A DNA stretch of 53,290 nucleotides, taken from assembly GCA_020719775.1 (NCBI GenBank), contig DYPS01000006.1, positions 1 through 53,290 on the forward strand, given 5' to 3'. The DNA is from Desulfosporosinus sp. (lineage in GTDB: Bacteria > Campylobacterota > Campylobacteria > Campylobacterales > Arcobacteraceae). Below are positions 1-53,290 of this stretch, one piece after another (within the stretch, counting starts at the first letter, position 1; the number at the start of each line of letters is the position of its first letter). The notes under the pieces were generated by a model. The model did not search any database. It saw nothing but the letters and a program-made list of their open reading frames with translations, and was not told the DNA's origin. The translations under genes were made by a program, and so were the position numbers.

Positions 1-25
1 CAACCCCAACCCCAACCCCAACCCC
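1..25. repeat. Left telomere, CCCCAA repeats
   Basis: About four perfect CCCCAA units open the sequence, ending at the C4 tract at 22-25. With the matching GGGGTT repeats at the other end this marks a natural macronuclear chromosome end. The repeat type is that of Tetrahymena and related oligohymenophoreans. Positions 26-174 are AT-rich subtelomeric DNA with no gene seen. Confidence 0.97.
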
Positions 26-174
26 ATTATTTGTCAATAAAATATTATTATGACTGAATTATCAAAAATGACTCAAAGATAGTCAATTCACGATATTGAA
101 TTTATTTATTTTCTTATTTGATAATTTTCAAGCAATTGCAATTGTGGATATGCTGTTAATAATTTTTATCAATA

Positions 175-1413
175 ATGGATAAACTGTTGTCAAGTCGTAA
201 ACAAAAATAAAACAATTCGTAAAAAATAGAAAGTCTCTCTCCTTAAAAATATGGAAAAAGTGCTTACTATGAACTTTCCTACACTCCTAGTAAACTAGCA
301 GACAATGTTCTCTTCAGAGAGGCATCTAATCTGAAGAAAATTTAGGAAGAAAGTTGCAAAACTAGAGAGTTTGAAAGTCAAAACTTAGTTCTACTCGATC
401 AGGTGGAGTACTTGAAGCAAGAGCGGGATGGAATATCAGCATCACTCAACAAGATCATTGCCATGTATAAACAGATTATTGCTGAAATGGAGACTAAAAA
501 TGAAGAAAGATTGGGGCAAATTCAAAAGAAATTTAATGAAGAAGTACAGCGCTTCATCAAAGATAAAGAACAGGAAGCTAGATTTTATCAATCTGAAAAG
601 GAAGTTTTGGAGTAAAGAATTGAGGAATTGGAAACAGAAGTATTAAAATTCAAAGCTTAAATATCAGAAATCAATCGGTTGAAGAGCAATTTGCATAATG
701 AATATGATCAACTAAATATCAAATATAAACATACTTGTGAAAAATTGACTGAAACTGAGTAAAGATGGAAGAGCGATGTGGAGAGGGCTCATTTAGATTA
801 TTAACAGTTAAAAGGAGATATGATGAAAAAAGATGTGGAGTGGAAAAATAAGCTTAGAGACGATATTGGGAAGAAGGAAAAATAAATTGAAACATCTCAA
901 AGACTTCATAAGGTTGAAATGGAAAATTTAGAAAATCAAAGAAATACTGAAAATATGTTGAAAAGTCAATAAATTACAGAACTAACTAAAACATTTGATG
1001 CATAATCAAAAAGGCTTAATTAAATAATAAATATTAAAGATCAACTCAATGATCAACTAAGCACATAGATCAGTAAGGAAAAAACAAGAATTTTGAATCT
1101 AACTCGATAGTATGAAACTGAAATAAATATGCTAACTCATTAAAAGAATAGACTATTCTAATAAATTGAAGTTTATGCTTCATAAAATGAAGGGTTGGCC
1201 AAGGACAAAGCGGTTTTAGTTGATGATTTAGAAAGTTAAAATGGAAAACTTAGATCATTATTGTATGAAAGTTCCTTGTAGTTGTAGAAATGTAAGGGAT
1301 AACTATTGGGTTTGGCGAAAGACAATTCTCGATTGGTCAATCGAGTGAAAAGTAGTTAAGAAGAAGCTAAGACTTGGCGCTAAAGTTATTATCTCAACAA
1401 GACACGAGCATGA
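175..1413 (+). CDS. Long coiled-coil protein, function unknown
   Basis: An unbroken frame of 412 residues from ATG 175 to TGA 1411-1413, crossing many TAA/TAG codons. After a short N-terminal segment with SPEKYGKSAYYELSY the rest is almost continuous heptad-rich, Glu/Lys-rich coiled coil with no membrane segment. Reading TAA/TAG as Glu makes the coiled coil strongly charged. I do not recognise a family; such proteins in ciliates are often cytoskeletal or basal-body components, but that is inference. It is the first gene after the telomere, starting about 150 bp in, and converges on SEC11 with 65 bp between stop codons. Confidence 0.85.
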
Positions 1414-1478
1414 ATCATGATAGCATCATTTAGTTGTTGAATACATAATCAAATTTTAATTTACATCAAATCGAACTA

Positions 1479-2084
1479 TCATTGAGGATCTTTGGCAATC
1501 AATACAAAGAAGCACATAGATCCGAGCACTGTGTATTTGAACCATGCATAGTCATTGAGCCAAATGGTAAACATTCCCATATATGGTAAATAGATTCTCA
1601 TCTTTCCCATTATTTCTTCTCTATTAAGCCACTTCACTCCAGAAGGATATAGCCCTCGATCATCCACGTTGTTATTGTCTCCTTTCGTTAAAATGTAAAG
1701 ATTGCCGTCGCGTCTAGATGTTTGTTGGTGTACCTCTACTGAATCGTGATAACTCTGTGAACAATGGGTATTGCTTGCGTTCGAAGATTATAGACAACAA
1801 CATCACCTGGAATTAGAGGTTAATCCCAATGAGTCCTTTGTTATTACATATTTACACAACGAGAATATCCCCCCGGTAATAACCTGGCTCCATACTGCCG
1901 GTCAGCACAACAACAACTGGGCATTCATTATTAAGCCCAAGACAAAGAGATTTCCAAAGAGCGAGAGCTGAGCCTACTATGATAACTAAAGAGAAGAGTT
2001 GCTCAACAAACTAAGTGATGGTGATTGTACTTTGATTGGTTTTAGCTTTTTGAGTTAGTTTATGTTTGATTCAATGAGATACAT
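1479..2084 (-). CDS. SEC11: Signal peptidase complex catalytic subunit SEC11
   Basis: Cleaves signal peptides from secretory proteins at the ER membrane (peptidase family S26B). The 179-residue protein has an N-terminal hydrophobic anchor, the catalytic serine in LTGSMEP, the general-base histidine in IVHRVI and the DDRGLY aspartates after LTKGDNN, then the typical C-terminal stretch LPYMGMFTIW. Three introns restore this frame: 2011-2030 (20 nt), 1836-1855 (20 nt) and 1714-1739 (26 nt, the longest confident intron here). The length fits SEC11 (about 170-190). It is divergent with the heat-shock factor gene (218 bp between ATGs). Confidence 0.95.
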
Positions 2085-2301
2085 ATCACGTGTTTAATTA
2101 TATATATAGTAAAAAATGTTTGATATATAGCACTTCAGTCAAAAACAAGCAATAGGTCATTAAGATTTAATTATTCATAGTCTTTTTATTTATTTCGATG
2201 ATTTCAATCATAATAAACATTGAAAGTCATAACTTTTTTTGTCATATTTCTATATCTATTTCCTCGATAAATTTATAATATTAAAATTATAACGCTAATC
2301 A

Positions 2302-3046
2302 ATGAATATTGAAAGCAATCAATTCCCTCAGCAGTCAATTGCATCTAAATCAATATAAGATGGAGAAGTCGCTGGATTTGTCATGAAAACATTCTAAATT
2401 TTAGGGGTACGCATTGCCTGATTTAGGTCTAGTAATATCAAAAAATAATATACTGGGCATCGAGTGAAAATGAGTTTGTGATTAAAGATGTGGTCAAATT
2501 TTAGGAAATAGTGCTTCCAAAATATTTCAGACACAATAAGATGAACAGTTTTGTTAGACAACTGAACATGTATGGCTTTCATAAAATCAAACACAATAAC
2601 TTTAAAAGCACATTTCGACACGAATACTTTCAAAAAAATAGAGAGTAAATAATTTTATATTCAGAGATTTACTCCCACTTATTAGAAGAAAACCTAAACT
2701 CAACGAGAAAGATTAATAAAATTATGAAGAAACTCGTCTTCCATCTGCTCCAGTTAAACAATAAAAGACTCCTATGCTTATTAAACAATAAGAACAACCA
2801 ACAATGGCTCATTAAAAATGGGCAAACATAAGTCAATAATTTTTAGCAACTACAAAAATGATAAATTTGTCTCTTATTAAAGTGACATGCAACTAGTTAA
2901 CTGATTTCACTAATCCTATAGCTGAGTAATAAGATTGTGTAAGTATCGAGGACGAGTTGGAGAAGGAATAGGATAGGGGATAAATGCAAGAGATGTTCGA
3001 TTTTCAAAATGTCTCTTGCTTCTTTGCCTCACGATTCGATCTGTGA
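2302..3046 (+). CDS. Heat shock transcription factor-like protein
   Basis: A nuclear DNA-binding protein with an HSF winged-helix domain near residues 20-125. Diagnostic stretches are [50 protein letters not shown] and [17 protein letters not shown]. Two 20-nt introns (2407-2426, 2645-2664) are needed to join these blocks in frame, and both lie inside the DNA-binding domain. The protein is about 234 residues, short for an HSF, with only a brief coiled-coil/trimerisation-like region and an acidic tail. The activation domain is therefore small or absent. In TFEIL the Glu is encoded by TAA, one of the sites supporting the Glu code. Confidence 0.92.
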
Positions 3047-3117
3047 GTTAATCATATTTATATTTGGTATTCTTTCATTCTGTTGGTTTAATAAATTCCT
3101 TTTAGTTTAAATAGTCA

Positions 3118-3713
3118 TCATCTTCTGCCTCTAGCTCTTTCGAACTTTCTGCCCTAAGCGCGAACTCTAGGAGCAGTGTGAGAGCCTTTTTGACCGGGAT
3201 AGAGACCAAAATGACGTTTAGCCTCTCTGTCTCTTGGACCTCTCAACAATAGCACGTCTTTGCCTGTGGGGGCAAGTTGAGCTAATTGATCGAAAGTTAG
3301 AGCAGTTCCCTTGGCAGCTTGAATTCTAGCCCTAGCAGTGTTGGTGAACTTAAGAGCACAGATTCTTAATCCTTCTGGAAGATTAAGGAGTCTGGAGTCA
3401 TCAGTAACAGTTCCAACAACAGCAACGATGCGTGAGTTGAACTTGGTAAGGCCTTGGGGAACGGCACTATTGTTTTTGGTGAGGTGCTTGACGACACGGG
3501 AAAGGGAAAGAGGGTATCTGTTGAGACGAGACTGATTGAGTCTCTTGTGAACAACCTCGTTGAACTTGGATTAAGTCCTGCGGGTCAAAAAAGAATAGAG
3601 CTGAGTCGGGTGTATTTTACCTTAATCAAGCTCTTGAGGTAGCTGTTTGAAGACTTAGTAGTCCTGAAGCCCCTGTTGGCGATTCTACCGCCTCTGATAA
3701 GATCAATACCCAT
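3118..3713 (-). CDS. RPL18: 60S ribosomal protein eL18
   Basis: A structural protein of the large ribosomal subunit. The 191-residue product matches eL18 end to end: MGIDLIRGG start, YLKSLIKLYSFL, NRYPLSLSR, VVGTVTDD, LTFDQLA, a LLLRGPRDREAKRHFG block and a basic C-terminus FERARGRR. One 20-nt intron at 3601-3620 falls within KLYSF. Codon use is richer in C and G at third positions than neighbouring genes, as expected for high expression. It is divergent with the gene at 3850; the 136-bp intergenic region has a C/T-rich tract near 3772-3795. Confidence 0.96.
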
Positions 3714-3849
3714 TTTGTGACTAGAATTATTATTATTAATTAATATTTTAATGCAATAAAATAATTACTACCCTCCCCCTCTACTTTTCCCGACAATTCT
3801 TTCCTATGATTATGTGTTGATATTATATTGATATTTATAGGATAAGAAA

Positions 3850-4930
3850 ATGTTCTTTGAACTTTAGGATGTCAAAAGGAGGCATAATCCCTCCTGGTGG
3901 ACTAACAACGTCACTGCCTGGCACACCGCAGTCGACTCCACCACTTCCTGGAATTTCCAGAGAGGTAACCCTTATAACACACAGGTCTGATGATTGGACT
4001 AACTGTAGGCCCTGCCCAACAATACTTAACACATTTCATTCATCATGCCAAAGCGATGTTCACTTATTATGAACCTCCAGTCGGATTATCGCAATGGTTG
4101 ACCTTCATCAAGGAAACTCGCAACTTAGAATCTTTCCGCTCTGGACTTACGAGCAGAATGCAGTTGGGAGTTCTTACCGGGGCACTCAACATTGCTCCCA
4201 ACATTGCTTTACTTAGACAGTTCAACTCTGGCTGGTCATGCAATAACGGAGGATTTTAGTACAGTTACTTCCGTAAGCTTCCTACATTCTTTGCAGCAGC
4301 TGCCCTTGCTTCCCCTCTTAGTGTTGCTTTGGATATGACCGAGCGAGCATATTACGCTGATAAGACCTTCCCAAAAGAGCTTCAGAAAGGATACAAAAGC
4401 TACTTAGACTGTTTTAAGAGAATCCCCTTCGAGGAGGGACCTTTCTATTTATTCAAAAACAGTTTCCCTCTTTTTGTCAAGCATGCCTTCGGTCCCTTCA
4501 CTGCCTTTTACTCTTACGACTTTGTCATCGATAAGTTGTCAGTCCTTTGGAGAAACACGAACGTCCCAGTTTTACCCTTAGTAATTTTATCTGCAACTAT
4601 GGGAACCTATTTAGGAGCAGTATTCACTTACCCCTTCGCCCATACTGTCAGAGAGATGGTGGACATATGGCCCCGCAAAGATGGAGTTGATCCATTCAAT
4701 GGAAATTACCGCAAGGCTAGTATGTACGTTTGGTTCCATCAAAACATTCTTGGCTACTACCCCGGTTTCTTCAAGAATTACTTCTGGCATGTGGCTCCTC
4801 AGTATGTTTTTTCTTACTCAGGTGGTTCTTCACCATTCTCTTAGCTGAAAAGTTCGGCATCTTCAAGTACTGGAGGATCGATATCTTCAACGGTGCAGCC
4901 GACAACTCTCCGGAGGACAGTTTCGTATGA
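3850..4930 (+). CDS. Divergent mitochondrial carrier-like membrane protein
   Basis: A 346-residue polytopic protein rich in aromatic residues. Repeated features such as SPLSVALDMTERAYYAD and TYPFAHTVREMVDIWPRK resemble degenerate carrier signatures (Px[DE]xx[KR]) of the SLC25 family, spaced about 110 residues apart. I infer a divergent mitochondrial carrier fold, transport substrate unknown. Introns are 3965-3984 and 4802-4821, both 20 nt. The start at 3850 is chosen because only this frame splices in phase; the later ATG at 3869 would run into TGA after splicing. Only two TAG codons and C/G-rich third positions suggest high expression. Confidence 0.7.
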
Positions 4931-5016
4931 TAATTTCGAACTAACAATAATAGCCCTCAACACTTTACTTTGCACAATCTTCTAACCTTTAATTTTATTG
5001 AAATAATATAACTTCG

Positions 5017-5631
5017 ATGATCGGCATCGGCCACAAACAAGAAAAACTTACCAAGATCAAGATACTCGCAGAGAAGGCAAAGGAGTATAATCAAAAATAT
5101 GATGATCTAATTGCCCAGGGGCTTGATCCTCAATAGGTTGCAAGCATACTTCAGAAGGAAGAGTATGATAGAAGACATCAAGGTACATTCGTTGACGAAC
5201 CTTATAAAGTATTTGTTTTCACTAATTAGACTTCCTCTCGTATCAATCAAATTGGAGGAGCAGTTCATCTCGGCTATACTTAAGCTCATAAGACTTTAAC
5301 TGAGACTCAAAACTTATACAAACCTTTGGACTCTGTGATGCAGTCTAAAAAATAAGGCACTCATAGTGGGTTCAATTTCACAAAAACACAATAGGAAGTC
5401 TTTTAAATGCATAAAATGAAGTAAAGAATTCAAAAGGACCATCTAGCTTAAGATTTCGCAATCGATTTGGGAGAGAAGAAATCGACTGACTACAAATTAC
5501 ACTACAATGACGATAAAAAGATGGTGGATATTAGATCAAGCAAAGACAAGCAGTATCATCAAAGGAAGAACGAATTGAACTGGTATGTTGAGACTTATAT
5601 TAAAACCAAGGACAGTCTCAGAAAATGCTGA
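5017..5631 (+). CDS. Conserved-looking hydrophilic protein, unknown
   Basis: A 204-residue basic, hydrophilic protein with no membrane segment. The N-terminus is helical (KLTKIKILAEKAKEYNQKY, then DPQEVASIL), the middle has YKPLDSVMQ and the C-terminus ends in a Lys/Glu-rich helix. I do not recognise the family. A 21-nt GT...AG stretch at 5209-5229 looks like an intron but is a multiple of three and contains no TGA, so the frame stays open either way; I left it in. It starts 86 bp after the stop of the carrier-like gene on the same strand. Confidence 0.75.
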
Positions 5632-5723
5632 TCTCACTTATTTACAACTCAAAATATTTAAGTAGAATTGAAGTGAGAATCACTAATATATAAAATGTGG
5701 TTCATTTAAGACAATATCATTAA

Positions 5724-6451
5724 TCAAATTTATTGTATGTTTTCAATTTGTTTCAAAATTTTATATGCTTCAAATTATTGAGTAATAAGTTTAACTTTGT
5801 TGTTAGCATCGAATAGTTCTTCCTTTAGCCTATATACTTCATCCTCCATATCTAGAGCACTTTGCACAGCTTAATTATATTAAGTTTTAGAACATGATTA
5901 AGGCTCTGGTTCAGTTTGGACTTCATGATTTTAAGTTTCACAAATTGAGGAAACAGCAAGAGGACTAATGGAAGGCTGTTGCTGAAATTCTAATAGTTCT
6001 CTTATTTTAGCCTAATATTATTTAATTACTAGATCTTTTTAGAAAATAGCTTCAATTAATACTTTCTTCTCTTCTACAACTTTGTCAACTTCCTCAATAA
6101 GTTCAATATTCTGCTGTCTCAACTCAACTATATTAACTTACTTCTCTTCTAATATTTTTTAAACCCTCTGAACATCACTCTCTAAAGTTTTGAATTGCTT
6201 AGTTGTTTCTTCAATCAATTTTTTGTTCGCAGTCTATAGTTTTTCCCTGCTTTAATCTATATATACACTTTTCTGATATTTTATTTATCTTCAATTGGTC
6301 GAATATATTGAGGTGTGATGTCCTATCTTGAAATGACTGCTGTCGGAGTTTTTATGGCAGATGAAGGAAATAGTTTCTTTTGTGAGTGACTGACATGTGA
6401 AGAATAAGAGGTGTTACCCATATAGTTGAATCTCTTTCTTTCAGTGAGCAT
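5724..6451 (-). CDS. Coiled-coil protein, unknown
   Basis: A 235-residue protein. The first 75 residues are Ser/Thr-rich and low complexity, followed by coiled coil starting about KLETANKKLIEETTK and running with one break through a Glu/Pro-rich linker to the C-terminus. One 20-nt intron lies at 6247-6266. No catalytic or targeting motif is visible. It converges on the gene at 5017 (92 bp between stops) and diverges from the GH31 gene (183 bp between starts). Confidence 0.78.
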
Positions 6452-6634
6452 AACTGCTATATCCGTTAATTAATAATACGATCCTTCTGAAACTAAAACG
6501 TTTTGATTAAAAAACTGAATTTTGATGGCAGTGTGGAATTAAAAATTAAAATAAAGAAAGGATATCACTTTTCTAATAGAATAACACGTCACTGCCTTCA
6601 TTAGTATAATCTGTCTAATAATATAACAATCATT

Positions 6635-9160
6635 ATGGAAAGATCAAACTTAAATATCTTTGCTTGCAATCACAGACCTTTATCTCAATTGGTTTTTGTA
6701 TTGCTTGTAATTATGTGTTTAAGAGTGACAGAGTGCGAATCAGTATTCACAGTTTATCCTCTGGCTGATGATTACTTTTAAAAAATATATGTGGTTCAAC
6801 ATCAAAATCAAAAATATTATCTAACAATCTCATGCAAGTAAAGAAACATGCTCAGTCTTAGCATCACGAAATAAAAATAATTTTAATAGGCTCCAAGATT
6901 CAACATATATGGCAATGCATAAATTAAACCAAAAATGGCGAGAGGTGTATATACTTTCTTGCAGGAATGCCGTGCTCATGTTCAAGTCAATACTGACAAC
7001 TTTTTAGAAGTGAGACGAAATAAAGACAGTTAAATTATTTTTGCAATTAGTTAGCTTAATTTTCAAAATCTCAATAATAGGTTTATAGTCAAGGATTAAT
7101 CGACGAAATGGGGCTTTGGGTAGCGCTTTCAGCGGAAATTTTCTGTTGCAGATGGGCTTTGGACTATATGGAATAGAGATAAACCTTGGATGATTGATGA
7201 TGGGAGAGCTGGATCGAGTCAGCAGACATATGGCCATCATCCTGTATATCTTGCAAGAGAAAGACAAAGCAGACTCTATCATTTTGTCTATTATAAGAAT
7301 ACTCATGGAATGCTGATTGAATCCTCAAAAAATAGTGATAGTTTAATTTTCAATTCAGTGGGCGGAAATGTGCACTTCATAATTATTTTGGGTCAGCAAA
7401 ACCCATAGGATGTACTTTAAAAATATCACTAATATATTGGAACAAGTCATATTCCACCTTTTTGGAGTATGGGATACCATCAGTCACGATGGGGATACAA
7501 AAACTTAAATGATATAAAAGAAGTAGTAGCTAAATTCAACTAAAACAGTATTCCAATTGATACCATTTGGTCTGACTTATAATACATGTAAAGAAAGAAA
7601 ATATTCACAATCAATTAGGGTACTCATCCATCCAAACAATTTAATGAATTTTTAGAAAAAGAAGCTATACATTTTGTGCCTTTGATAGACGTGGGAGTGT
7701 CAGTCGATGATCAACCTGCTATGAAGATGGGAAAATAAATGAACGTGTATTTGAAGCATCCTAAAAATCAAAATTAATACTATACTGGAGAAGTTTGGCC
7801 TGGAGTTGTTCATTTTGTAGATTATCTTCATCCTAATGCTACAACTTTCTGGAAAAATCAGCTAGGAAGACTCTACTAAAAGATTAAATTTTCAGGAATA
7901 TGGCTAGATATGAACTAGCCCTCGAACTTTAGAGGAGGCGAGAATGTTAACGAACCTTTTAGAATTCAGCAAAACTAAAACATCAACACAATGACCATTA
8001 ATGTTGAACTAAAACATTATACTGAAAGCAAATATCCTCTTTAACATAGAGAAGTTCATGCTTATTTTGGACATTTATCAACTGTCCCCACTCATTAATT
8101 TTTGGCACAAAATGGTAGAGCATTTATCATTAGTCGTAGTAGCAGCGTTGGATCAGGACATTTTGCTGGACATTGGACAGGAGATAATGTAGCAAATTGG
8201 GATTTTTTGAGACTGTCTATTAATGGAAATTTCTTATTTCAAATATTTGGAACTCAAATTGTTGGAGCTGATATTTGTGGTTTCTATAGGGATACTACTG
8301 AATAATTATGTTCAAGATGGATGCAACTTGGAACATTCTATCCTTTCTCAAGAAATCATAATCATTAATAATCCAAGGGTCAATAACCCTATCAGTTTGG
8401 TCAAACACTGTTACAAACTTCAAAAGTTAGCATTCGTACTAGATATGCCCTTCTTAAACAATTTTATACTACTCTTCTTCAAAAGAAAGGAAAAGGATCT
8501 TTCTTTAGACCTTTAACTTTTTAATTCTTTAACGATGAAGATGCTTATGTAGAATAAGTAATTGAAACAGAGTTTTTAATTGGAAAATATTTGTTAGTGG
8601 CTCCCATTGTGACTCAAGGTGCAGATTCAAGAGAAGTATATTTTCCAGGATAGACTGAAAATTGGTCTGAATTCACAATAAATTCATAATCTGGAAAAGT
8701 GAATGAAGATTCAATAAAATCAATCAAAGGAAAATCAAGAGTAGTCATTAAAAATAGTCTACCTGCTAGTGCTCCTACATTCCTTCGCTAAGGATATGCA
8801 ATTCTGACTAATTAACCTGCCAAAAGATCAGCACAACTCAGTTCCAGCTTCCATTTGTTTGCATCACTTAAAAATAATTAATCATTTGCTCAAATGTTGG
8901 GAATTGATGATTTTGGGAAAGAAGTTCATATTCAAAAGTGTATCAAAGATAACTGTCTGTTTGTTTTCAATATCAAACAATAGAAAGAAGGAGAATTCAA
9001 GCTTACTTGGAATTATATTGGAGACTAACAGATTATTGGCAGTTTGAAGATAGAATCATGGATAGTTGTAAGTGGAGACAAAATTTGGAAAGGAAAGTAA
9101 AGTGCATAAGTTAAAGGTCGTAATGGAGAAGTCACTGTTAAACTATAACTAAAAGCATGA
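6635..9160 (+). CDS. Glycoside hydrolase family 31 alpha-glucosidase-like enzyme
   Basis: An 841-residue retaining alpha-glycosidase of family GH31. An N-terminal hydrophobic stretch at about residues 18-36 (LSQLVFVLLVIMCL) suggests a signal sequence or anchor, hence a lysosomal, secreted or ER location. The GH31 barrel shows KWGFGERF, TYGHHPVYL, WSMGYHQSRWGY, the nucleophile Asp about residue 425 in GIWLDMNEPSNF, the acid/base Asp about residue 517 in GHWTGDN, and GADICGF. The Glu in GFGER and DMNEP are TAG codons (7121, 7916), so the active site is canonical only if TAG is Glu. No intron was needed. It could equally be ER glucosidase II or acid alpha-glucosidase; no ER retention signal is visible at the C-terminus. 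Confidence 0.93.
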
Positions 9161-9632
9161 TTGTTCAAATTTAAAGTCATTATTATTATTAAAATTATAG
9201 GAAAAAGAATTAATTTGAACTGCTACCTACATTCATCAGTCGAGCTTTTTCAATAAATTATAATCTTTATCAGTCTTATGACAACCTGAGCATACCTTAT
9301 TTTAGTAATTTGACTTTTTCTGTCTAATTGATTCATATTAATAATTATTTAGTATATAATGAAGTAATTGGCAAAGTCAAACTTCAATAAATCAGGAGTA
9401 TAATAAATTAAATAGTGGTAGAATTCACAAGCGTGTTGAGGTTAAGAATTAACTGAATGTGTGAGGATGGGAATGTTCGGGATGAAGGGTGACGGGATGA
9501 GTATATGGTTTATTAAAGCATTTATATTTGTATTATGCCAGATATTATGTTTGATTAAAAGGGTGAGAAGGAAGCAAAAATATATAATTCGAATCTGGTG
9601 CACTCTAATTTTATTACAACCTGTGGACACTC
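9161..9632. other. Intergenic, nothing recognised
   Basis: 472 bp between the GH31 and phosphatase genes, both forward. The first half is AT-rich. From about 9440 the sequence becomes GC-richer and purine-rich, and may include the 5' leader or promoter of the phosphatase gene. No RNA gene or extended homologous frame seen. Confidence 0.5.
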
Positions 9633-10109
9633 ATGAGCTATTTCACCTCAGCACAACGTCTCGCCTAGCCGCAACAGCAGCCTTTTTCACTCTGGATCAG
9701 CGGACAAACATTTGCCCACAATCTACATTAGCTTGCAGAACATAATATCACCGCTATTCTTTCACTGGGCAGCGACCACTTCAACTTTCCCCCACATCTG
9801 ACACACCTCTACCTCGAGCTTGAGGACACATAAGACGAGGATATTACCCGAGTATTCGACACGACCTATCAATTCATTGAAAAATAAAGAAAAACTTCCA
9901 ATGTTCTCATACATTGCATCGCTGGAGTCTCAAGGTCTGCCACTATAGCCACTTACTACTTAATGAGAAAATATAGATGGACAACAGACAAAAGTCTCAA
10001 GAATATCAGCAATTCTCGACCCTGTGCACGACCTAACTTAGGGTTTTGGCGGCAGTTGAAGAGGGAATAGACTAAGCTTGGATTAGGATTAATGAACAGT
10101 CGTTTTTGA
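9633..10109 (+). CDS. Dual-specificity protein phosphatase
   Basis: A 158-residue single-domain phosphatase of the cysteine-dependent DUSP family. The P-loop HCIAGVSRSAT holds the catalytic Cys and Arg (HCxxGxxRS), preceded by NVLIH and followed by YLMRKYRWT, and the C-terminal PNLGFWRQL helix is typical of atypical DUSPs. The general-acid loop lies near LELEDTQDEDI. It probably removes phosphate from Tyr and Ser/Thr of signalling proteins in the cytosol; the substrate is unknown. The length matches small DUSPs. The start at 9633 is the first ATG of the open frame and gives the usual SGQTFAHNLHEL beginning of the fold. No intron. Confidence 0.92.
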
Positions 10110-10232
10110 TGTTTACTTATAGAAAGCAATGATTTGTATATGAAGTGAGAGAAAGGGACTCATACTGATTGATGCCAAACGGAAATATTAGAGGATATTA
10201 AAATAAATATTAATTAATTTAATACCACAAGC

Positions 10233-10806
10233 ATGTCTGAGCAAACGCCCTCCAGGGGAAGTTACAACTCGCTCCAACTTTAGAAAAAACACATACAACT
10301 CCTAGATCCAACAGAAAAAACTGATCCCAAAAAACACACAGAAAAAAGGTATAATCCCACTTCCAACCTCAAAACTGGCGCCAATACGGATAGATACACT
10401 CTCTAGGGAACTACCTAAAGACAGGAAGACCAAAACGGCATGCCACGAATCGATGAGGATCTCTCTCATCTTCGGCAGCAAATTGAAAGGTTGGATTGCT
10501 ATGACCAGTCCTAGGTGCGTCTTCGGTATTAGTCATAGTCTTTCGTATTACGCAAGAGGCGTGGGTACTGATGTTTTAAAGCAGTAATTTGTTTCGTGGT
10601 TTCGAGAAAATAGGCGAGGAAAGATAGGAGGGAAAATAGGACAGGTCGATTATATTAGACAAATTCATAAATCGGAAAAAGCCCGCAACTAAAAATTCGA
10701 TCAAGCTGAAGAAGTTTATGAATCTCTACATGGGAAGAAGTTACTAATATCCCAAGAGCAATCCCTTCCTCTCCTTTATATCCATAAAACATAAAATACC
10801 ACTTGA
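10233..10806 (+). CDS. Small hydrophilic protein, unknown; splice site unresolved
   Basis: From ATG 10233 a hydrophilic frame reads to about 10520, with TDPKKHTEKRYNPTSN and IDEDLSHLRQQIERLD. A second coding-like frame continues from about 10557 with GTDVLKQQFVSWFRENRRGK and KARNEKFDQAEEVYESLHG and stops at TGA 10804-10806. Joining them needs an intron of length 3n+1. Candidates are 10538-10556 (19 nt), 10526-10556 (31 nt) or 10508-10532 (25 nt); none is a 20-mer, so I leave it open. Without splicing the first frame stops at 10571 (112 residues). No family recognised. Its stop is 13 bp before the INO80 start codon. Confidence 0.5.
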
Positions 10807-10819
10807 GATCCTCTCCAAA

Positions 10820-13800
10820 ATGCCTAAACAGCAAAATGGATACGTAGCTTATTATTTATTCAGAAAGAACAAGACATCCGTAAAGTGAGAAAATATCAAA
10901 TCAACATCAATCATATACCTCCCTTGGGAGTTAGCTTTGACAATTAACAAAAAAATCAATAAACTGAGGAAGATATCGATGTTAAATCTCAAGTCAATAC
11001 GGTTCATATTTTGAATTAAGAAGAAGATTGTTTTGAGGAAAGACCTGCTTTAGAAGGATATATATTACCAGAAAGCGATGTGTTGGGGTCTTTTTCAGAT
11101 AATAAAAGGGAGATCTTTAAAGTATCACGCAACATGGCAAGAAACAAACTATAGAAGGAATCAACTCTCAAAATATTGGCTTATCACTCAGTTAGATAAG
11201 TTTAAAAACGATACACTCGCTGTATACGCAACCAAAATGATTATATAAACCGGGCAAAAAAGCTTCACAGATAATGCCTAATATACTGGCGTAAAAGAGA
11301 AAAATAGCTAATTGAATTGAAAAAAAAGAAGGAAAAATTATAAGCCTAGTTAAAGAAACGAGACGAAGAGGAACAATAAGCTAGAAAACAAGAAAAAAGA
11401 TTGCAGTATATTATGTATCAGTCTGGCTTATACTCTCATTTTATGGCTACTAAATTGGGAGTTGATGGAGACCATAAAAAATAGTTATAGAAATTCAATC
11501 CTGCTGATAAGCCAATGGATATCGATGAGGAGGCAGCTATGCTTAGTGTTAACCAAATCATCAACAATAAAATGGAGAATTTATAGAAGTTTGATAAAAA
11601 GAAAGAGGATAAGTTAGATTTGTCATCAGTAGATCAAGGTAGATTAGAATTAGTAGGAGCACCTTCTTCTTTCCATGGAACTCTAAAATAATATCAGATC
11701 AAAGGTTTGAGATGGTTAAACAATCTTTTTGAGCAAGGCATCAATGGTATATTAGCGGATGAAATGGGTCTTGGAAAAACTATTCAAGCTATAGCTCTAC
11801 TCAGTCATATTTCATAGACTAAAGGTATTTGGGGGCCTTTCTTGATCGTTGCTCCTAACAGTACTCTTTATAACTGGCAACAGTAATTTAAAAAATTCTG
11901 TCCTGCTTTAAAAGTACTTCCATATTGGGGTAACATTAAACAAAGAAAAACTATCAGAAAATTCTTTTCTTCCAAAAAGTTTACATAAAAAGCTGATTCT
12001 CCATTTCATGTCGTTATTACTTCTTATCAGTTGACAGTCACTGATTAAAAAACATTCAAAAGACTTAAATGGCAATTCATGGTCTTGGATGAGGCTCAAG
12101 CAATCAAAAATATTCTTTCTCAGCGTTGGAATACTCTCAAAGAATTTCAGTCTAGAAATAGATTATTATTGACAGGAACTCCAATTCAAAATAACATGGC
12201 TGAATTGTGGGCTCTTCTAAACTTCGTAATGCCTGACTTATTTGACTCTCATTAATTGTTTAATGAATGGTTTTCAAAAGATATTGAGGCTCACAGTCAA
12301 GATCAAAAATAATTGGATCAAATTAAAATTCAACGTCTACATGCTATTTTGAAACCATTCATGTTGCGCCGTATTAAGAAGGACGTTGAACATGAGATTG
12401 GTAAGAAGCATGAGCATCAAAAATTATGTGAAATGACGAAGAGGCAAAAAATATTATATGAGTCAATCAAATAAAAACTTAATGTTAAAGAACTGTTCAA
12501 AATGTTTGAATCAAAGGCAAAAGTGTAAAACTTAATGAACTTGGTTATGCAACTGAGAAAGGTATGCAATCATCCCGAGCTTTTTGAACGTCGGCCAGCG
12601 AGATCACCTTTTTCTTTCCAATAATTATACTATTATACTGGCTATATGCCAATTCGAGCTGGACAGATCAAACTCATTTGTCACAACGCAAAAAATCCGA
12701 TTGTTTTCAATTATCCCAAATTAGTTTATGATGATCTTAAGAGATTTACATAAAACAGAGAGAGAAGAAATCAAAGAATGTTGAATATCTTTACTGTCGA
12801 TAATATGGTCAACAATCCTACTTTTTCTTCATTGGCTATGACTAATTTTTCATGGAGCGAAATTAAACTTTGTTTCCAATAAGACATTCTATTTACTGCA
12901 ATTTTGTTGGCTCACTGGTGGAGAAGAAACAATCATTCAGCTACTTTTTCAACAAAATAAAAATTGCATATAAATACAGATTTGACAAGAGAATTAGATA
13001 GTCGCTTCCAATTAACAAATATTAACTAAGTTCGGTCATTCGATCATACTTATATGCCTGATGCTATTGCCCCTACTATATAACCAACTTGCAATTCTGG
13101 ATCTTTTTATTAAGAACGTTAACTTTATAATAGCAATAAATTTCAAAGATATATTTTAGAAGGAAAATATTCTTAAAGATTTTAGCATTATTTTGGCTCC
13201 GAAAAAATTGAATTTCCAGGAATTTTGAATAAGTGCAAGTCTCTTACTTACATTCAAGTAATTGATTTCGGAAGTTTAATTTCAGATTCATCAAAATTAA
13301 GATAATTAGATAAGATTCTAAAGTAAAAGAAGAAAAATAATGACAAAGTGTTGATTTTCTGCCAAATGACTAAAATGATTGACATCCTTGAAGACTTTAT
13401 GAATCTTAGAAAATATACTTTCTTTAGATTAGACGGAGCTTCCAATATCGCCGACAGAAGAGACATGGTCAACGATTTCCAGAAGCCTCAGTCAAAAGTA
13501 TTCGTATTCTTATTATCAACTCGTGCTGGTAATTTATTCTCTATTTAGGTGGTTTAGGAGTCACTCTCACTGCGGCTAACACAGTTATCTTTTATGACAA
13601 CGATTGGAATCCTACTATGGACGCTCAGGCAACAGATCGAGCTCATAGAATAGGTCAAAGTAGAGATGTCAATGTCTATCAATTGGTGACCAAGGGAACT
13701 ATTGAAGAAAGAATTGTAAAGAGAGCACAGCAAAAGAAGACTGTACAAAGTACTGTCTATGAGGGAGCATCTTTTAATTTCTTTAAAAAAGATATGATTT

Positions 13801-14000
13801 TATAGCTGATGGTAGACGAATTTGATGCAGATGGAAGTTTGTTGTAAGATAAAGGAGATAAAAACAAGAAAGATCAAGGACAAGCAAAGAAGAAAGGTCC
13901 TAAAGGCAAGGGCAACAAGTAATAGAGGTAGTAGCGAGTGAATAAATTATAGTTGATGGACAAGTAGTAGTAAAATATGTAGTAAAACTTCAACATGTGA
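10820..14000 (+). CDS. INO80: INO80 chromatin-remodelling ATPase
   Basis: The catalytic Snf2-family subunit of the INO80 nucleosome-remodelling complex. The 1046-residue protein has an N-terminal DBINO-like region ([14 protein letters not shown]), then the split helicase core: DEMGLGKT (Walker A), the INO80-type DEAQ box in [37 protein letters not shown], a long insertion typical of INO80, [27 protein letters not shown] and DRAHRIGQ. The C-terminus is Lys-rich. Introns are 10844-10863 and 13529-13548 (20 nt each); the second splits the motif V codon for Gly. It is shorter than the human protein (about 1550), mainly at the termini. LKEYQ, WQQEF and SHELF carry TAA at positions where homologues have Glu or Asp. 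Confidence 0.97.
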
Positions 14001-14043
14001 TGTAATATGCTGATAATTTAAATTATTATAATAATTATAAATA

Positions 14044-14977
14044 ATGGATTTATTTCAGTAAATTGCCGATCTTCTGCATCTCATAGCAATTATCGCTCTG
14101 TTGTTGAAGATAATAGTAAATAAAAATTGTACAGGTAATTCTATTCTTAGTTAGGCATCTCGTATAGAACTCAATAATTATTCCTAATAGTATTTCTTTG
14201 TCGCTATACTAATATCTTCTTCCACGAATTCAACAGCCAATATGCTTTGATCTATAAATTCATTTATATTTCGCTGACATTTAGCATCATTTGTCTTCTG
14301 AGATGTAAAAAACCCTATTGCCTCACGTTTGATCGAGACGCAGATTCTTTTCCCCATTACTACCTATATCTCATAGCAGTTATCGCTACTATCATATATC
14401 ACAAGCTATAGTTAAATTTATAAAATAGTCTTTGGTCTTTCAGCATATGGCTTTAAACAATGTCAATACTACCTCAACTCTTCATGGTATACAAATTGAA
14501 GAATATTTCTAGAGTTATAATTTGTATTGTTGTGTTGTTGGGTATATATAGAGGACTATATATATGTCATTGGTATGAGTGTGATAATATAGGTTATATT
14601 ACTGGTATGATAGCAATGTAAATTGGATTTCTATGATTGGAGGTATTTTGCAAAGTGCAGTTTATTGTGATTTTTTGCTGTTTAAACTTTGTTCGCATAG
14701 ATTTTTGTTCGTTACTGGGATTTTGTTCAAATACTTTCAGAAAGAAGATAACGAATATGCCCAAAGAATTAAAATGAGGGAAAACAAAGATACAATATAA
14801 ACAAATTAATCACCCGCCATTGTTTTGAAAGAATAAATTAATTTTCAACCTATTTAAACCGATAATGGAAAAAGTTATTTGTAGTAACATCAAACATTAA
14901 ACACGAAATCAATTCTGAAATATTAGAAAGATCTAGGCCAATAAAAAATAAACCTGAGATAAATTCTAAGAGAGTGA
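14044..14977 (+). CDS. KDEL receptor (ERD2) paralogue with long C-terminal tail
   Basis: A multi-pass Golgi/ER receptor that normally retrieves HDEL/KDEL proteins. The N-terminal 210 residues follow ERD2: DLLHLIAIIALLLKI, GISYRTQE, WSFSIWLE with SILPQLFM, and a C-terminal helix. Two 20-nt introns (14135-14154, 14573-14592) sit at the same places as in the gene at 16309, showing duplication. It diverges in the last third and continues for about 80 extra residues of Glu/Lys/Asn-rich hydrophilic tail (total 297, family norm about 212). The end of the final helix is altered (LLFKLCSHRFLF). A 30-nt GT...AG stretch there (a multiple of three) stays open and was left in. The tail would face the cytosol in the ERD2 topology. 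Confidence 0.85.
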
Positions 14978-15008
14978 GTGATTCATTTATCATGAGTGAT
15001 TCATTTAT
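14975..15008. repeat. 16-bp direct repeat, two copies
   Basis: TGAGTGATTCATTTAT occurs at 14975-14990 and again at 14993-15008, separated by 2 bp. The first copy begins with the TGA stop codon of the ERD2-like gene, so the repeat lies in its 3' end. Function unknown; a local duplication is enough to explain it. Confidence 0.8.
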
Positions 15009-15632
15009 AATTTATTGCTCTATCCAGCCATTCTAAAGTAATACTGCAGTCTATTATTATTTGGTTATATAAAAGGGGTCTGCCTGTCTATAATCAATAT
15101 GTTAGTATTTATTTGAAGATTGAGTAATAACAGTTTTGATCAAAATGAAATTGGAATAAATAACTTTTTGTTGTTTCAGATGACTATGTTGTAGTGGCAG
15201 AAATAACAATAGTAACTTGGATATATTTATGCTTTGTTGAATGAAATATTCATAAATATACACTAGGATTAATTATTCTAAAATTTAACCATTTGATTTT
15301 ATTGTTTGGAAAAGAATGCCAAGTAAAATATGGTTTGTTCTCCAAAATATTTGATAAATAAATAATATTAATTTATATATTTAATAGTATTAAAGTGTAA
15401 TAATTATTATTGGAACAACATTTATTTCAAATAATAGTAATGTTTGCTGTGATAATTCACAGTTAATTAAACAATTTATTTTAAAACTACTATTTTAAAT
15501 TCGCAATAATTGCATCTAATGCTGCTTGATTAATTTTAATTTCTATATTTCAGAAATGCTACCTCAATCATCAATTCTCTATAACACCGTCATATATTTA
15601 TATAAATATAAAGGTCATAACATAAAATATCC
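14978..15632. other. AT-rich intergenic region
   Basis: 655 bp between two forward genes. Apart from the direct repeat at its start I see only AT-rich DNA with short open stretches. A TATA-like TATATAAAAG lies near 15066-15075 but is too far from the next ATG to assign. Confidence 0.5.
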
Positions 15633-16223
15633 ATGCTAAAAAATAAACATAGGTACAACAGTATATTTCACTTTAGACTCTTAATTTTCTATTTATTCGT
15701 GACAACAATTGTCTCCCAAAATATTTGTACTCGTGATTGCTTTGGTCCTGGGCCAGACTGCGCCTTCCTTTGCTATGACTGTGATGGATTCGATCAGAAA
15801 TATTCAGTACCAAAAGGAGGATGTTCCTATAATCAATGTCAAAGTTATAATAGACCTATTGGCTACTACTATTACTCTCTGATTCCTCCCACTGATAGCT
15901 AATTCTTATGTATAGCTTGCAGATATAGTATATCTGGTTGCTTAGACTGTAGTTCACAATCTAAATGTAGTCAATGCAAGTTGCCTTATAAATTAAATAA
16001 CGGAAAATGCTATAATTAGGATGGAACACCTCTCGATCCAATAAAATCTAGTGATTCTAGTGAGGAATCTAGAAGTATAACTCTTATTGTCCTAATTTCG
16101 ATTGCCATTCTTTTACTCAGTCTTATAATTGCTGCTTTATTTTATGTAGTATGGAAATTAAAAGGAAAAAGACAAAATAGTTAGGCTTTACTTACTGAAG
16201 AAAAACAGTCAATTGGAGCATGA
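15633..16223 (+). CDS. Cys-rich single-pass membrane protein
   Basis: A 196-residue type I membrane protein. It has a signal peptide (about residues 15-30, LLIFYLFVTTIVSQN), an extracellular part with about 16 cysteines in spaced pairs (CTRDC, CYDC, CIAC, CLDC, CSQC), a Ser/Glu linker, one transmembrane helix (TLIVLISIAILLLSLIIAAL) and a short basic cytosolic tail ending in EKQSIGA. The cysteine pattern resembles furin-like/GFR repeats common in ciliate surface proteins. No intron. It lies between the two ERD2 genes; a functional link is not shown. Confidence 0.85.
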
Positions 16224-16308
16224 TTTCATTAAATAATGCAATTCATATCATCTTTGAATATATTAGAGTGGTCTATTATTTTAATAAATAACTAAACACG
16301 TATCGAGA

Positions 16309-16984
16309 ATGGACATATTCCAACTCCTCGGAGATTTCCTGCATCTCATTGCCGTGCTCATGTTGCTGCTCAAAATTGTAGCAAACAAAAACGTCATAGG
16401 TATTAATTTATACACATAGGTCTGTCTTATCGTACTCAATAAGCCTTCTTTGTGGTGTTCGTAAGTCGCTATTTAGATCTCTTCTTTGGATGGAAAACCC
16501 TTTATGTGTTCGTTATGAAGATCATTTTCATCTCACTTACCGCCTATACTATCTACCTCATGAAATTTAAAAAGCCATACAATCTCAGTCTAGATCGTTA
16601 ATCAGACTCTTTCCCTCATTATTACATGTATGGAGCAGCTTTACTTGCAGCTATAATCGTTCATAAATCTCTCAATCCTATTGATTTTCTTTGGTCTTTC
16701 AGCGTATGGCTATAAGCATTGGCAATCTTACCTCAATTATTCATGGTTAACAGGTTAAAAGATATATAGAATATCACAGCTCACTACGTCCTCTTTATGG
16801 GGCTCTATCGTGGGTTTTACATTCTTCATTGGTATTTTTAAATTGATTTAGGATATTCCAATGGTAACATGTTGTTTGGACTTCCTTCATTGCTGGAGTA
16901 ATACAAACTTTGCTTTACGCCGACTTCATCTATTACTTCGTGAAGGCCAATCAGCAAGAACGCATTATGAGCTTTCCAGTATGA
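16309..16984 (+). CDS. ERD2: ER lumen protein-retaining receptor (KDEL receptor)
   Basis: The canonical 211-residue ERD2: seven hydrophobic segments, start MDIFQLLGDFLHLIAV, GLSYRTQEAFFVVF, SRYLDLFF, LWSFSVWLEALAILPQLFM, GLYRGFYILHW and C-terminal YADFIYYFVKA. It binds C-terminal HDEL/KDEL signals in the Golgi and returns ER residents by COPI. Introns are 16400-16419 and 16832-16851 (20 nt), matching those of the paralogue at 14044. Glu after YRTQ (TAA at 16440) and in WLE (TAA at 16713) are invariant or usual Glu sites, while Gln in ILPQLF is CAA. This is strong local evidence for the Glu code. Confidence 0.97.
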
Positions 16985-17152
16985 TAATTGTTGTATCTGT
17001 ATCTGTCCTACTGGCATTTGACTTAGATATTTAAAACTCTACGATCAAGGAATACCTTTAATCTTTATTGATTAGTATTGATTTTGTTGTATTTGTAGTT
17101 ATTTCCAGTATGTGATAGTTGATCGGATATTTATAGTTATCTATTAATTTTT

Positions 17153-19155
17153 ATGAGATCAGCCAACCTCTAAAAAAATCGGTCTTTCAATAATTTGCAA
17201 GGTCGCAGTTATTCTCCAAACAGTTTGATGCAGCGTAATAACTATTCAGCAAATAACAACGTATCTGTACACTCTGAACATTTGTGGAATATGATGGAGG
17301 ACGTGTAGCTCTTCCCAGATTAAATATATCAGTTACTACGCTACGAGGAGAGAAATCTATCAAACTATAAGAAATCATTATAGAGAGAGAAAGCGAAAGT
17401 GAACCAAGAGATTGATAGTTGGAAGAAGGAGATTATACATCACATATAAGATCTGAGGATATCTATTTTTACTGAGTTGGATCGAATTTATAGGCACTAC
17501 ATGTAAAAGTATGCAACTTTGAAAGGGGAAATAATGGAGATCAAGCGAATGAAAGATTAAATTGAGATGGATTTGGATAGACGATCCAATAATTTTATTC
17601 CGAAGTATCAGCCTCAGAAGGATCCAAGAGATAGGACCTAATTGAATTTTAAGACAAGTAGCATCAATTCTAACAACAATATTATGAAATCACTAGAAAA
17701 GAACAATTATGAAGTCAAGAAGTTTCAAATGTTGAACTATATTGCTGAGTTACAGAAAGAAAAGATAATTCCTTTGAATGACATTACTGCTGAACTCATG
17801 TTGCTTACTCAATATGAAAATGGATTTTATCAAAATAAAAACTTTCAAAACATAATCGCTGGCTTGGTTAACGATCTTAAGGCTAATTTAAGAACCATAT
17901 ACGAACGCAAATATTAGTTTATTAGAGAACCCTAGCAGATCTGTCAACGAGAGGAAACTCCTATTTTGGATGGCATTTATGATGAACCTCCCATTCAGAT
18001 TAACCCTGTCAATCAAGTACCAATAAATCAGATGAATCCAATAACTCAAATGAACAACTATCGCCTGCAACAACCAGCTGTTTCCAAACTTGACGATACC
18101 AAACTAGTTAGTATTTCTCAATAACAACAAAATGTCAGCTTTGATTGGGCTTAAAACATCGTTTTAACACCAACTCAAACCATCAAGAGCATTTCCTAAG
18201 ATATTATTCTATGTTCTTTGTAGGTTGGTCGTAATATAATGGCAGTTGGCGGCAAATAGGGCATAATTAACATTTACTAAATATCTACTGGTCAAAAAAT
18301 AGCAAATTTAAGAGGTCACAGAGCGAGTATATGCAAATTAGCAATGGTGAGTAATAATGGTAAAAAATATTTGGCTTCAGGTAGCGACCACGGTTGTAGT
18401 TCGATTGTTTTATGGGATATACTGACTTGGAATATGAAGATGAGAATTTAGGGACATAAGGCTGCAGTGACAGCTATTGTTGATTTGCAGGATAATCGTA
18501 GTCTGATTTCTGGAAGTTATGATAAAACTATTAATGTTTATGATCTCAATGATTCAGGAAAATTACGATTCAATCTTCCAGTAAATAAAACTTCAGTCAC
18601 TGCTATTATTCTGAATTGTACTGGCAACAAAATGATCAGCTGTGGATTGGATGATACTCTAAATGTTTGGCAGGTAGTGAGAGGAAGCAACAAGCTCGTC
18701 TAAACTATGTTTTTAGAGAGAATCATTCAAAACAATACAATGATATGCTCAATATTAACTTCAATCCTACAACCTGACATCGTATTCTTGGGAACAAAAG
18801 ATGGAAAAGTAAAATTTATCAATATTGACAAAGGAGAACTTTATAAAACACATAATGTATGCAATACTGCAGTTATTTAAATAGTTGCGATTGAAAGACA
18901 AACCAAACCTGGTATATTTATTTTAATATAGATTTTCCAATTATTCTTAGTTGGCCGTGCAGTGAAGAGTGCATAAAGGTCTTGAACGGAGAAAATGGCA
19001 AAGTTACCAGTGTACAAACAAAGGGATTCATTTAATTTGGATGTGGAATTGGCCCAAAAGGATACATGCTGAGCAACGGTCGAACTTTGGCAATGTTGAG
19101 TCAAAGCCGTGATAAAAAGGAGGTCAGTCTGTTCAAGCTAGATGTTATCAACTGA
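17153..19155 (+). CDS. WD40-repeat protein with N-terminal coiled coil
   Basis: A 660-residue protein. The N-terminal half is Asn/Ser-rich and then coiled coil (around residues 70-160). A linker leads to a C-terminal beta-propeller of at least five recognisable WD40 units, with blades around ANLRGHRASICKL, SSIVLWDI, LIEGHKAAVTAIVDL, SGSYDKTINVYDL and ISCGLDDTLNVWQV (GH and WD signatures in order). One 20-nt intron at 18912-18931. The architecture suggests a scaffold, but no specific complex can be named. It converges on the next gene with only 22 bp between stop codons. Confidence 0.88.
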
Positions 19156-19177
19156 TATTTGAATAGATATTAACGTA

Positions 19178-21013
19178 TCATTAATTGGATATCAAACCTA
19201 GTCTTTTATACATTTTTCGCAATTGATTTCTGAGTTTTTTCACGTCCTCTCCAGTTTTAAGACTATATTCGTAGTCAGATGGAAGTACATCTGCTAAAAT
19301 ATCTTCATATTCCTCTTGAATACGATTGGCCAAACTTAGAACTTCTCTATCCATCGATTCCATCTGTTTTTCCAAAAGTTACTTAACTTGCATCAATCTT
19401 ACTTTTTCTCCTTCACATTTACCTATTGCTGATCCTAGTTTTTTATAGCCTTATAAATCGCCGTCTGTCAAAACTGCTTCTAAATCTTACTCATACTGGG
19501 TCATCTATTGATCATTTCTGCTTTCCTAAAATTGAATGTTCCTCATTTATTCTCTTTTCAGTTCATACTATCCTCTTTTGCGAATGCAAGCTTACAATAA
19601 TCCGAGCAATTAGTGTCTTCGCTCTTTTTAATTTTAAGTTGATCTGAATAAATAATCTGATACTTGAGGAGATTTACGAATGTTTTTGTTGTTTCTGCAG
19701 TTTTAATTAATCCTTGTTTGAGAAGAGTGTCTTACTATAAAAATCTTTTGAAAAAGTTCTTAACCTCCTTGAATTTTTTAATGTATTCTTTAGGATCGAT
19801 ACTGCTGAGAGAAAAGTTTTAGCTTTAGGCCTGAAACATCGAAAGTATTGAAGTATATTTAATTCTTTGAGTTTGTATACTATTAAAATTATGAAATGTC
19901 TTGGCTTCATCTGATATCCTCTTCATCAAATCAATATAAATCTTTTATTGATCTTTTTCCAATATATCCAACTCCATCAACACTTCCTTTTCTGAAATTT
20001 ATAATTGATTATCCCTTTCTTTCATTCTCAACAATTCTTCCAAACCACTTCCAAAATCTCCTTGATCTTTGAAGTTCATTTTGTCAAATTACCAACTATT
20101 CTACAATCCAAAGAATTGTGCAATTTCTCCAAGTCTTTCCTATCTTGTCCTCTTGAGTTCTTCTAATATATTTTTAATTCTTTTGATATACTCTATTTTT
20201 TTATCCTTCGAAATTTCTCTCTCTTTAATCTTTTTATTGAGAACATCATAGTTTTTCTTCTTTGAATTGAATAAAGGCTACACCTTCTGTACATGATCTG
20301 GTGATTTGGCTCCAACAAAAGATTTAAGAGTCTCCTCAATTCGATCTAATTATCTGCAAATTTCAAGGACATCTCCATTTTATTTCTCAAGTTGCTTATC
20401 AATTGACTTAAGCTTGTCCAAGATATTATCAATATCTGTTTATAGCTTTCTGTTTCTATTCCAAAATTGTTCAGATCTTTATTCTTAATCTATGCGTGGT
20501 CCTTTAATTTAAGGAATAGTTTGAATTATTTTTCCAAGCATTCTCACCGCAGTGCGAGGATTTTGGCAAAAATTGGTAATTTTTGCGATTTAATCATCGT
20601 TGATGCAATCCATTTGATTCAAATCAGTTGCGTATTTTGCTTTATTTATTTTTTATTCTGCTTCTTCTAGAATTTTGCGTTTTTTTGCTACCATTAAATT
20701 CTTTCTTCTGCCAAACAGACTGATGACTTCGTCCACTGAATAACAATATTTTTACAATTTTTATCTAACTCATTGTTGAGCTAAGGTATTGAAAGAGAAG
20801 CATACATTTCTTCTCCTTTGTTGCGTTTGGCTAAATAGTCAGGACTTTCTCCAAAATCTCTCATTTGATTGGAATAAGTTTATGTTGGTACATCATTGTA
20901 GTTCTTGGGGTTGACTGCATGAAGAATAGAGTACATTTGGAGGCTAAATCTGGAGAGTAAGCATTCTAATTGGTGGGAAGAAGTATTCTATTTGATTTTT
21001 TGTTGAGATTCAT
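19178..21013 (-). CDS. Long coiled-coil protein, unknown
   Basis: A 591-residue protein assembled from four exons; 20-nt introns lie at 20915-20934, 20736-20755 and 19644-19663, each restoring frame. The first 90 residues are ordered-looking (DFGESPDYLAKRNKGEEMY, then DEVISLFGRRKNLMVAKKRK). The rest is Lys/Glu-rich coiled coil with no membrane segment. It ends LRNQLRKMYKRLGLISNE before TGA 19178-19180. Short stretches such as PDYLAKR faintly recall enkurin-type ciliary proteins, but I do not assign the family. Role unknown, probably structural. Confidence 0.82.
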
Positions 21014-21975
21014 TGACAGTTATTTTAATATTTGATTTTAAGAATAATTAACATTTATAAAATGACTGATAAATTCAAAGAATCAAAGTTAATCTTTATT
21101 TTTTATATATTTAAGTAAATTGTATTTGAAAATATACTATGAGAAAGGTTAATAATTGCGTTTTGATCAGAAGAAGGAAAAATGAACATTTTAATTATCT
21201 CTAAAACATAAATGAGATCATAAACAAATATTTGTATTTATCAGCCTAAATATAAAGCTCTCCATAATTTACCATTCATATAATAAAAATAAAATATTTA
21301 ATCATTTGCTCAAATGCTAACTTCTCATTATTTATCTCGCCACAAATTTTTCTTTTTTTCTTTTTTTAATCTCATTCCATCTTTTCCTCATCTTATTCTT
21401 GTTAATTCGCTGAAATGAGAATTATTGGCGGAAGTATATTGCTGACAGGAATAATAGCCAAAAAAATAGAGAGTATTTGAATAATCAAACATTGATGAAT
21501 GTTAGCCATCTTTAGTTAGTTTGATAACGATGAAGCCAAGTGGCGGATATCGATGATAGGTAAAAAATTGGTTTGAATTCAGCTAAGTAAATAAAGTTAA
21601 TAATTTTGATTTTGGGCTATATTTTTATTGTTCGGCGAAGTTTGAAAGTAGGTGATTATGAATTAGACTAATGTGAGAAGGGTGATCGATTTGGGATGAT
21701 ATATGAATTGATGAGAGTGTCTAGCGAATTGATATAAATATATAGATAATGTAGTTTAATGTAAAATTATCCACTGAAAATTTAAAGCCAGGCTCGACTT
21801 CAGACGGAAAATATTTTGATTGAATGCCTTCCCTTTCATAGTATAGCTCAGTTTTTATTCCTTTGTAATTTAGATTGTTCGTAAGTGAAGAATGGAGATA
21901 AGCCATTGAATATTTTAATGGATAATGATAATAACAATGAAACACATATCATAAAAATGCTATGTTGATTAGCTC
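21014..21975. other. Intergenic, strand-asymmetric AT-rich DNA
   Basis: 962 bp between two reverse genes, with G-rich plus-strand stretches (about 21420-21760) and a poly-T tract near 21348-21367. A reverse frame open from 21906 to 21388 (172 codons) has pyrimidine-rich, coding-unlike composition, so it is not called. No RNA gene recognised. Confidence 0.4.
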
Positions 21976-22338
21976 TCAGTAAAGGAACATGGGATTATTT
22001 GGAGGCATGTAGAAACAAAAATAAAATTGTTGAGTTGTAAAATCTAATTATTCCTTTTTTTCCTCCTCTTTTTAAGCTTATTCAACATGAAGCTGATGTA
22101 TTTGATTGGATTATGCTTTCTCCTAGATCTTTTTGTTAAATATTTTGCCTTTCTTGCGATAATTGCTGAGTATGACTTTGGCTGTGGGTAATTTAATATG
22201 CAGTCTTTTGGCAGCTCTAGAAATGGTGATAGTCTATTGTTGCACCAATTCTATGAGTTCTAATCTTTTCTAAAATAAGGAGAGTAGTACATCGTATGAG
22301 ATTTTAGAGTATCGTCGTTTGCGTTGGAACAACTTCAT
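21976..22338 (-). CDS. Small helix-turn-helix protein
   Basis: A 120-residue basic protein. Residues about 25-65 form a homeodomain-like/transposase-type helix-turn-helix, readable as ELVQQETITISRAAKRLHI followed by KLPTAKVILSNYRKKGKIF, which fits an HTH where alanines pack the first helix and the second is the recognition helix. A Glu/Lys-rich helix follows. It resembles the DNA-binding half of Tc/mariner-like transposases and the short HTH proteins seen in ciliate genomes, but there is no DDE catalytic domain. It is either a small transcription factor or a domesticated transposase fragment (inference). No intron. Confidence 0.72.
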
Positions 22339-23223
22339 TTAATAAGTTTATTTATTATAAATAAAGTTAGGACCTAGCTCCAAAAAATTAATATATAAAT
22401 CTCAGTCATTTGCTTCATTGAGAGACTAAAAGGGAAAGTAAAGCAAGTTGATAGGCATTGAAGTTTATTAAACATAAGTATAAAAATATTTTGTTTTGAA
22501 ATTGGAATCAATACCATCCTGAATATTTGATCAATTAAAATTTCACACATGTTCTAGTTGCCATGCTCTCACTACTCTTCAAAGATTTATTCAAAAAAAT
22601 TATTGATAAATTGCTAATTGTTTTGTAATCTCGCTAATTAATGTAAAAATCATTAACTATTAAACCATCACTCATCTAAGTGTACATTTTCAAAATATAG
22701 GTCTATATTTCGACGAATAGAGTTAAAAAATGTCTTCATCTTTAACAATGCAAATTGTATGAGTGGTACTAAATTATAGTGTTAATATTATAATTTATAA
22801 TCGATGGTTTCGATGTCAATTCAACTCAGAAACTAGCCATTTTCATTCTCTGTTTTAAAGATTAAGATTAATAGTTGAAGGTTACAGTGTTTTAAAATCA
22901 AAGCACAATTTATTGATCATAAATTTGTGCTGTAAAAAATAAGAGCCAACAAATGACAAAACATATTTCTAAACGAATATATCAATAGAAGAAAAGATGA
23001 CTATATTTAAACTGATTACAAGACGATAGTTCAATGAAAACATAAACTTAATTTAGATAAAATATAAGGAAGTACAAAATGCAACTTCTGAGCAATTCTG
23101 TTTGAAATAGTTAAATACTCTGAGTGTATTCTAATTTTGATGCTGATTTGGCAGTTGGTTTCAAATAAAGTGAGATTGGAGGAGATGAGATAAAAGGGGG
23201 AATAGTAAAATGTTAATAAGGTA
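22339..23223. other. Intergenic with one weak forward ORF
   Basis: 885 bp. A forward frame runs from ATG 22563 to TGA 22914-22916 (117 codons) and ends in fairly natural-looking sequence (IIDGFDVNSTEKLAIFIL), but with TGA as the only stop such lengths arise by chance in AT-rich DNA, so I give it little weight. Nothing else seen. Confidence 0.35.
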
Positions 23224-23679
23224 TCATCTTCGTTTTTTCTTGCGAATGGGTCTGGGTCTCCGCATTTGGCTGGCAGTTCTTTTTTTATTTCTTTTCTTTT
23301 TTCTAATATTAAATAATCTCTACTTTGATTAAAACCTAGGCTAACCATATGGTGTTAACTGTCTATCAACATTCGTCCCTAGTTCAGCAAAAGCAGGAGA
23401 TGACAGACTGCTAAGCGAGAATAATTTTTCTTTTGAGTCTATATTGATTTTGACATGATTCGTGGGATTATTAAAGGGTATGTTTTTATTCCAGCCAACA
23501 TAGACATTGCCATCGAACCATGTTCTCTCTAGGTAGATTGTTTCTAATTAATCGATTTGATTTTAAAGATGAAATATTTGCCCCTAGATTTCGTGCTACT
23601 AGTCTAAGAGCTTTTGAACATCTGCTTTGATTTTTTGGTTCTTGAATTTCATTTAAATATTAATGTAACAAGACAACAT
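23224..23679 (-). CDS. EAF6/NuA4-domain histone acetyltransferase subunit-like
   Basis: A 151-residue protein with the short EAF6 (MEAF6) signature: a coiled coil (ADVQKLLDEEHEIEGQI, LENQIDELETIYLE) followed by RTWFDGNVYVGWNKNI and DSKEKLFSLSSLSSPAF, which correspond to the family's LERQIYxxExxYL, GNIIKGW and RLFSxSSxTSP elements. EAF6 is a small subunit of NuA4/MOZ-type acetyltransferase complexes. The C-terminus is an Arg/Lys-rich tail ending KKKRR. The start at 23679 follows an in-frame TGA 24 bp upstream (23704-23706, antisense); an alternative ATG is at 23652. The frame before that TGA is also open and coding-like (see findings). It is divergent with the pseudokinase gene. Confidence 0.72.
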
Positions 23680-23918
23680 TCCAATGCCTTTATAATCATA
23701 TCACAGGGTTAACACTGCAGGTTGAAACAAAGGCGGAACATAGACCTCACAGAGAAAATTGTCATTGCAATTTTAATGAAATTAAGATTTGTTGATAATT
23801 TCCTAAGTTCCAATGAAGTTTTATTTTTTGAATATTAAGTGGAACTCTTGAGCAGAGCACTCCTTAATTGATTTAATTTACAATTAAATTGGTATGTAAT
23901 ATAATATCGCAAATTAAA

Positions 23919-25113
23919 ATGGGACAAATCTAATCAAAAACTATGGTGAAAGAAGGGTGGTTTTAAAAATTCGGAAGAGTCGAGTTTATTGAAGATTAAG
24001 GCAGTTAAAACAAAACATAAATAAGAGTGAGTTTAGAATCATCTCTCAGTCAATAGTAGCTTTCAAATTGGGAAAATCTTGTAAAATAACTTCAGAATAA
24101 TCCCTAAATATCTAAATATATTGTTCTACCACTTCGTTTCGAAGAGAACAATTGCTTCGTATGCACCAGCAATGGCCGTAAAAATGCAATCAAGGTAAAC
24201 AACATAGCATTTAGCTTTACTACAATAAATTAAATTGCTCATTGAGTCAATAAATTAGAAATAGGAGAGAAACTCAAAAATATTTTGAAGAAAGCTAACT
24301 GTGGTATCTGCTTTATGTATTGGTGAGAGTAGCTGCATTCTTTGAGGAGAAGTCTTTCTATCTTGGAAATGTACATCCTAGCAACGTAATTTTAAACGAA
24401 ATGGGACGTATTCTTATCTTTACAAGCGCTTCATCGCCTAATTAACCTTTAAATATTTAGAAAATAAAACATTCTAAATACTAGGATATTTTTATTGGTA
24501 TGATCTTTGTAATATAGCTCCCGAATAAATCAAAATAGTGAATGATGAACATCATTTCGATACCTCAATAAATGAGCTGAATCAAAACAAAATTGACCTT
24601 TTTAACATAGGATTGGTCCTACTCGAAGCCATTCTTCTAAAAGATTGCTATTATTTGTATGAACGAACTAAATTTTCATTTAGGTAAGATAATCTTATTT
24701 CTTACAAAGAACAGTTAATTAATGAAAAAATGCAATATAGTCAAACTCTTATAAACTTCGTCAATCATTTTTTGACTGTTGATTACAATCAAAGAAATAA
24801 ACCATCATATTACTACAAATTACTAAAATCTTATGAAACATAAATTTTGGCATTGAAAGTTTTTGAAACTAAAAATTTGAATGATTTACAAGATTCGCCA
24901 CAAGTCATGAACTATCTTGAGAGAACTTCTCCTAATACGAGATAAACTAAATATTTATCATTGGCTAAAAAAATTAGAGAAAAAGGAAAATAATCAACTA
25001 AAAAGACAAAATAAGCCTCTGCAGAATAAAAAAAATAAGTATAATACATTCCAATTAAAATCAATCGTAAACTGTTTAAGGAAGAAGCTGAAGAAATACA
25101 CAAATAAATCTGA
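23919..25113 (+). CDS. Protein kinase-like protein, catalytically dead (pseudokinase)
   Basis: A 384-residue protein with a divergent kinase fold. N-lobe VLPLRFEENNCFVCTSNG is followed by the C-lobe stretch FYLGNVHPSNVILNEMGRIL, the position of HRDLKPxNIL-x-G-x-(I/V)-K, but the catalytic Asp of HRD is missing. The DFG position reads IFTSASS. An APE-like IAPEEIK and the F-helix KIDLFNIGLVLLEAI remain. It should therefore act as a scaffold or regulator rather than a phosphotransferase. The N-terminus starts MGQI, which could be myristoylated (Gly2), and the C-terminus is Lys-rich. Introns are 24195-24214 and 24498-24517 (20 nt). Confidence 0.75.
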
Positions 25114-25305
25114 GTTAGACTTAAGACTATGATATTCTTTTCTTTAAATAAACTCTTTTACATAAAACTATATTGCTAATCAATGATTTTTTTTTTTTTG
25201 AAGTTTATTTATTTTGAAGTTTTCTTTTTTAGTTCACTTTCATATAGATATGACGATTTGACTCCATTTTGAACTAAATCTCTCTTATTATATTTACTTA
25301 TTCAC

Positions 25306-26247
25306 ATGAGTGACGAACATATTCAGAAAAATACTTGCCCTTCCAACACAGAAAATGACTAAGATAATGAAGAAGCCAACTTTTTGCACTTCGATCTACT
25401 CACTCTCAATGATCGCAAAACTTCATTCAATTAAACTGAAATGCAAATCAATGATAGAGAAATTGATGGTTGCTGCTCACCTTCATTCAAAAATAGATCT
25501 CAACAGCCTACCAAAGAAAAGAAAATTAAATTGATTCATAAAAAATAGAAGGAAGATGAGGATGATAAAAAAATAAGTATGAACAGGAAACGTAGGATAA
25601 CATTTTTAGAAAGAAGAGTTGATGAACTAGAAAGAGAAATTTCATCATTTCGAAGAAATTAACATTTCTGTCATCAATGCAGGAATAGATTGCCAGATTA
25701 TTATCGCGAGGGGATTGAGGAGCTTATACAACCAGAAGAACTCGCTCTAAATGGAGCAGGAGATTATGAAACGAAGAGACACTCGAAAGATAGTCTTGAG
25801 TTCGAAAAGATAGATTTTCATACTCCTTTGATGCAAACGCGAGAAATGTAAGAAAAAATGTGGATTTTTGTTGGAACTATGTTGATTGCAATGGGAAGTA
25901 AAATTATGGATTTCGATGGAACTATCAACATCTTCAAGGTGTTAAAGCAATCAGTGGACAAAATCAGACGTCAGGTTTAAAAATGCTAGCCTAAACTAGG
26001 CTTATAATTTTATTGTCTCAAAGAGTAGCTTCGTTAGCCTAACTGTTTAATTGATGGGATGAATTTTGATCCATTCTATAGCGGCAAATAGGAGTTAGGT
26101 TATGGAAACTTTAGTTTATAAGGAGTAAAGTTATAGAGTGTTTAGGAATATGAGCTAATTTACGATGTAAAATATAACTTCAATATCAAATATGATACAC
26201 TTTTGACCATCATGGAATACGCTCGAGATCATTGCTCGATTTCCTGA
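25306..26247 (+). CDS. Basic-coiled-coil domain protein, unknown
   Basis: A 313-residue protein without introns. The N-terminal 85 residues are acidic and Ser/Asn-rich. A basic patch (KKEKEDEDDKK, then MNRKRRITFLERRVDELERE) runs straight into a short coiled coil. This looks like a bZIP-type arrangement, but the conserved Asn/Ala of the bZIP basic region are not convincing. Two CxxC-like cysteines follow (HFCHQCRNRLP). The C-terminal half is globular with no recognised domain. A nuclear DNA-associated role is possible but not shown. Confidence 0.75.
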
Positions 26248-27208
26248 AATTAATTTCTGTCAACTCTGCTTTTAATGATGTTTAACTAATTTATATATAA
26301 ACTCATTTATTCTTTTTTTCAATCCTCTCAGTTTTATATTAATGCAACACATAATGGGTTATTTTAGACAACTAACAATTTCGAGTGATATATTACATTC
26401 ATTTTAACATCAGTTTTGGATTTATTCACTTAGATATTTTTTAATCAATAATATCGATAATACTACTAATAAAATAAAAAATTAATCAATTGAGTGTCAA
26501 TCAAGTGAGTAAAATATTGTTGAGAAGGTGCAAATAACCAAAAATATTCATTCTTCATAAAATTGTATTCCAAACTAAAGATTTTAGGGGTTGAACTGCA
26601 AATATGTCTCAAGTCATATAGAAATCAAACTAAAATTAGGTCAGTATTATTTGATTTAAAGCCTTTTATTCAAATTATCGAACCCAAAATCGAACAAATA
26701 TTAATATTATGAAAGTATTAACATAGTCTGCAGGAAAATAGTGAAACATCAACCAAAAATATTTGCCAAATGCTAAAAAATAAATCAAAATTATTCAATT
26801 ATCAATAAAAAGCTTTAAATTATTGATAATAAAAGTAAATAAGTTAATGATAATTTGAAAAAATAGATATTTGTGATGAAATAGAGGCTAAACAAATAAA
26901 ATTTACATTGATGAAATAAGGTAAATTAAGTTAGCTAAAAATATAATACTGATAGACAGAGAATATAAATTGATGACATTCTCTTAATCAAAAACTTTAC
27001 TATTTTTTTTTTAATTATCAGTATTTTTCATTATGTTTGTTCGCTAATAACCAAAAACTAAAAAAATATTATTCTTCAAAATTACATCATTAAATAATAA
27101 TCATAAATAACCTTTTAAATAAAAAGCAAGTGATTCGTGATGAATGTTGAATGAGTTATAAAAGGGTATAATTATGTCCATTTTTATTATTTAATTTTCC
27201 TCAACTTT
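26248..27208. other. Long AT-rich intergenic region
   Basis: 961 bp, the AT-richest stretch between genes in this part, with many A and T runs and no convincing frame or RNA gene. It separates the coiled-coil gene from the H-protein gene, both forward, so its right end should hold the latter's promoter. Confidence 0.5.
27157..27163 (+). promoter_or_regulatory. TATA-like box upstream of H-protein gene
   Basis: TATAAAA lies 46 bp before the ATG of the glycine cleavage H gene, in an otherwise featureless AT-rich leader. Such strings are common in AT-rich DNA, so this is only suggestive. Confidence 0.25.
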
Positions 27209-27631
27209 ATGAGATCCCTTTTCTTTGTCAGAAGATACTTTGCCAGTACTGCTCCTTCTTATTCAGACATCAAGTATACAAAAAGCCACGAATGGGTTCA
27301 GTATTTCCCAGAGACAAAACTTGCAAGAGTAGGCATCTCAAACTTTGCACAAGAACAACTTGGAGAAATCGTACACGTCGAACTCCCAGCCATTGGAAAG
27401 AAAGTCGCCGAACTAGAAAGCACTGTTGTGATCGAAAGTGTTAAAATCGCAGCTGATGTGTATACTCCCGTTGCTGGACAAGTCACCAAAGTTAATGAGG
27501 CAGTCAGTAAAGAACCAACACTAATCAATACAAAACCATAAGAATCCTGGCTTTTCGAATTGTCAGTTTCATCAGAACCTAAAAATCTCCTCTCTTCAGA
27601 GGAATATCTCAAAACCCTCGACCAGCACTGA
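27209..27631 (+). CDS. GCSH: Glycine cleavage system H protein, mitochondrial
   Basis: The 140-residue lipoyl carrier that shuttles the aminomethyl group between P, T and L proteins of the glycine cleavage system in the mitochondrial matrix. An N-terminal presequence (MRSLFFVRRYFAS, basic and hydrophobic) precedes YTKSHEWV, VGISNFAQEQLGEIVHVELP and the lipoylation site VIESVKIAADVYTPV, with the target Lys at about residue 79, then the AGQVTKVNEAV and LLSSEEY ends. Length fits the family (mature about 125-130). No intron; only one TAA codon, late in the gene, consistent with good expression. Confidence 0.96.
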
Positions 27632-27838
27632 TTCCATTCTGTTAGATTATTTCTTCACATTTTTCCCTTTAATTTTCAACCCAACCAATTCAGTTCTTCA
27701 TAAATGGAGCACATATAAATTTATCAACCTTAAATAGTTGAGGAAGTCAAAATGAATAAAGATGTGGGTTTCGATATGATTCTTGCGATTGTGTTAAATA
27801 TGATGGTGTTTGCTGATATTGATATTTGCTAATGTTGA

Positions 27839-28130
27839 TCAATAGACATAGTCGGGATCGGAGTTGGCCTTTTTGAATCCTGGTTTGCCGCAGATGAAAA
27901 GTTATTGTCTCAAATTAACACAGTTCTATGGCTTGCCGGGGTTGTTTTCGAGGCACAAAGTGAAGTTATTGAATTCTGCTGGGCATTCCTTTTTGACTAT
28001 GAGCATACGAGGAGCCGAGTTGTCCTCTCTTGGGAACCTACATTTAGGAATGGCATTACTCAATACCCTTATTCTCTAAAAGGGTGCTTCTCTTCTTGGC
28101 AGTTGAGAACATGTAAGATCTTGTTTCCAT
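27839..28130 (-). CDS. Twin-CX9C (CHCH) mitochondrial intermembrane-space protein
   Basis: A small protein of 89 residues containing two CX9C motifs in one helical hairpin: CPAEFNNFTLC and CVNLRQELFIC, joined by LENNPGKPEN. Such proteins fold in the mitochondrial intermembrane space by Mia40-dependent disulfide formation. The spacing and the NP in the loop recall CHCHD5/Mix14-type proteins, but I cannot fix the family member. A 22-nt intron at 28038-28059 joins METRSYMFSTAKKRS to the CHCH exon in frame. Without it the protein would start at the internal ATG before LIVKKEC (about 55 residues). Confidence 0.78.
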
Positions 28131-28406
28131 CTCTTTGACGATCAAATAAAATTTAAATAATAAAAAATGAATTAATCAAGAATTATCAATCTTTCTTACC
28201 CAATATGCGAGGAATTGAAAAGACCATAAAAATATAATAAACATATGATGTTGAAGTCTTTGAGTATTTTAGTTGTTTTATAATTAAAAAGACAGTTTTA
28301 ATCTTGCTTTTTTCTCGGTCATTGAAATTTTATGATTGGAATATAGTATATATGTTTTAGATATATTTTTTTGATATGCTTAAACTATAAATTAATTATA
28401 ATTGAG

Positions 28407-29427
28407 ATGAGTCGAGGACTGCTCTCTGCACTTTCCGCACTGACAATAGTCACAGGTATACATCTTATAACATAGGAACTGCTGCCTTTTATTTCTTCAA
28501 AAAGATTGCAGCCCCCTCTACCTAACTTATTGATAGATTAGTAGTCAAAAAGATCCTCATCAAACTTAGAAAAAGAGCATATAGCACCCTACGGGAGATA
28601 GCATTTATAGTTAACAACATCCGAACTCTTGAAGGAGATCTTTAGATCAAAAAAATCAGTTAGATTTTCATGCGTGATGGAGGTATATTGTTTCCCATTT
28701 AGGCAGTGGTGAGAAGAAACTACATGCAATTGAGGCTCTAGTTCTTGAGGAAGAATAAATCTCACGTACTGCATTGTCTTAACTCAGAAAAAGATTTCGA
28801 GTACTCCTGCAATCACTATTGTGATAGTGACATTGAGATCAAAATATTGTTATAAACCTTTAGGAAGGACTTGAATATGGCTTTATAGGGAGTAATTGAG
28901 TCTTATATGGGTCCACTGCCTCGTTTTTAGCCCTAAAAAGTTTTGAAAATGCAATAACATATTTTGAAGAGTATTTGTGGTTATATTTAGGGCGTATGGA
29001 CGTAATATGTAAGAAGTACATATAACACATGTCAAATGAAGAATGTTTAAAATTATAGGCTCAAATGTAATTGATTTAATAAGTAGCTAGTTAAGAGTAT
29101 TTGCAATGTTAAGGCATCCATCATGAAAAATAACCTAACGAAAAGATATTTATGGCTATTTTGGAACATTATTATAGACATGATGCCGAGTTTAAGGAAC
29201 AATTTGAACAGCTGGAGTTAGATATGGAAATGTGTAACTTTTGTGGCTATGTAGTTATTATTTAAATGGATAATACATGTAAGAAAAAAGAGATAGATAG
29301 AATGAAACAGGAGGAAAGAAGACATGAGGAAAAGAAGAGTGAGAGTTAGCCGAAGATGGAGTTTTAAATAAAATAGGAAAAATAAACTGATCTTTAGATG
29401 CATATAAAAGAGAGCGAAAATAATTGA
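28407..29427 (+). CDS. Membrane-anchored protein, unknown
   Basis: A 326-residue protein with one N-terminal hydrophobic segment (LLSALSALTIVTGTAAFYFF), then a long, mainly helical part containing several cysteines (SCNHYCDSD, CNFCGYVV with a later Cys) and a Glu/Lys-rich C-terminal tail. Two 20-nt introns (28456-28475, 29067-29086) are required; the second removes a TGA that would otherwise truncate the frame. The N-terminal arrangement (short lead, single anchor, large cytosolic domain) would fit an organelle outer-membrane protein, but no family is recognised. Confidence 0.75.
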
Positions 29428-29717
29428 ATTTGCGTGAGAAAAACAAAGATAATTAATCGATTGATTGTACTTCACTAAAATCTTTTCAATAATAACAAAC
29501 TCTATCTATACTTCTTTCATTCATTATATCTTTATTAATGATTAAAATGGTACAAAAAATAATAATAAACTAATAGTAAATCTTTTCAAACTAATCTTAT
29601 TCTCGGCAATTAAATCTTTTTTATTGTCTAGATCATATTTTATTCAAATAACAAAGTTGTAATAGTTGGTCTTCAGAAATCAATTCTATAATCCTATTTG
29701 ATAATTATTATTTAAGT

Positions 29718-30647
29718 ATGAAAAAATCAATATTGATCGCTTCTATATTTTTCATTTCACTCATCGCTGTTTACTTTGAAACTAGTCAATCGAATCCTGA
29801 TACTTTCGAACATTGGAAGACACAATTTGCTGTTAGCTTCGATCCAAAAGAAGAAATGTATAGAAAGTTAATTTTTGAAAAAAATGTCAAAATTATTGAA
29901 ACTCATAATGCAGATACAACCCAAACATATAAAATGGGAATCAATCAATTCACAATTTACTCTCGTGAATAGTTTACTGCCAGATTCCTCATTCACATTC
30001 CTCAACCAATCTCCTCTATAAAAAATGTAGATCACTCTTATGAACCTGGAGATGACATTGATTGGGTCGCTTTAGGCAAAGTATCAAGAGTTGGTACTCA
30101 AGGTCAATGTGGATCTAGTTGGGCATTCAGTGCTACAAGTGCTGTGTAATCATTCTATAAAATCAAAGGGGAAAATATTGATAATTTGTCAGTACAACAA
30201 TTAGTTGACTGTTCATTTTTGGAAGGGAGTGGAGGATGTACTGGAGGATGGCCTCCTTCGGGTCTTAGCTATATTCAAAAACGAGGTGTTGTATATTAAT
30301 ATGACTATCCTTATGTGGCAAAAGATCAAAATTGTCAAGTTCATGGTGGACCCGTTAAAATTGGAGATTGTAGATTGTATTTTTCATGTTCTGACATGCT
30401 TGAAGCAATTAAAAAAGGACTCATTACTTTGTCAGTTGCTGCTAATTAGTGGGTTTCATATAGTAGTGGAGTATTTGACAACTGTCACTCATCTACTAAT
30501 CATGCTGCTCTTTTGGTTGGAGTTGTGGATGGAGCTTGGAAGGTCAAAAATTCATGGGGGACAAGTTGGGGAGAAGGAGGCTATATTAGACTTGCCCCAG
30601 GAAATACTTGCAATATTTGTAGTGCTGGTTTTCAACCTCAAAATTGA
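29718..30647 (+). CDS. Cathepsin L-like protein with Cys-to-Ser active site
   Basis: A papain-family (C1A) protein of 309 residues: signal peptide/anchor (ILIASIFFISLIAVYF), I29 propeptide inhibitor domain (FEHWKTQF, KMGINQFTIYS, REEFTARF) and mature domain. The active-site block reads QGQCGSSWAFSAT: the first Cys of CGSCW is kept but the catalytic Cys at about residue 134 is Ser (AGT). His in NHAALLVGV and Asn in KNSWGTSWGE remain. It could be a pseudoprotease, a binding protein, or a serine-nucleophile variant like Plasmodium SERA proteins. AVESFY, VYEYDYPY and REEF carry Glu as TAA or TAG where the family has Glu. No intron; first of three tandem paralogues. Confidence 0.93.
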
Positions 30648-31447
30648 TTTGCGAATTAATAGATAAATATTCATAGATATATTTATCTTACTATTCTCAT
30701 TGATTTTAAACTATTGGAGGAAGTCAATTCATATTATTTTCTAAAAAGATTAAAAAAAACTATTTTTTTTAATATTTATTTAAAAAATAGTCTTTTTTTC
30801 ATAACAGAGTTTAGGCTCTTTAAGATCAATAGTTAACATTTATCTCAATATAATAATCCATTAATTCATTGATTCATCTTAATTATCTTAACCATAGTCA
30901 TTTGTTCTCATAAGTTCTTAAACTTGCTGATCGAAATTGAGGCTAATACAATCAAATCACAACAATTAAGTTTCTAAGTCTTTTCACTATCAGTGTTTCA
31001 TTTCTTTTTGCTTTATTATATCTATTTTGAAGCTTTAATTTGCATTTTTTAACTTTCTCCAACTCTAACATAGCATTGACAACAAACAAATCATTAAAAA
31101 TTGGCGATGAAATAAATAAATGGAAGTAAACTGAATCAGCAAACTTCATCGATAATCTTCAGAGAATGAAGTAATAAAGGATAATATCGAAATAACTTCA
31201 ATAACAATGAAATAAACAAAAATCTACTTGCTTCTAATTATTCAAAAAAATGCAAAAGTCAAAAGCATTTCGAAGAAAACAAAAAAAATAAAGAAGCTGA
31301 TAAAGATTATTCTAATAATTATTGATATTTTGGTGTATTTAATCATTTTTTATTTATTGATGTATTCATATGTTCTGGAATGAAAACAGTTAGCAAATTA
31401 ACAACATAAATCTGATTGTTAATCCTATCTGACTATAATAATTTCAT
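30648..31447. other. Intergenic spacer between cathepsin genes
   Basis: 800 bp between the first and second cathepsin genes. A reverse 65-codon frame (30952-31149) is Lys-rich and coiled-coil-like but short and without homology, so it is not called. Long A and T runs occur around 30744-30795. Nothing else recognised. Confidence 0.45.
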
Positions 31448-32374
31448 ATGCAAAAGCAACTCTTGGTCGCCTCTCTGATCTCATTGGCTATCCTCGCTGT
31501 CTACTATACCTCATCTGAGGCTAAGCTTGACGCCTTCGAAGAATGGAAGGGACAATTCGGAGTTAACTGGGCCCCTGAAGAGGAAGCCTACAGAAGATTG
31601 ATCTTTGAAAAGAACCTCATTCAAATCAACAAACACAACGCTGATCACACCCAAACCTACAAAATGGGAGTCAATCAATTCTCTATCTTCACCACTGAAG
31701 AATTCGCCACCATTTTCCTTACCCCCATGCCAATGGTCGGAACCCCCAAGGTTGATGAGACTTTTGAAGTTATTGGTGATGTTGATTGGACCACTCAAGG
31801 AGGAGTTTCCCCAGTCAAGAACCAAGCATCATGCGGATCATGCTGGGCTTTCTCCGCAACAGGAGTCCTCGAATCAACTTTACTCGTTCAAAAGAAACAA
31901 GGATCCAGCCTCTCTGAGCAACAATTGGTTGATTGCTCAAGAACTCAAGGAAATCAAGGATGCAACGGAGGATGGCCATCAAATGCTCTTAAGTACATCC
32001 AAGCCAATGGTATTGCCTCTGAAAGTCAATATCCCTATGTTGCTAAGGATCAAGCCTGCAAGACTCAAGGTGGATCAACCAAGATCTCAGGTCAAAAGAG
32101 TTTCTCTGGATGCGCTGGACTTACTAGCGGAATCAACTCTGGACCCATTTCCGTTACTGTTGATGCCACTAACTGGTCACCATACAGAAGCGGTGTCTTC
32201 AACAACTGTGCTGCTTCCATCAATCACGCCGTTCTTTTGGTCGGTGTTGTTGGAGGAAATTGGAAAATCAAGAACTCTTGGGCTACCAGCTGGGGAGAAT
32301 CTGGATACATTAGACTTACTGGAGGTAATACTTGCGGAGTTTGTGCTTACGCTGGTGTTGTTCCCACTCTTTGA
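31448..32374 (+). CDS. Cathepsin L-like cysteine protease (canonical)
   Basis: A complete 308-residue papain-family protease. A signal peptide (LLVASLISLAILAVYY) and I29 propeptide (FEEWKGQF, MGVNQFSIF, TEEFATIF) precede the mature enzyme with catalytic Cys in NQASCGSCWAFSAT, LSEQQLVDCS, CNGGWPSNA, catalytic His in NHAVLLVGV and Asn in KNSWATSWGESGYIRL. It should act in lysosome/phagosome or be secreted. It has no TAA or TAG codon at all and strongly C-biased third positions, unlike both flanking paralogues, which points to very high expression. No intron. Confidence 0.97.
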   Translation: MQKQLLVASLISLAILAVYYTSSEAKLDAFEEWKGQFGVNWAPEEEAYRRLIFEKNLIQINKHNADHTQTYKMGVNQFSIFTTEEFATIFLTPMPMVGTPKVDETFEVIGDVDWTTQGGVSPVKNQASCGSCWAFSATGVLESTLLVQKKQGSSLSEQQLVDCSRTQGNQGCNGGWPSNALKYIQANGIASESQYPYVAKDQACKTQGGSTKISGQKSFSGCAGLTSGINSGPISVTVDATNWSPYRSGVFNNCAASINHAVLLVGVVGGNWKIKNSWATSWGESGYIRLTGGNTCGVCAYAGVVPTL

Positions 32375-32772
32375 TCGTTCATCTCAATCAAACATCATTC
32401 AATCATCTCTATTAAATATCAAATTTTATTTCTTTTTATAGTTTTATCATTTGGAATATTTTTTTTAATTGTTCCTTTACTAAAAGTAATTGAAATTACC
32501 AAGATTGATATTTAAACTGTATTAATGTTTATTGAATTGGGAAAGATTGCTAGTTTTGCTTTTATTTATCGATTCGAAATTAAATTAGTGATTTCTATTA
32601 TTAAGTATAGTTGTGTAATTCGAAGAAGGTATATTTTTCATCATCAATAAATAAAATTATAACTTTTTCAACTAATTAGTCATTTTTTTTACTGAAATTT
32701 AGCCGAAAAGATGTTTCGAACATCACAAGCTTTATATGTTTAATTTTAGTTCAAATCTTTATAATAATTTCT
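32375..32772. other. Intergenic spacer between cathepsin genes
   Basis: 398 bp between the second and third cathepsin genes, AT-rich, nothing recognised. Confidence 0.5.
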
Positions 32773-33912
32773 ATGTATAACAGTAAAAGTTCAGGTTTGG
32801 TTTAAACCTTCGATATTGAGGATGCCAATCCTTCCAAAAACAGTTGGATCGATCAAATAAAAGACAATCACTTCTTTAAAGCCATCTTTACTAAACAAAG
32901 TATATTGGGATGTTTGGTTGTTTTGGCCCTAATTCTCATTTATATAACTTCATCATCCTTCAATGATGAAACATCTATGAAGTTTTAAAAATGGAAAGCA
33001 TAATATGCTCCAAACAGCAAGATGAGCCCTGAAGAAAATCATTATAGATTTCAAATTTTCAAAACAAATGTAGATATTATAAAACAGCACAATGCTCAGA
33101 AAGACGTTTCTTATCAAATGGGAATCAATCAATTTGCAATCTACACTGCTGATGAATTTAGATAAACTTACTTGATGGCTAATTTTGCCTAAAATTATGC
33201 CTTAGCTGAGACTGAATCAATTACCAATGGAATGAAGACATCTCCAAATGTTAATTCTCATCCTTTAATTGTAAAAGCAACTTCGGACATAAATTGGCAA
33301 AAAAAGGGCAAAATAACTGCAGTTAAAAATCAAGGAGCATGTGGATCGTGCTATAGCTTTGCAACAGTTGGATTAATATAAAATAAATTTTTGAGACTTT
33401 CCAACCTAGCAACTGATCTTTCCTAACAGCAATTAGTTGATTGCACAACTGGATATGGTAATGTAGGTTGTAATGGTGGCAATATTCTTAATTCACTTTA
33501 TTATATTATTGCCAATATTAATGCAACGACTACTATTAAGGTAGGCATTACATCATAGAGTATTTACCCTTATCGTGGAAATTATGGAGCTTGTTCATCT
33601 CTTGGAGGAAACTACAAAATATCAGGAGGATACTATTATACTGGCTGCAACAATATTATTTTTGGACTTCAAACATCAGCTGTTGGATTGTATGTTGATG
33701 CAATCGATTGGCCACTCTATTCAAATGGAATTTTTACTGGATGTGCGCCAGTTGCTACTATTAATCATGCTGTGCTGTTGGTGGGAGTATCAAATGGAAC
33801 TTGGATAATTAAAAATTCATGGGGGAATACATGGGGATAAAATGGATTTATCCGATTACCAGCTGGAAATTCATGTGGTATTTGCACTTACTCCGGTTTC
33901 ACAACTTATTGA
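32773..33912 (+). CDS. Membrane-anchored cathepsin L-like cysteine protease
   Basis: A 379-residue papain-family protein. Unlike its two neighbours it begins with about 45 polar residues before a transmembrane segment ([14 protein letters not shown]), predicting a type II membrane topology with the protease in the lumen. I29 propeptide ([27 protein letters not shown]) and mature domain follow. The catalytic Cys is present in [11 protein letters not shown], where the near-invariant Trp after it is Tyr. His (NHAVLLVGV) and Asn ([16 protein letters not shown]) are intact. LSEQQ carries Glu as TAA at 33424. The prodomain-mature junction has an extra Asn/Ser-rich insert. No intron. The TM prodomain layout recalls apicomplexan falcipain/CPL enzymes. 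Confidence 0.92.
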
Positions 33913-34145
33913 TACTTCATCAATTTATTATTTATCACTTAGCCTACTAAATAACCATCATTATACTACCAAAGATACTATACGATCAGGAAAGTTCATC
34001 CCATCAACCAATGAAACTACCAATCCGATCTGATGGAGTATTAGGATCAACATGATATCATGTATAGATGCACTAGCCTTATTATTATGTCAGATTTTTA
34101 TTCTCTTCAACTATTTACAATAATATCTAACAAGTTAATACCAAC

Positions 34146-35679
34146 ATGTTCCTGTCCAGTTTCGGAAGAAGGGCTATGCTTGCTTCATCACCTAGATTCG
34201 GGTTTAGCGTTTCAAATGAATCCACTTTCTTAGAAATGGTCTCTCAGTACTTTGATAAGGCCGGAGAGGCAACCGGCATCTCCAAAGATAGACTTGAGTT
34301 TTTGAAAAAACCCGACTACTCACTTAAATTCAATATTCCATTCAAAACAGGTATTTTTTGGCTTAAGCAGACGCTGGTCTCATCGAAGTTGTCGAAGCCT
34401 ATCGTGTTCAGCACAAAACCCACAAACTTCCCACTAAAGGAGGAACAAGATACGCTAGCAGCATCAATCTTCAAGAAGTTGAAGCTCTTTCTTGTCTTAT
34501 GACAATCAAAAACAGCATTGCTGGACTCCCCTATGGAGGAGCTAAAGGAGGAATTAAAATTGATCCTCGCAGTCTCTCCAAAGCAGAAATTGAAAGAGTT
34601 ACCAGAAACTATACTACTGCTTTATGCAAAAAGAACAGTCTTGGTGCTGCCATTGATGTCCCGGGACCTGATATTGGAACTGGAGAGCGAGAAATGACTC
34701 TTATCAAGGATCAATATCAAGTTCTTTATGGTCATAAAGATATCAACTACGCAGGAGTCACAACCGGAAAGAGTCTTCATCATCACGGTATTCGAGGAAG
34801 AGAGGAGGCCACAGGATTGGGAGTATTTTACTCAGCTAGACAAATTCTCAACAATGAAGAGCAGTTAAATAAGCTTAACGTTACTAAGGGACTTAAAGGA
34901 AAGAAATTCATTGTTCAGGGTTTCGGAAACGTTGGATATTGGGCATCCAAATTTTTTGTAGAGGATGGAGCCATTTTGATCGGAGTTGCTGAAGCTGATG
35001 GAAGTTTCCTTTGTGAAGATGGTATTAACCCTGATGAACTTTGGGCCTATAAGAGAGCCAAGAAGGGAACAAAAGGTTATCTTGCAGCACATCAAAAGAC
35101 AGGCACATAATTCATCAACGAGGATGCTATCTACGAAAAATGGTATAAATTATGTTATTCAGCGATATCTTCATTCCAGCTGCCTTCGAGCAATCAATCA
35201 ATGTCAATAACGCTGATAGATTCCAATGTAAATTAATCATAGAGGCTGCTAATGGACCAACTACCCGTAAAGGTGAGGATATTCTTCTTAAAAAAGGAGT
35301 TAGCTTCCTTCCCGATGTACTTTGTAATGGAGGTGGTGTCACTGTCAGTTACTTCGAATGGTTGAAAAACCTAGAGCATGTGAGATGGGGTCGTCTACTT
35401 AGAAAATGGTAATAAAAATCAAAAAGAAATTTCCTTTAAGTTATCGAAAAGGCTACTCAAGTTGATCACACTAAATTTGTTGAGGCTGAGAAATTTTTGT
35501 TAGAAGGTGCCAAAGAAAAGGATATTGTATATGGTGGTCTAGAGTAAGTTATGTCAACTGCAACAAACTAAGTTTTGGATGTGGCTTCCGCTAAGAATTT
35601 GGATCTTCGTACTGCAGCTTACGTGCTGGCAATCAACAATCTCAACGAATACTATCTTACCCGTGGAATTGAAATTTGA
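34146..35679 (+). CDS. Glutamate dehydrogenase
   Basis: A 497-residue Glu/Leu/Phe/Val dehydrogenase interconverting glutamate with 2-oxoglutarate and ammonia, probably in mitochondria (N-terminal MFLSSFGRRAMLASSPRFGF looks like a presequence). Substrate-site Lys lie in KGGTRYAS and PYGGAKGGI; DVPGPDIGT and REEATGLGVFY follow; the Rossmann fold has GFGNVGYW; then CDIFIPAAFE, IIEAANGPT and VLCNGGGVTVSYFEW. Introns are 34351-34370 and 35143-35162 (20 nt). Cofactor preference (NAD or NADP) cannot be read safely. C-terminal ITRGIEI-like end is normal for the family length. Confidence 0.96.
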
Positions 35680-35874
35680 TGATCTTCAATGGTTTATCGT
35701 TGAATTATCGGGAAATAATATTAAAGAATTAAGAAATGACTATATTTGTGTGTTTTTTAGACAATCATATATAAATAATTTTATGAATGATTTTTTAAGT
35801 AATGAGAAGCATTCATATTTATGGTCTTTGCTTTGCTTTTGTTTAATTGCAGATCTTATATTTTTGAATATCTA

Positions 35875-36905
35875 ATGACATCATCCCCTTCTCCTGTTGC
35901 TAAAAGCAGTTGGACTAAGTTCGTTGACACTGTCCAACCTTTCTGGATTGGTGGTCTTTCTGGAGTTCTGGCTACATGTGTTATTCAACCTGTTGACATG
36001 ATCAAAGTTGTCATTCAGCTTGAATCTGAGTAGTACGCCAAACTCAAAGATCCAACAAAAAAAGCAGGTTTCCTGACTGCATTTAAGAGTATCTACCAAA
36101 AAGAAGGAATAAAAGGCTTCTACAGAGGGTAATCTTAGATTAATGTAGCATTGATTCAGCACTTGCTCGTCAAGTATTTTACACAACTAGCAGACTGGGA
36201 ATTTACAAATCAATCACTGAGTATACTCAATCTCAAAACAAAGCAAAAGGACAAAGTAACTAGTTGAGTTAAATTAGATACATTGTCTTTCTTTCAAAAA
36301 GCCTATTGTGCAAGTTTTGCTGGTTTTATCGGATCTCTCTGTGGTAATCCAGCCGATCTTGCCCTTGTGAGAATGCAGGCTGATAATCAGTTGCCTCTTG
36401 CTGATCGTAGAAACTATAAAAATGTGTTTGATGCTTTCGCTAGAATTACAAAAGAATAAGGATTAATTGGGTTATGGAGAGGTGCTACTCCCACTGTCAT
36501 TAGAGCTATTGTCCTTAATCTGGCAATGCTTTCATCTTATGATGAAGTGAAGGAAAGAATGATGGAATGGATGGAGGTTAAGAAATAAAATCTTCAAATT
36601 AGAGTTTGGTAATAAATTATTTATTTAGGGCAAGTATGGTTGCAGGTTTTCTTTCTTCTTTCTGCTCACTTCCCTTCGATAATGCTAAGACTAAACTTCA
36701 GAAGATGAAGAAGGGGCCAGATGGAACATTCCCCTATAAAAATATTTTCGACACAATGGGCAAAACAATTAAAAACGAAGGGTTCACTCATTTATGGGTG
36801 GGCTATCCTACTTTTTATCTTAGAATTGCTCCACATGTGTGCATTACTTTAATTCTTCAAGACTTCATTACCGATCATATCAAAACATATCGTAGTAGAA
36901 ATTGA
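35875..36905 (+). CDS. Mitochondrial carrier, oxoglutarate/malate type
   Basis: A 322-residue SLC25 carrier of the inner mitochondrial membrane with three repeats. The signature motifs are QPVDMIKVVIQ, NPADLALVRMQ and LPFDNAKTKLQ (Px[DE]xx[KR]x[RKQ]). GFYRGIDSALARQVFYTTSRLGIY and LIGLWRGATPTVIRA are close to 2-oxoglutarate/malate or dicarboxylate carriers (SLC25A11-like), a substrate call I hold moderately. Three introns: 36129-36148 (20 nt), 36256-36277 (22 nt) and 36609-36628 (20 nt). It follows glutamate dehydrogenase on the same strand by 195 bp; the metabolic link through 2-oxoglutarate is suggestive only. Confidence 0.93.
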
Positions 36906-37105
36906 TAATTAATTGTATTCATCACAACAAACACATTTGTTATCTAATCATTAATGAATTTTTAATTATTATTATTTAGTTTAGTTGAATAAAATGAGTC
37001 AATGTTCAAATTTAAACAAAAGTCTCAATCAAATGTAAAGTTTTTGATATTGTTAATATTTTTAGGCATTAAAGCTAATAATAAATACAAAAATTAAAAA
37101 TCGAT

Positions 37106-37529
37106 ATGATCAACATTCGCTTGTTTCAAGAATATATAACAGGATTGCAAAACAGTCACCCAGGAGTTATAAACAACATTTTTCTGGCCAACAATTAAAG
37201 TAAAGACTATCATCACTATAGATCATATTCTTTTCTCAACCAAAGATCGTTATTCTGAATCAAGCGTGCTTTCAACTCTTTTGAACGATAGCCTGTATAT
37301 TATCAGACTCAATCTCTCAGGAGAAGGAGACAAACATCCTCTCTAAATAATCGCAGAAGGAGACAATGAGTACACTCTCATATACAACATCTAAAATTAT
37401 TTTATATACGGCGTCAGTGTCCGTAAGGATAAAGTTAGTCTGGGTAGACAAATTGCTACAACTTCTCTAAAAGAGATTAAACTTCAATTTGGAAGTGTTA
37501 TATCTTGGGCCTAAGCAGATACAGAGTGA
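37106..37529 (+). CDS. Small protein, unknown
   Basis: A 133-residue protein with no signal or membrane segment. It alternates short beta-like and helical stretches (FLANNENHILFSTKDRY, SLYIIRLNLSGEGDK, YTLIYNIENYFIYGVSV), which could be a longin or roadblock-like alpha/beta fold, but this is a guess. One 22-nt intron at 37200-37221 is needed for the frame. It converges on the Glu-rich gene with 36 bp between stops. Confidence 0.7.
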
Positions 37530-37565
37530 ATCATTTATAGTCAATCATTTATTTAAAATCCATAA

Positions 37566-39602
37566 TCAGAAATCATCTTAATAATCTTCTTCTATTTAGT
37601 TTTACATTTATGGTTAATAGTCTTCTCCACAATCTTCTTAATATTGATCTTAATTTTGCTAACTTGAATTTTTTTAACTTTCGGCTTAAGAGTTGTACTG
37701 GTAGCTGTGTTGAGCAATTGGGGGGACAATTTACTCTTGTCGTTGATTTTTAAATATTTTTTATGAATTTTGTCTTTTAATTCCTTAATTTTGAGATCCA
37801 TTTGGCATGTTTTGAGCGTAAAAAGGCCATTTTTCCATTTTATCTACCATTGACTGCATGATAAGTTAATACTCCTTTATTTTTTCCTGATGTTCTATCC
37901 GTTCCTTAATTAACTTTTAATTCAATTTTTAACTTTCCTCAGTCCAATACCGTTTTTCATTTATCAAAAATTAGTTGTCCTCTCTCAATCTTTTATTTTA
38001 TTGTGCCACTTTTTCACATTCCTCACAAATATATTTATCAGTTTCAATAAACTCTAATAAGTTTTAAACCAACTTATCTACACGCTGCTCCACATTTTAT
38101 CCCTAGTTTAAGAGAGCTACAATTGGAGCTGGCTCATCTGTTTGATTGGGTTGTTCGCCAAAACTATTTAGTTTCTCAATGCTATGCTAACTGTCTTTGC
38201 TTTTTAGGATTTAAACTAAATTATTCGATTAGTTATTTTTTTAATCAAATTATTTCATATTTTCGGACTGTTAATTTTAGGTGTGGGGAAAAACACTTAC
38301 ATTGTTGTCAAAGTTAATCTGAGTGAATGAATCTATATTGGAAATATTTTATATAATTGATTTTTAAGGAAATAAAGGCTATTGAACTGCATTGATTGTT
38401 TTTGATTATTAAATGACTTCTATAATTTATTACTAAACCGTGGCTGATAGCCCGGCATGATCATCTATACATCTAATTTATTATTGGTTGATGATTTAAA
38501 TTTATTATTCTTTTGGATTTTCAATTGAAACTTAGTTTTCTATGATTTCTTGTTATACAGTCTTTGATTTTGGCTATTCTTCTGAAAAATATTCTTTATT
38601 TTCTTCTATTTTTTAATTTTATTAAACTTGAATCTATTGTAAACATATTTTTTCCTATATTTATTTTTTCTACTGCACCTCATTTTATTATTTGATGACT
38701 TGAACATCTTCAATAGCTGGCTAAATAATAAATTTGACTAAATCTGTTTTTCCTATATCGTGCCTGATATCTGAAGTAAAGATTTTCTATTCTGTTCCAT
38801 TTTCTTTGTCAACAACTTTAATCCAGCTTTTAGTTTATAATTTTTTTTCCTATTAAAATTATTAAATAACTTCATTTCCATAAATCGTATTATAATAGTT
38901 TGGATTGTCTCCTTCTTCATCGATTAACTACTAGCCAGAACCAGACTATTATTCTTTTTCGATCTGTTATTGCTTCGTTGAAAAAGGAATCACTTTGATT
39001 GATTTGGCTTCATTGCTCTATTTTATTATTATCTTTTCTTCAATTTATTTATTCTTTTATGTTATTTTCTGTTATATTTTCTAAACTATTTATACCTTTG
39101 GTAATTATATTTTATGAATGATGGCCTATTATTTTTTTTACTACTCAATTTTTTTTTATTGTTTGATTAATTTTACTTATTTTTCTGATATTTTTTCTTT
39201 TATTTCAATTTTTTCTTTTTCTTTTACTTTATCAATAACTTTTGCTGCCACAATTTCTTATTTGGCTACTTCATTTGCCCCATAACCCTTTTTCTTCTTC
39301 ATCTGTGATGATGCAATAAAAGGAGCTGTTTTTTCTTTGTTTGATGGTGGCTATTCTCTACTGAAATCAAGAGCTTGAAGAATATTATTCATTGAGTTAA
39401 CAGATGTATCGGAAAAGTGTGATTTTTATTGGTTTCTAATTCCTGAAGGATATCTCATATCATGAGATTATCTTAGACTTTAAATGAATCTTTCATCAAT
39501 TTTCTTCCAAAATTGTTTATGATAATGTTGGTACATTGAGTGTACAAAAGACTCCTATACTGGTCTGTTTATAGTTTCTGTATAACTTTTAGACTAATCC
39601 AT
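37566..39602 (-). CDS. Very Glu/Lys-rich coiled-coil protein
   Basis: A single unbroken 678-residue frame, with a large share of residues encoded by TAA/TAG (Glu in this code) and almost no GC-rich stretches. N-terminus MDESKSYTETINRPVEESF, then long Lys/Glu low-complexity coiled coil, a small more ordered patch (NYYNTIYGNEVI, KSWIKVVDKENGTE), then an ordered coiled coil near residues 490-600 (ICEECEKVAEENKRLREDN) and an acidic tail ending EDYEDDF. No catalytic motif. Around 37600-37850 all three reverse frames are open; I chose the one continuous with the rest. The function is unknown, perhaps cytoskeletal. No intron. Confidence 0.8.
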
Positions 39603-39735
39603 AGTAATATGATATGATATTAATATAAAGATTGACTCCAATTATACTCAACATCATCAGCAAAAATGAACTATTTTAATTTGTTGATGGACTCACTTTA
39701 TATAGCTTTAACTTATTATAATACTAAAAGTTAGC

Positions 39736-40409
39736 ATGAGAGATATCGGCAAGTATGTCACCAATGCTGACAGCAAACATCAGTTTATCAGAAATATTCA
39801 AGAAAAATATACAGTGGGGAAGAGACAAACAATCAATAACTATGTGGATGATAAAATTAAGGAAAATTTAAAAGCTGAGCTACATTTTCGCTATGGGTAA
39901 GAGCAATTAAACGTAAAGAAAGTTATATTCCCATTGGGCGAAACGTATTTTTTACATGATTCAGAAATGTTAATAATTAGGGAAATTATCGAAGCTACAG
40001 TGGCATAAAAAAAAATTATACTAACGTCTATAAAAGTATAATTAATAAGCCAGATAATTTGAAGAAAACATAATTTAAATTCAATAAATAAATTAAATTT
40101 AGCTTTAATAGATAAACAAAGACAAAGAGACAAAGTAGTGTCACAGAACGTGATGAAAGACATATCATTGAGTCATCAAAAATGATTCTATTAAAAAACG
40201 TTATTCAAACTGAAGACTCTCCAATAAAAAGATTCTATGAATAATTGTCTAACGTATAATCAACAGCAGAAGATATAAGAAAAAACCAATTAAAAATGAT
40301 TCAATAAAAGCGCTAAACAATGTCCCGCCAGGAGAAATAGAAAGATAGTGCAACAATAGCTTCAGTTTAAAATTTGCTGAAGACCATCCGCAATACCCTA
40401 AATAAATGA
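39736..40409 (+). CDS. Unknown protein with frame break at an A9 run
   Basis: The first frame from ATG 39736 is coding-like (MRDIGKYVTNADSKHQFI, then LGETYFLHDSEMLIIREI) up to the nine-A run at 40007-40015. The sequence after it is coding-like in another frame (NYTNVYKSIINKPDNLKKT, then RDERHIIESSKMILLKNV) to TGA 40407-40409. One extra A would make a single protein of about 225 residues. Without it, frame one stops at about 40053. A 14-nt GT...AG segment (40038-40051) would also fix the frame but is shorter than any intron here. So: sequencing/assembly error, programmed frameshift, or a broken gene. No family recognised. Confidence 0.55.
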
Positions 40410-40582
40410 TAATTCTTCACTACTTTGATATTTAAATCATCACAAAGATGTCATTTCAGTCTATTTATGTTTGGATAGTCTAACTGCATCTTTTCTATAT
40501 TTTGACTGTTCACATTAATTTCTGTTTCAGTATATACAGGCAGTAATAGAGGAGTAATGAGCTGAGAATATAATAAATTTAA

Positions 40583-42340
40583 ATGCGTAATCGCTATTTC
40601 TCACCTGAATCCATCAGCTACTCAGCCAACCTCAATGCTAACCAAAGCAGCAATACCAGACTGCATTGGATGGGCTCTACCAGCAAACTTCAAAACTCTA
40701 ACTCTGTTTTACTTTGCGAGTCAGAAAGAAAAATAGGAGCTTATTCCTACGATATTTCACGTTAAATTGGATCGGGCTATAGCAGCAAAGTCTATAAGGG
40801 GCGTTGCACACGTGATTCTTCTTAGTGCGCAGTTAAGGTAATCGAACTAAAGAAGTACAGTGAATCCAGTCTACGCATGTTATAGAGTTAAATTCAAATT
40901 CTGAAGAGTTTGGAACACCCTAACGTTATCAAGTGCTTATAGGTATATAAAACTGCTACACATTGCTTTATTATTACTGAGTTATGTGCTCATGGTGATC
41001 TCTTAACTTATCTAACAAGAAGGGGAAAACTACAGGAAACTGTTGCAATTGAGATAATGTCTTAAATTATCGAGGGAGTTAAATATTTGTTGAGAAAAGG
41101 AATTTTGCATAGAGATCTGAAACCGGCAAATATTTTGAATAATGGGAAGTGCTGGAAAATTGCAGATTTCGGCTTTGCTATATACTCATAGTGTGAAATA
41201 AAGACTAAATACAATGTTGGAACTCCTCTATACATGCCTTTATAGGCCTTAGTCAAAAATATTTACTCTCCGCTCTCCGACATCTTTTCTATAGGCGTTA
41301 TTTTCTATGAATTACTGACAGGTGTAACTCCATGGGAGTGCAAAAACGAAAAAGAGTTAATAAAGAAGATGAAAACATTGCCATATGATCTCACTGAACG
41401 CTTTAAGATATCGACTAACATAAGATAGATGCTTGAGAAACTTTGTTCAATTTAACTCAATAAACGCATGACAAAAGAATAGTTTATGAGATTGAAATTA
41501 AAAAAAGAAGGAGAAAATCCATAGGAAAAGAAGGGGCAAAGTAAATTAGTGCTATAGCGCAGCCAAAGCTAATTTTTGCATTAATAATTGCTAAAAAGTA
41601 ACTCCAGCATGAATATAATGAGTGGTAAAATATTGAAAGAAGAGAAGACAGTGGTTGCAGTGGACAGTCGAACCTAAACTAAAAATAATCATATTCTCAT
41701 TAACCAGCTGCATTATTGTAGGTTCATTTACTATCTGACTAGAAATTTAAATCATATGCTTGTTTCACCAAAGAGCAAAAATAAACTAACTTTAATTTTG
41801 TATAAGCATCTGCAGAAACTTATTAAACATTTAGCTGATGAAAAACAAAATTGTTTTAATTTGAAAAATTGGGATATTTTCAAATAATCCAAAAAATATT
41901 ACTCAACTCTTCTCACCATGAAAGAGTACTCAGTACGCTATTAAAAATAGTATCTAAACTTTTTGAAACAAACCGAACTATCCACCATCAGATAAATCAA
42001 CAAGGAACTCACATAGCTCTCATCACCTGATCCTTTCACCAATACATTTTATAGGACAATGATGAGCACGATTGCTCCAATTATACGCTAGGCTAATCAC
42101 AACGCCACTCTCTCTTTGGCTGATCCTCCTCAGCCATTAACACCCTAATTAAGAGCGAATATTTAAGCTTTGAAATCGTTGTTTAAATATTACAATTTAC
42201 TGCAACTTTCCCATCAATAATTTTAAAACTATGAAATATTCGAGAAGAAAAGTGATATCAAAGTGCAAATAGATTATCGTACTTCCACTTTGACAGCGGA
42301 ACAATTCATTGAATTGAGACAAGAATTAAAATTCATCTGA
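40583..42340 (+). CDS. ULK/ATG1-like serine/threonine protein kinase
   Basis: A 585-residue kinase with a complete N-terminal catalytic domain starting about residue 54: glycine loop IGSGYSSKVYKG, VAIK-type Lys in CAVKVIELKKY, HPNVIKCLEV, HGDLLTYL, catalytic loop LHRDLKPANIL, DFG in KIADFGFA, activation segment end VGTPLYMPLEAL (Glu of APE encoded by TAG) and SDIFSIGVIFYELLTG. The loop sequence and hydrophobic IADFGFA fit the ULK/ATG1 group, so a role in autophagy or related signalling is possible. The 300-residue C-terminal part is helical and Lys-rich, without a recognised domain. No intron. Confidence 0.88.
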
Positions 42341-42780
42341 TTTTTTATATATTTGAGTTGCAAATTATTATCATAAAAAATGGCATTTTGCTTCTTTAAG
42401 TTGACTTATTATGCAAATAATTTAAAGTTAATTAAGATAAATAATAAATAATATTATATTTATATGTAATTCTCCTATTTTGCTGTTTATTAAATAACTC
42501 AATCAATATCAAGTTTACTGTGTTTGATTTATGATTTGATATAATTATCTAACAGAATGTGATTTTTTCCCTTTCATACAATTATTATATTTTATTTCTA
42601 TTTTGTATTTTTATTATTTAGCTTCTTATAAGTTTCTATCAATCATTAGCCTCAAAAGAGTTAAATATTTTCATTTTCATAGATCTTTATTATTTGCATA
42701 TTTAGATCAATTCATTAAAAATAAAAATATGCTGAAATCGATATATTACTGTTCAAAACAAAGAGTAATAAATCATCATT
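42341..42780. other. AT-rich intergenic region
   Basis: 440 bp between the 3' ends of the kinase gene (forward) and the CXC gene (reverse). AT-rich, no frame worth calling, no hairpin terminator recognised by eye. Confidence 0.5.
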
Positions 42781-43371
42781 TCAAGCATTTACTTCAATTT
42801 CCATTCTTGAATCCATAAAATCATCATGGTGATGTGGCTTACCATTCTGACAATCCAAACATTAACATTATTAAGTACATTTCATACCTGCCCGATAACA
42901 TTCACAATAATTTTTGCGGCATTAAGATTTTTTACAAGTGCATCGCTTGAGGGGTACAAATGCTGGAACTCCTTTGAATGTATCTGGATGCCGAAAATTT
43001 GCCATTTGTTGGGCTTTGTATATTTGGTATTGACAATCAGCTTTGTTACAGCAACTATTGCATTCGCATCTCTCGTTGCATAGTCGCCCTTTTGAAAAGC
43101 ATTCACAGTACATTTTGAGACAGTCAATTTTGGAACATTTGCAGCCCTGGTGGCTCTGTGAGCGTGGAGATAGATTTAACTAGGAAATGGTGCGAAGAAT
43201 GCTTTCGTTTTGAGAAAAAGTACAACTTTCATCAAGTAAAAGATCAAACAGATCTTTGCTTGGTGAAATTTTCAACCTATACTTCTCTATATCATGTTCG
43301 GGCATTAATTTCAATGACCCCGATGACTCAGATGAGTTCCTTGATTTGTTTTTTAAATTTTGGCGATTCAT
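42781..43371 (-). CDS. CXC-domain DNA-binding protein (tesmin/TSO1/LIN54 type)
   Basis: A 196-residue nuclear protein with two CXC (CRC) cysteine-rich repeats that bind zinc and DNA (CHR-like elements in LIN54). Repeat one: GCKCSKIDCLKMYCECFSKG followed by CNERCECNSCCN. Linker: FRHPDTFKGVPAFVP. Repeat two: RCTCKKSECRKNYCECYRAG followed by CTEECECLDCQN. The conserved RNPxAF linker is only loosely kept. The N-terminal 75 residues are Ser-rich. Start 43371 is the first ATG after an upstream in-frame TGA; an additional 5' exon cannot be excluded. LIN54-type proteins regulate cell-cycle genes in DREAM/MuvB complexes; that role here is inference. Confidence 0.92.
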
Positions 43372-43577
43372 CAATTCAATACTATAATAATAAGTCAGTT
43401 TTGGTTCTCTGATTTATGAAAAATAGTCATGCAGCAGCAATCAACAAAATAATAAATCACTATCTGAAAGTATTGTTTGTCGAACAGAAATAGTTTTGTA
43501 AATTGCATAAAACATATGAGAGATGATGATAGTACAATTTATTTTGATGATTGAGAGGATAAGATTAAAACAAAAAA

Positions 43578-44159
43578 TCAAGCTGAGAATAGATCTTTGG
43601 AAAGATGAGAATGATTCATTTTTCTTCTCATTAGCATTTTGCTAGAGTTTTATGATGTATTAAACTGTCTTTCATATTTAAATTGACTCACCTTGGAAAT
43701 GGGAGACAAATCACTCAAATCCTATTCATTAATTTTGAAATTATTATGGAACTAACTAATTGCACTCTCGCACTCAGCTCCAATGTTCTTCACTTCTTGA
43801 CTCTTTGTAGATTTGGCATCAATTGTCTCTAACAATTTTTGATGACTACTGTGAACTGGTTCTACTGAACTGATAAATGGAACATTGGCAATACGAATAT
43901 TGGCTAAATTGATATTTCGACTTGACGAAGATAGTTAATTTTTGAATTCACTGTTTGCAAGTATTAAATTAATTTTTTATACATTTTCAGACATTTATTT
44001 CAGTTGCTGCATGGCATATAAATATCCTACACTCTCTGTACTCTTCCATTCGAATTCTTCTTCTCCTTGCTTACGAGATTACTAAAATTTCACAGACAAA
44101 TGATGCTATGATTATTGCTTTATGGATTATATCTAACTTTAGTTGAATAATTTCATCAT
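43578..44159 (-). CDS. Unknown hydrophilic protein
   Basis: A 193-residue frame from a double ATG at 44159. N-terminal 35 residues are Gln/Ser/His-rich, followed by a coiled-coil stretch (YLYAMQQLKEMSENVEKINL) and Ser/Asn-rich sequence (NINLANIRIANVPFISSVE). A GT...AG segment of 23 nt near the end was not removed because the frame stays open and ends normally. No family recognised. It lies head-to-tail with the CXC gene (206 bp upstream of its start). Confidence 0.65.
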
Positions 44160-44802
44160 GTGCGGCATATGTCTTGAATTTCCTTCATATATCTATGGTT
44201 ATTATACTATATTTTATTCTTTATTTTAGTTATTGCATTTCAGTTGATTTGGTTAAAATTCAAAGGATTCGCACATTTGTGAATGCTCCATTAGTGAAAA
44301 ATATCCATTTTTTGGATTTCTGTTCAATTAGCGATTCTCATAGTTTTTACCAGCATTTATTTTCCCGCTTTAAAGATGGGGGCTGTGATTATAGGACTGA
44401 AACAATACTTTGGGTGTGATATTAGATGAAGTGGCAGAATCAAGTACTCGAATGGGGGATAGTTAATTGGATTGAGTGAGAAATTGAATAGTGGCTATGC
44501 TTGAATCATGAGTTTGGTAGAAGGAAGAAGAGATATCAAATGACATTGTTATTAATTTGAATTAACAATAACTGTTTATTGTTAATAATATTTTTTGCAT
44601 TAGGTTAGTCAAATATGTTGTAGTAATATTCATAAACTCATTTATGAAATGATCTTTATTCTTTTTCATCTTATTTAGGCATGATTTAATGCTTATTTGC
44701 CTAAATTCAAAAGTTCCCTTTTATTACTGCTTTAATATAAAATAAAATATATTCGTGATTGAATTTAAATAATTGAATTAAACAAATCAAGGCTGTCAAC
44801 AA
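44160..44802. other. Intergenic region
   Basis: 643 bp between the TLDc gene end and the start of the 43578-44159 gene, both reverse. A forward 81-codon frame at 44174-44419 starts in hydrophobic AT-rich sequence and has no support. Nothing else recognised. Confidence 0.45.
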
Positions 44803-46014
44803 TCATATTCCCCGAATTTGCAGAATGTAAAATGATTTTATCTTCAATATTCCATTGTAGGATTTGTCATTCTTAGTGCTACTGAAGGAAAGTGATGGAA
44901 GGAAATAAGCTAAAGTCTCAAAATTACGTTGGAAAGTGCGAAGTCCATCACCTTTATTAGGCGTATTTCCTTGGCAGATCAAAAGTTTGTCTGAAATTGT
45001 CATGTGAAATTCGCTCTCATGATTTGCTGTGAAAATTTAAAATTTATCATCTAGTTACATATCTTTTATGAAAATGAAGCTTTGCTAATCTTTTCGAATT
45101 CGTTCTGCAACTGAAGGATACGGCTCTTCAAAATATGAACCAATTATCTCATTTTAGCCCATAAATAGAAACAATAAATTGCACATATTTTTTAATTTTT
45201 AGTGGAATTTTTAACACGTAGGAAAGTTAGTTTTTGAACAAAATACGACATTACATTATTACCAACTGAAATTTTTGATGTGTTTACGTAGAAAAACAGT
45301 CAGATCCTTATCCTCAAAGTATTCGATTTGCCTTTCTTGAGCCTCCATACAGCTTTATTTTAAAATAACTATAGGCATTTCGAGGGAGTGATGTGATTGA
45401 TGTGAAGACTAATCAACGACTCTCACACTCTTCTAAATAATCTCATTAATTGGCTGTGCTTGTTCTCTGTGATTGCTTGAACGGTCTTCAATGATATGAG
45501 TTTGAGGAGATAAGGAGCCATCAAACAGGATTTAATCTTCAATGATTTTGGCTCTTAGTCCATCTAGCTTTCTTTCTAAATGATTACCCAAACATAAAAA
45601 TCCATTGATATTATCAAAATACTGCGGTTTTAATTTTTAAAGTTTGCTATTACACAACTGTTCCTTACAGCTTTCAAAATTCTACATATCTCTATGGATT
45701 TTCTGCAATTTTTAAGTAAAATAATTGACGATTTTAGTCAGTTACTCCTCCTTAACTTTCAATGTTTCGTTGTTAATAATGCTTTAAACCTCTTGAAATT
45801 TACTCTCCCACATTTTAGCCTCAAAGCGTGCAATCACTAACTTCTCTTCATGAAAATGCTAATCGATACACTCTTCGCTTTGACATAAGTATGGATCATT
45901 GCATTGTGGATGTTGGCAATGATATTTGATGAGTTGTGAGTGTAAGTTGCACTATGGTCTTCTCTTTTTGAGGTGATAGGCTTCCCTCTTAATCATGATA
46001 TAAGATTACTACAT
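44803..46014 (-). CDS. TLDc-domain protein with B-box-like N-terminus
   Basis: A 403-residue protein. Residues about 20-60 hold a zinc-type pattern of paired Cys/His (CNLHSQLIKYHC, CNDPYLC, EECIDEHFHEEK) like a B-box. A coiled coil follows (about 75-150), then a Ser/His-rich linker and a C-terminal TLDc domain: TNFPTCEKFHEKLKNMCN, LLFLFMGENEIIGSYFEEPY, SFIFIKDM, FEIFTANHESEFH and a C-terminal YNGILKIKSFYILQIRGI strand. TLDc proteins bind V-ATPase or protect against oxidative stress; B-box plus TLDc combinations are common in ciliates. The start at 46014 is in frame with a second ATG at 45996. No intron. Confidence 0.82.
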
Positions 46015-46276
46015 AATTTGGATAAATGATGATATATATAAAACGAGGGAACTTATAAAAAGAGTGCATCTCAATATACAATCATTTCATTCTCAAAGCG
46101 CAACAACTTTTGATCACTGTATTTGTAGTCATTAAAAATAATGTATTTTTGGTGTATTTGGATAGATTATCTTTAGTAATAATTAATAGAGTCTGATGAA
46201 TTATTTTTGTGTTTATTGTTGTCTTTTTGATGTTAAATCCAATTAGATTATATGCAAATATCCTATATTATTTTTT

Positions 46277-49200
46277 ATGTTTGGGCTGAAAAATTTGGTG
46301 CCTAAGGGTATTCTGTGCGATGAAAACTTTCTCATACTTAAACGCAAATCATAAGAGTATCGAAGAAGCATTACAACATTCGTGGATCATCTTCAACAGA
46401 TAAACAAAATATATTAAAACTACTACACAGTTTTCTAAAAAAATATAGCTGATCTGTCATCAGATTTAGTTGGTTGTGAGGATGTTAATCCAAGATTGTA
46501 CATAGAGATCGCAGCTATATTCAAAAGTGTCAATAATTAACTAAGAAAATTTATCTAAAAAGAAGCATCTAATCAGAAACCAATTCAACAATTGAATGAT
46601 CTGTTTATGACTGATTATAATCTGTTAGTAGAAACATTTCAGTTGAGAGGAAGGGAGTATTTCGGAAATGAGCAAAATGTTGTATAGTTATGCAAGAAGT
46701 ATTTTAAGTTGTTCAAAGTTATGCTGGCAAATATTGAAAATTATAAGAATTCTTTCATGGATGTTAAGCTCATCTACAATAAGGATGAAAAGATAAAGAG
46801 ATATAATGAGTGTATTAGCACCTATAGAAGTTTATAAACAGAAATGGGTGTTATCTATTCAAAAGTTTAAGATTTAAATTATTCCAAGACATTGCTTACT
46901 TAGAGCTATTAAATATTGGAGAAACAGTTGACCAACTTTACTTCATCCTTTACTTCCAAATTCATTGATCAACTTAAAGCATTTTATGATTGCCTGGTCT
47001 AACAATAAAGAAATAAATTGCAAAATATATTGGATAAATTGATGGGCTTTGAATTACTGCCATTGAACAACTTCTTCATTGTTAACAACTTTAAATATCA
47101 AGATATGATAGGAAAGGAAATTAACCCAAAGGAATGTGGAATTTGTCCAGCTTTTATTTTTTACTGCTAGAATCTTAAAGAATAAGGAAGATATATGTTT
47201 CGGAGATGTCTTGTTGGATATTATAATGATTCATTATTAAAAATTAAAAAACGCAAATATATTAATAAAAAAATACTTTAGTATTTTCAGAAATATTTGA
47301 AAGGATTGGATAAAACTTTAATGGAATCTTATAAGGAAACTATGCTCAATTTTGACAAAATGAGAAAAAAAGTGGGAGAGTTGTTTGGAAATCGTTGGAT
47401 ATTATTTTATAAAATAATAACTTCGATTTTTGAAAATAGCATATAAAATACTGGAAGATTGATGATGAAAGTTGATAAAAAAATTAAGAATATTGAACAA
47501 GGAATAGGGCAATAAGCAAATTTACTTGAGGCTTATGGTAAAGAGTTGAAGATATTTATATAAAAAGTAGTAAATAAAAAGATTATAAAAAAATATTCTG
47601 AAAAAACATAGAAATATGATTCTCTCTCATAAGATGAAAAATCCATAAAAATTCAAGAGATTCAAGAGCAAAGTGAATTTATGCTAAAGCTGATATGGAG
47701 ATACAATGAAAATTTGTCTAAAATAGACTAATATATAAAATCAGTCTATATAGGTCTAATGTAGGACATCAAAATATCAATGACCTAATTTTACTCTTAT
47801 TTGAATTAGATAGAACAGGTTTATTACCAAGAAGAAGAATATATCAAAAACTATAAGCAGTGTCATGATTAGATGATTGAGTCTGTAAAAAAATAAATGA
47901 AGTTTTTTTAAGAAATACCATTGGCTCAAATTAAGGAAAATTCGAAGATATTGTTTGATGGCTAATTTAATAAAATTTAGGGGTTCAAAAAAATTAAAAA
48001 ACCAAAAGAACTAGAAGATTCTATTGATCGTAATTCACAAACTTTCGATTTAAGCTGTGAAATCGCATAGGTTTAACCCAAAAAAGAATAAAATTTACCT
48101 GATTAGACAATTTCACCAAAAAAATAAATTAATAAATAGTTGTTTTTGGGTGAGTCGAAAGGGAACAAGCATGCCTAATTTTTGATTAAACGTATTGATT
48201 TGCTGGAAAATTAAAAATATGTGAAAAGTTGTTCATGTGCTTTGGCTGATAAAATTATATTGGCAGGAAGGATGTTCGTAACAACAGACAGAATATTTTT
48301 TCATTCTAAATTTAATTCAAAAACTGTGCTTTTCGGTTAAACTTTCATCCAAATTCCTAAAATCGATATTAAAAAAATATAAAAACGATCAAATGCCTTA
48401 TTTTTCGATAATTCTCTTTCAATCACAACAATTCATGGCTAAATGTTTTTTACTTCCTTTTTTGCAAGAAATGCAATGTATGATTTACTAAAATCAACAT
48501 TTGAAGTAAACAGTGAGTAGATATACTTCTAGGAATAGCACATAAACTAATAGGCTGAAAATGATATTCAAATGTAATTTTAGGACGACATAAAATAGTA
48601 AAATGTTAAATAGAGAGAATTGATAATAAATCCAAATCTATCAACTTTCAACTATGTCACTGTATGTGAAGCATAATTTGTTTTTCCAGGTTTAAATGTA
48701 ATCAAATATTTGAAACTATTTTAATTAGATCAAGAAGTTAATATCAACCGCACTTCATTTTCATCATTCAATTACTACTTCAAGGATCTTAATCAACACA
48801 CCAACATCAACATCGAACAATGGAATCCTAATCCTTTGGATTCACTAAATGCAAGTATTTCGTTCATTATTCAGTTAATATCAAATAAGGCTGTCCAGAA
48901 ATATTTACCAAAAAAGTTAACGCAGTAATTCCGCTTCCCGCTAGTGGTATTCCTTTTATGCCTAAGGTTTCATTGACGTATGAAGATCATTCTTTATTCA
49001 TTATAAATAAAGATAAAGCTGTACTTGAAATAATTATTAAAAATACTGGTGTTCCTTATTGTGATAGTTTTGATATCAGAATGAGGAGAATTATTGAGGG
49101 AGTGTCAACTGATAGAGTCAAGTCAAAAACAGAAGTGTTTGTCAATTTTAAAGAAAAGGTTATGGTGCAATCGACTATCTAGTCAAAGACATTGTAGAAC

Positions 49201-49485
49201 ACTAAGCAAGGTGTTTCTCAATTAAATTCATAAATTAAGAGCTATTTGAAGATACTATAAAAAAAAATATTCAAAAATAATAAAAAGTAAACACCAGAAG
49301 AAAAAATAAACGAACAAGCAACCATGATTGATTAATTATAAAATGAGGTAAAAACATTAAAAGAATCAAACAAACAATTAGGTGTAGAGTTGAGCCAAAC
49401 TAAGAGCAGTATAAAAACAGGAAAAATAATAATAATTGCGCTGTTGGTGATGCTTGCAATCGAATTACTTCTATTGCTTTCTTGA
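46277..49485 (+). CDS. BAR-like/GRAM/VASt (ASTER) lipid-transfer membrane protein
   Basis: A 1062-residue protein. Order: N-terminal BAR-like coiled coils (SQEYRRSITTFVDHLQQINKIY onward to about 620); a GRAM domain about 640-750 (SCALADKIILAGRMFVTTDR, HSKFNSKTVLFGETFI, ALFFDNSLSITTIHG, FFARNAMYDLL); a VASt/START-like domain about 795-960 (VCEAEFVFPGLNVIKYLKLF, FNYYFKDL, PLPASGIPFMPKVSLTYE); coiled coil; and one C-terminal transmembrane helix (IIIIALLVMLAIELLLLLS). This is the layout of yeast Lam1/Lam3 (Ysp1/Sip3), which move sterol at ER-plasma membrane contacts. One 20-nt intron at 48855-48874 inside the VASt domain. Start 46277 gives the continuous BAR frame. Confidence 0.87.
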
Positions 49486-49535
49486 TGTTAATATCAATAT
49501 ATTTTAAAAATCTTAAAGATAACTGGTTTAGTCTA

Positions 49536-50506
49536 TCATGCAATATACTCTTCACTATATTTTTAATATATTTTCCTAAGCACGTTCATTCTCAATTTAT
49601 TATCCCATGCTTATTTTCTCTTCCGAACTATCAATTGCTGGACATCACTTAACATCTTATTTTTACACTAGTCTCCCACTACAATACGTTTTTATGGCAA
49701 AGGCAAGCTAACTTATTTTCCTCCTAATTTAATTTTGCGAGTTGGACATCTTCTGTTACTATTTTAAGTTTTGATGATTTAGCTGCCTGATAAATCTGTG
49801 AAGGTACTGACCATCATGAAATCATTTCTAGAATTATCCCGATTATGAAATGCTGTTTTGAATTTCATTTGCTAATCATCTTCGGCAGAAATGCTTTTAC
49901 ACATTTGTACGTTAGAAATTGTAAGGCCAAACTAAATCTTAAATGATTTACATCAACACTTTCGAATATTTTGTCGTCTTGTGAAGCCATAAAATCTCTA
50001 CGCCTATCTGATGATCCCTCACTGCTATCTCTCTTAACTTCTCTAAATGTAAACCCATTGCTTTCAATCAATGGCAACAAATGATCTTAAAAATTTTATT
50101 TTTGGTAGCATTTTATTTATCCTCTTTTAGATCGTTACTTCTTTTAAGAAGGGTGTTTGCTTGCTGTCCCTTTTTTACTCTTTTATTGAAGTTTTTATTT
50201 TTTTATTGAGTTCTAATGTTTTTCTTATTGATTAAGATTGCTTTTGGATGGAGCCAAAACTTTTGACTCCACATTCGTTGTTTACTCTTAAGACTATATC
50301 TATTCAGTTTGAACTTCTTTATTTTATTTAAAAGTTTGCTTACTACAATGTGATTAAGGATTTTGCATTTTGAAGTTTGTGAGGTTGTTGACTAGACATG
50401 TAATCTTGAGTATTCTACGATCGATTTAATTTTTAAGAAGAGGAAGGCTAATTTTTTGACCTTTAAGGAAGGGAATAGTGTTTGGGTCGGTTCCAAGGTT
50501 TATCAT
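49536..50506 (-). CDS. Basic Ser/Lys-rich protein, unknown
   Basis: A 316-residue protein. N-terminal 45 residues look ordered (NLGTDPNTIPFLKGQKIS, RRILKITCLVNNLTNF), then a long Glu/Lys/Ser low-complexity region with clusters such as KKGTASKHPS and KKERSKRG, then FTFREVKRDSSEGSSDRRRD and a basic C-terminus (RKRKEAWDNKLRMNVL). One 20-nt intron at 49932-49951. The frame stays open upstream of 50506 without another ATG, so the true start may be further out behind an intron. Possibly nuclear or a phosphoprotein. It converges on the GRAM gene with 50 bp between stops. Confidence 0.62.
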
Positions 50507-51316
50507 GATTAACTGTTAAATTTGGATTGTAATATATCTGATTTTAAAAGTATATCCAAAGGAGTCAAATGAATACTTTGTAAAAAATAAGTAAATAATT
50601 AAAACTTTACTGAAATATTTATTTCTCTTAATAATTTAAACATGTTGCTTATTTATCTTTGAATCATGGTTGAATAATTTTATTTTGAATAACAGTGGAT
50701 GAGAGTATACAACTTATTTTGATGTATAAATCACATACAACATATTACTTTTTAATTTTTATTTCTCGTAGATATGAAATAATTTTATTGAGAGTTTTCA
50801 ACAATATAAAAATAAGAGGCTGAAATCAGTTAAAAATTTTTGTGTTTTTATGTTCTTTGAAGATAGAAAGAGTTTTGTTCTTCTTTTATATTTTTTGCCT
50901 CATTTTTATAACTTAATCACATATTTATTTATTGATTTTGTTTTGTTCATTTGCTGCTTTTCTTCATACATAATTTTTTTATTAAGCAATTTTAAAATCA
51001 TTATTGAACGATAAGAACGAATTAATCTTTAAAATTGATAATTTTTTCTTCATTAATTCAATTTTTAAAAAGTAATTACACTTATAAACATTCCTAAATC
51101 CACAACTTTCAAACAAACAAATTCTCACCAACAAAATCTGTTAATTCACTCTTATCTCTTTTCTTCTAATCTTCCTTCATAAAATGATAAAAATAACGAC
51201 TGGGTTTGACTTGTAATTGTATCAGAAAAGATTAGATTATCATTTCGATACTACTAATCGCTAAACAGTAGGTTATTTTTTACAATAATTTTCAAAGCCA
51301 AGAATAATTCATAGAT
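50507..51316. other. AT-rich intergenic region
   Basis: 810 bp between divergent genes, so it should hold two promoters, but no motif stands out. A short frame from 51184 (MIKITTGFDLELYEKR) precedes the gene at 51317 in another phase and may be a 5' exon, not provable by eye. Confidence 0.45.
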
Positions 51317-51814
51317 ATGAAGAATAGAATATTAAAGCGCAGCTCACTTGAAGAAAATATCTCAAACTTCCTAGAGGACAAATCTAAAATCTACAGCAAC
51401 CCTATGAAAAGATCAGTTGTGCTTAATAACGATCGAGCTCAACAATTACAAGATGTTCTTTTTCGTGAGAAAAAAGTATTAAAAAATGAAGGCAATTCTT
51501 AACCTGTTGAATCTGGGAAAAATTTACATGATGAGTTGATGGGACTGGTGGAAGAAAAAATGAAAATATAAAATCCTTTCATGAAGGCTAAGTTATAGTT
51601 TTTGATTAACAAACATCGTAAAGGAACTCAGGCTAACATAAATTCTCCAGCTTCTGATAAATAACTTAAAAGTACAACTTCTACAGTGGACTAATTAAAT
51701 TATGATAAATCGAGTTAATAAGATCGAGTAACTCTAAAAGGAATGAGAGAGAAGGAGAAGGTGCGCCATCAATAAGTTATGAAATGTCTATCTGACCATA
51801 TTAACTCTCTTTGA
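51317..51814 (+). CDS. Small basic helical protein, unknown
   Basis: A 165-residue hydrophilic protein without introns or membrane segments. The N-terminus is helical (RSSLEENISNFLEDKSK), the middle has DELMGLVEEKMK and the C-terminus TLKGMREKEKVRHQEVMK, with Ser/Thr-rich linkers. No family recognised. Open frame continues upstream of the ATG without another start. It converges on the next gene with 27 bp between stops. Confidence 0.65.
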
Positions 51815-51841
51815 TATTTACTAAACACTATAATAAAATAA

Positions 51842-52711
51842 TCATTCGATTGTATTAGAACTTGAAAAACGTCGGTTTCTTAGTGATAGTTTCGGTATTT
51901 TGGAGGACAATTCTTTGCTGTTCTCATATATTTACCACTGAGCTTTGCTTCGCTGGAGATAATTAAAATTTTAGTAATTTTTTATTGTTGCTGCACTGCT
52001 TCTCCTTGTTTTAGTTTGTTTGCTTCTCTATTTTTCGCATTATTCTGTTTTTAGAAAATTATCGAAAAGATTCGCTTATCCATTTTTTTAATTTTTGGCT
52101 GAAATGAACTTAAGGAGATTGTTTTTATTGAGAATATCACTAATTTTGTCTTTTGAGTTTCCTTGATGATTAGTTATATTTTTTAAAGGCTTTTACTCTT
52201 CCAAAAGATCATTGATTAACTTTTTCCTTCGAATCATTGCAAACATCTCAGGTCGGCCTTTAACTATTTTACGTTTATTAATTTTTCTATTATTACGTTT
52301 ACTTTCTCCAACAGTAAAATCATTTGTGACCTATAGAATCCTATATTCACACTCTGGATTATCGACTTCATTATTTTATTTTCCCAATTTTACAGTTTCC
52401 TCTTCTTACAATTTCTTGACATATGTTTTGAGTTGTCCTATATTGGACACATGAGAGCTGTCTTCAATATTTAAATTTTTGGCTGTTTATATAAAATTTA
52501 TTTTATTAGCTTTTAGTAGTTCTTTATAGGAAGTAGGATGTAAACCAATGCTGCTTTCTTGTTTATCTTGCCTCATTTTGTTAATTTTTTGTTTATGATT
52601 CATAAGTGATGAAGTCAGCAGAAGAGAAGCTGCAAGTTGACGATGCTTATCCTTAGTTTGATGTAAAATAGAATGTCCATAAGCTGTATTATCCCTAAAA
52701 TCGGTAGTCAT
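51842..52711 (-). CDS. Basic hydrophilic protein, unknown
   Basis: A 289-residue Lys/Arg/Asn-rich protein from ATG 52711 (MTTDFRDNTAYGHSILHETK). Features include several basic clusters (KRNNRKINKRKIVKGR, TKTRRSSAATIK, LRNRRFSSS) and no hydrophobic segment. Composition suggests a nucleic-acid-binding or nuclear protein, but no domain is recognised. No intron. It lies 56 bp downstream of the small membrane-protein gene on the same strand. Confidence 0.7.
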
Positions 52712-52767
52712 TTTCTAAAACTTTATTATTATTTCCATCGAGAATATAAAAATTATTGTTTGATGAA

Positions 52768-53118
52768 TCAGAATTATGCCCATTCTAGGTAGGGATTAGT
52801 GATATTCATATCTCCACTCTCCACCATGCGGATGAACTGATCTCGATTTATTTCGTACTTTGTCATCAATTATCTTTGACTTAGACTGTTGAAATAGGCA
52901 CCAACAACATTTGCAGGGATGAAAAAGAACGCTAATCCTAACAATACTCTACTTTTCTTAGACTGAAAGTTCCGCAAAAGATATATTTTTTTGTGCAGAA
53001 AGATGGGAATTGAACTCACTAATAGAGTGGCCATGAGAATATTATTGCGAACTGTTACTTCTTTTTCGAATTATTTGGTTTGAGTGAATAACCGACGAAA
53101 AGATTTAGGACCAGCCAT
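52768..53118 (-). CDS. Small two-helix membrane protein, unknown
   Basis: A 116-residue protein with a basic N-terminus (MAGPKSFRRLFTQTKEFEKE) and two predicted transmembrane helices (NNILMATLLVSSIPIFL and LLGLAFFFIPANVVGAYF) joined by a short basic loop, ending in a polar tail. The size, topology and basic lead suggest a small mitochondrial or ER membrane protein; no family recognised. No intron. It is the last gene before the right telomere (its start is 137 bp away) and reads towards the chromosome interior. Confidence 0.75.
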
Positions 53119-53255
53119 GTGATCACAAAATTACTCGAAGGAACCATTGGGAAAATAATTCACACAGTGATCTGGCTAGTATTTGTCTCGTTCTAACATT
53201 ATAAATATGATGAAAAAAGCATCCTAAATCTTAAATATTTGTTTAAAATAAATCA

Positions 53256-53290
53256 GGGGTTGGGGTTGGGGTTGGGGTTGGGGTTGGGGG
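53256..53290. repeat. Right telomere, GGGGTT repeats
   Basis: Six GGGGTT-type units end the sequence, complementary to the CCCCAA repeats at the other end. No C3A3-type variant units are present at either end, unlike the mixed repeats typical of many Paramecium species. The 137 bp between this and the last start codon hold nothing recognisable. Confidence 0.97.

Follow-up and report, generated by a model that had tools for sequence, protein, structure and literature searches.

A cathepsin L-like gene, a putative pseudoprotease gene, is located at positions 29718..30647 (+ strand) of the window, the whole 53,290-base stretch of DNA that was analyzed. The gene is intronless, encodes 309 amino acids when read in ciliate genetic code 6 and ends with a TGA stop codon at 30645-30647. 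An AGT codon at 30117..30119 (+) specifies Ser134, which replaces the nucleophilic Cys25 (papain numbering) of the family; gene and product are therefore called the Ser gene and the Ser protein here. The protein begins with a predicted hydrophobic N-terminal signal sequence covering approximately residues 1-25 (29718..29792, +), with a hydropathy peak of 2.02 at residue 5; secreted pro-cathepsins have a similarly hydrophobic start. This is followed by an I29 propeptide inhibitor domain at residues 30-86 (29805..29975, +; Pfam PF08246), which shows the ERFNIN-type spacing E-x3-R..F..N..I..N, and by a papain-family C1 domain of predicted fold at residues 112-302 (30051..30623, +; Pfam PF00112). 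The I29 profile scored 57.5 bits (cut-off 24.4, E 1.7e-15) and the Peptidase_C1 profile 151 bits (curated cut-off 20.7, E 6.4e-44). With both domains above their cut-offs, the Ser protein is by homology a cathepsin L-like member of peptidase family C1A.

Reading of the codons and their translation gave QGQCGSSWAFSAT as the nucleophile block, with Ser134 inside. The other active-site residues are all kept, namely oxyanion-hole Gln128 (30099..30101, +), catalytic His262 (codon CAT, 30501..30503, +), catalytic Asn278 (codon AAT, 30549..30551, +) and Trp280; they correspond to the oxyanion Gln, His159, Asn175 and Trp. The sequence-only reading had proposed a Ser codon at the position of the nucleophile within an otherwise preserved active site and behind a preserved propeptide, and both statements proved correct. 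The Ser protein thus lacks the nucleophilic Cys25 of an active C1A cysteine peptidase, and it combines the absence of an essential catalytic residue with an open frame and a kept fold, as is characteristic of a pseudoprotease.

The Ser gene is the first of three C1A cathepsin genes arranged in tandem on the same strand. The second (31448..32374, +), referred to as the Cys neighbor, encodes a paralogue of 308 amino acids which carries the catalytic Cys and is 50% identical to the Ser protein. All indels between the two are whole codons. The cysteines of the Cys neighbor, including those of the disulfides, are all matched in the Ser protein except for the nucleophile, and an extra Cys218 has been gained. 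The third gene (32773..33912, +) has also kept the Cys and differs by an N-terminal extension and an internal hydrophobic segment. This segment, at approximately residues 44-62 after the extension, resembles that of a type-II membrane-anchored pro-cathepsin and is a possible type-II membrane anchor; furthermore, the product has Tyr in place of the Trp adjoining the catalytic Cys. Two additional C1A genes, both with Cys, are located on contigs C37 and C162, giving five C1A genes found in all.

TAG85, TAA144, TAA194 and TAG244 interrupt the frame of the Ser gene unless TAA and TAG encode Gln, as they do in code 6. The earlier statement that the frame is intact accordingly holds under ciliate code 6 and fails under the standard code. 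A standard-code reading, with its four in-frame stops, was considered and rejected, as the telomeres, the approximately 20-nt introns and the code-6 neighbors speak for code 6. Within the 309 codons, zero TGA stops and zero frameshifts precede the terminal TGA. The window opens with a (CCCCAA)n telomere repeat at its left end (1..25, +) and closes with (GGGGTT)n at its right end (53256..53290, +). Many neighboring genes in the window are likewise open only under code 6, and the GT(A)..AG spacings across the window peak at 20 nt (56 versus a background of about 25). Telomeres at both ends, code-6 genes and introns of about 20 nt identify the 53,290-base window as an entire ciliate macronuclear chromosome, telomere to telomere (C4A2/G4T2). 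A glutamate dehydrogenase gene at 34068-35679 is interrupted by two GT..AG introns of 20 nt, a size below the modal intron length of 25 bp reported for Paramecium (PMC5014332).

The nucleophile column was compared among 18 aligned sequences. Cys was found in 4/4 paralogues of the same organism and in 13/13 viral-contig homologues, and Ser134 was unique. As all 17 compared relatives have Cys, the Ser is an exception rather than a feature of the family; by this alignment, Ser134 is the derived state. An orthologue scan with the Ser protein against genome_contigs (84,980 species) returned five distant matches only, and those examined were bacterial. A viral_contigs search with the Cys paralogue as query gave no match, and among 60 relatives and 399 same-order genomes strong matches were obtained only in the assembly of the window itself. 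No orthologue of the Ser gene turned up, only paralogues, every one of them with Cys.

An AlphaFold model of the Ser protein built from 4 sequences was poor (pLDDT 46); a model built from 16 sequences, with a mean pLDDT of 77.5 and mostly >80 in the mature part, was used in its place. The mature part of this model superposes on cathepsins and plant papains with TM-scores of 0.81-0.87 (target length) and an rmsd of 2.2-3.0 Å; the superposing structures include cathepsins S and K with the C25S mutation. The closest PDB relatives by sequence are pro-cathepsins and related plant proteases.

Selection was analyzed with a codon model over five genes, the Ser gene and its four paralogues. The omega of the Ser branch was 0.16, a rough value since branch lengths are large and dS is saturated; omega = 1 was rejected (2dlnL 14.3, p = 1.6e-4), indicating purifying selection as a branch average. 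The value did not differ significantly from that of the other branches (p = 0.40). As a branch average it combines the periods preceding and following the change from Cys to Ser, which cannot be dated, and together with the saturated dS this means that it does not prove constraint after the change. Conservation was furthermore tested independently of dS. Substitutions on the Ser branch avoid conserved columns: of the 73 columns without variation among the four paralogues, the Ser protein kept 61, and of the 87 less conserved ones that only the Cys neighbor and the C37 protein have in common, it kept 43 (Fisher p = 6e-6). In a neutral simulation at matching divergence, roughly half of the invariant columns survived and about four TGA stops arose. 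The suggestion of the sequence-only reading that the gene is maintained is therefore supported by the branch-averaged rejection of omega = 1 and by the conserved fold and non-nucleophile cysteines.

The Ser gene evolves faster than the Cys neighbor. In a relative-rate test against C37, 56 unique changes were counted in the Ser gene and 21 in the Cys neighbor (p = 8e-5); the corresponding numbers were 38 versus 21 (p = 0.036) and 37 versus 17 (p = 0.009) against the other two paralogues. Among the invariant residues lost in the Ser protein are D241A and, in the loop and helix of the nucleophile, K126G, N127T, C134S and G141S. N127T alone is not diagnostic, because one Cys-bearing viral-contig homologue also has Thr in this column. 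An enrichment of changes in the substrate-cleft segments was not found (12/39 versus 27/80); hence, outside the nucleophile and the residues adjoining it there is no obvious sign of a functional loss. Codon usage was less biased in the Ser gene than in the Cys neighbor, with a GC3 of 0.23 versus 0.43 and a TAR-Gln portion of 22% versus 0%, which is compatible with weak or lower expression.

We consider it probable that the Ser protein is a secreted or lysosome-routed ciliate pro-cathepsin L paralogue which has lost its nucleophile and persists as a catalytically dead pseudoprotease. The exchange of Cys25 for Ser has taken away the nucleophile, but fold, propeptide and the remaining active-site frame are kept. 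By analogy with SERA5 of Plasmodium and with engineered C25S enzymes the protein is expected to be inactive, and its putative signal sequence suggests secretion. The intact papain cleft and/or the I29 propeptide could then bind peptides, inhibitors or partner proteins with no turnover, and the Ser protein might thereby compete with active cathepsins or regulate them, e.g., the tandem Cys neighbor, which is the obvious candidate for a partner. Such a regulatory or decoy role is proposed by analogy with SERA5. A more specific version, in which both genes form a conserved pair and the Ser pseudoprotease is devoted to the adjoining active cathepsin, either regulating it or serving as its propeptide-cleft partner, an alveolate parallel to SERA5 with an independent origin in a ciliate, is speculative and on present evidence unlikely.

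Alternatively, the gene may be a recently inactivated copy which is drifting toward a pseudogene, with a late change from Cys to Ser, purifying selection mostly older than this change and active neighbors remaining. AGT is one base away from TGT, the Ser gene shows the faster evolution and the low-bias codon usage described above, and the enzymatic role could be filled by the active-type paralogues in the neighborhood and on other contigs. However, 309 codons have remained without TGA stop or frameshift, and the other invariant-site changes beside the nucleophile suggest that catalytic constraint has been absent for some time with structural residues being kept; we therefore regard a recent inactivation as rather doubtful. 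The same changes bear on a sequencing or assembly error at 30117 with TGT as the true codon. A single erroneous base would suffice, but the frame is otherwise unbroken, and K126G, N127T and G141S, as independent changes at invariant sites, mark the active-site loop as truly diverged, which makes such an error very improbable.

The Ser protein could also be a changed enzyme in which Ser134, His262 and Asn278 form a weak serine-type hydrolase or transferase, similar to the use of Ser in the cathepsin fold of silicateins. The protein has Ser, His and Asn as well as the oxyanion Gln, and some papain-fold enzymes keep partial activity after exchange of Cys for Ser, for which negative charge is thought to be helpful (PMC10318531); the mature domain of the Ser protein contains 15 acidic residues versus 9 in the Cys neighbor, a count for the whole domain and not for the pocket. 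On the other hand, C25S abolished the activity of papain and of cathepsins L and S (reviewed in PMC4671257), and two of the changes, K126G and N127T, sit directly at the nucleophile loop. The sequence-only reading had named a decoy, a receptor or a changed enzyme as possible roles, which sequence alone does not tell apart. Together with G141S, these changes beside the nucleophile speak for an inactive product rather than for a re-tuned enzyme, and a new catalytic function seems improbable to us.

The catalytically dead pseudoprotease which we prefer has a documented counterpart in SERA5. Natural SERA5 of Plasmodium, with its Ser, has no detectable peptidase activity, a version with Cys is active, and parasites with a Ser-to-Ala exchange grow normally (PMC4671257). 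As natural SERA5 is inactive and the Ser-to-Ala parasites are normal, its role is non-enzymatic, with a peptide-binding cleft; loss of SERA5 leads to mistimed egress (PMC5500368). The parallel to SERA5 which the sequence-only reading had drawn is thus a valid one, since SERA5 is a documented functional pseudoprotease with Ser in place of Cys (PMC4671257, PMC5500368). SERA5 and other serine-type SERAs share with the Ser protein a papain-like domain with Ser for Cys, Cys-type relatives and an alveolate origin (PMC4671257, PMC5500368). In contrast to the Ser protein, which is a plain pro-cathepsin of 309 amino acids with only signal, I29 and C1 parts, SERA5 is a much larger, SUB1-processed protein of the parasitophorous vacuole with the papain-like domain in its central fragment. 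Membership of the Ser protein in the SERA family was rejected, as it lacks this large multi-part build with a central papain-like fragment. Because the nearest relative of the Ser protein is the Cys paralogue in tandem with it, sequence relationships indicate that its Ser arose independently of that in SERA5.

Sponge silicateins are likewise cathepsin L-like proteins with Ser-His-Asn and conserved disulfides (PMC3820600), and the Ser-His-Asn set within this fold is found here as well. Silicateins are catalytic, silica-condensing filament proteins, whereas here nothing points to silica and the Ser goes back to a Cys paralogue of the ciliate. TINAG and TINAGL1 are multidomain extracellular-matrix proteins of animals, unlike the Ser protein, which has no additional domain. 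They resemble it as inactive papain-fold relatives (PMC10318531). The SMIPP-C proteins of the scabies mite are also cathepsin-like, exist as many paralogous copies and carry mutations in their catalytic sites (PMC5956821), but they are mite-specific with many inactive members, whereas one presumably inactive copy is present among the five genes found here. Tetrain and TtCysP1-6 of Tetrahymena are secreted ciliate proteases of the papain family (cathepsin L family) with a propeptide, as here (PMC1403784); they are active with a catalytic Cys, and their closer equivalent is the Cys neighbor at 31448-32374, not the Ser gene.

Papain pseudoenzymes with Ser for Cys or with other inactivating changes are already well documented in malaria parasites, vertebrates and mites by the SERAs, the TINAG-type proteins and SMIPP-C, and the Ser protein is probably an independently arisen ciliate case of this known kind. 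No report on a Ser variant of a papain-family protease from ciliates was found in the open-access literature searched. If confirmed, the Ser protein would represent a ciliate papain pseudoprotease with an independent exchange of Cys for Ser, in a group that belongs to the alveolates like the malaria parasites. With its tandem Cys paralogue it would be a cleaner case than SERA5 for comparing what a dead papain cleft is kept for. If not confirmed, it would be another pseudoenzyme of a large protease family.

Additionally, some observations were made on the assembly and on the remainder of the window. The ciliate chromosome is misbinned in an assembly of 2.85 Mb that is otherwise rated as a complete prokaryotic genome, and completeness and contamination scores did not flag it. 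Contig C37 also opens with a CCCCAA telomere repeat (positions 1-43). A tubulin search of the same assembly gave one match without stop codons, on contig C36, which is possibly bacterial FtsZ. In the window, two paralogues of the ER lumen protein retaining receptor (KDEL receptor) are located close together at 14007-14636 and 16236-16943.
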